A stretch of 43,435 nucleotides of DNA, taken from assembly GCA_903927025.1 (NCBI GenBank), contig CAIYLG010000066.1, positions 1-43,435 on the forward strand, written 5' to 3'. The DNA is from an uncultured Armatimonadota bacterium. Lineage in GTDB: Bacteria > Armatimonadota > Fimbriimonadia > Fimbriimonadales > Fimbriimonadaceae. The notes under the pieces are model-generated. The model did no database searches, was not told where the DNA came from, and saw nothing but the letters and a program-made list of their open reading frames with translations. The translations under genes and the position numbers were made by a program. How positions within the stretch are numbered: position 1 is the first letter of the stretch; each line of letters begins with the position of its first letter. Below are positions 1 to 43,435 of the stretch, piece after piece.

Positions 1-119
1 AGGTCGCTCAGACAGGCGGCATCATGAGACTTCAGCTCGGACGACAGATCGTTATCGATCCTACAGTAGGACCTGGCGTCTACGAGAACGTGGGAACCAT
101 CACGGTGGTCCGCAACTAA
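1..119 (+). CDS. 3' end of an unrecognised protein gene (partial, duplicated at right end)
   Basis: An open frame runs from the window edge to a TAA at 117-119 and gives 38 residues ending in VGTITVVRN. The codons from position 30 onward occur again, inverted, at the right end of the window with one synonymous difference (CTC/CTA), which supports real coding sequence under selection. No family is recognised from this short beta-rich tail. The gene reads into the window and is followed 21 bp later by a strong hairpin. Because the start lies outside the window, length and function cannot be judged. Confidence 0.6.
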   Translation, partial: VAQTGGIMRLQLGRQIVIDPTVGPGVYENVGTITVVRN

Positions 120-154
120 GACAGACACACCCTAGAAACGAAACAGCCCAGGCG
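30..154 (+). repeat. Left copy of terminal inverted duplication
   Basis: Bases 30-154 match the reverse complement of 43435-43311 apart from two substitutions (left C38 and C130 are A in the right copy, read in the same sense). The match covers the last 29 codons of a gene, its stop, the 3' spacer and the first arm of the terminator. Similarity then continues weakly past the hairpin. The two copies are too alike to be ancient and not identical, so they are paralogous copies rather than one sequence read twice. Confidence 0.85.
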
Positions 155-174
155 GAATCGCCTGGGCTGTTTTT
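141..174. terminator. Bidirectional intrinsic terminator, left copy
   Basis: A perfect 14-bp stem (141-154 with 159-172) closes a GAAT loop and is followed by T171-T174. On the minus strand the stem is followed by TTTCGTTTCT. It can therefore stop both the partial gene on the left (plus strand) and the pseudopilin/TlpA operon that ends at 216 (minus strand). Confidence 0.85.
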
Positions 175-215
175 GTCTGGAGCGTCCCGATGCATCGAGG
201 CGCTCCACTTGGGGT

Positions 216-1274
216 TTAGTGCTTTACGGCTTTTTGACGCATTGTGGCTAGGTTCTTTTTAAGGAACTCGACGAAGTCTTTGGGGGCGTGGGTGTCGTGT
301 TCGGCTTGTTCCACTGCCTGCTCTTGGGATTTGACGGCGCCGTTGGTGTCACCGAGGGAACTGCAGATTTCTGCATCCATGGCGAGGAACAGATACTTCA
401 TTTCGTTCTTGGCCAAGGCCTTAGTGGAAAGACCCCTTCCGTAAACGTACGTTGGGCGAGACAGATCCTTTTGGCTGGCAAAGATGGAGACGACCATGCG
501 GTAAGCGCCGATGTCTCCCTGCGCGTCGGCCAAGATCGCATCCGCGCGCTTCATCGCCGCCGGAGGTTCGGCGTGAAACATGGCGACGAGCAGATCGTAG
601 TCCCACATCCGAGATTGCTCGGGGTGCTTGGTGTCGGCCTCATGAATCAGGTCGATTGCAGCACGGTACGATTTCTGCTCCAAAGCCTGCCGGATGGGGC
701 GGACGGTCTCAACATCCGCCGCTCTTTTAGAGCGAGCAGAAGCGACGTCAAATTTGTCTTCGACAACCTGGGACAAGGTGGATTCAAGCTGAGCCGGGTG
801 TCCGATCCACGCGATCTTGCCATCTTTGCCCACGATGAACGAGGTCGGAATGCCACCTTCGTCGGCAGCCTTCATCCAAGCGTTGGCGACTGTCGCCTTG
901 GGGCCATCGGCAGCCACGATGTAGTCCATCTTGTCGCCTTCCGATTTCACAAAGTCCTCAACTCGCTTCATATACGACGTCGAGGTCGGATCATTGCTCT
1001 CCCAGATGCTGATGCCCAGGATGTGAGCCTTCCCCTGATAGCGCTTTGCCAAATCGGTGAGGTGGGGGATGTTCTGTTTACATGGGCCGCACCAAGTTGC
1101 CCAAAACTCAACGACGTATACCTCTCCACGCCGAAACTCTGACACAGGCGTGCCCTTCAGCCATCGCTCAGGCTTCAGCGCAGGTGCAGCGTCCCCAATG
1201 TTGAGGTAGGGGCGCTTGGCAACTGCGGGAGCATGAATAGCCAAGACAAGGGCTGAGGCGGCGAGTAGGTTCAT
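216..1274 (-). CDS. TlpA-family thiol-disulfide oxidoreductase, exported
   Basis: 352 residues. Residues 1-19 form a short signal peptide (LLAASALVLAIHAPAVA). A thioredoxin-like TlpA/AhpC-TSA domain follows at about 25-175 with the redox motif WCGPC (C62, C65) and a typical cis-Pro region (GGIPTSFIVGKDGKIAWIGHP). The last 175 residues are helical and TPR-like, an extension seen in many environmental TlpA proteins. The family reduces or exchanges disulfides outside the cytoplasm. ATG overlaps the stop of the upstream lipoprotein gene by 4 bp (ATGA), so the two are probably translated together. Being last in an operon with a six-cysteine pseudopilin suggests, as an inference, a role in its disulfide maturation. 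Confidence 0.88.
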   Translation of the reverse strand: MNLLAASALVLAIHAPAVAKRPYLNIGDAAPALKPERWLKGTPVSEFRRGEVYVVEFWATWCGPCKQNIPHLTDLAKRYQGKAHILGISIWESNDPTSTSYMKRVEDFVKSEGDKMDYIVAADGPKATVANAWMKAADEGGIPTSFIVGKDGKIAWIGHPAQLESTLSQVVEDKFDVASARSKRAADVETVRPIRQALEQKSYRAAIDLIHEADTKHPEQSRMWDYDLLVAMFHAEPPAAMKRADAILADAQGDIGAYRMVVSIFASQKDLSRPTYVYGRGLSTKALAKNEMKYLFLAMDAEICSSLGDTNGAVKSQEQAVEQAEHDTHAPKDFVEFLKKNLATMRQKAVKH

Positions 1275-1495
1275 TTTCCAGAGGGCTTAGCGGAGGTTGG
1301 GATCTTAGGCATGCCGGCAGATTCTTTCACTTCATCGAAGTGGGTCTTTACGTATTCTGCGCGGTCTTGAGGGGACATCTTCTGCAGCTTCTGATCAAGG
1401 GTGTTGGCAGGAGACGCCGACGTAGATGTTGCCGCCGGCTGACCTGAGCAGCCGACAGCAACAAGGATAGCGATTAACAGAACTCCCAGCTTCAA
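1271..1495 (-). CDS. Small lipoprotein linked to pseudopilin
   Basis: 74 residues beginning at TTG (1495-1493), which overlaps the stop of the pseudopilin gene in a TTGA junction. The N-terminus is a lipoprotein signal ([11 protein letters not shown]) with Cys16 as the expected lipidation site, then a Ser/Thr/Ala-rich linker and a short charged segment ([18 protein letters not shown]) and a Pro/Lys-rich end. No known domain is recognised. A similar small CSG-type lipoprotein follows the other pseudopilin at 22585, also from a TTG start, so the pair may be a recurrent module. Confidence 0.75.
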
Positions 1496-2439
1496 TTGGG
1501 CTTATCCAATCGGAAGTAGTAGTCCTGCCAGTCGGAGCCGTACGGGTACTGAGCATTCATCACATCACCCATGAAGTTCGTCTCGCAGAGGCCCTGCACG
1601 GCCGCGTCGTTGTAGTAGGACGACGGGCGCTTGCTGAGGCTCGCGGACTTGGAGTGCCCATCGCACCAAGCGACGTTGCACTTTTGAGTGTGAACGCCGT
1701 ACATCGTTGGAGAGCCACCCGAAGACGGCGGCTGAAGGATGAAAGACGGCTCGAGCCCGAGGCTGGGAACCTCAATTGCACTCGCAGCATCGGAAAGCAA
1801 GATCGTCTCCGCAGGCGCGGCCATGCTGGTTGTGGTCGCAGAACCCTTGCCGCCCATGTCTGGTCCTGGTCCGATCACGTTGTAGTTCACGCCGTAGCCC
1901 AGATTGAAAGCGTGCTGAATGCCGCCATCAAGATTTTTGGGAGTTGTTGCACTTGGGCAGGCCATGATTGCCTGACTCTTCATGTATGGGTAGAGGAGTC
2001 CCGCATTGGGAACGATCTTCCAGCCGACCGACGGGTTATTGAGGTCTAGACCCACGCCGCCAAACCAGAAAGTGAACAAAATCGTGGGCGCCGGACCATC
2101 GCCAGATTGGGCGAATTGGGGCGGACCTCCAATTTCCATGAGCGGCTCGTAGTCATCATAGTCCCCGCAGTACATCAAGGTCCCAAGGCTAATCTGTTTG
2201 GTTTGGGACAGACAGGTTGTCTTCTTGGCTGCCGCCTTTGCCTGTGCAAACACTGGGAAGAGAATCGCGGCCAGGATGGCGATAATGGCAATAACGACCA
2301 GAAGTTCGATAAGGGTAAACCCGCGGCGAGACTGGCGGCCTGCAAGCAGACTCACAATCGGGCGGTGAGGGAGATAATGCACCCCAATACCGTATCCGCG
2401 AGCCGTCAACCAAACGTCAACAGCTTTGAACCGTCTCAT
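1492..2439 (-). CDS. DUF1559-type pseudopilin (type IV pilin-like / GspG-like)
   Basis: The prepilin motif [17 protein letters not shown] gives a class III signal and the hydrophobic N-terminal helix. The globular part ends with the DUF1559 signature [10 protein letters not shown]. Six cysteines lie in the globular region ([30 protein letters not shown]). The ATG at 2439 overlaps the stop of the upstream regulator (ATGA) and gives a 40-residue leader; an internal GTG at 2355 would give a more usual 12-residue leader but has no clear ribosome binding site. I keep the ATG because of the coupled overlap. Such proteins are cleaved by a prepilin peptidase and assembled in pilus-like or type II secretion-like fibres; none of that machinery is in the window. 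Confidence 0.85.
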
Positions 2440-5400
2440 TCGATGGTGTTTAAAGCAAAGCGAAACGCCTCTTCAGTTCCCATGGAGAGTCCCTTTGCCC
2501 AGGCCAGATCAAATTGCGCTGGTGAAAGCGTGGCGCGAATTTTGGCGGTCGCGAACTCAAAATCGAGCTTGTCAGGTTGCCGCGCCTCGAGCCCGACTCC
2601 GCTTGCGGCAGCCAAGAGCTGAAGCCCTGATGCATGGTTTCCAGCATCCACAAGGGCTAAACCGTGCTGGAACAGGCTGACAAGCGAGTACTGGAGGAAG
2701 TCCATTTCACGAAAGAGGAGGAGTGCTTCCCTTCCATTGCCAAGGGCTTCTTCAAATTGTCCATGCAGGCGGTGATAGCGACTGGTCAGGGAGAAGCTGA
2801 TGGCGAGTCCGAAATCATCGTGCATCCGGCGCGCAACGCGCGCCGCCTCTCCAAGCCGAGTCATCGCCTCGTCGAAACGGCCCAGATCCAAGCAGACTCG
2901 AGCAATGTTGTTGAGGATCAGCACGTCTGCCTCTCCGCCGCGCGCCTGGGCAGAGAGCTCCGCCGCCCCTTTGAATGCAGTTTCCGCTTCTTGCAGTCGG
3001 CCTTTGCCCCACATCACGGCACCTACGCCGAGGAGCGCTCGCTCTCGAAGCATGTGGCTGCCCTCGGGAAGTCGCAGTAAGGCAAGAGTGCTGAGCTCTA
3101 GGCACTCGTCAAGGTTGCCCAAATAGCCTGAGCATGTAGCCATTCCCAGCAGGCATACGATCTCCTGTTCCTCCAGACCAGATGCCTTCGCAACGGCGAG
3201 CGCACGCTCGCACGCGCGATGGGCGGCGGCGTACTCCGCACTCCGAATATAGGTTGTTCCCAGCATCCGAAGCAGAAGAATCTTTGAGTTTGGATCGATA
3301 GACTGCTGATCTACGCGGTCTGCAATCTTGCGAATAAAACTTCGCTCGAACTGTCTAGGCCCACGATTGAACCATGTGTTTTGAAGCGCTCCCAGGAGTG
3401 AAATACACTCCTCGTCCCTACCTTCGGCAAACTGAAATTCGACTGCCGCTGCGTAGTTGTCGGACTCCTCCTCGATCCATAGGTGCCGGCGAGTTCTTTC
3501 CTCGAGCGGCATTGAGGAAGAATCGGGTGGCGGATTGGACCGAAAGAACTCAGCGTGACGGCTGCGAAGTCGCAGCCATTCTTCCTCCGAAACGCGTTCC
3601 TCTCCATATTGCCGAAAGGCTTCCAGCATCCGGAAACGCAGAGTTGAAGATTCTTGTGCGTCTTCAGCTTTGAGCAGAGACCGTTCCTGAAGCTCCCATA
3701 GCTGTTCGCCGATTTGTTGGATAGAGACATCATCCGCCCTATCCCGACCGAACACGAAATGCGCAGCCTCTACGGTGATTCCCCCTCGGAATACGGAGAG
3801 CGAGACAAAGAACTCCTGAAGACGGCGATCAAGAGAGTCGAAGCTGTAATCGATTGCCGCACGCAAGCTCCGATGTCTTTCTGGCAAGTCTCTTCGGCGA
3901 CTGGTGAGATGGGTAAGGCGACGATGCAGATGGTGCAGCATCTGGGCAGGTGAGAAGGCAGTTGACAGGCCAGCCGCCAATTCCAGCGCAAGGGGCATTC
4001 CGTCCAATTGGGCGCAGATCGCTGAGATAGAGCGGGCATTATTGACGGTGAGCTGGAAGTCGGGCCGAATCATCTGGCAGCGGTCGACAAAGAGCTGAAC
4101 GCTGGGAATTCGGGCAAAAGCGGCCGCCTCCTCCGGGGAAACCGCCCCCGAACCTTCTCCGATGTACGGAATCGGCAGCGGAGGAACCAGCACCAGGTGT
4201 TCTCCCGCAATCCGGAGCGGTTGGCGCGAGGTGACCAGTATCTGAAGATCGGGGACCCGCTCTCCCAAGCGCTGGACTAGCGCGGCAACTTCTTCAACCA
4301 TGTGCTCGGCATTGTCGAGAATGAGGAGGCTGTTGCCCGCTTGGCTGACCGCTTCAACCATTCGATCCATCGGATCGGCTCGGCCCGAGCGTCGAGCCTT
4401 GAACGTGTCAAGAACGGCATCTTCCGCCATCGCCCCGGTCGCAAGATCGCTGAGAGGCACGAACCAAACACTCCAAGATTCGTCTGGCGGTAATTTTCGT
4501 CCAATCTCAATCGAGAGCCGCGTCTTACCAGTCCCTGCTGGGCCTACGAGGGTGACAATTTTCGCCCTTCTCCTCGCGAACTGGTCAATCGTCCGATCGA
4601 TCTCGTCTTGCCTTCCACAAAACTTGGTGACCTGAACGGGCAGCCTCACGGTTGGCACGTGGATTGCGGGAATGACGTTTTGTTCCGGGTTTATCGGCGC
4701 GTCTGCTGGCACTTGGATTGCCGGGTCAAGTGGCGAGATCGACTTTGCTTTGAGGTGAAGCTTTGTTGCAAGCGCAGAAGGCTCTTGCCCAAGTCCCTCG
4801 CTCAACTGGCTCTGAAGCTGATCGTAAAGCCTGATCGCTTCGTTTGGCCGACCGATCTGGATGTACGAGCGCATCAGTTCCAGGTAGGAATCTTCCACGA
4901 ACGGATCCAGTCCGATCGCTTGTTTTAGGTAGGGGATCGTTTCCTCAACCTGTCCCAGCGTCACGAGAGTCTTTGTGAGCTGATGAAGTGTTGAGAGATA
5001 GAGGTCTTCCAGGCGGAGGCGCTCTTGAAAGATCCAATCGTCATCAAATCCTGGCAAGAGGTGCGCAGAATAGAGTCCAACCGCAGCTTTTAGTGAGGCG
5101 AGTCTTGTCTCTGCTGAGCCGGATTTCCCCCGTGCGGCGGCTCGCTCAAATTCGACGACATCCGTCTCAATGGCCTCCGGGTTCAGCCTCAGCCGGCCCT
5201 GCTGGGTTTGCAGAACAGTTCCATACGGTACAGGAGGTGGCTCAAGAGCCTTCCGCAGAGTGCTCATCGCCTGCCTCAAATTTCGTCGAAGTACCTCGTC
5301 GTCTGCCTCCGGCCAAAGGAGGTCCCCAACTTCATCCCGGAAGTGATTTCGTGAGGGAAACAGGCCAAGGTATGCCAGCAGCAACGCAACTCGTCGGGTT

Positions 5401-5453
5401 CGAAATCGTGTGATTTCGAGATCGTCCCCCTGAATGGCGAGAGGGCCGAGCAT
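2436..5453 (-). CDS. SARP-type (BTAD) transcriptional activator with NB-ARC ATPase and TPR repeats
   Basis: 1005 residues from ATG. Winged-helix DNA-binding domain at about 1-95 ([45 protein letters not shown]), bacterial transcriptional activator (BTAD) domain at about 96-240, NB-ARC/AAA module from about 275 with Walker A GPAGTGKT (304-311), Walker B LLILD (376-380), sensor-like TSR (408-410) and [11 protein letters not shown], then TPR repeats to the end. This is the AfsR/LTTR-independent SARP-STAND layout, which activates nearby genes. It heads the pseudopilin-lipoprotein-TlpA operon, which it may regulate. The start is uncertain: GGAGGA lies 6 bp before an in-frame CTG (5477), giving [16 protein letters not shown] and restoring the first beta-strand of the fold. 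Confidence 0.88.
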
Positions 5454-5702
5454 CCGAATTCGCCAGCGACCTACCAGAAGGACTCCTCCGATCGGGTTGA
5501 CCGAGCTGCAGAACGATTTAGTCTAAAGGGTCTCGAACTTGCCATAGCGAACTATCCAAGAGTGCGGCAACGAACTGGTTCGATCCGAGCGGCTTTGCGG
5601 AGACCGGGTTGAAGGCAAATACCTTACGGGGCAACGAATGATATGTACCGCACCCTGCAGAAAATACAGTGCACGGTTTCAGAATTTATAGTGATTCGTT
5701 AG

Positions 5703-6233
5703 CTAGTTTGTGCCTGATGCTTCTGGGACAATCAGCTTTAAGCCGACGGCGACGCACGCAGCGGGGTCTCCACCGAGCCGAAATGCCCCAGATCGCTCCA
5801 TGAGGGCATATCCATGAAGAAATGAGGCAATCACGCGTGCTCGCGTGAGAGCTTCTTCTCGATTCCCAAGAATATTCTCCAGCAGCACGAGCACGGGGCG
5901 GATGGCTTCGGTGGGCAGACTCGGATCACCGGACTTAAACAGAAGCGAGTATGGGCCCGGATTCAAACTGGCAAAGCTGAGGAATGCAGATGCGAGCCCG
6001 ATTACCGATTGCGGCGCCGCTGACAGTTGGTTCCCAAGCTGTGCGAAGGCTCGGACCTCCAGTTCATGGATCAGTGCTTCTCGATCTGGGAAGTGCTTAT
6101 AGAGCGATGGGCCCTTTACTCCACATCTCTTCGCAATCTGAAGGAATGTGACGCCTTCCTCGCCACGCTGTCCCAGCAAGTCCTCTGCCGTACGGAGGAT
6201 ATCCTGGCGACTCGTCTTGGCCACCGCTGGCAC
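5703..6233 (-). CDS. TetR/AcrR-family repressor
   Basis: 176 residues, GTG start sharing one base with the TAG stop of the DUF4260 gene. The N-terminal TetR helix-turn-helix is clear (ILRTAEDLLGQRGEEGV then FLQIAKRCGVKGPSLYKHFPDREALI, about 10-58). The C-terminus (PGPYSLLFKSGDP) fits the WHG-type ligand-binding domain. These proteins repress their own operon until a small ligand binds. Two GCTA-N7-TAGC palindromes just before the operon (6657-6693) are the likely operators. Ligand unknown. Confidence 0.9.
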   Translation of the reverse strand: MPAVAKTSRQDILRTAEDLLGQRGEEGVTFLQIAKRCGVKGPSLYKHFPDREALIHELEVRAFAQLGNQLSAAPQSVIGLASAFLSFASLNPGPYSLLFKSGDPSLPTEAIRPVLVLLENILGNREEALTRARVIASFLHGYALMERSGAFRLGGDPAACVAVGLKLIVPEASGTN

Positions 6234-6655
6234 TAATTTTGCTCCGAACTTCCGAGTTGCCCAAGGTGAGTGTGCTTAAATCCGGAGTCCAGCTTGAGAC
6301 CGTAGCCAAGGGCACGGTCAAAGCCTATATGGGCAAGTCCAGTAATGGCAACAGCGAGCAGTGTTGGGGATTTCGTGAACCAAGCAAGTGCCGCCAGTCC
6401 CAGATAGATGGTGGTGGTGTGCGTTAGGTTGTAGAGAGTCGCTCCAAGCTTGTTTCCTTTCAGGTAGCCGAGCATCGCGAGGTCGGGAGTCAAGAATAGT
6501 CCCAAAAACAGCGCCCAAGGTGCGGAAATGGAATGAAAGACAATAAGGCTCCCTGCGAAGAGACTTGCTCCTTCAATTCTAAGAATGGCAATAGGGCTGA
6601 GGCGTGTTGCCGCCGGTTCGTTGAGTGCGAATCGACTCAAAGGTTGGCACTTCAT
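6233..6655 (-). CDS. DUF4260-family membrane protein
   Basis: 140 residues. The hydrophobic segments and the conserved core match DUF4260: FLTPDLAMLGYLKGNKLGA, LYNLTHTTTIYLGLAAL, and GLAHIGFDRALGYGLKL followed by GFKHTHLG. Three or four membrane helices are predicted by eye. Function of the family is unknown. It is the first gene of a two-gene operon with the TetR regulator, so it is probably the regulated target. Start ATG lies 2 bp beyond the first palindromic operator, so repressor bound there would block transcription. Confidence 0.85.
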   Translation of the reverse strand: MKCQPLSRFALNEPAATRLSPIAILRIEGASLFAGSLIVFHSISAPWALFLGLFLTPDLAMLGYLKGNKLGATLYNLTHTTTIYLGLAALAWFTKSPTLLAVAITGLAHIGFDRALGYGLKLDSGFKHTHLGQLGSSEQN

Positions 6656-6656
6656 A

Positions 6657-6693
6657 GCTACATTATATAGCCATGAAAGCTACTATATATAGC
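6657..6693. promoter_or_regulatory. Paired TetR operator candidates
   Basis: Two 15-bp palindromes of the form GCTA-N7-TAGC occur at 6657-6671 and 6679-6693, centres 22 bp apart (about two helical turns). They sit directly upstream of the DUF4260-TetR operon, and the A/T-rich cores (CATTATA, CTATATA) could overlap its promoter. Palindromic pairs with this spacing are typical binding sites for TetR dimers. Assignment to this TetR is by position only. Confidence 0.65.
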
Positions 6694-6816
6694 CTTCAGC
6701 CGAAAGTTTTGAAAATTTCTAGCTCGCCCGGTGCTGAGGATTTGGACATACCAGAATCATTGTCAGGTAGTTCATTCAGGTTGAAGGTGCAGGCGATCTA
6801 GTAACCTCACGTAGAG

Positions 6817-7230
6817 ATGAGTCACGATCGAGCCTGCGCAGCCTTAATCGTTGGCAGCCAAATCCTGATGGTTCGGCACGTCGAATCCGGAAGCGAGTAC
6901 TGGACATTGCCAGGGGGCGGAATTGAGCCCGGTGAAACACCAGAGCAATGCGCAGAGCGTGAACTCTTAGAGGAAACAGGAGTGAAGGCGCACGCCATCG
7001 AGCAGCTCTGGAAGCACGGCCGTGGACCCGGTGATGATCCGGGGTTGGAATACTGCTTTCTGATGAAGCTTGCCAGTCTGGACCAAGGCAATCGCGCCAT
7101 TTTGGGATCAGACCCAGAGCAGTCGCACATGACTCAGGAGGCCCGGCTCCTCCAGGGTGTCGGCTGGAAGCAGCTCCTGGAGGTCCGAGATGACTCGCAG
7201 GTGGCGATGGTACTGGAAGCACTCAAGTAG
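6817..7230 (+). CDS. Nudix hydrolase
   Basis: 137 residues from ATG. A full Nudix box is visible at about residues 37-59, starting GGIEPGETPEQCAERELLEE and continuing TGV, which fits GX5EX7REUXEEXGU with all acidic metal ligands present. The family hydrolyses nucleoside diphosphate derivatives, for example damaged nucleotides or ADP-sugars; the substrate cannot be told from sequence. The gene is transcribed alone and converges on the secretin gene, separated by a terminator. Confidence 0.9.
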   Translation: MSHDRACAALIVGSQILMVRHVESGSEYWTLPGGGIEPGETPEQCAERELLEETGVKAHAIEQLWKHGRGPGDDPGLEYCFLMKLASLDQGNRAILGSDPEQSHMTQEARLLQGVGWKQLLEVRDDSQVAMVLEALK

Positions 7231-7259
7231 ATAGCCGCCCGCTAGATTTGGCGGCTATC
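7230..7259. terminator. Bidirectional hairpin between Nudix and secretin genes
   Basis: A perfect 10-bp stem (GATAGCCGCC at 7230-7239, GGCGGCTATC at 7250-7259) with a 10-base loop lies between two convergent genes. The stem begins on the last base of the Nudix stop codon. The T-tract is weak on the plus strand (CCAATTTATTAATT follows). Confidence 0.7.
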
Positions 7260-7270
7260 CAATTTATTAA

Positions 7271-8878
7271 TTACTTAGAGATCGGCGCTCCCATCTCGAC
7301 GAGTTTGGGAGTCAGCAGGATCACCGTCTCGCTCTTTACAGTGGAGCGCGAAGAGTTCTGGAACACCTTTCCGAGAAGAGGGATATCTCCAAGAAACGGG
7401 ATTTTTGAGTCTTGGCGGGTTTCCTTTTCCTGCACGAGGCCGCCGAGTGCAACCGTTTCACCGAACTTCACTCGAATGTACGTGTCTGCTCGTCGAACCG
7501 TAGTGGTTGGATTTCCGGCAACGCTTGTGACAGCGTCGCTGACCTCTGGCTGCATGTGAAGATTGATTTGGTCTCCATCGATATAGCCCGTGAACTTGAG
7601 TGTGATGCCTGTGTTGATTCTTTGGAACGTCACAGTGGAGTAACTCGAATTGCCAGAAACCATCGGGAAGTAGCTTTCATTTCCTACCGTCAGGCTGGCT
7701 TCTCTTCCTTCGATTGCCATCACCTGTGGATTCGCTTTAAGCTTTGCCTTTCCGCCACCAATGAGGTTCTTGATCGAGACGACGTCCGCAGCGGAGGCAA
7801 TTCCGTAGGTCAAGCCAGACGATGCATCCGATGCGAAGTATCGCCAGGACCAGCTGAACCCTGTCTGAGTGGAAACCTGATTGCTTATCTCCGTGACGAG
7901 AGCCTCGACGATGAACTGCTTTCGAGGGCCATCCGCGCTCTCCAGTGCAGCAATCGCTGCATTAACTTTTGCTTCTGGAGCAGTGATCGAAATGAGATTC
8001 GCACTCTTATCCAGGGTCGCGTAAAGCTTATACGACTGCGAGAGGAGGGCAAACAGGCTGTCTGCCGCCTGAGTCTTGGGAACGTAGGTCTTCGTGATGG
8101 CGAACTCCTCAAACAGAGGGGTTCCGGGTGCACCCGTCGATAGGAGGTACATGTCACCCTTCTTCTTCCAGACGAGACCAAGGACGACTGAGAACTTGTC
8201 GAGCGCCGACTCAACCGTGTCGTTCTTCAAGCTGAAGTTGATCTCGGTTCCCTTCACCGATGAATCGGCCAGGATTGACGCACCACTTGCATTGGTGATC
8301 TCTTGGATCACGGTCTTTGCGTCTGAGTCCACAAAGACGTTGGACAGCTTCCTAGGCGCTCTTGGCTTTGGAGTTTGAGGGGTCGGAGTCGGGGTTGCCA
8401 CTGGCGCTGGATTTGTCTGGGCTACTGGCGCAGGAGGGGTAGTCGTCGGCGAAACCACCGGCGTCGAAGCCTGAGGAGCCGCTTGGGCAATTGTTTGGGT
8501 TGGGGCGGAAGTCTGTACAGAAGGCTGAATCGGTACCTCCATTCGGCCAATTGACTTTCGCAGCCTGTCTTCAACCTGCTTTGGGCTCAAAGCCGTCGCG
8601 GGTTTCTGGACAGATTTCTGGGCGGGCTTCTGCGCGGACTTCTGTCCTGGCTTTGAGGATGGCTTTGCAACGGGTTTCGTTACAGACTTAGTTGCTGGCT
8701 TCTGGATCAGCTTGCTGGTGGAATTTTGGACAGCTTTCTTAGGGGCAAGCTTCTGAGCAGATTTCGGGGACGTCTTCTGGCTCAGAGGCTTAGCTGTGCC
8801 CTGCACCGCGAGGGCGGCGGATACCAGCGCTGCCATGATTGCGATGGTGAGTCCAGTCCGAACCGCGGTGCGGGACAT
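7271..8878 (-). CDS. Secretin (PilQ/GspD-like outer-membrane channel)
   Basis: 535 residues. Signal peptide at 1-27. Residues about 28-100 are a low-complexity Lys/Gln/Pro/Ser tract with repeats such as KPAQKSVQKP, followed by a Pro/Thr/Ala-rich stretch to about 170. An STN/N0-like domain follows (about 175-245), then an N1-like ring domain (about 262-315), then the secretin barrel with VEALVTEISNQVSTQTGF and the C-terminal signature VALGGLVQEKETRQDSKIPF plus FLGDIPLLGKVF. Secretins form multimeric pores for type II/III secretion or type IV pili. The 1-bp overlap with the upstream chaperone-like gene implies a shared operon. No inner-membrane platform or ATPase lies nearby. The basic N-terminal tract could bind peptidoglycan (inference). 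Confidence 0.9.
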   Translation of the reverse strand: MSRTAVRTGLTIAIMAALVSAALAVQGTAKPLSQKTSPKSAQKLAPKKAVQNSTSKLIQKPATKSVTKPVAKPSSKPGQKSAQKPAQKSVQKPATALSPKQVEDRLRKSIGRMEVPIQPSVQTSAPTQTIAQAAPQASTPVVSPTTTPPAPVAQTNPAPVATPTPTPQTPKPRAPRKLSNVFVDSDAKTVIQEITNASGASILADSSVKGTEINFSLKNDTVESALDKFSVVLGLVWKKKGDMYLLSTGAPGTPLFEEFAITKTYVPKTQAADSLFALLSQSYKLYATLDKSANLISITAPEAKVNAAIAALESADGPRKQFIVEALVTEISNQVSTQTGFSWSWRYFASDASSGLTYGIASAADVVSIKNLIGGGKAKLKANPQVMAIEGREASLTVGNESYFPMVSGNSSYSTVTFQRINTGITLKFTGYIDGDQINLHMQPEVSDAVTSVAGNPTTTVRRADTYIRVKFGETVALGGLVQEKETRQDSKIPFLGDIPLLGKVFQNSSRSTVKSETVILLTPKLVEMGAPISK

Positions 8879-10476
8879 TATTTGCCTCCCTTTGCAGTCT
8901 TAGGTGCTACTGGAGCCTTGACTGTGATTGGCACTCGGAGGGTGGCGAAGTCTTTGAGACCGTACTGATAGCTGAACTCCACAATGTGAGAGCCTGGCTT
9001 CAGGTGGGGCGGGAGCATCGCTTCGCAGCTGACGGTCTTTCCTGGAAGGAGTCCACCGTCACCGATGATCGGTACCGATATTCGATCAACGAGTCGAACG
9101 CCGTTCTCCAGGACACTTCCGGTGGGCTCGGGGCGGAGAGCCACATTGCCGGAGTTGTGAATGTCGAACTTGATGGCGAGGTTTTTGTCTCCGTCTTTCA
9201 CTACCGTGGCGTTCTCGAGCTTAAGCATCGGGGCCTGGGTGGTTGGAACGGTGATCGTGCAGAAGATGGATTCGGCAAGAGTTGTTTTGCTTTCAGTGTC
9301 CTTTGCGGCGAGACCGAACCAGATGTCGCCTTGAGCGTCTGGTGAGACCGTCACGTGGATCTGGACAAGCCGTGTTTCCTTTGGATCCAGAGGAGTTCCG
9401 TCGTAGTCATGGTCAAGTTCGATTCCGGCCGGCAAGACGCCGTCGCCGAGGCCGATCGCACCAGACTTAGTTTGTTCGAGAGGCTTAGCGCTGAACTCAG
9501 CCTTGATGGGCTTCTCAGAGTTGTTCGTGATCTTTACCGTGAGGGTTCTTGAACCTTCTCGGGGGACCGAAACATTGAGGGCAGATGGCTCGATTGAGAT
9601 CGGGCTTCTTTCGAAGGCAGTTGCTTCACTTGCTGGAACCGCATCGCCCTTGCTAACGACATAGTCGGCGCTCACGGCCTGGAGGGAGCGCGTTCCCATG
9701 ATCGCTCGGAATTCCAGACGATAGCGCCCGTCTGTCAGGTTCGGCATCAGGAAGCTCATCTGGCGCTTCGTTCCTGGCATCAAGTTGCGGTCATCAAGGA
9801 TGAAGTCTCGAAGAATTCGTCCGGTGTCGATACTTCGTAGAGTTCCCGTTGCACCGATGATGGTGAAACCGTCACTCGTATTCTCGACGGGAAGAATCGC
9901 GGACATCATGGTCGATTTGCCGTTGGCAGTGAATCGCTTGATGATTGGCGAGTAGACCTTTAGTGCCGGTCTCGGGTTGTTTCCAACGATGAGGACCACT
10001 GGGATTTCGTAAACAACCAGCGACTTCGTGATGGAGCCTAGAGGGCGAGGGGAAACCTTGAGCATGCACCAGTACGGTCCGGTGGCATCTGCGGGAACAC
10101 TCATCGCAAGGTGGACTTCTTGCTTAGCGCCAGCATCCAGAACGATCGTCTGAGCTTTTTGTGTAAACCAGCCGGAGCAGTCGTGTGCTCCAGAGTCGCC
10201 GTAAACCGTTTTGTAGGTCCAGTCCTCCATGGTGAAGGGAAGAATTTCTAGGACCGAGCTGTCTCGGACGGTTTCGGGATTCTCCATCTTGAAGTCGATG
10301 GAAGTCTTTTGGTTGACATGCACGGCTTGTCGCTGCAGGAGCGGCGAGATGAGCAGGCCACCGACGCCAGACTGCGGATTCTTGTCTGGGGCTTTGTCGT
10401 TGACGCTCTGGGCTTGCGCTGCCGTAATGGATAAAAGCGCGGCGGTGAGAAGAATGGATAGGTTTTTGATTTTCAT
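8878..10476 (-). CDS. Exported Ig-fold, chaperone-like protein paired with secretin
   Basis: 532 residues with a signal peptide (MKIKNLSILLTAALLSITAAQA). The N-terminal 120 residues (LLISPLLQRQAVHVNQKTSIDFKM, then ILPFTMEDWTYKTV) resemble the first beta-sandwich of pilus-assembly-chaperone-like or DUF916-like surface proteins, and three further Ig-like repeats can be traced, each with a G-x-x-TL-V-ITN-type strand pattern. Cysteines in HDCSGWF and PYWCML may form a disulfide. The stop overlaps the secretin start by 1 bp. Likely role: a periplasmic partner of the secretin or of its substrate. No clear ribosome binding site precedes the ATG. Family assignment is tentative. Confidence 0.7.
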   Translation of the reverse strand: MKIKNLSILLTAALLSITAAQAQSVNDKAPDKNPQSGVGGLLISPLLQRQAVHVNQKTSIDFKMENPETVRDSSVLEILPFTMEDWTYKTVYGDSGAHDCSGWFTQKAQTIVLDAGAKQEVHLAMSVPADATGPYWCMLKVSPRPLGSITKSLVVYEIPVVLIVGNNPRPALKVYSPIIKRFTANGKSTMMSAILPVENTSDGFTIIGATGTLRSIDTGRILRDFILDDRNLMPGTKRQMSFLMPNLTDGRYRLEFRAIMGTRSLQAVSADYVVSKGDAVPASEATAFERSPISIEPSALNVSVPREGSRTLTVKITNNSEKPIKAEFSAKPLEQTKSGAIGLGDGVLPAGIELDHDYDGTPLDPKETRLVQIHVTVSPDAQGDIWFGLAAKDTESKTTLAESIFCTITVPTTQAPMLKLENATVVKDGDKNLAIKFDIHNSGNVALRPEPTGSVLENGVRLVDRISVPIIGDGGLLPGKTVSCEAMLPPHLKPGSHIVEFSYQYGLKDFATLRVPITVKAPVAPKTAKGGK

Positions 10477-10531
10477 GGCGGTTCAATCGAAAACGTTCGT
10501 ATCGTCGGGAGCTCTCGTCTGAGAGTGATCC

Positions 10532-10621
10532 TTACGAGATAGATCGGCCTCCGTCCTGGGCGGTTGTTGCGACGGCGATGACATCGAAGCCATCGTTGAT
10601 GAGGAGTGAGCGAAGTTTCAT
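10532..10621 (-). CDS. Possible 29-residue peptide upstream of chaperone-secretin genes
   Basis: An ATG at 10621 is preceded by TAAGG with 6-bp spacing and opens a 29-codon frame (MKLRSLLINDGFDVIAVATT, then AQDGGRSIS). It ends 55 bp before the chaperone-like gene. It could be a small secreted or regulatory peptide, or a leader peptide controlling the operon; it could also be chance. Nothing is recognised by homology. Confidence 0.35.
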   Translation of the reverse strand: MKLRSLLINDGFDVIAVATTAQDGGRSIS

Positions 10622-10860
10622 TTTTTGCCTTAGGTTTTGCGTTGTTCGTTTTGGGCCTTGTTGTTGCCCGATGGAGATATGATGCGGGGCTTTCTAACGG
10701 CTCCGTAATCCCTTCTTTTGGGGCACGAGAAGGTGCGCGTTTGCCAGGGGTAGCCTGTTCGGACCACGTCGAATTACTAGGTAGCAGTTCATTTCATTTG
10801 GTGAGGCATCGTTGCCTCAAGAAGGCGTATTGGGGCCTGACTTGCCCTTTGAGAGCTAAA
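10622..10860. other. Gap between LuxR-type regulator and secretin operon
   Basis: This stretch carries no convincing gene. A small hairpin GAGGCA-TCGT-TGCCTC is at 10803-10818, just beyond the stop of the regulator gene, without a T-tract on either strand. A plus-strand frame from GTG 10606 with a hydrophobic start crosses this gap but runs into the regulator gene antisense and is not supported. Confidence 0.4.
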
Positions 10861-12165
10861 TCAGGCAGTGAAGATACTGGTCACGTCGCGGTAAATCCAG
10901 AGGTAACCCTGAACTTGACCCTCCGTTCTGAGAACCACAAAGTCTCTCTCGAGGATCCGGCCATCAGCCATTAGGACACACTCTTGAAGGCAGTCCCGCT
11001 GGTCTCTTACGAGTTGGTCGACGCGCGCTACAAAGGAGGTTGGGTCTTTGAAAAGATGCACACAGCCCGTTTGACTATCTCTGCAGTTGAATCCACTAAG
11101 CTCATCATCAGCAAAGGGCACTGAGAAACACTCTCGGAACTTCGTGTTTACAAACTCGACCTTACGGTCGATAGTCTCATACATCACCGCGTTGGGGAAA
11201 CTGTGGATGAGGGACTGAATAAATTTAGCGGACGACTCGGCTTTTGCTTCTGCCAAATGGCGCTGAATGTCCGAGTGACGAGCGGAAATCATCTTGCCGC
11301 ACAGTTGAAGCATCGGTTCCATGATTTCAGGCAGGCCCTCTTCGATGGATTCCACCTTGCATGTGAGGGCAAGGAGCCCGATGGTATCTGCGCCGTGCTT
11401 GATCGGGAAGATCACAAACGGACCACGAGGTGGCTCTGTCGGTGCTGGCACTGTAAGCTGGCGTCTCTCGATACCAATCTTCTTTTCACCGGATAGCACC
11501 TGCTGAAAGGCTGCGGGGATTTCCTGAACCTGCCAGCCGTTGGCAACCAACGTGTGATGCTCTTTCGCTTCAGCGCGATTCCAGGTGGAATCCAGGATTC
11601 CTAGAACTCCGAGGGATCCACCGGCAGCTTCAACGCTGGTCTCGGCGAAGAAGCCGAAACTTGCATCTGTGGCCTTTAGAACGTCCTTCAACAGTTGAGC
11701 AAGAATCTCGAATAGGTTCAACTTTCCGTCGATAAAACTCGCTGACGCCGCCGCAGAGGCAGACAACATGAGCCGCTTTGGCGCATCGGCCAACTCGACA
11801 GACCGTCGGATGCTGATCTCTTCCTGGAGCTGCAGGTTGCTCTGCTGAACATCGGCGACGGTTTTTGCCGCCTGCTGCTCTGCAAACCGAGCGACCACTT
11901 CTGTCCGCTTGGAAGATCCAAACTTAAGGAGAATGCGGCGCCAGTAACTGGCTACCGTGTCTCGAGAAATACCAAGTTCGAGTCCGATCTGTCGATCAGA
12001 CATTCCCTGAGCCGCAAGGTCCATTACCTGGGCTTCACGTTCAGTGAGACCGGGTACTCCGCGATTTGGAGTCATCCATTCAGATGACCGATTTGCAGAG
12101 GCTTGGACTCCGGCTGGGGCTGCGCCGTAAGTTTCGCCTGTATACATGTAAGCGGATTGTGCCAC
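10861..12165 (-). CDS. LuxR-type HTH regulator with GAF and PAS sensor domains
   Basis: 434 residues from GTG (an ATG six codons later is possible). The GerE/LuxR helix-turn-helix lies at the N-terminus, about 38-95 (GLTEREAQVMDLAAQGMSDR, then QIGLELGISRDTVASYWRRI). A short coiled segment leads to a GAF-like domain (about 145-300, FVIFPIKHGADTIGLLALT) and a C-terminal PAS-like domain (about 320-430, FPNAVMYETIDRKVEFVNTK). In most LuxR proteins the HTH is C-terminal, so the order is reversed here. It lies upstream, in the same direction, of the chaperone-secretin genes and may control them. A perfect 8-bp inverted repeat spans its start region. Confidence 0.85.
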   Translation of the reverse strand: MAQSAYMYTGETYGAAPAGVQASANRSSEWMTPNRGVPGLTEREAQVMDLAAQGMSDRQIGLELGISRDTVASYWRRILLKFGSSKRTEVVARFAEQQAAKTVADVQQSNLQLQEEISIRRSVELADAPKRLMLSASAAASASFIDGKLNLFEILAQLLKDVLKATDASFGFFAETSVEAAGGSLGVLGILDSTWNRAEAKEHHTLVANGWQVQEIPAAFQQVLSGEKKIGIERRQLTVPAPTEPPRGPFVIFPIKHGADTIGLLALTCKVESIEEGLPEIMEPMLQLCGKMISARHSDIQRHLAEAKAESSAKFIQSLIHSFPNAVMYETIDRKVEFVNTKFRECFSVPFADDELSGFNCRDSQTGCVHLFKDPTSFVARVDQLVRDQRDCLQECVLMADGRILERDFVVLRTEGQVQGYLWIYRDVTSIFTA

Positions 12166-12176
12166 GCAACATGTAT
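12142..12176. promoter_or_regulatory. Inverted repeat at the start of the LuxR-type gene
   Basis: ATACATGT (12142-12149) and ACATGTAT (12169-12176) form a perfect 8-bp dyad with 19 bp between arms, and flanking CCTG/CAGG extends the symmetry. It straddles the regulator start codon, so it may be an autoregulatory operator. Evidence is symmetry and location only. Confidence 0.35.
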
Positions 12177-12277
12177 CGGCAGGAAATCACCAAAACATGG
12201 TCACTTTTACGCCTTACTGGTATGTTTACTGTACGGGTTTTTATGACACCGCCACGATTTGATGTCGTCGCAACATC

Positions 12278-15043
12278 TTAATCGTGGGACATCGACGCGA
12301 TTGATGGAGCCCTGGCAGGAAGGCGGAGGCTACCAAAACTTGCCCCAGACTGCGATGCGGATTCGCAACAGAGCGCGATGGTAATCGATTTCAGCCCCAC
12401 CGCTTTTGACTGCTTGGCAAGCGTGGTGAGATTCCACGTGTATTGATTCGCATAGGACACCATCTGCGAATCGATCATCTTCCCGACTGCGGGCCCGTTC
12501 TTCCAATTGACGCTTCCCTCACCCCACGCACTGTTTGATGTAGCATGGGCCCCTACCATGACTGGGTTGCCGACCGCGCTCCCGGTCAGAGTCAGCCGGA
12601 CGTCTTCACAATTTGATCGCAACGGCCCAAGATCAATCTTGATATAGGCGATTGCGTTGGAGCCATTCGGCCCGCTTGTGACGGTGAGGTGCGGCTGAAG
12701 AAGACCCGTCGTCGGGTGGGCGTCTGAAACCACCACGTCCCCCAAGTCTCCCTCGACTGCGCGAACCGCTTTGGTCAAGCCTCCAAAACCATTTGCGAAC
12801 GATTCGGACAGCACATAGCTTGCGGGGAGGTTCAGGCCACTGAGATTCAGGTCGACAGAGCCAAGTGCCACCTGTGTTGGCGGCATGATGTTGGATTGTC
12901 CGGGAGAGGAACCAATTTGGACGGTTGCCGACTCAATTTCGGATTCTGGATCAAATGCCCACTGCCTGATGCTAACGGAGGACTTCGAAGCACTCACGAT
13001 ATTGAACATGGAGACGACCGGCGACGTGGTATCCGGGGCTCCGCCTCCGAAAAAGTCAATTGCCGGAAGATCGCATCCATTCTTGACGAGGACGCGCTTT
13101 GACTTAACAAAGCCCGGGATGTCGGCGATGACGTCGTAGGTCCCTCCAGGGAATGGGCTGAATCGATAAGAGCCGTCCCTCAGAGTTGTCGTTCTGTAAG
13201 TCTTTACCGGGACGGCAGTGGATCGCGCAATGACCAAGACTCCGCCGAGTGGCCTCCCCCCTCGGTACACCATCCCGGTCACATCGCCCACAGCAGCCGT
13301 TCTCGGGTTTGGATTTGACTTCAGCGACAGCAGCTGCAGCACGTCGAGCGAGCCGAACCCTTGCGATGGTTCCCAGCCACCATGTGCGGCATGTCCGGTA
13401 GCATCAGCACTCAGTTCCAAGGATTGAAAGGCTCTCAAATTCGAGCCTGGAACACCTGCCGACAAGTGATTTTGTCCATAGAGCAGACCCGCAGCACCCG
13501 AAACCTGAGGGGCGGCCATCGACGTGCCATTTAGAAAATACGAATAGCCGCGTGTGTACGGCGGATTGTAGTTACCCTCTCCCAACGTGGACTGGAACCG
13601 ACTGGACGTTGAGAACACATACTGGATCCGGCGGTATCCCGAAGCATAGGGAACCAGGTCGCCGCCGGGGGCTGCGATATCCACATAGGCACCCGCTCCG
13701 GAATAGCTTCGCTCGGCAGATTTACGCCCGGGACCGTTTGCGGAGACGCCCAAGGCTCCGCTGCACGCAGCCGGATAGCATGGCCCAAGCTTCCCTCCTC
13801 CCGTAATTCTCTCGCTGCCCGCCGCGATGATAAGGCATCCCTTTTGAAAGGCATACGTCACTGCATCTTGGAGAATTTGTGAGTAGTTCTCAGTGCTAAG
13901 AGACACGTTGATGATATCTGCACCATGATCTGCAGCATAGGTTATTGCCGCCGCGACGTTGTCATCCGTAGCAGAGCCGGTGGCGTCAAATACCTTCAGG
14001 ATCATTCCCTTGGAGTTGTAGCCAACCCCGATGGTGCCATGGCCATTGTAGCTGCCGTTATTTCCCGCGGCAATGGCGGCACCCACTACGGCGGTTCCGT
14101 GGCCATTTCCATCCGATAGGTCAGATCCGCTCGCAACGGCACCGTTCAGAAACGCAGCGCTCAGTCCCTTTGCAATTTGGCCACCCTGCTGCACATCCGA
14201 CCCGGTTCCACCTGCGTTGACAAAGTCTGGGTGATCGATGTCCGCGCCGGAATCGACAAACGCAATCGTGGGACAGTCAGCTGGCTTTGTTCCTGCGGTG
14301 TACCACTGCCCAGGAAAGACAGCCCAACCACCCGAAACAATTCCGCCGGAATCCGATGTGACAGCGTTAATATCCCATAGGTTCCAAAGGCGTCTAAAGC
14401 CTGCCGCACCCGTTTTCGCTTTGGTCTTGGATGGGACAAGGTGACCGCTTCCATTGCTCCCGCTGCTTCCACCGCTCCCTCCGCTGCCGCTGCTGCCTCC
14501 GCTTCCACCTTGATAACCACTACCCGTGCTGCCACCATAGACTCCACTGCTGCCACCATAAATTCCGGTGCTTCCCCCGCTTCCTCCGCTACCAGAACTT
14601 GCGGTGTGAAGCACGTAGTCGCTGCTTAACTCGAATGCAGACCAATCCGGGTCGTTGGGAACCGGAAGCGTGACGGGATACATCTTGTTCTCCGGCTCTG
14701 CACAGATGACATCAGAGTCGTGCATCAATGACTGTGCCGCAAGCGTGGGATTGACCTTTTCCGAGTACTCCCACAATGTCCATCCGCCATGGTTGAGCCC
14801 GCCCACCATCCTGCCACCTTTCAGCACTCCCGCAATCCGGCTGATTTGAAGATTGGTCGGCTGGGCAGGTGCACCCGGCTTTATGTCGGCACCCTTCACT
14901 TTGACGAGGAGACGTCCGGCAAAGAGCTCATTCATCGCATGAGATGGGAGGTAGGTTTTCAGCGGCTTGTCTGTACTCCAAGCGAACTCAAAGCTACACA
15001 CAAGGGAAAGGGCTACGAGTGCAGTGGACCGTGAAATGACCAT
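12278..15043 (-). CDS. Large secreted S8 subtilisin-like protease
   Basis: 921 residues with signal peptide (about 1-23) and a propeptide-like region to about 148. Residues 149-200 are a Gly/Ser/Tyr-rich linker (GGSTGIYGGSSGVYGGSTGS). The catalytic domain has Asp264 (AFVDSGADIDHPDF), His315 (DGNGHGTAVVGAA) and Ser508 (NGTSMAAPQVSGAAGL). The oxyanion-hole Asn expected in the AAGN motif is Ser410 (IIAAGSER). A carboxypeptidase-regulatory-like domain follows (about 585-650) and a C-terminal beta domain. ATG is preceded by GAGG at 6 bp. A TACAAT -10-like box is about 24 bp upstream. Single-gene unit, divergent from the sulfotransferase locus. Probably extracellular or surface-bound; substrate unknown. 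Confidence 0.9.
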   Translation of the reverse strand: MVISRSTALVALSLVCSFEFAWSTDKPLKTYLPSHAMNELFAGRLLVKVKGADIKPGAPAQPTNLQISRIAGVLKGGRMVGGLNHGGWTLWEYSEKVNPTLAAQSLMHDSDVICAEPENKMYPVTLPVPNDPDWSAFELSSDYVLHTASSGSGGSGGSTGIYGGSSGVYGGSTGSGYQGGSGGSSGSGGSGGSSGSNGSGHLVPSKTKAKTGAAGFRRLWNLWDINAVTSDSGGIVSGGWAVFPGQWYTAGTKPADCPTIAFVDSGADIDHPDFVNAGGTGSDVQQGGQIAKGLSAAFLNGAVASGSDLSDGNGHGTAVVGAAIAAGNNGSYNGHGTIGVGYNSKGMILKVFDATGSATDDNVAAAITYAADHGADIINVSLSTENYSQILQDAVTYAFQKGCLIIAAGSERITGGGKLGPCYPAACSGALGVSANGPGRKSAERSYSGAGAYVDIAAPGGDLVPYASGYRRIQYVFSTSSRFQSTLGEGNYNPPYTRGYSYFLNGTSMAAPQVSGAAGLLYGQNHLSAGVPGSNLRAFQSLELSADATGHAAHGGWEPSQGFGSLDVLQLLSLKSNPNPRTAAVGDVTGMVYRGGRPLGGVLVIARSTAVPVKTYRTTTLRDGSYRFSPFPGGTYDVIADIPGFVKSKRVLVKNGCDLPAIDFFGGGAPDTTSPVVSMFNIVSASKSSVSIRQWAFDPESEIESATVQIGSSPGQSNIMPPTQVALGSVDLNLSGLNLPASYVLSESFANGFGGLTKAVRAVEGDLGDVVVSDAHPTTGLLQPHLTVTSGPNGSNAIAYIKIDLGPLRSNCEDVRLTLTGSAVGNPVMVGAHATSNSAWGEGSVNWKNGPAVGKMIDSQMVSYANQYTWNLTTLAKQSKAVGLKSITIALCCESASQSGASFGSLRLPARAPSIASMSHD

Positions 15044-15182
15044 TTGTTGCCTCAGTCGACAGCGCTATTGTAAGTCGGCAGCAACGCGCCCTTTCGGTTG
15101 CTGAGGATAAGCCAAGGTTTCCGCCGGCAATGCTTGCCATCCTGCAAGGATTACGAGCGCATCTCCGTTTAGAATGGTTTAG

Positions 15183-17039
15183 GTGTTGACAAGTACAGCG
15201 GAACTTATCCGCCTTGCGAGGGTGTCAGAGGCTTCAGGTCAAGTTCAGAGGATGATGATGCTCTGCGCACAGGCGCTGGAACAAGAGCCTGAGTGCGTCG
15301 ATGCTCTGCTAATCCTTGGTTCATTGGCCGCGCGGCACGGCAGAAGTGGCGAGGCGATTGAATTCCTCAAAGAGGTCCTTGAACTGGAGCCAGATTGCGC
15401 GGATGCACATCGATGGCTCGCAACTCTGTACCTCTCCACGCCCAACAAGGACTCTGCCCTCGCTCACGCCCGATCCTATGCTCGACTTTGTCCGGAGGAA
15501 CCGGAAGCGCTTTCCCTCATTGGCCTCACCTGTCTCGCCAGCGGCGATTTCTCGGCCGCCGTCGAGAGCTTCCAGGCTCGCTTGAACCGCTTTGGCGCCC
15601 AGTACGCCACGTGTCACAACCTCGGAATTGCATTTGAACGCATGGACCGCCATGAAGAGGCAATCGATGCGCTCATGCTGGCCCAAAGCGTCGAAGCGGA
15701 TCACTTTGAGACACTTCTCCACCTGGGACGCTGTTGCCTCGCCACAGACCAGTCGGACAGAGCACTCGAATTCGCGATTCGATGCGTCGAGCTAGATCCA
15801 AATTCTGCCTTGGCAAGGGCGCTTCACAGCGACGCGCGGTATTCAGCCGCGCACGGCCCAAACGGAATGGCTGTGATCGAAGCCGCGATCGCACAAGACC
15901 CTAAGGAAGGATTCCCATATGCCCTGAAGGCCAGCAGGCTTCAGGAGATGGGAGACTTCGAAGGAGCCGCGATTTGCGCCCGAACCTCGATCACCCTTCA
16001 GCCGAATCAAGGGTTCTCCTACTACACACTGGCTCACAACGGAAAGATTCGGTCTGCTGACCGAACCCTATTTGAATCCGCTTTGGTCGAACTGGAATCG
16101 GCGGAGATGCCTCTCGAAGAGCGGCAGTACCTGCACTTTGCGGCAGGAAAGGCAATGGACGATCTTGGGGAGTATGAACTCGCGATGAAGCAGTTCGACC
16201 TTGCTCACAAGGGAGGAGGCGCGCTTGATCCGGCTCACACACATGAGTCTCGGTACTCGCGGCAGGTGCGGAGAACACTGGAGGCGTGCAGACTTGGATG
16301 GGAGACAGATCTAGATCTTCCTCCCATAGACACCGTCAAACCGGTGTTCATCGTCGGAATGCCTCGCTCCGGCACCACCCTCATCGAGCAGATTCTTGGT
16401 CGCCACTCACAGGTGTCTTCTTCCGGAGAGCTTTTCTTTTGGCGCGACTCCGCGCGCCGAATCATCGATCTGAACAACCTCTCGGTTGACAGAGATAGGC
16501 TCAGGACAGCAGGCGTGAAGTATCTAGAGCTGCTCCAGAAGTTGGCACCAAGTACTGAGCGCGCCACTGACAAATTCCCAAGCAACTTCCTTTATATAGG
16601 GTTGCTAAAAGCCGTGTTTCCCCGGGCCACGATTATTCACGCGAGGCGACACCCCTTGGACACTTGCCTGAGCATTTACATGCGTCCGTTCTCCACCAAT
16701 CAGGGATTGGGAAGAACGCGCGAAGAAATCGTGGAGACCTATCGGCTGTATCGCGAAGCCATGCAGCAATGGCGAGACATCTACGGTGAAGACACTCTCC
16801 TCACCGTGGATTACGAGACCCTCGTTCAAAACCCAGAGCAGACGACGCGGATGCTGGTTGATCATTGCGGACTTCAGTGGGAGGAAGCATGCCTCCACCC
16901 TGAGGCGGGCGAGGGCAGAGTGGTCACCTTTAGCAAATGGCAGGTTCGGCAGCCGGTCTACACCAGTTCCGTGGAGCGATGGCGACGATACGAACCTTGG
17001 CTCGGAGTCTTCCACGAACTGAATACGCTAGAAGGGTAG
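15183..17039 (+). CDS. TPR-sulfotransferase (paralogue 1 of 3)
   Basis: 618 residues from GTG. The N-terminal 330 residues are TPR repeats (for example ALLILGSLAARHGRSGEAIE, TCHNLGIAFERMDRHEEAID). The C-terminal sulfotransferase domain has the 5'-phosphosulfate-binding loop FIVGMPRSGTTLIEQIL (about 388-404) and the 3'-phosphate motif HARRHPLDTCLSIYM (about 485-499). The family moves sulfate from PAPS to hydroxyl groups of glycans, tyrosines or small molecules, with TPRs thought to hold the acceptor. The domain ends with the KWQVRQPVYTSSVERWRRY motif shared with paralogue 2. It is followed after 8 bp by a DMT-family transporter gene. Confidence 0.9.
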   Translation: MLTSTAELIRLARVSEASGQVQRMMMLCAQALEQEPECVDALLILGSLAARHGRSGEAIEFLKEVLELEPDCADAHRWLATLYLSTPNKDSALAHARSYARLCPEEPEALSLIGLTCLASGDFSAAVESFQARLNRFGAQYATCHNLGIAFERMDRHEEAIDALMLAQSVEADHFETLLHLGRCCLATDQSDRALEFAIRCVELDPNSALARALHSDARYSAAHGPNGMAVIEAAIAQDPKEGFPYALKASRLQEMGDFEGAAICARTSITLQPNQGFSYYTLAHNGKIRSADRTLFESALVELESAEMPLEERQYLHFAAGKAMDDLGEYELAMKQFDLAHKGGGALDPAHTHESRYSRQVRRTLEACRLGWETDLDLPPIDTVKPVFIVGMPRSGTTLIEQILGRHSQVSSSGELFFWRDSARRIIDLNNLSVDRDRLRTAGVKYLELLQKLAPSTERATDKFPSNFLYIGLLKAVFPRATIIHARRHPLDTCLSIYMRPFSTNQGLGRTREEIVETYRLYREAMQQWRDIYGEDTLLTVDYETLVQNPEQTTRMLVDHCGLQWEEACLHPEAGEGRVVTFSKWQVRQPVYTSSVERWRRYEPWLGVFHELNTLEG

Positions 17040-17047
17040 CATCGGCA

Positions 17048-17878
17048 ATGCCCACCGGAGTCGCTTTGGCAGTGCTGTTCTCTGCCGTCCTCCACGCAGG
17101 CTGGAATGCGCTGCTCCGTCAGAGTGGAGATCGAAACTGGGCGATCGGCTGGATTGGTGTGGCCACCTTTTTATGCAGCGCGCCGTTTATTCCCTTTACC
17201 GGACTTGCGGTTAAAGCATGGCCATTCGTTGTGGGTTCGGCCGCACTCCACGTCGTGTACCTCTCGCTTCTTGCAAGGGCCTACTCCAAAAACGAACTCT
17301 CATTCGCCTACCCGATCGCACGTGGCACATCCCCCCTTTTGGTGGCAGTTGGCGGCGCCTCGTTTGCTGGAGAAGCCCTCCGCCCACTCGCAATTTTGGG
17401 AATCGGCGCGATTGTGGTGGGGATCATCGGACTGGGGATTGCAGGGAAGCAGTGGGACCGGCATGGACTTCAAACCGCGTTGGCGATTGGTGCGGTGATT
17501 GCCGTGTACACCGTGTTGGATGGGATTGGGGCGCGGCTATGTCCATCCTCAGCTCAGTACAACGTTTCCTGCTTCGCGCTCTATGGGTTCATGATCGCCG
17601 GAAGTAGATTGATGCGGAACGGATCGACTGGCCTATCAGGGACTCGCCGTGATATTTTGCTTGCCCTCGGAGGCGGAGCGTCGAGCGTGGTGGCGTACGC
17701 CATTGTTACGTGGGCGATGGTGCACTCGCCACTCGGCGCCGTATCGGCGCTTAGGGAAACCAGTACGCTTTTTGCGGCCGGAATAGGGTTCCTGTTTCTT
17801 AACGAACAGTTCACGGTTCAGAAGGCGCTGGGCTGCACCGCGATTGTGGTTGGAGCCGCAATGGTTGGAATTCACTAA
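17048..17878 (+). CDS. EamA/DMT-superfamily transporter
   Basis: 276 residues from ATG 17048, chosen because the preceding in-frame codons lie inside the sulfotransferase gene and are charged. About ten hydrophobic segments are seen in two homologous halves, with the DMT pattern (LLARAYSKNELSFAYPIARG; ALRETSTLFAAGIGFLFLNE; FTVQKALGCTAIVVGAAMV). Such proteins move small metabolites across the inner membrane. Placed directly behind a sulfotransferase gene, it could export a sulfated compound or an acceptor (inference). Confidence 0.87.
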   Translation: MPTGVALAVLFSAVLHAGWNALLRQSGDRNWAIGWIGVATFLCSAPFIPFTGLAVKAWPFVVGSAALHVVYLSLLARAYSKNELSFAYPIARGTSPLLVAVGGASFAGEALRPLAILGIGAIVVGIIGLGIAGKQWDRHGLQTALAIGAVIAVYTVLDGIGARLCPSSAQYNVSCFALYGFMIAGSRLMRNGSTGLSGTRRDILLALGGGASSVVAYAIVTWAMVHSPLGAVSALRETSTLFAAGIGFLFLNEQFTVQKALGCTAIVVGAAMVGIH

Positions 17879-17951
17879 TAGAAGCTTGAGGTCGGTTTCA
17901 ACGACCTGAGATGCGGCAGGGCAGGTGGTAGCATCCTGCCTGAGATTCTCT

Positions 17952-17978
17952 AAGGTGCCCCCGCACCTTCGGTTTTCT
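17952..17978 (+). terminator. Hairpin with T-rich tail before sulfotransferase 2
   Basis: AAGGTGC (17952-17958), loop CCCC, GCACCTT (17963-17969), then CGGTTTTCTCT. It resembles an intrinsic terminator but lies only 10 bp before the ATG of the next gene, so it may attenuate read-through or act as a 5' leader structure. Two weaker hairpins (17889-17907, 17915-17940) precede it. Confidence 0.45.
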
Positions 17979-17987
17979 CTGACATCT

Positions 17988-19331
17988 ATGAGCGTAAGGC
18001 ATCCAGACCCAAACGAGGAAGTTCTCGGTCAGGCCGAAGCAGCGGCAAAGCGTGGAGAATGGGATCGGGCAGCAGCGATCTGTCGATCCGTCCTCGCATC
18101 GCAGCCGAATCATGTCGGTGCTCTCCTACTTGTGGGCATTATTGGCGCCCAAACAGGACGGCAGGCGTTTAGCGTTCATGCTCTCACTCGAGTCCTGGAA
18201 CTTGACCCGAACGTGTACGACGCACTCATCTGGTTAGGGATTGTCGACCAGCAACTTGGAAAGTTTGATGAGGCGAGGAGCCTTTTTGAACGCGCCCATG
18301 CGATCAAGCCTCAGTCTGCCGTCCCGTTCATCAACATGTTCAGAGGTCATCGGATGACCGAGGCGGATCAACCGCTGATTGACCGCGCCCGGGCGGCCCT
18401 GGATTCCGGCTCGAACACCGACAACGACCTCCGACTTCTTACATACGGCTTGGCAAAGGCGTACAACGACCTCAAAAATTTCCCTGCCGCAATGGAGCTT
18501 TATGATCAGGCGAATGAAATCTCAGCTCGGATCCAAAAGCCCAAGGGTTTCGACAGAGAACTGCTGACGCGACTCCAAAACGCAACGATTTCCGCCCTTG
18601 GTCCCGAGATGCTTCAGCAGGTTGGCTCGGGCTCGCCATCGAAGCCAACGCCAATCTTTATTATCGGAATGATGCGTTCTGGAACCACGCTTGTGGAGCA
18701 GATCCTGTCCCGACACGCTTCGATTCACGCCGCTGGAGAGCTTCGCTTTTGGACCCAAAGAGCTCATGCCGTGATCGATGCGAACGGAACGCTGAAGCCG
18801 TCCGCCGCGACTGCCCTCGCCCGAGAGTATCAGGCGTCTCTAAAGGGAATGGCGAACGGCAAGCCATTTATTACAGACAAGATGCCGTTCAACTACCTGT
18901 ATGCGGGTCTCCTTCACCGCGAATTCCCGGATGCGCCGATCATCCATGTCAATCGAAATCCCGTCGACACCTGCCTTTCGATCTACATGACGCCGTACGC
19001 ATCGCCACCTGAATTCGCCTACGACCGAGAGGACATTGCCTACGCGTATCGGGAATATCAGCGGCTAATGAGCCACTGGCAGACTTCGCTTCCGGCTGGC
19101 AGGATGCTGGAGGTTTCATACGAGGACCTGGTTGACAACTTGGAAGCAGGCGCCAAGAAAATCGTTGAGTATTGCGGCCTTCCCTGGGATGAGGCGTGCC
19201 TTACGCCAGAGAAAAATGAACAGCCGGTTATGACTCCAAGCCTTTGGCAGGTTCGGCAGCCGGTTTATAAGAGTTCGGTGGGCCAATCCCGCAACTATGG
19301 ACAGTGGTTGGGGGCACTGGCAGACCTATAG
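17988..19331 (+). CDS. TPR-sulfotransferase (paralogue 2 of 3)
   Basis: 447 residues from ATG 17988; a GTG at 17925 in frame would add 21 residues that run through the hairpin, so ATG is preferred. TPR region is shorter than in the other two (about 15-200). The sulfotransferase domain has IFIIGMMRSGTTLVEQIL (about 223-240) and HVNRNPVDTCLSIYMTPY (about 319-336), and ends SLWQVRQPVYKSSVGQSRNY. Same PAPS-dependent sulfation chemistry as its neighbours is expected; acceptor unknown. About 43% of the window's sulfotransferase content is tandem duplication, suggesting divergence onto different acceptors (inference). Confidence 0.9.
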   Translation: MSVRHPDPNEEVLGQAEAAAKRGEWDRAAAICRSVLASQPNHVGALLLVGIIGAQTGRQAFSVHALTRVLELDPNVYDALIWLGIVDQQLGKFDEARSLFERAHAIKPQSAVPFINMFRGHRMTEADQPLIDRARAALDSGSNTDNDLRLLTYGLAKAYNDLKNFPAAMELYDQANEISARIQKPKGFDRELLTRLQNATISALGPEMLQQVGSGSPSKPTPIFIIGMMRSGTTLVEQILSRHASIHAAGELRFWTQRAHAVIDANGTLKPSAATALAREYQASLKGMANGKPFITDKMPFNYLYAGLLHREFPDAPIIHVNRNPVDTCLSIYMTPYASPPEFAYDREDIAYAYREYQRLMSHWQTSLPAGRMLEVSYEDLVDNLEAGAKKIVEYCGLPWDEACLTPEKNEQPVMTPSLWQVRQPVYKSSVGQSRNYGQWLGALADL

Positions 19332-19409
19332 AGTGCCAAAGACCGATTTCTGCAGCTGCAATGCCACGGACTTCGAGTTCCCGCACCTTTTGGAAGAAAA
19401 ACGAGACTT

Positions 19410-21284
19410 TTGACTTCTCCCAACCAAATTGAACAGCTGCTCCGCCGTGCCATTCAGGCTCACTCGCAGGGAGCCCCAGCGGTGTGCGAACATGAATGCC
19501 GTGCGCTTCTGGCAGTGCGGCCGGGACTTGGCCGAGCCAGGTATCTGCTGGCGATCTCACTCTTCAGGCAAGGCAAGTTCGTCGAAGCGATTCCCATCCT
19601 TCGGGATCTTTCTGAGGTCGAACATTGGGCGCCCTCTGAGGATGGCGGCGTCGATGCACGGAGTGTGGAGCTCTACCTCTCCAACGCCCTGAAGCGGGAA
19701 GGGGATTTGGCTGGAGCCCTCCGGCATGCACAGACCGCGGCCAAACTAGCGCCCAACGATGTTGAGGTGATCGCCAACCTTGGACTTTGTCTTTCTTCGT
19801 CTGGGAATATTGACCAAGCCGCCGTGTGCTTTGAAAAGGTGATCCGGCTGGCGCCCAACCTTCCATTTGGCTATCACGGGCTGGCTGAAGTACGAAATGC
19901 GATGGGTGATAGCCTCGAAGCGATTGCTCTATACCGAAAGGCGGCTGAACTTTGCCCACCCCAGGTGCCGCTGCTGATGGATATTGCGGAGTCTCTGAAA
20001 GGGCTTGATGACTCGCCTACTGCAGAGGCACTTGCCAATAAGATTCACTCTGCATCTCCTTCAGTTCGGTCCAACGTGTTGCTTGCGTCGTGCCTCAGTG
20101 AGAGAGGAAAAGCTGATGAAGCGCTTCCCTTGGCTAAGACGGCTGTTTCAATGGACCCGGAATCTTGGTCTGCATGGGCGGTGCTTGGCACGACTCAACT
20201 CGCGGCTCGAAATCGCGAAGAGTCGAACGCTGCCCTTCTCAAAAGCCTGGAGCTCAACCCTGCCCAAGGTTCCGCTTGGCATGCTCTGGTTCAAAACGGC
20301 TTGATCAGCGAAGACTTGGTGATGGGGATGCAGAGTGCCCTCACATCAAACTCTCTCAACCCAGCAAATTTGAGCATGCTCAACTATTCGTTGGCACGCA
20401 GTCTTGAAAAATTGGGGCGGTACGAAGAGTCCTATGCCGCCTACGCCGAAGCCAACCACGCTGCTCGCCTGCACAAGTTTGGCAACGAAGCGTTTGCCAG
20501 GGAGGAGTACGTTTCATCGGTCCTCGCACCCATCGCGGCAGTCCGCAAGACGGGTCCGCTTCGAATCGGAGGCGCGACCTCGGGAAACCCCAAACCCATC
20601 TTTGTGTTTGGGATGATTCGATCCGGCACCACCCTCCTTGAGCAGATCCTTTCGCTGGATTCAAAGGTTGGCGCTGGAGGCGAGGTTCTGTTTTGGCGGG
20701 AATACTGGCGGGAAGCGCTCTCCGCAACCCATGGCACTCTCGACGAGGGTGCGCTCATTGGACTTCGAGAGCGATATGAGAGGGTGCTCGCTCGAATATG
20801 CCCTGGCAAAGAGGTGGTAGTCGACAAGATGCCGCTTAATTACGAACTCGCCGGGTTGCTCGCGATGGTATTTCCAGATGCTCCCATGATTCACCTTTCG
20901 CGGAACCCACTGGACAACTGCTTCTCAATCTTCGCCACCGTCAACCGGTCGCGACTGGCGTTTATGCACGATGTTGAGGCGATCGGTGCTGCCTACCAGA
21001 CTTACCACCGCGCGATGATCGAATGGGAACAAATTGGTCTGCCAAACACTCTGCATGTTCGCTACGAGGACCTTGTCTCCAACCAGGAAGAATGGACACG
21101 GAAGGTGGTTGAGCACTGTGGCCTTCAGTGGCAGGATGAGTTCATGCACCCAGAAACCAACCGACACCTTGCCGCAACGCCCAGTTTCGTCCAGGTGCAA
21201 CTACCTGTTTATCAATCTTCAGTCTCTCGCGCAATGCCATTTGAACGGTGTCTGCCTTCGGCTTGGCGAAATTTGGCTCTTTGA
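19410..21284 (+). CDS. TPR-sulfotransferase (paralogue 3 of 3)
   Basis: 624 residues from TTG 19410, with GGAAG 14 bp upstream. TPR repeats fill about 1-370 (LYLSNALKREGDLAGALRHA; LGLCLSSSGNIDQAAVCFEK). Sulfotransferase motifs are IFVFGMIRSGTTLLEQIL (about 396-413) and HLSRNPLDNCFSIFATVN (about 493-510). In the 3'-phosphate motif, Thr-Cys of the other two paralogues is Asn-Cys here, and SIYM is SIFA, so this copy is the most divergent. It ends SFVQVQLPVYQSSVSRAMPF. Last gene of the plus-strand group. Confidence 0.9.
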   Translation: MTSPNQIEQLLRRAIQAHSQGAPAVCEHECRALLAVRPGLGRARYLLAISLFRQGKFVEAIPILRDLSEVEHWAPSEDGGVDARSVELYLSNALKREGDLAGALRHAQTAAKLAPNDVEVIANLGLCLSSSGNIDQAAVCFEKVIRLAPNLPFGYHGLAEVRNAMGDSLEAIALYRKAAELCPPQVPLLMDIAESLKGLDDSPTAEALANKIHSASPSVRSNVLLASCLSERGKADEALPLAKTAVSMDPESWSAWAVLGTTQLAARNREESNAALLKSLELNPAQGSAWHALVQNGLISEDLVMGMQSALTSNSLNPANLSMLNYSLARSLEKLGRYEESYAAYAEANHAARLHKFGNEAFAREEYVSSVLAPIAAVRKTGPLRIGGATSGNPKPIFVFGMIRSGTTLLEQILSLDSKVGAGGEVLFWREYWREALSATHGTLDEGALIGLRERYERVLARICPGKEVVVDKMPLNYELAGLLAMVFPDAPMIHLSRNPLDNCFSIFATVNRSRLAFMHDVEAIGAAYQTYHRAMIEWEQIGLPNTLHVRYEDLVSNQEEWTRKVVEHCGLQWQDEFMHPETNRHLAATPSFVQVQLPVYQSSVSRAMPFERCLPSAWRNLAL

Positions 21285-21629
21285 GCGTAAAGCGCTCTCG
21301 ACGGTCAGTCAGATGCAACATGTTTTGTTGATCAGGGCCCATTTCAAAGTACTTTAGACTTATATTCCGACCAACTTGACATCGTCCCGGGATGCTTTGA
21401 TCTGGAATTCCAAACTAATCTCGTCGCTTTGGTTTTGCAGGGAATTTTCAGCAAGACCCGCGATTTCGTGCAGGGTAAAGGTTTGTCGTCTACTTAACAT
21501 CGAAAAGTTCGATTTCGTTTCGGAAAACGCAAATTTTCTCCTTGCGATTTTTTCAAATGTTTCGTATCATTACTCCTCAAGCGGGTCCGCCGATTTGGCG
21601 AATCCCTGTTTGTGAATCTGAGTGTCATT
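21285..21629 (+). promoter_or_regulatory. Intergenic region with promoter for second pseudopilin
   Basis: No gene is seen between sulfotransferase 3 and the pseudopilin. A good sigma-70-type promoter is present: -35 TTGCGA (21542-21547), 17-bp spacer, -10 TATCAT (21565-21570), predicting a transcript start near 21577 and a leader of about 53 nt. The region upstream is A/T-rich compared with the rest of the window, as expected for a strong promoter. GAGCG-TAAAG-CGCTC just after the sulfotransferase stop is a weak hairpin. Confidence 0.6.
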
Positions 21630-22583
21630 ATGAAAAAAGCCTTTACGCTCATTGAGCTTCTGGTCGTTATCGCGATCATTGCCATCCTTGCAGCTATCCT
21701 GTTCCCAGTTTTCGCCCAGGCGAAGCTTGCAGCTAAGCAGACTGCGAACATCAGCAACCTTAAGAATCTCGGCCTCGCCGCGATCATGTACACCAACGAC
21801 TACGACGACAACTTTCCTCTGGTAACCCAGACGAATCCGTCAGACACATCGTTCTACGGCATTGACCCATGGCAGGTTACGGTTCAGCCTTACATCAAGA
21901 GCTGGGGCGTATTCCTTCACCCACTCGGCCCATCCATCCCTCAGGGAACCCCAACCACCCCTTGGAGACAGGCTCTCCTTTACGGTGCAATGGGCAAGGC
22001 TGAGAACGTCGGCTACAGCAACTACCAGCCAACTGGCGTTGGTTCGTTCGCTCGCCGCGTTTGCGGTGGTCAGACCTGTATGTACGAAGGTCTGTTCGGT
22101 GTCGGCTGTTCCTACAACGGCGGCGGCTGTTTCTACGGTTCCAACAACCAGATTTCGGTCGTTCCTTCCTACACCACCACTGGCGTAGGCAACCCATCCA
22201 ACGCTCTTCTGATTTCAGAAGGCGCTATGTGGGACCTGTGGACCAACTTCGGTGGCATCCAGAACCCATGCACCTACGGTGCTGAGTGGAGCCCAGGCCA
22301 GTACGACGTACTCGGCGCAACGAGCTTCTCGATGATGTGCCCAGCTGCTCGAAAGAATCCTCGACCACAGGCTGACATTGCTGGCAACCCTCCTGGAGCC
22401 TGCACCCCAGCCAACCTCTGCGATGGCGTTGTGAACTTCGGTATTCAGAACGGCTTCAGCTCCTACGTAGCATCCGACGGCCATGCTTTGGCTCAGGACT
22501 ACCGTGGCGGTCTGATGAAGCAGACGACTCTTGCCAACGGAAACGTTGTCATCATGAGCATGTGGCCAGCAGGTGGCTTCTAA
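21630..22583 (+). CDS. DUF1559-type pseudopilin, cysteine-rich
   Basis: 317 residues from ATG 21630 ([20 protein letters not shown]), chosen because it gives the standard short leader; a GTG six codons earlier is in frame. The residue before the cleavage site is Ala rather than Gly. The hydrophobic helix runs into [22 protein letters not shown], then the YTNDYDDNFPL motif typical of this family and a C-terminal DGHALAQDYRGGLM. Eight cysteines fall in two clusters (CGGQTC to GGGCF, and NPC to NLCDG). It has its own promoter and a downstream lipoprotein gene and terminator, suggesting a strongly expressed surface or secreted fibre subunit. Confidence 0.9.
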   Translation: MKKAFTLIELLVVIAIIAILAAILFPVFAQAKLAAKQTANISNLKNLGLAAIMYTNDYDDNFPLVTQTNPSDTSFYGIDPWQVTVQPYIKSWGVFLHPLGPSIPQGTPTTPWRQALLYGAMGKAENVGYSNYQPTGVGSFARRVCGGQTCMYEGLFGVGCSYNGGGCFYGSNNQISVVPSYTTTGVGNPSNALLISEGAMWDLWTNFGGIQNPCTYGAEWSPGQYDVLGATSFSMMCPAARKNPRPQADIAGNPPGACTPANLCDGVVNFGIQNGFSSYVASDGHALAQDYRGGLMKQTTLANGNVVIMSMWPAGGF

Positions 22584-22584
22584 G

Positions 22585-22770
22585 TTGAATCGAAAGCTGA
22601 CTGCTCTAATTTGCGCCCTTCTGGCATCTGCATTCATTGCAGGTTGTTCAGGCGGAGATGCAGCCCCATCCGGAAGCGGTAAAGCTTCGGATCAGATCGA
22701 CACGCACCAGAAAATCAAGATGCCTCACGCATCAAGTGGTAGCGGTCCTGCAAAGGCTGTTCCGCAGTAA
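22585..22770 (+). CDS. Small lipoprotein linked to second pseudopilin
   Basis: 61 residues from TTG 22585, one base after the pseudopilin stop; an ATG at 22573 in frame would overlap the pseudopilin. The signal LTALICALLASAFIAGC ends in a lipobox with Cys20, followed by a Gly/Ser/Pro/Lys-rich unstructured tail ending AKAVPQ. It parallels the 74-residue lipoprotein behind the first pseudopilin. No domain recognised; it could tether or pilot the pseudopilin (inference). Confidence 0.7.
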   Translation: MNRKLTALICALLASAFIAGCSGGDAAPSGSGKASDQIDTHQKIKMPHASSGSGPAKAVPQ

Positions 22771-22783
22771 GCTGAAAATTCAA

Positions 22784-22819
22784 AACTCCCGGTTCCTTTT
22801 TGGAGCCGGGAGTTTTTTT
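22784..22819 (+). terminator. Intrinsic terminator after pseudopilin-lipoprotein unit
   Basis: CTCCCGGTTCC (22786-22796) pairs with GGAGCCGGGAG (22802-22812) with one G-T wobble, followed by T22813-T22819. It ends the plus-strand transcript just before the convergent fucosidase gene. Confidence 0.9.
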
Positions 22820-22823
22820 GTGT

Positions 22824-24467
22824 TTAGGGGATCGGTTTGAGACGGATTGAGTTGGGAACGCTTGCCAAGTGGGCGCCCCTCATTCCCGATTCGGGAGCCT
22901 GAAGCCGAATTGATGTCTGCTTCGCCTCTGAACTCTCCCCTGGTCGGAAGTGTAGGTCAAAGGAGATGTCCTCCGGCAGGTTCGTCTGAAGAGCCTCGCC
23001 GGCAATGATCCATTCGAGGGGGCCCGCTGCGGTGCGATCCTCTAGTTCGACTTCCAAGCTCCACTTCCCAGTTAGACTGCCATCCAGAACCCAGGTGAGG
23101 GCGTACGGTTTGGGTGGGTCGTAATAGCCCCTTCCGTTTGTGCGGTAGAGCACATCCGCTTGCTTTGCAAGGAGTCGATATTCACCCGCCGCGTTCGGTG
23201 GAATCGCAGGGAGCAAGACATGAGGTAGGCCGGAAAGCTCAAGTCTTAGAACGGGAAGCAGGCTGTCGTGCGGCTTTGTGGTGACAAGGATTTCCTGTCC
23301 GCCTTCATTCTTGGCCGACACTCTCACATCTCCCGTCCAGCCGATCGGTTCTGCTTTGAGGATCACGTTGGTCAACCCGGGAAGCAGTAGGCGTCCGTCT
23401 TCTGGCCACTTTGAGACGAACAGGTATATCGTCGCGTCAACCGTGGTGCAGCATCCAAACTCCAGGTGCCGAAATGGTTGCGGCTGGCAGCCGTCAAACG
23501 CCTCACGGTGCTGGCTCAACCAGACTCCAATTTCACTCAGCACCTTCGCCTCGAACGCAACGAGAGAGCCATCTCCCTTCGGCCCAATATTGAGGAGATA
23601 GTTGCCGCCACGCGAGACAACTCGCACGAGGTTTCTAAGGTGCTCCCCGACTTTGGCACCCAAGTCCGACCGGTCCTGCCAAGTGCGGTAGCCCCAGGTT
23701 TCGTGATAGATGGAGGCGGGAGACTGCCAAGGCTCCTCCAGCAGATATGGGGGAATCTCGTTGTCTCCCATCACCGTGAAGTCACCCTCGTGATTGAACA
23801 CCCTGCCGCTCACCATCGTGTTGGGCTGGAGGGCGTGAACCGTGTCGGTGAAAAGAATGCTCTGTTCTGGGGTCGGAGAACCCATATCAAACCAGACTTC
23901 CGATATTGGGCCGTACCCGCTGAGAAGTTCCTTCAGCTGCTCGGCGTTGAATTGTGCATGCGATGCTGGAATTTCATTGTCATTACGCACTTCCCCATTT
24001 GGAGCGTAGTCAATTCCCGTGCCGCCCTCAAAGTGCCAATCAATCATGGAAAAGTACACGCCAAAGCTCAGTCCATGGCGAGCACACGCCTCGGCGAGAC
24101 CCTTGACGATATCGATGCCATAAGGTGACGCATCCACCACATTGAATGTAGACTGCTCCGTTTTGAAGAGACTGAATCCATCATGGTGTTTGGAGGTCAG
24201 CACGATGAACTTCATCCCCGCTTCAATCGCGAGTCGCGCAACTGCATCCGGATCCCAGTTCGTCGGATTGAACTGGCCGGCCAGCTTCTCATACTCCTCG
24301 CGTGGAATATGCGCATGGGCCTGAATCTGCTCGCTGTAGCCGCCGATCTGCCTGCCCTCCCAAATTCCGCCCGGGATGGAGTAGAGCCCCCAGTGGATAA
24401 ACATCCCAAATTGCCTGAACTGCCAGGCGTGAACGGATTCAGTCGAAGGACGAGGAGCACGAGCCAT
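22824..24467 (-). CDS. GH29 alpha-L-fucosidase
   Basis: 547 residues from ATG 24467 (a TTG two codons earlier is possible). GH29 landmarks are present: FGMFIHWGLYSIPGG, KFIVLTSKHHDGFSLF, the catalytic nucleophile in EVWFDMGSP (Asp about 194) and the WGYRTWQDRSDLG region. The catalytic barrel covers about 15-340, with a C-terminal beta-sandwich. It releases alpha-L-fucose from glycans. No signal peptide is seen, so it probably acts on imported oligosaccharides in the cytoplasm. Single gene; the nearest neighbour upstream is a block of repeats. Confidence 0.93.
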   Translation of the reverse strand: MARAPRPSTESVHAWQFRQFGMFIHWGLYSIPGGIWEGRQIGGYSEQIQAHAHIPREEYEKLAGQFNPTNWDPDAVARLAIEAGMKFIVLTSKHHDGFSLFKTEQSTFNVVDASPYGIDIVKGLAEACARHGLSFGVYFSMIDWHFEGGTGIDYAPNGEVRNDNEIPASHAQFNAEQLKELLSGYGPISEVWFDMGSPTPEQSILFTDTVHALQPNTMVSGRVFNHEGDFTVMGDNEIPPYLLEEPWQSPASIYHETWGYRTWQDRSDLGAKVGEHLRNLVRVVSRGGNYLLNIGPKGDGSLVAFEAKVLSEIGVWLSQHREAFDGCQPQPFRHLEFGCCTTVDATIYLFVSKWPEDGRLLLPGLTNVILKAEPIGWTGDVRVSAKNEGGQEILVTTKPHDSLLPVLRLELSGLPHVLLPAIPPNAAGEYRLLAKQADVLYRTNGRGYYDPPKPYALTWVLDGSLTGKWSLEVELEDRTAAGPLEWIIAGEALQTNLPEDISFDLHFRPGESSEAKQTSIRLQAPESGMRGAHLASVPNSIRLKPIP

Positions 24468-24543
24468 TGCCAATTAGGTTACCGGGCATGGACTCAACGA
24501 GGTCGGTTTGGATTGTCGTCTCGAGTCGTTTCGCGGTCGCGCC

Positions 24544-25142
24544 TGGAGGGAACCTGGATTACCGCCTGGTTAGGGTGAATGATGGGTTTGTGCCTTTGAT
24601 TGGCAGTTGCTTTAACTAGGCAAAAGAGCAGTAACTCGGATTCCTCCACCACGAGCCGTGGCGGGCGGAGGGTGGGGAGGGAGTGGCGAAAGTTGCTGCT
24701 CCCCGCTCCGCCGGGATCCTTGTTCATCGTGATTAGTTGCTGGTCGTAAATGCCGTGCCGGGGGCGCGCTTGCGGTTTGCCACCCCCTCCCTGAGCCCTC
24801 CACCCGCCACGATGGCGGTGGAGGGAACCCGGATTACCGCCTGGCTCACATGAATCAGGGCATTGACACTCCCGGTTTCAGTCACTTCTGGCCAAGCCAA
24901 GGCGCTGCAGATCGGCTCCCTCTCCCGCCATAAGTGGCGGGCTGGAGGGTGGGGAGGGGGTGGCGAACGTCAACGCTCCCGGCGTAGCCGGGGTCCACAT
25001 TCTTCGTGATGTGTAGCTGGTATTTGATAAGGTGCCAGGGGCGCGTCTTCAGTCCGCCACCCCCTCCCTGAGCCCTCCGCCCGCCACGATTGCGGTGGAG
25101 GGAACCTGGATTGCTGCCTGGTTGGCGTGCATGATGGGTATG
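24544..25142. repeat. Tandem 275-bp intergenic repeat, about 2.2 copies
   Basis: Unit A 24544-24818, unit B 24819-25095, partial unit C from 25096. Each unit opens with TGGAGGGAACC(C/T)GGATT and carries a G-rich arm (24941-24965 in B) and its inverted partner CGCCACCCCCTCCCTGAGCC (from 25055), plus a small hairpin near the joint (CCGCCA-CGA-TGGCGG in A/B). Unit ends and middles diverge by many substitutions and short indels. The 696-bp gap between fucosidase and Rieske genes holds these repeats and no supported gene. They look like a mobile or amplified BIME-like family. Confidence 0.8.
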
Positions 25143-25163
25143 TAACTTTAGGCTTCCACCGCT

Positions 25164-26249
25164 TCAGCGGCTGAGGCTAGCCGCGATGAGGCGATGGAAC
25201 TGGTGGACGTTTTGTTCCCGGGCTACCGAGTACCGGCCCTTGTCATAGAACCGTGAACGAACCCCACGCTGCACCAACTCCACGACTGCTTCGTCTTCCC
25301 GTTCCACTCGGTCGAGGTCTCCCCCTGCACCTTGTCCCAGTTTGGAGGCATCCCACACATAAGGGATAAAGGAGATCTTGGTGAGGTCGGGAGCCAAGGG
25401 ACGAACCACGTTCACGGAGAGGCCCCATGGGTAGAAGTTCAGCATGATGTTGGGGAACAGCCAGTAGTAGTACGCACTAATCTTTTGGCCATAGTCGATC
25501 GATGATTTCGGCAGGTCAAACACCGCTTCTCCGCCCTTTGATACTGCGAGTTGCAGGTTGCCCCACTCGAAAGGATGGGTTGAGTAGTTGCCGTAATCCA
25601 GAGCTTCATTCAGCGCGGCGTGAATGAACGGAATATGGAAACCCTCCAGGTAGTTGTCGACGTACAGCGCCCAGTTCGCACGGACCATATATTCTCTCCC
25701 ACGCGATGGGTCTGGAAAGAACTGGTCTAGCGGCAGCCAGCCTACTCGATCTAGAACCGGAGCCAGCACGGTTTCGAGACTCGCGAGTGGATTGACCGAG
25801 GCAAACATAAGCTTGGACCAAGTGCCGAATGCGACACTGGCTAGGTTGTCTGCTTTCGTTGGAAAACCACAAACCCCATCAAACTCGGGCATGTGCTGAA
25901 AGCATCCGTCGAGACCGAAGCGGCGTCCATGGTAACGGCACCGGAGGAAGCGCTCATTGGAGGATCCTTCCGCGACCTGCATCCCTCGGTGGGTGCACAC
26001 GTTGCTGAGGAGATGAATCTTGTCATCCATGTCCCGAGTGAGCACCATCGGCTCGTCCAGGAAACCTTCGAGAAGCGTGAATGGGTGAACCGTACCAGGA
26101 ACCTTCACTAAGTCGGTGTCACCGATAAATTGCCAAGACCGTGCAAAGATCTTCTCCCGAACCTGGTCGAACACCGAAGGATCCTTGTAGAACCGGGAAG
26201 GAAGCGTCGACGCCTCCGCAATCTCCTCGTGCACGAACAGGTCGGACAT
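25164..26249 (-). CDS. Rieske non-heme iron oxygenase, alpha subunit
   Basis: 361 residues from ATG 26249; upstream in-frame codons come from the REP copy and are rejected. Rieske motif CTH (Cys85, His87) and CRYHG (Cys104, His107) bind the 2Fe-2S cluster. The catalytic domain has the iron ligands in DNYLEGFHIPFIH (His205, His210). Aromatic-ring-hydroxylating, choline-monooxygenase and carnitine-oxygenase enzymes share this layout. It hydroxylates or demethylates a substrate with O2 and needs a reductase, which is not nearby. It may act on a small amine or aromatic (inference). Confidence 0.9.
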   Translation of the reverse strand: MSDLFVHEEIAEASTLPSRFYKDPSVFDQVREKIFARSWQFIGDTDLVKVPGTVHPFTLLEGFLDEPMVLTRDMDDKIHLLSNVCTHRGMQVAEGSSNERFLRCRYHGRRFGLDGCFQHMPEFDGVCGFPTKADNLASVAFGTWSKLMFASVNPLASLETVLAPVLDRVGWLPLDQFFPDPSRGREYMVRANWALYVDNYLEGFHIPFIHAALNEALDYGNYSTHPFEWGNLQLAVSKGGEAVFDLPKSSIDYGQKISAYYYWLFPNIMLNFYPWGLSVNVVRPLAPDLTKISFIPYVWDASKLGQGAGGDLDRVEREDEAVVELVQRGVRSRFYDKGRYSVAREQNVHQFHRLIAASLSR

Positions 26250-26277
26250 GGAAAACAGTCTATCTCGTCTGGGCCAA

Positions 26278-26400
26278 GGGAACGCTGGCTTCAGCCGGTG
26301 CGCGGTGTGTGCTTCAGCGCACACAGAAGTCGAGCGAAAAACAGCCCTTTTCTCCCGTGCTGAAGCAGCGGTCGCCGCGCCGGCTGAAGCCAGCGTTCCC
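26278..26400. repeat. REP-like palindrome, copy 1
   Basis: A 123-bp imperfect palindrome with outer arms GGGAACGCTGGCTTCAGCCG and CGGCTGAAGCCAGCGTTCCC. Inner hairpins use GCTTCAG/CTGAAGC cores (GTGTGTGCTTCAGCGCACAC). Flanking bases extend the symmetry as AAGGG/CCCTT. It lies 28 bp before the Rieske start codon, on the coding side of its 5' region. Same family as the copies flanking the transposase gene. Confidence 0.85.
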
Positions 26401-26453
26401 TTGACCGAATGAGTGGAGGCAGAAAGGACAAGATACAAATGAAGCCATCCACC

Positions 26454-26576
26454 GGGAACGCTGGCTTCAGCCGGCGCGCGGTGTGTGCTTCAGCGCACAC
26501 AGAAGGCGAGCGAACAACAGCCCTTTTCTCCCGTGCTGAAGCAGCGGTCGCCGCGCCGGCTGAAGCCAGCGTTCCC
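26454..26576. repeat. REP-like palindrome, copy 2
   Basis: A 123-bp copy, nearly identical to copy 1 over its length with single-base differences (for example GCGCG for TGCGCG, AAGGCGAG for AAGTCGAG). It is preceded by ATCCACC, as is copy 3. It lies 58 bp upstream of the RAYT start codon. Confidence 0.85.
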
Positions 26577-26634
26577 TGCTTTCCTGAAAGCCCACTAATA
26601 CTACTAGGCTTCTTCTTACTGTAAGCTGTCTCTA

Positions 26635-27210
26635 ATGTCTGACGAAAAAGGCATTTATTCGCGAGGTCGCCTTCCGCACTACGACGGAGGTGAGGTGCCG
26701 CAATTCGTAACGTGGCGCGTCGCAGATGCTGTTCCAGCATCTGTATTGGTTCAATGGCTCCATGAACTCAACGATATAGACGATGTGATTCGAAAATCCG
26801 AAATCACCCGCAGGATTGAGGCGTTCTGCGATCAGGGGCATGGCGAATGCCTCCTCAGAAATCCAGTGGCCGCTCTACGGGTCCAAGACGCCCTTTTCGA
26901 AAGTGAGGGAAAGCTTTGCGAACTGCACGCATGGGTTGTTATGCCGAATCATGTCCACTGCATTCTGACCCCAAAAAACTGTACCCTGGCCAAAGTTGTT
27001 GGGCAAATTAAGGGAGCTTCAGCAAGGAGAATCAATCAGGCGCTAGGGCGGTCTGGAACACTGTGGCAAAGAGAATTTTTCGACCGGCGCATTCGGAATT
27101 TTGATCAATTCCAGCGAACGAAGGCATACATTGAAAGAAATCCGGTGAAGGCGAAGCTATGCGAAATTCCATCAGCGTGGGCATTTAGTTCAGCATCACA
27201 GCGGAAGTGA
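26635..27210 (+). CDS. REP-associated tyrosine transposase (RAYT, Y1_Tnp / IS200-like)
   Basis: 191 residues from ATG. The HUH motif is PNHVHC (His106, His108) and the catalytic tyrosine is in AYIERNPVKA (Tyr165). The conserved WQREFFDRRIRN and the N-terminal PQFVTWRVADAV motifs match RAYTs. These enzymes cut single-stranded REP hairpins and spread REP sequences rather than jumping as full elements. All active-site residues are intact, so the gene may be active. Neighbouring REP-like palindromes support the assignment. Confidence 0.92.
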   Translation: MSDEKGIYSRGRLPHYDGGEVPQFVTWRVADAVPASVLVQWLHELNDIDDVIRKSEITRRIEAFCDQGHGECLLRNPVAALRVQDALFESEGKLCELHAWVVMPNHVHCILTPKNCTLAKVVGQIKGASARRINQALGRSGTLWQREFFDRRIRNFDQFQRTKAYIERNPVKAKLCEIPSAWAFSSASQRK

Positions 27211-27236
27211 CAAGAATCGAATTGAAATCATCCACC

Positions 27237-27336
27237 GGGAACGCTGGCTTCAGCGCACACAGAAGTCGAGCGAACAACAGCCCTTTTCTCCCGTGCTGAA
27301 GCAGCGGTCGTCGCGCCGGCTGAAGCCAGCGTTCGC
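27237..27336. repeat. REP-like palindrome, copy 3 with 23-bp internal deletion
   Basis: Matches copies 1 and 2 except that 23 bp between two GCTTCAG repeats is missing, leaving GGCTTCAGCGCACACAG. This is the result expected of slippage or recombination between 7-bp direct repeats. Its last base is the first base of the ThuA-like gene's stop codon (minus strand), where the terminal CCC has become CGC. Confidence 0.85.
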
Positions 27337-28004
27337 TAGGCTTTTGCGGCCCAGAGGAAGCCTCGGCGCATGAGTTCTCTTGGGTGCTCGGCTTCTAGGA
27401 CATCGCGATGGTGGCCGAGGGCGTTGTAGAAGACTCGGCCTTTGCCGTACATCTTCGTCCAGATCTGCGGCATTTTGCAGGGATTGGCAGTGTGGGGGCC
27501 GTCGGCGCCGGGGGTTGGGAAGTCGCAGGTGGCTAGAACGCAGTTGCCGGGATCGGTGTGGAGGTAGTACTGCTCTGACACCACCTCAAAGTCGGGGATG
27601 CCATCCGTGATCGGGTGGGCAATGTCTCGGTTGATATGGATGGTGTAGACCACACCGTCATTGCCAGGGTGAGCCACCCATTGCCCGCCGGTCATGAACT
27701 GCCACTCAGTGTCTAGGCGGAATGAATCGCACATTCCGCCATGACAGCCGGCAATGCCCACACCATGCTCCCGAACTGCCTTCAGGATCGGATCGCGTTG
27801 CGCGGCCGTGATTTCGCTCATCGTGACGATGGGCACGAGAAGAGACTTGCTGAGCACGTTTGCCTCGTCGGCAAACGCGTCCAGCGTGTCTGACACTTCA
27901 ACTTCAAACCCTTCTTCGAGCAGAACCTGCTCGAAGAACCGAGCTACCTTCTCGGGCTCATGCCCATCCCATCCGCCCCAAACGATCAGCGCACTCTTTG
28001 CCAT
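27336..28004 (-). CDS. ThuA-like (trehalose-utilisation-type) protein
   Basis: 222 residues from ATG 28004. It fits the ThuA/class I glutamine-amidotransferase-like fold: ALIVWGGWDGHEPEKVARFF, GVGIAGCHGGMCDSFRLDTE, and the C-terminal MYGKGRVFYNALGHHRDVLE. A Cys-His pair near residue 87 (AGCHGG) is in the place of the amidotransferase elbow. ThuA-like proteins are common in sugar and osmolyte gene sets. Function here is unknown. The REP copy 3 ends at its stop codon. Confidence 0.88.
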   Translation of the reverse strand: MAKSALIVWGGWDGHEPEKVARFFEQVLLEEGFEVEVSDTLDAFADEANVLSKSLLVPIVTMSEITAAQRDPILKAVREHGVGIAGCHGGMCDSFRLDTEWQFMTGGQWVAHPGNDGVVYTIHINRDIAHPITDGIPDFEVVSEQYYLHTDPGNCVLATCDFPTPGADGPHTANPCKMPQIWTKMYGKGRVFYNALGHHRDVLEAEHPRELMRRGFLWAAKA

Positions 28005-28032
28005 GTCGAGACGGAGGTTACCAAACTCTGGC

Positions 28033-29676
28033 CTAAGCCAGCCGTGTCGGCAGGATTCTCAGCCGGCGATTGGGGTCTTCTCCCACGCTTTCGCTGGCAA
28101 GTCGTCTCGATTCGGCGATCTGATGCTGCACCTTGCGGATCGGCGCCGGGGCTGGGCTCAGATCAAAAGGCTTTCCAGACTGCAGAACAATCTCAATCGC
28201 CTGCTGCACGTCATCCAGCGCCTTGGTGTGCTCATCGGGGGCATCGGTGCCCCCTTTGAGAATCTGATCCAACGCGTCAGCGATCTGGCTGAACGTGTTG
28301 GACTTCACCACCACGGTCTGCACCGGTCGACCGGCCATGTCGCGCAGCTTTCGGGGCTGGCTCTGGTAGGTCGACCGCATCGCAACCACGGCGTCGGCTT
28401 GGTTGATGTCGTTGGTCAGGTACGCCGACGCCCTCTTCTCCCGGATCGCCCGCTCGAGCCGCGTCCGGTTGATACCGTAGGGAAAGATTCGGATAAGCGC
28501 TTTCGGCTCATCCTTCACCCCCTCAAGTTCTATTCGGTCACGGTTCGACTCACCGCTTGGCTTGGCCATTCCGTTTTTCACGGGCTGACCCTTGGGCATT
28601 TCCTCTCGCGGCACCTGGGTGCGAGAGAGGCTGGGGAAGCGCTTGTTATAGCCTGGATCGCTAAGATCGGCCGTCTGCTCTGCCTGAACCACTTCCACGG
28701 TTCCGGCACCGGTTCTTACACGAATCTCAGGTCTCGGTGGCACGCCCCGCAGGATCATGTCCACTGTTTTCATCACGTTGTGATGAACGGCGAGACGGTC
28801 ATAATCCAGCAGTTCGATGACCACATCGAACGTCGGTGGCGCCTTTCGCTCGAGTACCGTTTTCTGGGTTCCCCGCCTCTGTGCTTCCGCATCAGAAAGG
28901 GTTACCGCCTGGATCCCGCCGATGAGGTCGGCGAGAGTTGGGTTGAGCATCAGGTTCTCAAGCGTTTGCCCGTGCGCAGTTCCGACAAGCTGAACGCCTC
29001 GTTCCGCAATTGTGCGCGCGGCAGAGGCTTCCATTTCCGTTCCAATTTCATCGATGACGATCACTTCCGGCATGTGGTTCTCCACCGCCTCGATCATCAC
29101 GTTGTGCTGCTCTGCCGCGACCCGAACCTGCATTCGGCGGGAGTAGCCGATGCCTGGATGGGGAACATCGCCGTCGCCGGCGATTTCGTTGGAGGTGTCC
29201 ACAATGACCACCCGCTTCATAGCTTCGTCCGACAGCACTCGGGCGACTTCGCGGAGCTTCGTGGTCTTTCCGACACCCGGTTTGCCCAGGAGCAGAATCG
29301 ACTGGCCGGAACGGACGATGTCATCGATGATGTCGATGGTCCCTTCCAAGGCGCGGCCAACTCGGCAGGTAAGGCCGATAATCCGGTTGTGGCGGTTGCG
29401 GATAGCTGAGATTCGGTGGAGGGTGCGCTCGATTCCAGCTCGGTTATCGGTTCCGAACTCGCCGATCGACTTATTGACGAAGTCGATGTCGTGTTCGGTG
29501 ATGATCACGTCGCTGAATCGTTCGACGGTGTCTCGGTAGCGAGCCTCGGCAGGGCGGCCGTAATCCAAGACAACTTCGATCAGGGTATCGAGTGCAGGTC
29601 CGCGTTCAAGTCTCTCTCGGACAATGCTTGGGAGCACATCGAGGAACTGCGAGAGGCCGTCTGAATGCATCGACAT
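28033..29676 (-). CDS. Ycf45-like AAA ATPase (SpoIIIAA-related) with C-terminal nucleic-acid-binding region
   Basis: 547 residues from ATG 29676, chosen because the frame upstream overlaps the HtrA gene; an ATG two codons on is possible. The ATPase core has Walker A GKPGVGKT (131-138) and Walker B VIVIDEIG (205-212), with the GTAHGQTLENLM motif of Ycf45/SpoIIIAA proteins. The C-terminal part (ALIRIFPYGINRTRLERAIR) matches the R3H-like or Ycf45 tail. The family is conserved in cyanobacteria, chloroplasts and other bacteria; the role is not firmly known. Fourteen or so bases separate it from the ThuA-like gene, suggesting a shared transcript. Confidence 0.85.
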   Translation of the reverse strand: MSMHSDGLSQFLDVLPSIVRERLERGPALDTLIEVVLDYGRPAEARYRDTVERFSDVIITEHDIDFVNKSIGEFGTDNRAGIERTLHRISAIRNRHNRIIGLTCRVGRALEGTIDIIDDIVRSGQSILLLGKPGVGKTTKLREVARVLSDEAMKRVVIVDTSNEIAGDGDVPHPGIGYSRRMQVRVAAEQHNVMIEAVENHMPEVIVIDEIGTEMEASAARTIAERGVQLVGTAHGQTLENLMLNPTLADLIGGIQAVTLSDAEAQRRGTQKTVLERKAPPTFDVVIELLDYDRLAVHHNVMKTVDMILRGVPPRPEIRVRTGAGTVEVVQAEQTADLSDPGYNKRFPSLSRTQVPREEMPKGQPVKNGMAKPSGESNRDRIELEGVKDEPKALIRIFPYGINRTRLERAIREKRASAYLTNDINQADAVVAMRSTYQSQPRKLRDMAGRPVQTVVVKSNTFSQIADALDQILKGGTDAPDEHTKALDDVQQAIEIVLQSGKPFDLSPAPAPIRKVQHQIAESRRLASESVGEDPNRRLRILPTRLA

Positions 29677-29780
29677 ATTGAGTTGTACGAGCCAAATGCC
29701 GCTTTCGCGACACCACATATTGTATGACGTGGCCCTCCTGAGTGGAGTCTCAAGAGGGACTATTTTTGCGCAGTTTCTTA

Positions 29781-30944
29781 TTAATCGCCGCGTATCTCGT
29801 CGAGTTTGACCGTCGCGGAGCGCTTCTGCCCATGCGACCAAAAGTTCACGGTGACGGTATCACCGGGCTGTTTGTTGCCCAGCGCCTTATTGAGGTCTAC
29901 GGTGTCATTGAGCGGATGACCGTCAATGTCGGTAATCACATCCCACTTCTGCATTCCCGCCTTGCCGGCGGCCCCGTCGGGTGGAACGGTGGTGAGAAGG
30001 ATGCCGTGGTCCGGTGGTGTGCCGCCCACCATCTGGGCGAGTTCATCTCGGTCCCGCGGAGACTGAAGAATCTCCACCGACCGTGGATGGTAGTTGATTC
30101 CAAGGCCGCCATATTTGGCATAGCCGTACTTGATGATCTGGTCAACCACCCGACGCATAGTGTTGACCGGGATCGCAAAGCCGATACCCACGCTGCCGCC
30201 GTTGCCGCTGGCGATGGCGGAGTTGATGCCCACGAGTTGTCCGTTGGCATCCGTGAGCGCGCCACCCGAGTTTCCAGGATTGATGGCGGCGTCGGTCTGA
30301 ATCCCGTCCAGCAGGACCGAGTTTTGGAGGCCGAGGGTTCGGCCCAGCGAGCTGACAACTCCGACGCTGACGGTGTTGTCAAATCCCAGAGGATTGCCGA
30401 CTGCGACCACCCACTGCCCCACATCCAGTTTGGCGCTGTCTCCCACTTCAATCGGGGTGAGATCGTTAGCCTCGACTTTCAGCACGGCAAGATCCGCCCG
30501 GCGGTCTCGGCCCAACACTTTGGCGACCAGCACACGCTTGTCGGGAAGGCGCACCTTCACGAGGTCAACGATGCTGTGCTCAGGGTCGTTGGCGACTTCG
30601 ATCACGTGGTTGTTGGTGACGATGATGCCGTTCTTAGAGAGGATCACGCCGCTGCCGGAACCGGTCTCCCGAAGCTGTCCCTGGCTGTCATCAAACCAAG
30701 ATTGAATGCGGTTGTACTGATCCACGCTGACCACCGAAGGGATCACCTTCTTGGCCGCGTCGCGGAAATCGACTGGTGCCGACCCACCGGAGGTGGCCAT
30801 TGTCGGGATCAGGGTCGTTCCCTGTCGCCACTCAATGGGTTCACCGCTAGATCGACGCGCTTCGACGAGCTTGTTTACTTGCAAAGCAAGAAACACACCC
30901 ACGAATGCGGCCGCAAAAACTATTAAGAACGCTGACTTCTTCAT
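29781..30944 (-). CDS. htrA: HtrA/DegP-type serine protease with PDZ domain
   Basis: 387 residues from ATG 30944; the in-frame upstream codons overlap the STAND ATPase gene. A signal anchor (about 5-25) is followed by the S1C trypsin-like domain with His113 (VTNNHVIE), Asp151 (RRADLAVLKV) and Ser226 (INPGNSGGAL), then one PDZ domain (about 290-385; GKAGMQKWDVITDIDGHPLN). Envelope quality-control protease. The single PDZ and N-terminal anchor fit DegS/HtrA of diderms better than two-PDZ DegP. Direction matches neighbours. Confidence 0.93.
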   Translation of the reverse strand: MKKSAFLIVFAAAFVGVFLALQVNKLVEARRSSGEPIEWRQGTTLIPTMATSGGSAPVDFRDAAKKVIPSVVSVDQYNRIQSWFDDSQGQLRETGSGSGVILSKNGIIVTNNHVIEVANDPEHSIVDLVKVRLPDKRVLVAKVLGRDRRADLAVLKVEANDLTPIEVGDSAKLDVGQWVVAVGNPLGFDNTVSVGVVSSLGRTLGLQNSVLLDGIQTDAAINPGNSGGALTDANGQLVGINSAIASGNGGSVGIGFAIPVNTMRRVVDQIIKYGYAKYGGLGINYHPRSVEILQSPRDRDELAQMVGGTPPDHGILLTTVPPDGAAGKAGMQKWDVITDIDGHPLNDTVDLNKALGNKQPGDTVTVNFWSHGQKRSATVKLDEIRGD

Positions 30945-31002
30945 CCCAAAAACTCTGAGGCAAGCCGACAGAAACGGAACCTCTCTAAGATCTAACGAAA
31001 GT

Positions 31003-33510
31003 TCAGATTTGCGGGTTCCGAATCGCGTCAACTTCAGCCGCTTCGGACCCGTTTGACTCAAACCTATCGATAAGTGCGACCACACTCCCATAGAAGGGTT
31101 CAGCTGGAGACAGGCTGGACTTCTTCAGCAACCGCCTCGCCTCTTCTGAGATCAACCGTCGCTGGGATGGGTCATTCTCAAACTTGAGTCTAAAAACCGC
31201 ACTCTGCAGAGCAGCATCCCCTGTCCATAGGGGGTGGCCGTACTCCTTTGTGAGCCTCTGCAGCGCCTCAATGTCCTGGCCAACCTGGTCGGTTGGGAAG
31301 TGCCTCTCGGCATCTTCTGGAGCCCACATGAAATGCCACCATACGCAGGTCTTCAAGATTTCAATCTCCTGCCGTATGTCCGAGCCGGCCCTTGCCATGA
31401 CAAGACCGGTTCGCATGAGTTGGGCTGCCTCGGAAAACTCTCCATCCATGGAAACTCGCATGGCACGGATCTGATCGCAGCTCGCAATATCGTTGAAGCG
31501 CCCTAATGCGGTGAAGATATCTCTTGCCTTCTGGAGGTTTCCGTATCCTTGCTCCGATGGAAGCTGCAGTAAGGATAAGTGTCTTAAAATAAGTGCTTGC
31601 CCCAAGGGCTCCTCGGCAGGCATGATCTCAAGGGCTTGCTTCAGCAGACTCACGGCCAACGGCTTATCGGAGATGAAGTAGAACTCGGCGATGCAGCGAA
31701 GACAGTCTGCCTCCCCTTCTCGATCCCCAATCTGCCGGAAGATGTCCCTTGCGGTGTGAAACCAGCGTGGATACTCCAACCGGTCATCGCGACAGAGCAG
31801 CACGATGCCGATTCCTCGAGCGGCGGTTGCTTGAGCCGCCAATTCTCCCCTTTGCTCACTTGCCTTTTCAATCAGCTTGAGCAGGGGGATACAGTTCCAA
31901 CTGAAGTAATAGGCCGACCCGAGAATCGCAAACCTGGAACGGTAGAAGAGTTCGCTGGCAGAACGCTCTCCCTTCTGTATTCGATCCCCCAACATGTAGA
32001 GGGCACGAACCCAATTCGGCTGGCTGCGACGAAGTCCCGTGAGGTCTGAGTCTGCTCTTCCAAAGCGGGGTGCCTCACTGACCACGGATTGAAAAAAGTA
32101 ATCAAAGAAGCGCTGGGCAATGGCGTCTGCTTCCCCGTGCTCTTGAAGAAGGCGTACCGAGACGCTGCGTCGGAATGGGTCCTGACTCCACAATCCCTGC
32201 CCGGGGTCCGCACTCAGCATATAGGCGGACTCAAGGTCCAGCAGCCACTTGGATTCACCGGGCCCTGCAACCGCCTCAAAGTCCTCGCTTGTGAAGGGCC
32301 CGGCGAAGGCACCACAGGCTCGATAGGCTTTCTGGATGGCATCGGCATTCCTGCCTGCCCACTTTTGAATATGGGCATAACCCCACAAGGTGGTGCTCCA
32401 TCGGACTCGATTGAAATGGCTGGCGATGTCCATAGAATCCGATGCACCTTCCAAGATCCGCTTCAGCTCCCTGGCTACCTTCAGCGGCTGCATCGGCGTC
32501 CTCGCCAAGGCGGCCATATCTTCGATGGCGGCAGGAATCCCTTGGCATGCCTGGACGATGTCTTGAACCTCACCGTCGGAGAGCCCAAGGGTGCGCCCGG
32601 GAGGAAGCGACTCGGCCATGCGCATCCTCAGGAGCTTCTCGGCCTCAGAAGCTTCCAAGCCGGAGCTCAAATCCACCCGAACAGCCGCGTCTTCCTCAGT
32701 TGGCAATTGTGAGGTCGACAAAACGATGGCACGGGGAACGGCTTGGACCAGGGCCGCAATGATTCCCTGCACCTCTGGCCCCGGAACGGATTCCAGATTA
32801 TCCAGAACCATGAGAACCGGCTCATCGGGAAGCAGCGCCAACAGGGCGGAACAATAAGTTGGGCCCGGTTGACCGCCAAGCGAGACGATGAGCACGTCCA
32901 TAAACGACGAGAGCGCCTCGGAGACTCCTGCATCTGCGGATTGGGGCTCAAGGCTTTGGAAACTTACAAAGTGGGTCTTGAGATTCCGCATTGCGTATCT
33001 GCCCAACAGTTCCAGCGCCAGCCGAGTCTTGCCGGCACCGTCGCCACCTTCGAGCGAAACCCAAAGCCCTTGCTCGGGCTCAGATTCCGACAGTTTGGAG
33101 TCGATGAGTCGGGCCAGATGATTCTCGACCTGGGCTCGCACGACGTACGCCCCAGGAAGGACAGGTGGGGCTTCTCGGACCAGAATTGGGTCCGCGGGTC
33201 GATAGTCGCGGTCTCGTCTAGGGGAAATTCCTACCGCGTAGAAGACAAGGAGCAGGGTTGATTCCTCAATCGGCTTGCCGGCTCGGAACCGGCGCATCGC
33301 GATCGGGCTGGGCAGAAACGCCTTCGGTGAATCCTGGTCCGATTCCTTCACCAGCGCCGCCCATCGGTGCTTCCACTTAGGGGGCCAATTTGAGACATCC
33401 ACTGACCGGCAAATCTGATCGACGCTCTTTCCTGCCTCTTGGAAAGCAGCTTCCCACCGCTCCATCCCCTCCGAGGTTCCCAACCAGCCGCGCCGCTTAC
33501 GCTGCTTCAT
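31003..33510 (-). CDS. STAND-type ATPase with helical C-terminus
   Basis: 835 residues from ATG. N-terminal 100 residues contain an HTH-like stretch (IAMRRFRAGKPIEESTLLLV) as in Xre-like heads of STAND proteins. The NTPase has Walker A GGDGAGKT (155-162) and Walker B VLMVLDN (232-238). The last 450 residues are helical and TPR-like (ADCLRCIAEFYFISDKPLAV). STAND proteins are signal-responsive switches for transcription or defence. It is divergent from rlmN and 58 bp upstream of the htrA gene, same direction. It resembles the SARP protein at 2436-5453 in overall layout but lacks the BTAD domain. Confidence 0.85.
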   Translation of the reverse strand: MKQRKRRGWLGTSEGMERWEAAFQEAGKSVDQICRSVDVSNWPPKWKHRWAALVKESDQDSPKAFLPSPIAMRRFRAGKPIEESTLLLVFYAVGISPRRDRDYRPADPILVREAPPVLPGAYVVRAQVENHLARLIDSKLSESEPEQGLWVSLEGGDGAGKTRLALELLGRYAMRNLKTHFVSFQSLEPQSADAGVSEALSSFMDVLIVSLGGQPGPTYCSALLALLPDEPVLMVLDNLESVPGPEVQGIIAALVQAVPRAIVLSTSQLPTEEDAAVRVDLSSGLEASEAEKLLRMRMAESLPPGRTLGLSDGEVQDIVQACQGIPAAIEDMAALARTPMQPLKVARELKRILEGASDSMDIASHFNRVRWSTTLWGYAHIQKWAGRNADAIQKAYRACGAFAGPFTSEDFEAVAGPGESKWLLDLESAYMLSADPGQGLWSQDPFRRSVSVRLLQEHGEADAIAQRFFDYFFQSVVSEAPRFGRADSDLTGLRRSQPNWVRALYMLGDRIQKGERSASELFYRSRFAILGSAYYFSWNCIPLLKLIEKASEQRGELAAQATAARGIGIVLLCRDDRLEYPRWFHTARDIFRQIGDREGEADCLRCIAEFYFISDKPLAVSLLKQALEIMPAEEPLGQALILRHLSLLQLPSEQGYGNLQKARDIFTALGRFNDIASCDQIRAMRVSMDGEFSEAAQLMRTGLVMARAGSDIRQEIEILKTCVWWHFMWAPEDAERHFPTDQVGQDIEALQRLTKEYGHPLWTGDAALQSAVFRLKFENDPSQRRLISEEARRLLKKSSLSPAEPFYGSVVALIDRFESNGSEAAEVDAIRNPQI

Positions 33511-33652
33511 GAGCCCCCTTTCGCATCATTCTTTAGAGTCTAGCGAAATTGACAGGCAACTGGTACTCGGCAAGGTTCAGATCGTGCGGAAGTCATCGGG
33601 AGGTTTTGCCCCTTCGTCGGGCTCCTCGCCCCTCATCAAGTAAACTCCCGTA

Positions 33653-34729
33653 GTGGAGGAGTCGCGCGTCAGTCTGGTTGGTCATACCACCGAGGAGATC
33701 ATTGCTCTGTTGGGCGAGCGCCCTCAGGCTAAGCTTCGCGGAAAGCAGATTGCGGGCAACCTTTACAAGCGGGCTATCCTCGATTTTCAGCAGATGATGG
33801 ATCTGCCCCAGGCGTTGCGGGACGACCTGACCACGCACTTTTTGCCACAGCCGCTACAGGTTGCCACCCACCGAACAAGCACTGACAAGGTTCAGAAACT
33901 GCTTGTGCACAACGGCGATGACCAAGTATTCGAGTGCGTGCTGCTTCCCTATGAAGACCGAGTGAGCTGCTGTATCTCCAGCCAGGTGGGATGCCCGATG
34001 GGGTGCCGATTCTGTGCCACCGGCCTTGGCGGATTTGACCGAAACCTCAGCGCCGGCGAAATCGTGGGGCAATACCTGATGCTTCAGGGACTCTCCGAGC
34101 GGCGCATCTCCCACGTGGTGTTCATGGGGATGGGTGAGCCGATGCTGAACCTCAAGAACGTTGTGGGAGCGCTTCGGCTTCTCCACGATGAAGTTGGCCT
34201 CTCCTACCGGCACCTCACTGTGAGCACGGTTGGGATCGTGCCGCAAATTTATGAACTGGCCGAGGAGCAGATGCCGATTCACCTTGCTCTCTCCCTTCAC
34301 TCTCCGCTTGATGAGGTCCGAAATCGACTGATGCCGGTGAACCATAAGTGGCCGGTAGACGAGGTCATGAAGGCGATGCGGGACTACCACAAGGCCACGG
34401 GTCGAAAGATTACGATTGAATACCTGCTGATTAAGGACGTTACCGATACACCGGAGCAGGCGATGGAACTTGCGAGGCTCATTCGAGGTGTACCTAGTGT
34501 GGTGAACCTCATTCCCTTCAACTGGGTGGATACGGAGCAAGGATTTGCGCGTCCGGAACGGGACCGAGTCCGACAGTTCCGGGGGATTCTGGCGAACAAA
34601 GGTGTCAATGCGACTGAGCGTGTGGAGCGAGGCCACGATATTGCGGCAGCCTGCGGCCAGCTCGCGGGCCAGCACCTCGGAAAATTCGCCAGGAGGTCGG
34701 GCACATCTCCGCTCGTCGTTCTCTCCTGA
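33653..34729 (+). CDS. rlmN: 23S rRNA (adenine-2503-C2)-methyltransferase RlmN
   Basis: 358 residues from GTG, with GTAGTGGAGGAG at the start. Radical SAM cluster motif CPMGCRFC (Cys114, Cys118, Cys121), the two catalytic cysteines Cys107 (CCISSQVGC) and Cys334 (DIAAACGQL), and MGMGEPMLNL are all present. It methylates A2503 of 23S rRNA and A37 of some tRNAs using S-adenosylmethionine. Its end overlaps the next gene by 25 bp, so it heads the LPS-transport operon. Confidence 0.95.
   Translation: MEESRVSLVGHTTEEIIALLGERPQAKLRGKQIAGNLYKRAILDFQQMMDLPQALRDDLTTHFLPQPLQVATHRTSTDKVQKLLVHNGDDQVFECVLLPYEDRVSCCISSQVGCPMGCRFCATGLGGFDRNLSAGEIVGQYLMLQGLSERRISHVVFMGMGEPMLNLKNVVGALRLLHDEVGLSYRHLTVSTVGIVPQIYELAEEQMPIHLALSLHSPLDEVRNRLMPVNHKWPVDEVMKAMRDYHKATGRKITIEYLLIKDVTDTPEQAMELARLIRGVPSVVNLIPFNWVDTEQGFARPERDRVRQFRGILANKGVNATERVERGHDIAAACGQLAGQHLGKFARRSGTSPLVVLS
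34691..34707 (+). promoter_or_regulatory. Ribosome binding site pointing to an ATC start codon
   Basis: AGGAGG at 34691-34696 lies inside the end of rlmN, 8 bp before ATC (34705-34707). Starting there gives a complete lipoprotein signal peptide in the reading frame of the LptC-like protein. No ATG, GTG or TTG occurs in that frame between here and 34816, where a GTG would lose the signal. Confidence 0.65.
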
Positions 34730-35259
34730 TTCTGTGCGCGATTGGATTCGCTGGCTGTTCTAGGCACACTTCAACCGGCGGCAAGCAGGAGAAGAAGGAG
34801 CCAGATCCTGTCCCCGTGCAGCTCATCGAGACGAATGACGGCACTGCCGTCTACCGCGGTAAGAACAGCGAACGACTGTGGACGGTCTACTGGAAGCGCG
34901 GTGAAATGGCGGTTGCACTCAAAGAGGGCGAGAAGCCAAAAGGCGGCACCCTAGACGACGTTCACGGCCAGATATTCAAAGTAGACAAGCCAGCATCTAC
35001 CTATCGAGCGGATCATGGCAAAGTCGACAGGCCGTCCAACACTCTCAACCTGAGAGATCACGTCCGAGTCGAATCGCTTGACCCAAAGTTCACCCTCACT
35101 TGCGACTCGCTTACCTATGAAGGGACACCTAAGATCATGAAGGCGAAAGGGCATGTGGAGATCACGGGTTCGCTAAGCACCGTGGGTACAGTTGAAGAGC
35201 TTTGGACGACCGCTGACTTCAGCAAGATCGCTTCACCTGACCAGTTCAATCAACCATGA
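34705..35259 (+). CDS. LptC-like lipoprotein, ATC start inferred
   Basis: 184 residues if begun at ATC 34705. The N-terminus is MSARRSLLILCAIGFAGC with lipobox Cys18, then a Gly/Lys/Pro linker and an LptC/OstA-like beta-jellyroll (LNLRDHVRVESLDPKFTLTC, then DSLTYEGTPKIMKAKGHVEI). A GTG at 34816 would give a 147-residue protein without signal. LptC bridges LptB2FG to LptA in LPS export. It is placed between rlmN and two LptA-like genes and ends in a 4-bp ATGA overlap with the next. The usual LptC is membrane-anchored by a helix; a lipid anchor is a variation. Confidence 0.7.
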   Translation: MSARRSLLILCAIGFAGCSRHTSTGGKQEKKEPDPVPVQLIETNDGTAVYRGKNSERLWTVYWKRGEMAVALKEGEKPKGGTLDDVHGQIFKVDKPASTYRADHGKVDRPSNTLNLRDHVRVESLDPKFTLTCDSLTYEGTPKIMKAKGHVEITGSLSTVGTVEELWTTADFSKIASPDQFNQP

Positions 35260-36014
35260 GAAAGCGACTTCTGCCATTTTTAGCGCTCCTCGCTGGGGTT
35301 GGTCTGGCCCAGACTTGGACCGACCACCGCGGTCTTACTGCGACTTTTCAGTCTCTGCGAGCTCTGACCAGCAAGAGCCCAAAACGGCACCTTTCCATGA
35401 TTGGAAAAGTAGAAATTGTTTCGGTGCCGCAGGGCCTAACGATGCGATCCGACACGATGGATATCGACGCGGTTCCCGATCCGAAGAACCCGAACGCGTA
35501 CCTGGTTCAATCCGCCCAGTCCAAAGGGCACGTTTCTATCCTCAAGCAGGTGAAGGGAGCAAAGGGACTCCAAACCACAAAGATTGACGGCACCCAGGCG
35601 GACTACCTTGCGGGAACGGTCGAGAGCGTGATCAAGATGACGGGACCGGTGAACCTTGTCAGCCTGGATGAGCAGCAGAGGCAGACCCTTGCCGCGACCG
35701 GGAAAACAGCGACGGCTTACATGGAGCCAGCCGCCAAAACGAGTCTTGATGATGGTCTCCGACGGGCGCAAATGGACGGAGACGTTCACCTGACCTTAGT
35801 TCAGCGGGACGCTCAGACCAAACAGGCAACCCTCATCCGGGCCTACTCAGACCATATGCTCGTGGAGAACATTGGCAAGGGCCGCAGGGTCACCCTGACC
35901 GGAAATGTGAAGGTGTTCACGGATTCCAACGTTGAACTTTCCGGCATTCAAAAGGCTGTGCTTACCCAGGATGCCAACGGGGTTTACGCGCTGCACACAT
36001 CGGAGCAACCATGA
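35256..36014 (+). CDS. OstA/LptA-like periplasmic protein A
   Basis: 252 residues from ATG overlapping the previous stop (ATGA). Signal peptide RKRLLPFLALLAGVGLAQT. The OstA-like jellyroll is seen in KVEIVSVPQGLTMRSDTMDI, the repeated MTGPVNLVSLD, and VTLTGNVKVFTDSNVELSGI. LptA proteins form the periplasmic bridge that carries LPS. This copy is longer than typical LptA (about 185) and may contain two half-jellyrolls. Next gene starts inside its stop codon (ATGA). Confidence 0.75.
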   Translation: MRKRLLPFLALLAGVGLAQTWTDHRGLTATFQSLRALTSKSPKRHLSMIGKVEIVSVPQGLTMRSDTMDIDAVPDPKNPNAYLVQSAQSKGHVSILKQVKGAKGLQTTKIDGTQADYLAGTVESVIKMTGPVNLVSLDEQQRQTLAATGKTATAYMEPAAKTSLDDGLRRAQMDGDVHLTLVQRDAQTKQATLIRAYSDHMLVENIGKGRRVTLTGNVKVFTDSNVELSGIQKAVLTQDANGVYALHTSEQP

Positions 36015-36943
36015 GAATCCTAATCGCAGCGGCAGTCCTCGCCACCCTCCCGGGGCTCCAAGGCGGCTCGGCACTGACCTTTGTTGTCGGTGGAAGCCGA
36101 TTTGTGGTTTCCAACTTTTCATCGGGAGATCTGGACGGACTGCAGACTGGCAGCAAAGAAAAGCACTTCTCGGTAGTTGGAAGTCTTGCCAAAGTCTTCT
36201 CACCCGACCAAGGGTTTACTGCACTTGGCAAGAGTATGGACTTCACGATCACCGAGACCGACCCCAAGATCGTGACGGTGAAAAGCGGACTGATTGACGG
36301 ATCCGCATTGATCATCTTCGACTCGGAAACTGCAGATAAAGCCGCTCAGGAACGGGCTCAAAAGGCAGGCAAGCCAGCACCGGCACCTCGGCCCGAATCC
36401 AGTCACATTGAACTTCACTCCGAGCGACTGACGTACAGCGGATCCTCTGAAAAGGGAACGTTGGAGCTCCCTCTGCCGTGGACGATCACAGACTCGACTC
36501 GTGGCACTGCGATCAAAGGTGTCCAGAAGACGCCAGTCACATTCGACGTAGAGCAGGACCTGACCGTGTCCGGCACGAAGGGAGTGTTTGACCTTGGCAA
36601 GGACAAAACCGGCAAGTTTGGACAGCTAAAAACCGGCGTGATCGAGGGGCCCGTCAGCTTCAGCATTGTTCGAAAGGAGACACCAAGAGGAACATCGACT
36701 CCTTCGGTGAGTCGTTATACGGGCGTTGCCGATCGGCTGGTCGTGGACCTGACGACGTCCCCAGGAACCCTTGTGGCGCGTGGACACGTTGTGGTGGATG
36801 CGGACACGCCAGAAATTAAGAATGCCCACTTTGTGGAGGATCAGGTCACGATTGAACTCGATGACCAGATGCAGCCGCTTAGGATTCGCTTTGGTGGAAG
36901 TCCCGCTAAGACAACGGTAACGCCGAGAGGCGGTGGAAAATGA
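36011..36943 (+). CDS. OstA/LptA-like periplasmic protein B
   Basis: 310 residues with a signal peptide (MRILIAAAVLATLPGLQGGS). Beta-rich throughout with OstA-like strands (FTITETDPKIVTVKSGLIDG; PGTLVARGHVVVDADTPEIK). A Lys/Pro/Ala-rich loop is at about 115-133. Only weak family identity; placed by operon position between LptA-like A and LptB and by overall fold. It overlaps lptB by 4 bp (ATGA). Two bridge-like proteins in a row is unusual. Confidence 0.65.
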   Translation: MRILIAAAVLATLPGLQGGSALTFVVGGSRFVVSNFSSGDLDGLQTGSKEKHFSVVGSLAKVFSPDQGFTALGKSMDFTITETDPKIVTVKSGLIDGSALIIFDSETADKAAQERAQKAGKPAPAPRPESSHIELHSERLTYSGSSEKGTLELPLPWTITDSTRGTAIKGVQKTPVTFDVEQDLTVSGTKGVFDLGKDKTGKFGQLKTGVIEGPVSFSIVRKETPRGTSTPSVSRYTGVADRLVVDLTTSPGTLVARGHVVVDADTPEIKNAHFVEDQVTIELDDQMQPLRIRFGGSPAKTTVTPRGGGK

Positions 36944-37677
36944 GAATCAGCGGAAAGAACCTAGAGAAGTCGTACCGAGGCCGACGTGTGGTCAACGGGG
37001 TGAACTTCGATATCAGCCAGGGTGAAATCGTGGGACTCCTCGGTCCGAACGGGGCGGGCAAAACCACAACCTTTTATATGACGGTTGGTTTGGTGAAGCC
37101 TTCCGCTGGTCAGGTTTTTTTCGATGATGTCGACGTGTCCAAGTGGCCGATGTACAAGCGCGCCAGGGCCGGAGTTGGCTATCTTCCTCAGGAGCCAAGC
37201 GTCTTTCGAAAGCTAACGGTGGAAGACAACCTCCGCTTAGTGCTCCAACTGGCACACAAAACCAAGAAGGAGTCCGACGCAAAGATAGAGGAGCTTTCTG
37301 AAGAGCTGCATATCAAGAAGATTCTTCAGAGCACCGGCAACGTGCTCAGCGGCGGCGAGCGACGCCGTGTTGAGATTGCGCGGGCGCTGGCGACCGAGCC
37401 CAAATTCATTCTGCTCGACGAGCCGTTCGCAGGCATTGACCCCGTCACAATCGAAGAGATTCAGTCGATCCTGTTTCAGCTCAGGCAGCGAAACATTGGC
37501 ATCCTGATCACTGACCACAACGTTGGCGCGACCCTAAGAATCACCGACCGAAACTACATCCTGACCGACGGAAAGATTCTTGCGGCTGGTTCCAGCCAAG
37601 AGATCGCCGATAACGAAATGGTGCGCAAGCACTATCTGGGGCAACAGTTCGACTACAACGAGGGAACCAACGAGTGA
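36940..37677 (+). CDS. lptB: LPS-export ABC ATPase LptB
   Basis: 245 residues. Walker A GPNGAGKTTT, Q-loop YLPQEPSVFRKLTVEDN, signature LSGGERRRVEIARAL, Walker B FILLDEPFAGIDP, H-loop ITDHNVGATL. The LTVEDN and FAGIDPVTIEEIQ runs are typical LptB. It powers LPS extraction with LptF/LptG from the inner membrane. Start ATG overlaps the previous stop. An lptF/G-type gene follows after 16 bp. Confidence 0.96.
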   Translation: MRISGKNLEKSYRGRRVVNGVNFDISQGEIVGLLGPNGAGKTTTFYMTVGLVKPSAGQVFFDDVDVSKWPMYKRARAGVGYLPQEPSVFRKLTVEDNLRLVLQLAHKTKKESDAKIEELSEELHIKKILQSTGNVLSGGERRRVEIARALATEPKFILLDEPFAGIDPVTIEEIQSILFQLRQRNIGILITDHNVGATLRITDRNYILTDGKILAAGSSQEIADNEMVRKHYLGQQFDYNEGTNE

Positions 37678-37693
37678 CGCTGGCGGAATTGCG

Positions 37694-38785
37694 TTGAAGC
37701 AGATTGATCGGCTGGTCATCAAGGAGCTGCTGGGCCCTTGGATTTTCGGTGTCGCGATGTTCTCGGCCCTGCTGATGGCGGCGACGTACCTCAACAAGAT
37801 TGCCGAGTACGTGGTTCGTGGTCTGTCTCCGGTGATCATCGGCAAAATCACGCTGCTTCTGATGCCGGCAATTTTGGCAAAGACGTTCGCGATGTCGATG
37901 TTGCTGTCGTCGCTGCTGGCCTTTGGCCGGCTTAGCTCGGACAGCGAAGTCACCGCGCTTCGGGCAGCCGGAGCCAGTGTTCCCCGCATCGTTCGCCCCG
38001 TCTTTCTGTTCTCCCTTCTTGTTGCCGCGGTCACCTTCTTTGTCAATGACCAGGTGGCACCACCCGCCGAGCGAACATCGCTCGCGATGGTGATGTCCAT
38101 CGACAATCTTCAGAGCAAGGCGGGAGCACCAGTGTTCTTCCCGATCGACGGTGCCCTTGTCGTCGCCCAGAGGTTTGATACGCTCAACAGCAAGCTGTTT
38201 GGCGTGACGCTGGTGGTAGCCGACAAGAACGGCGACCCCACGCTGTACATGCACTGCAAGGAATTGGAGTACCACCGGGATACGCAGGAGTGGCACATAC
38301 GCGGTGGTGCCTCACTGGTTCCAGCGGATGGCGGAGTGCGCAGCGACGTTGCCGAGGCCTGGCCCAAGGACGTTCCGAAGCCAAAAGTTTCGCCGCAAGA
38401 TATTGCTACGATCAACAATAAGGACATGGACGTCTATTCCATGGCAGACGCCGTCGCTCAGATTGAGAGCGGCCGACGCAATGGAACGCTCGATCAGAAG
38501 ACAATTCGCAACCTAGAATTTGGATACTGGAATAAGATCTCAGTAGCACTTGCGGCGATTGTGTTTGGAACGCTGGGCGCCGTGCTTGGAATTCGGAACC
38601 AGCGGACGAACGCGTCCACTGGATTTGCCCTTGCAGTCGCCATCATCTTTGGCTATTTCATGGTGGTGAATTTCATGAACGTTTGGGCACTGAATGGAAT
38701 ATTGCCGCCTTGGGTGGCAAGCTTTGCGCCGGTTGTAGTCGGCATGGTTTGTTCTTGCTTCATGATGTGGCGTCGCAACCAGTAG
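37694..38785 (+). CDS. LptF/LptG-type (YjgP/YjgQ) permease
   Basis: 363 residues from TTG 37694, preceded by GGCGGA; upstream in-frame codons overlap lptB. Six membrane helices surround a large periplasmic jellyroll (about 130-260). First helices LGPWIFGVAMFSALLMAATY and FAMSMLLSSLLAFGRLSSDS with EVTALRAAGAS are signature. Only one LptF/G gene is present, so it may work as a homodimer or the partner is elsewhere. The C-terminal four helices are intact. Confidence 0.92.
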   Translation: MKQIDRLVIKELLGPWIFGVAMFSALLMAATYLNKIAEYVVRGLSPVIIGKITLLLMPAILAKTFAMSMLLSSLLAFGRLSSDSEVTALRAAGASVPRIVRPVFLFSLLVAAVTFFVNDQVAPPAERTSLAMVMSIDNLQSKAGAPVFFPIDGALVVAQRFDTLNSKLFGVTLVVADKNGDPTLYMHCKELEYHRDTQEWHIRGGASLVPADGGVRSDVAEAWPKDVPKPKVSPQDIATINNKDMDVYSMADAVAQIESGRRNGTLDQKTIRNLEFGYWNKISVALAAIVFGTLGAVLGIRNQRTNASTGFALAVAIIFGYFMVVNFMNVWALNGILPPWVASFAPVVVGMVCSCFMMWRRNQ

Positions 38786-38794
38786 TGGCATAAC

Positions 38795-40303
38795 TTGGAA
38801 CCCTCATCAATAGGCTTTTTTATAGTGTTGCTCGTCTCGGGCGGCGGCATTGCCTACCTGGCCGACATGGTGGGCAAGAAGCTGGGCAAAAAGCGGCTCA
38901 GCGTATTCGGACTGCGTCCGAGGCAGACAGCGGCGCTGGGAACCATCTGTCTGGGAGTTTTGATCACGATTGTGACGATCAGCTTCTCCCTCATCGTGAG
39001 CTCCGGAATGCGCCAATCGCTTCTGCACAGCGCAGAAATTCGAAAAGAGCTGCAGGTGCTTACCCTTGAGCAGCAGAGCCGAATTGAGCAGAACAATCAA
39101 CTCACAAAGGCAAATACCACCTTAACTGAGAAAAGCCAGAAAGCCTCTGTTGAGCTAGAAAAGCGACAGAACGACCTCGTTAGAACGAAGCTCCAGCTTC
39201 AAGAACTGAACCAAAAGATTGGTGGACTGCAGGGGAGAATCAAGACCCTTACCACCGATGCCCAGCGAAAGAAGCGGGCGCTTGAGAATGCGAACAAGGC
39301 ACTTCTCACCGCGAATCGCAGCCTCAGCAGCGTCAAGGAAGCGCTAGCGGTGAACACGGCTCGGCTGAAATACGTGTCCAGCGAAAACCAGGCGATGCAG
39401 CACAAGAACCTGGAGCTTGTGGAAACGACCGATAAGCTTAAAGCCGCACAGATTAAGCTCCAATCGGACAAGGATGAGCTAGAGGCAAGCGTCACCACTT
39501 TAAAGCGGAATCTCACCGACCTGCAGGAGAAAGAGAATCAAGCTCAAGCAGGACTCACGAAGGCCCAGGCAGACCTCGCCAAAGTCCAGGGTCAGCTTCA
39601 GACCGCTACCGAGAGGCTTGCCGCGACCCAGGCAAAGCTTGATGAGGATGACCGAAAGGTCGGCCTCTTGATGAATATCTCAGACGTCTCCCGCAAACAG
39701 CCCCTGATCTATCGCATCAACGAAGAGGTCGCCCGGGTGAAGGTCCCCTCAGGAGTGAGTCAAAGCGCCGCAAACGGAGCGATCACGCTGCTTCTGCGTC
39801 GGGCAAGAGTTGCCGCCCAGCAGCGGGGAGCGACCCGTGTGGCGGTCTTTGATCACGAGGGGCTTTCGGGTGAGGCACTCGTGCGATTGGCCGTATCGCA
39901 GCTCCTGGGCGCCCGTAGCGGCCAGGTTGTCATCGGCCGGTCCAGTCTGAACGCATTTCGCGGAGAACCGGTTTCCCTGGAACTCTTTGTCCTGCCCGAT
40001 CGCCTCGTCTATCTGTCCGGCCAAATGGTTGCCGAGACGGTGATCGACGCGGGTCGAGGCGATGCCGCCATCTACCAGCAATTAACCGCGTTCCTCCAGG
40101 AGAAGGTCAGCCAGAAAGCGATGAAGGATGGGATGATTCCGCTGTCCAACAGCGATATTTCGTTTGGACAGGTTTCGCAGTCAGACGTTCTGCAGCTAAT
40201 CGCCCAGCTGCACAATGCCAACCGCACGATTCGACTTCAAGCCCACGCAACTGCGGACACCTACGCCGCTGACGCTCTGAAGCTTGAGTTCCGGCTCCGG
40301 TGA
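38795..40303 (+). CDS. DUF3084 membrane coiled-coil protein
   Basis: 502 residues from TTG. Two N-terminal helices (IGFFIVLLVSGGGIAYLADM and LGTICLGVLITIVTISFSLI) are followed by a long coiled coil (about 80-310) and a C-terminal mixed domain (about 320-500). The KKRLSVFGLRPRQTA linker is typical of DUF3084. The family is known from cyanobacteria and Armatimonadota; function is unknown. It is in the LPS-transport operon, so an envelope role is likely (inference). Confidence 0.85.
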   Translation: MEPSSIGFFIVLLVSGGGIAYLADMVGKKLGKKRLSVFGLRPRQTAALGTICLGVLITIVTISFSLIVSSGMRQSLLHSAEIRKELQVLTLEQQSRIEQNNQLTKANTTLTEKSQKASVELEKRQNDLVRTKLQLQELNQKIGGLQGRIKTLTTDAQRKKRALENANKALLTANRSLSSVKEALAVNTARLKYVSSENQAMQHKNLELVETTDKLKAAQIKLQSDKDELEASVTTLKRNLTDLQEKENQAQAGLTKAQADLAKVQGQLQTATERLAATQAKLDEDDRKVGLLMNISDVSRKQPLIYRINEEVARVKVPSGVSQSAANGAITLLLRRARVAAQQRGATRVAVFDHEGLSGEALVRLAVSQLLGARSGQVVIGRSSLNAFRGEPVSLELFVLPDRLVYLSGQMVAETVIDAGRGDAAIYQQLTAFLQEKVSQKAMKDGMIPLSNSDISFGQVSQSDVLQLIAQLHNANRTIRLQAHATADTYAADALKLEFRLR

Positions 40304-40306
40304 ATC

Positions 40307-40723
40307 ATGAACGACAAGACCGTGCTCGCGATTGATCCTGGGTCTTCCAAGTGCGGCATGGCGCTTGTCCATCGGTTGGAATCTGGACAGCTGGACCTAC
40401 TCTGGAGAACGATATCGCCTTCTGAAGATCTGATTGTCAACCTCAGAAAGGCAGAGTCGATTCGGCCGTTTGCGCTCATCGTGGTCGGAAATGGGACGAC
40501 GAGCGAAAATGTGTCTCGACGGATTCGCGACGAGGCGGTTGGAGCGGCAATTCTCGTTGTGGATGAGAAGGAAACGACCCTCCAGGCACGTGAAAGGTAC
40601 TGGATGAACACCAGGCGCACCGGGTGGCGCAGGTTCCTTCCTGCCACGCTCCAGGTTCCACCTGAGCCAATTGACGACTTTGCCGCATACATTCTTGCGG
40701 AACGTGTTCTGCAGTCCTCTTGA
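40307..40723 (+). CDS. RuvX/YqgF-like RNase H-fold protein
   Basis: 138 residues from ATG, 3 bp after the DUF3084 stop. Motifs for a RuvC/YqgF-like nuclease are AIDPGSSKCGMALV (first Asp), ALIVVGNGT (strand 4), VVDEKETTLQARERYW and PIDDFAAYIL (last Asp pair). The YqgF family trims pre-16S rRNA or acts on Holliday junctions. It is translationally tied to an envelope operon, which is unusual. Similar short RNase H-fold proteins occur in this position in related genomes by my recollection, not checked. Confidence 0.75.
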   Translation: MNDKTVLAIDPGSSKCGMALVHRLESGQLDLLWRTISPSEDLIVNLRKAESIRPFALIVVGNGTTSENVSRRIRDEAVGAAILVVDEKETTLQARERYWMNTRRTGWRRFLPATLQVPPEPIDDFAAYILAERVLQSS

Positions 40724-40738
40724 CCCTTTTCCTCAAGT

Positions 40739-40767
40739 TTGATATTGTTATGTTTTCAGCCTAAAAC
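40739..40767 (+). promoter_or_regulatory. Sigma-70-type promoter for typA
   Basis: -35 TTGATA (40739-40744), spacer 17 bp, -10 TAAAAC (40762-40767), with transcript start predicted near 40774 and ATG at 40794. The 70-bp gap is otherwise A/T-rich and has no terminator visible. Confidence 0.5.
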
Positions 40768-40793
40768 TTGGTCTCTACTCCAAGCCGGGTAAA

Positions 40794-42635
40794 ATGTTGG
40801 TTATGCCCTCCAACATTCGCAACATAGGCATCATTGCGCACGTCGATCACGGTAAGACGACGCTTGTCGACGCCATCTTCAAACAGGCCGGTCTCTTCCG
40901 GGAGAACCAGCACATGGGCGTGCGAATTATGGACTCCAACGACTTGGAGCGTGAGAAGGGCATCACGATCCTCTCCAAAGTTGCGTCGGTCCACTACAAA
41001 GACTATAAGATCAACATCGTTGACACCCCCGGCCACGCTGACTTTGGTGGCGAGGTGGAGCGTGTGCTCTCGATGGTTGACGGCGTCCTCCTCATTGTCG
41101 ATGCGAACGAGGGCCCAATGCCTCAGACGCGATTTGTGCTCAAGAAGGCGTTTGAGAACGGCCTTAAGCCGATTGTGTGCATCAACAAAATCGACCGAGA
41201 GAACGCACGTCCGCTCCATGCGTACGATAAAACCCTCGACCTTTTCATTGATCTCGGCGCCAATGAGGACGACCTCTTCTTCCCTCACCTATACACGTCC
41301 GGTCACGGCGGATTTGCTCGTGTGAGCCCAGACGGAAGCGAAAAGGATATGCGAGAGCTGTTCGAGATGATCGTGAACTCGGTTCCGCCTCCCAAGGTGG
41401 ACTACGAAGGCGCGTTCCTCCTCCAAGTCAACAACCTCGACTACAGCGAATATCTCGGCCGAATGTTTGGCGGAAAGGTTCTTCGAGGAACCGTCAAAGT
41501 TGGGGACCGCGTCCTTCAGCTTCGAGACGGATCGGAGAAGACAGCCGGATTCAACATCACCAAGCTGTGGACGTACGAAGGCATTCAGCTCAAGGAAGTC
41601 GAGTCTATCTCCGCTGGCGAAATCGCAATGATGTCGGGATTGGACAACGTTCTGATCTCAGATACGATTGCCCACGTTGAAGGCGCCAAGGCGATGGCTG
41701 CGATCAAGGTAGAGCCTTCGACTCTGTCGATGAACTTCTACGCCAACAACTCTCCTCTGGCGAGCAAAGACGGCGGCAAGTTCCTCACCATTCACAAGAT
41801 TCGAGAGCGTGTTGAGAAAGAGGAAGCGGTCAGCGTTTCCATCAAGATCGACCCGAACACCGAGAGCGATACCGTTAAAGTCAAGGCTCGCGGTGAGCTC
41901 CAGCTTGCCATTCTGATTGAGACGATGAGACGTGAAGGGTTCGAGATGCAGATCTCCCGCCCTCAGGTTATCTTCCAGCGCAACGAGCAGAACAAGATTG
42001 AAGAACCTTGTGAAATTGCAATTCTGGAAATGCCGGAAGAGGCAGTCGGCACGGTTATGGAAGACCTCAGCCGCCGAAAGGGTGAGCTAAGGGACATGCG
42101 GAAGAACGACAACGGCACCACCGTGCTGGAGTACGCGATTCCTACTCGAGGCCTTATCGGCTTCCGTTCCAACTACCTCACCATGACTCGCGGCCTTGGC
42201 ATCATCTCTTCCCTCTTCGATGGCTATCAGCCGTACAAGGGCGAGATTCTTGGTCGAACTCAGGGATCCCTGATCTCCAAGGATACGGGCAAGCTCACAC
42301 GGTACGCCTATGAGGACGTGATGGAGCGAGGAACGCTGTTCTACGAAGTGGGAACGGACATCTACTCGGGAATGATTGTCGGCGCCTGTGCTCGAGACGA
42401 AGACATGATTGTCAACGCCACGAAGCAGAAGGCTGCGAACAACATTCGATCGGCAACGTCTGAGCAGACTGCGGCCCTGGACCCACACAAGGAGTTCTCG
42501 CTGGAGCAGGCCCTGTCCTGGCTGCGTGACGATGAACTGCTTGAAGTGACGCCGAAGCAGCTTCGATTCCGAAAGAAGATCCTAGACCACAGCGAGCGCC
42601 GTGTGTCTGAGCGCCGAAGCGAAGTCTTGGTCTAA
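40794..42635 (+). CDS. typA: GTPase TypA/BipA
   Basis: 613 residues from ATG 40794 (ATG 40803 in frame is also possible). G motifs: AHVDHGKTT (G1), [16 protein letters not shown] (G3), NKIDR (G4). Length and the C-terminal [20 protein letters not shown] region match TypA. It is a ribosome-associated translational GTPase involved in 50S assembly and stress growth. Single gene with its own promoter. High codon quality. Confidence 0.96.
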
Positions 42636-42669
42636 CGACCAAGGCACGCTTCGAGGTTAAACTGTCGAA

Positions 42670-43275
42670 ATGATTCTCGTCATCGACAACTACGACTCCT
42701 TCACCTACAACCTGGTGCAGTATCTGGGCCAGTGCGGGGTGGAGATTGTTGTGCGGCGCAATGACGAGATTGCGCTTGAAGAGATTGAGCGCCTCCGTCC
42801 GGATGGGATCATGCTTTCCCCCGGACCCTGCACTCCCAAAGAGTCGGGCGTCTGCCTCAATATCCTCTCCGCAGCCCTTTCTGATGCCCCGGGCCCGTTT
42901 GGAGTGCCGCTGTTTGGCGTATGCCTTGGACATCAGGCCATTGCTGAGGTCTCAGGGGGCATTGTGCGCCAAGCGCACAACATCATGCACGGAAAGGCCT
43001 CCATGGTCAGTCACGACGGCCAGGGACTATTTGAGGGCATGCCAAACCCATTCCGCGCCATCCGCTATCACTCGCTCATCGTCACGCGAGATTCGATCCC
43101 CGCTGGCTTCATCGTCACTGCGACGTCAGACGACGACCACGAGGTGATGGGATTGCGACATGAGTCGAAGCCGATCGAGGGTGTGCAGTTTCACCCTGAG
43201 TCGGTCCTTACCGAAGAAGGCTTCCGAATCGTGGAAAACTTCGCAAAGCGCGTCGCCATTGCAGTCGCCCGGTAG
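42670..43275 (+). CDS. Anthranilate/aminodeoxychorismate synthase glutamine amidotransferase (TrpG/PabA)
   Basis: 201 residues from ATG. Class I amidotransferase: DNYDSFTYNLVQYL, LSPGPCTPKESG, catalytic Cys85 in FGVCLGHQAIAE, His175 and Glu177 in VQFHPESVLTE. It supplies ammonia for anthranilate or 4-amino-4-deoxychorismate. No synthase partner or other trp/folate gene lies beside it, so which pathway is unclear and a dual role is common. It ends 20 bp before the right-hand hairpin. Confidence 0.93.
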   Translation: MILVIDNYDSFTYNLVQYLGQCGVEIVVRRNDEIALEEIERLRPDGIMLSPGPCTPKESGVCLNILSAALSDAPGPFGVPLFGVCLGHQAIAEVSGGIVRQAHNIMHGKASMVSHDGQGLFEGMPNPFRAIRYHSLIVTRDSIPAGFIVTATSDDDHEVMGLRHESKPIEGVQFHPESVLTEEGFRIVENFAKRVAIAVAR

Positions 43276-43295
43276 CGCTCCAGTTAACACAAAGA

Positions 43296-43324
43296 CAGCC
43301 CAGGCGGAATCGCCTGGGCTGTTT
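43296..43324. terminator. Bidirectional terminator, right copy
   Basis: CAGCCCAGGCG (43296-43306), loop GAAT, CGCCTGGGCTG (43311-43321), extended by one A-T pair, then TTTCGTTTC. It lies between TrpG (plus) and the duplicated gene (minus). The stem is identical to the left copy. Relative to the duplicated gene the loop reads ATTC here but GAAT at the left copy. Confidence 0.85.
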
Positions 43325-43435
43325 CGTTTCTAGGTTGTGTCTGTCTTAGTTGCGGACCACCGTGATGGTTCCCACGTTCTCGTAGACGCCAGGTCCTACT
43401 GTAGGATCGATAACGATCTGTCGTCCTAGCTGAAG
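43311..43435 (-). repeat. Right copy of terminal inverted duplication
   Basis: Reverse complement of 30-154 with two base differences. Includes the gene end, stop, spacer and one terminator arm. Copy is cut by the window edge, so its true extent is unknown. Confidence 0.85.
43346..43435 (-). CDS. 3' end of duplicated unrecognised gene (partial)
   Basis: Reads into the window on the minus strand for 29 codons and ends at TAA (43348-43346). Protein is identical to the last 29 residues of the left-edge copy; the only coding difference in DNA is synonymous. So the two genes are recent paralogues pointing at each other across the window. Confidence 0.6.
   Translation of the reverse strand, partial: LQLGRQIVIDPTVGPGVYENVGTITVVRN

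Follow-up and report, generated by a model that had tools for sequence, protein, structure and literature searches.

The foot tetranucleotide of a REP is held to be both the mark of the element and the guide that sets the cut site of its transposase, TnpAREP (PMC8266576). Two large foot classes, GTAG and CGTC, have been described (PMC3733652), and according to PMC8266576 the TnpAREP of E. coli does not accept any change in GTAG. For RAYT subclasses 2.6 and 3, REPs that lack GT[AG]G have been recorded (PMC6006769). As reported in PMC6006769, TIRYTs belong mostly to subclass 2.1 and have a C-terminal DnaA_C/HTH-like domain and a median length of 238 aa. Tandem clusters of REPINs are known in Pseudomonas fluorescens SBW25 (PMC3116915). 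The main text of PMC3733652 contains neither ‘GGAG’ nor ‘Armatimonad’, the main text of PMC6006769 does not contain ‘Armatimonad’, and no report of a GG[AG]N tag for RAYT/REP systems was found in the open-library literature searched.

The window analysed here, a stretch of 43,435 bp, corresponds to C66, one of the 66 contigs of a 5.25-Mb assembly (G000). It very probably carries a REPtron, in which a domesticated IS200/IS605-like (Y1, HUH) transposase would move or copy REPINs with GG[AG]N as the guide and in which the third REPIN is broken. Since atypical REPs are also found in subclasses 2.6 and 3, the element is kept in the broad REPtron family despite the missing GT[AG]G.

Genomic context of the element

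The features of the locus are listed in Table 1. The RAYT gene lies on the strand opposite to both of its neighbours. As stated in the first-pass annotation, REP copies lie close to both genes: copy 1 begins 28 bp before the Rieske ATG (26249), and a single base separates the end of the copy 3 palindrome, at 27334, from the ThuA stop codon (27336-27338). From the ThuA stop to the Rieske ATG there are 1086 bp, compared to 77 bp in the congener G012, where the two genes have the same direction and no REPtron is present. Therefore, the element separates two codirectional genes that are close together in a congener. In a further congener, G007, a different gene is found between ThuA and Rieske. 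Within 26100-27450, neither a promoter-like nor a terminator-like site was detected. An effect of the element on the Rieske and ThuA genes is plausible.

The junction between copy 3 and ThuA was also considered as an insertion site. After the ThuA stop, G012 reads TAGCGA and the window TAGCGAACGC, which is too short as proof of a junction or a target. Judging from this alignment, the three bases after the ThuA stop could be host sequence. PADLOC gave no match, and a plasmid search returned 13 records, all with less than 60% identity and no near relative among them.

Table 1. Coordinates of the features at the REPtron locus (positions in the window)
Feature	Position	Strand	Remarks
Rieske non-haem iron oxygenase alpha subunit, neighbour	25164-26249	-	
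REPtron, whole span	26278-27337		
REPIN copy 1	26278-26401	.	Two inverted REPs, outer arms complementary; fold z -8.3/-8.5
35-bp stretch between copies 1 and 2	26419-26453	+	Resembles RAYT 3' end and downstream flank 27201-27236
REPIN copy 2	26454-26577	.	Foot GGGAA, hairpin CGCTGGC-TTCA-GCCGGCG, second hairpin GTGTGTGC-TTCA-GCGCACAC, spacer, inverted REP
RAYT (TnpAREP), 191 aa	26635-27210	+	HUH H106/H108, Tyr165, stop TGA 27208-27210
REPIN copy 3, 101 nt	27237-27337	.	23-bp internal deletion; adjoins ThuA stop codon
GCTTCAGC	27247-27254	+	Sole remaining repeat at deletion junction of copy 3
ThuA-domain protein, neighbour	27336-28004	-	Pfam domain complete, 2-209 of 209

The transposase

The RAYT protein scores 92.7 bits against NF047646 REP_Tyr_transpos (cut-off 80) and 48.7 bits against PF01797 (cut-off 23), while its score against the IS200 equivalog NF033573, 28.6 bits, stays below the cut-off of 55. 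At an E-value of 0.001, Y1_Tnp is found alone, with no second Pfam domain. A structure model was built with 20 sequences (pLDDT 87.5). In a Foldseek comparison with all PDB chains, the predicted fold is nearest to the E. coli REP transposase in complex with its hairpin (4er8_A; E 2.7e-9, TM 0.50 by query length). H106, H108 and Y165 are all kept, within the motifs NHVH and YIERNP. The first-pass annotation had proposed a REPtron with an intact RAYT that retains both His and the Tyr, and the profile score, the modelled fold and the catalytic residues bear this out.

The nearest RAYT to the window protein is that of G019 (57% identity), at whose locus no flanking REPs are detectable. The next RAYT in its own genome is 52% identical. 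In the second RAYT of the genome (L107; G000:C58:4394-4954, - strand), Cys replaces the catalytic Tyr, and the match contains an in-frame stop three residues from its end. Around this gene there is still an inverted pair, which has GGAG and a TTCA hairpin.

REPIN units and the deletion in copy 3

Copies 1 and 2 are 124 bp each and 98% identical, and both lie upstream of the RAYT, with copy 3 downstream. The 124-bp units are REPINs, with two REPs in inverted orientation, and each REP consists of two hairpins with a TTCA loop. In the fold of the left REP of copy 2, GGGAA is followed by a hairpin of 7 bp and, after four bases, by one of 8 bp, both with the loop TTCA; the right REP shares the first hairpin, and its second is bulged and 6 bp long. 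Complementarity between the outer arms of a unit extends over 25-31 nt. The arms of copy 1 span 31 nt (26272-26302 / 26376-26406) and are 94% complementary; they extend six bases past the unit (26272-26277 / 26401-26406, GGCCAA / TTGACC, one mismatch), which is not seen in copies 2 and 3. When folded as single-stranded DNA, copies 1 and 2 reach z-scores of -8.3 to -8.5 on either strand, with 0 of 200 dinucleotide shuffles being as good. Copy 3 folds more weakly (z -3.7 and -3.3), again with 0/200 shuffles as good. Taken singly, the REP halves of copy 2 are no better than shuffles by energy (z -1.4 with 14/200 as good, and z -0.2 with 81/200).

The full units consist of two inverted REPs and a spacer that form one hairpin, as REPINs do, and inverted palindromes that recur in the genome surround the gene, as in a REPtron. 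The flanking palindromes had been described as sharing the hairpin style expected of the transposase. This is the case for the inverted hairpin REPs as such, but not for the foot, as the canonical GT[AG]G is absent: all three copies lack both GTAG and GTGG, whichever strand is read. The foot tag of the window REPs is GGAA (foot GGGAA), and GGAG is found in their genomic relatives. Rfam gave eight weak matches, none at or above the gathering score.

The left flanks of copies 2 and 3 are alike (35/36 bp), with a local score of 34 compared to 32 for the best of 2000 shuffles. The left flank of copy 3 (27201-27236) starts within the last RAYT codons and spans the RAYT stop. This duplicated tail suggests a tandem history, in which either an earlier RAYT tail stood before copy 2 or the tail and a REPIN were copied upstream.

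Based on an alignment to copy 2 with one gap, copy 3 has lost exactly 23 bp. The first-pass annotation had placed this loss between two 7-bp GCTTCAG repeats; its extent is correct, but the repeat is the 8-bp GCTTCAGC. This sequence occurs twice in copy 2, at 26464 and 26487, where each of the two stretches forms the tip of one hairpin in the left REP. The 23-bp loss therefore fuses half of each hairpin and ruins both. Copy 3 is left with a left REP without either hairpin and an intact right REP whose outer foot is CGAA. Since REPIN-like units elsewhere in the genome (on C19, C41 and C7) keep both TTCA/GCTTCAGC stretches, the deletion is the derived state.

Presumably by slippage, or otherwise by recombination, between the identical GCTTCAGC stretches, the 23 bp and with them both hairpins of the left REP would have been removed, which would make copy 3 a dead or half-dead REPIN. 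It is unlikely that the loss was made by the RAYT itself, through strand transfer between the two hairpins. Both breakpoints do lie in hairpin loops, and TnpAREP carries out cleavage and strand transfer in vitro (PMC8266576), but the cuts reported in PMC8266576 adjoin the REP structure at CT or CA and are not in the loop, and the 8-bp identity at the junction is enough for slippage.

REP population of the genome

The genome was searched with the degenerate REP head GGRRCGCTGGSTTCASCCGG, using the reversed pattern as a control. With up to 2 mismatches, 54 REP heads were counted, compared to 0 for the reversed pattern, so that the palindrome does have other copies in the genome; their absence had been named in the first-pass annotation as evidence that would refute its reading. 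Among the 32 exact heads, 26 read GGG-TTCA-CCC and five GGC-TTCA-GCC, and one is mixed. In 31/32 the stem pair is kept through a C-G/G-C swap, i.e. a change on both sides; the copies are related.

Inverted pairs account for 24 of the 54 heads. The remaining 30 stand outside pairs, several of them at contig ends. The outer lengths of the 12 inverted pairs are 121 (2), 124 (2), 192 (3), 269 (3) and 341 (2), and the lengths 269 and 341 fit about 122+72n. A 72-bp tandem unit between two inverted REPIN ends is present on 13 contigs. On seven of these (C21, C24, C46, C51, C54, C55 and C65) the array is located at the contig end or within 25 bp of it, and the assembly was probably broken by these arrays. 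The arrays on C2, C4, C10, C50, C58 and C59 lie inside the contigs. The 72-bp tandem expansions in related REPINs of the genome probably have their explanation in the same internal repetitiveness as the loss in copy 3. That the same internal repeats show both contraction (-23 bp) and expansion (in +72 bp steps) offers a clue to the death and growth of REPINs.

Heads with up to 1 mismatch number 43 in G000, two in G007 and none in 18 other congeners. Five congeners were also searched at the DNA level with copy 2, without a positive control in these, and gave no match. The REP population is lineage-specific. Near-identical REPIN copies (at least 97%) are confined to the window locus, the rest of the genome being at 72-89%, so that recent mobilisation by the window RAYT does not follow from these copies.

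Foot tag at related RAYT loci

To place the foot tag, 88 related RAYT loci were taken, of which 84 were scanned and four were dropped for short flanks. At 62 of the 84, a flanking inverted pair is better than 100 shuffles, and the hairpin sequences differ between different RAYTs. The loci were also scanned mechanically for a foot no more than 2 nt away from a hairpin of 6 bp or longer, required on each side of the RAYT. GG[AG][AG] was found at 24/84 loci and GT[AG]G at 14/84, with shuffled means of 0.1 and 0.05, respectively. On both sides of GG-clade RAYTs, the tag lies next to an internal hairpin, at a distance of 0-2 nt. The window locus fails this both-sides scan because of its damaged copy 3, which on the downstream side offers one ruined REP and, for the other, the foot CGAA.

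Two trees were labelled with tags read by eye. In the first (88 rows), the GG label (22 rows) needs 2 changes, compared to 13.1 when shuffled. The GGRR label needs 2 changes because G035_C1 falls elsewhere, and the place of G035_C1 is unsure since its match is split over two frames. The second tree comprises 64 rows including other families and phyla, made with a quick search and a midpoint root and without G173_C178 and G210_C176 (both GG). One of the comparisons took 32 loci from a set of 42, and another used 19 of the same 42. All 32 GG rows of the second tree fall in one 42-row group (SH-aLRT 95), which also holds 5 GT rows in two subgroups. The sister side has 15 GT rows and 0 GG rows. 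The tag label needs 2 changes here, compared to 16.2 when shuffled, and none of 500 shuffles reaches so low a number. Among the members of the GG group are a Planctomycetales locus (L065, foot GGAA) and an Akkermansiaceae row (L066) whose tag is not readable. Judged from these trees, the GG foot tag is a property of the clade and not a local oddity.

A GG foot unique to this clade was considered and rejected. Three loci, G036_C2, G003_C56d and G018_1543551 (L171, L173 and L175), belong to a distant RAYT group and have GGAG followed by T before the hairpin, possibly through an independent origin of the GG foot. These three are distant NHYH-type RAYTs.

Further tags occur in other RAYT groups. 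In the group of G033_C8, G001_C42, G001_C33, G025_C26a and G023_247018 (L165, L168, L169, L170 and L181), the flanking palindromes start with ATGCCTC, unlike the GT[AG]G, CGTC or GG tags. At G060_C85, G061_1190828, G037_470580, G023_C5 and G081_C1 (L161, L176, L177, L184 and L190), the inverted palindromes start with GGGTGCC or GGGTGGC. At L040 and L041 (G061 and G037), long rows of GGGARCGCACGCGTCCCGCGTGG repeats are found on both sides of a GG-clade RAYT.

The anatomy of the tag also bears on whether the element might be a TIRtron, i.e. a TIRYT with terminal inverted repeats, instead of a REPtron. This is quite improbable. GGGARCGC resembles GGGGWSAS and the outer arms of the units are complementary over their 25-31 nt, but the position of the GG-clade tag beside an internal hairpin on both sides is REP anatomy, and the 191-aa window RAYT, without a second Pfam domain, shows no C-terminal HTH-like domain of the TIRYT kind. 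Less probable again is that the palindromes serve the host as RNA hairpins (terminators, mRNA stabilisers or attenuators) beside which the RAYT is incidental. Strong intergenic hairpins are present right at the gene ends, and such roles have been assigned to REPs in other bacteria according to PMC3733652. Against this, the region 26100-27450 lacks a terminator-like site, none of the eight weak Rfam matches is a family at or above the gathering score, and inverted hairpins flank the RAYT at 62/84 relative loci with sequences that differ by RAYT. The palindromes may have RNA-level roles that are secondary to mobility. The least probable reading, an autonomous IS200/IS605-type insertion sequence whose gene and ends move as one, draws on the shared fold family and on weak IS200 matches (PF01797, 48.7 bits; NF033573, 28.6 bits), but the latter is below its cut-off of 55, no near-identical second gene copy is found in the genome (identity of the next, 52%), the gene is far outnumbered by short elements that lack it, and no tnpB-like gene was noticed on looking over the ORFs of at least 90 aa that overlap 24000-30000.

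For the preferred REPtron, a mode of action can be proposed by analogy with described systems. The RAYT most likely binds one REP when this is single-stranded and folded, e.g., on the lagging-strand template. The unpaired foot, GGAA or GGAG, would serve as the guide, and the enzyme would nick next to it through Tyr165. In this way it would move or copy REPINs, i.e. inverted REP pairs, giving rise to the lineage-specific REP population. The putative guide in this RAYT clade would be GG[AG]N instead of GT[AG]G.

Residues associated with the foot tag

To compare the residues of the two clades, 24 GG-clade and 21 GT-clade rows were used, drawn by clade and including rows with an unread tag. The sharpest differences are at positions 23, 17, 158 and 151. 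Position 23 is Q in 23/24 GG-clade rows and Y in 16/19 GT-clade rows, and position 151 is R in all 24 GG-clade rows and H in 17/20 GT-clade rows. At position 158, H is found in 23/24 GG-clade rows; the window RAYT has Q and not H at this position. R151 aligns with H101 of E. coli, which PMC6006769 lists among the GTAG-contacting residues. In the RAYT model, position 23 is predicted to open the first strand (beta1), a region with guide contacts according to PMC8266576. R151 as the sole determinant of the tag was rejected, as L067 and L068 (Planctomycetota) and, from the first locus set, G114_C45 and G032_C384 have R with a GT tag.

Since a single clade change cannot separate function from descent, the rule Q23+R151+H158 was noted before unseen loci were read. 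Of 14 unseen loci with this combination, 11 were read by eye as GG, two as GT and one was unreadable. The 11 GG loci comprise eight GGAG, two GGAC and one GGTG, four of the 11 being read from the upstream flank only. At one unseen locus (G259), read as GG, GTAG is also present three to four bases further out. The two GT readings are G222_C153 (GTAG) and G222_C17 (GTAC), and with 2/14 reading GT the combination does not stand as a strict rule. Seven other unseen loci were read, six with Y23 and one with H23, for which there was no prediction. Among the six with Y23, G283 has a clear GTAG, G280 has GTAG with a non-significant repeat, and four are unreadable. From these alignments and readings, Q23+R151+H158 tends to go with the GG tag.

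It is possible, though we put this forward tentatively and as something short of probable, that the guide changed from GT[AG]G to GG[AG]N in a RAYT clade that crosses phyla (Armatimonadota, joined by members from Planctomycetota and Verrucomicrobiota). The new guide would be read by Q23 (beta1) and R151 (H101 of E. coli, beta4), with the cleavage dinucleotide or the insertion target shifting along. In the model of PMC8266576, bases 3-4 of the foot select CT, and bases 2 and 4 select CA; under this model GGAG would retain CT and allow CC, and with GGAA the cut would shift to TT or TC. If true, REP guides would act as address labels that can evolve and that diversify together with their enzymes. 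The GG-foot clade, sister to a clade with the usual foot and with few differences in the guide region, offers natural pairs with which the reading of the guide by a single-strand transposase could be tested.

Comparison with known systems

Compared to the E. coli REPtron (4er8; PMC8266576), the window element has in common an HUH-Tyr enzyme, inverted REP pairs around the gene and genome-wide REPs. Residues W144, Q145, D150 and R154 of the window protein align with W94, Q95, E100 and R104 of E. coli, which contact GTAG according to PMC6006769. The two systems differ in the foot, GGAA here and GTAG in E. coli, and R151 here corresponds to H101 there. In addition, the short stems of the window REPs are perfect and lack a mid-stem bulge, their loops are TTCA, and each REP has two hairpins.

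According to Quentin et al. 2018 (PMC6006769), RAYT subclasses 2.4 and 2.7 share with the window protein NHVH, WQ, Y--NP and a length of about 190-215 aa, and occur in various phyla. The Y motif of the window protein, YIERNP, fits neither the YIxNNP of subclass 2.4 nor the YI[LR][NQ]NP of subclass 2.7 as given in PMC6006769. The REPs described there for both subclasses carry GT[AG]G, unlike those of the window.

The REPINs of P. fluorescens SBW25 (PMC3116915) are alike in having two inverted REPs and a spacer that fold as one long hairpin of about 100 bp, and a private RAYT. The foot is different, and the 72-bp tandem expansions here are inside the element, whereas the tandem repeats described for SBW25 are of whole REPINs. 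TIRYTs and TIRtrons, as described in PMC3733652, share with the window element a Y1 transposase, inverted repeats and a G-rich terminal motif, but in the window element this motif forms a hairpin foot, and a C-terminal domain is absent from the protein. The element is ordinary in kind and well preserved, and what is new is its putative guide tag and how widely this tag is shared.
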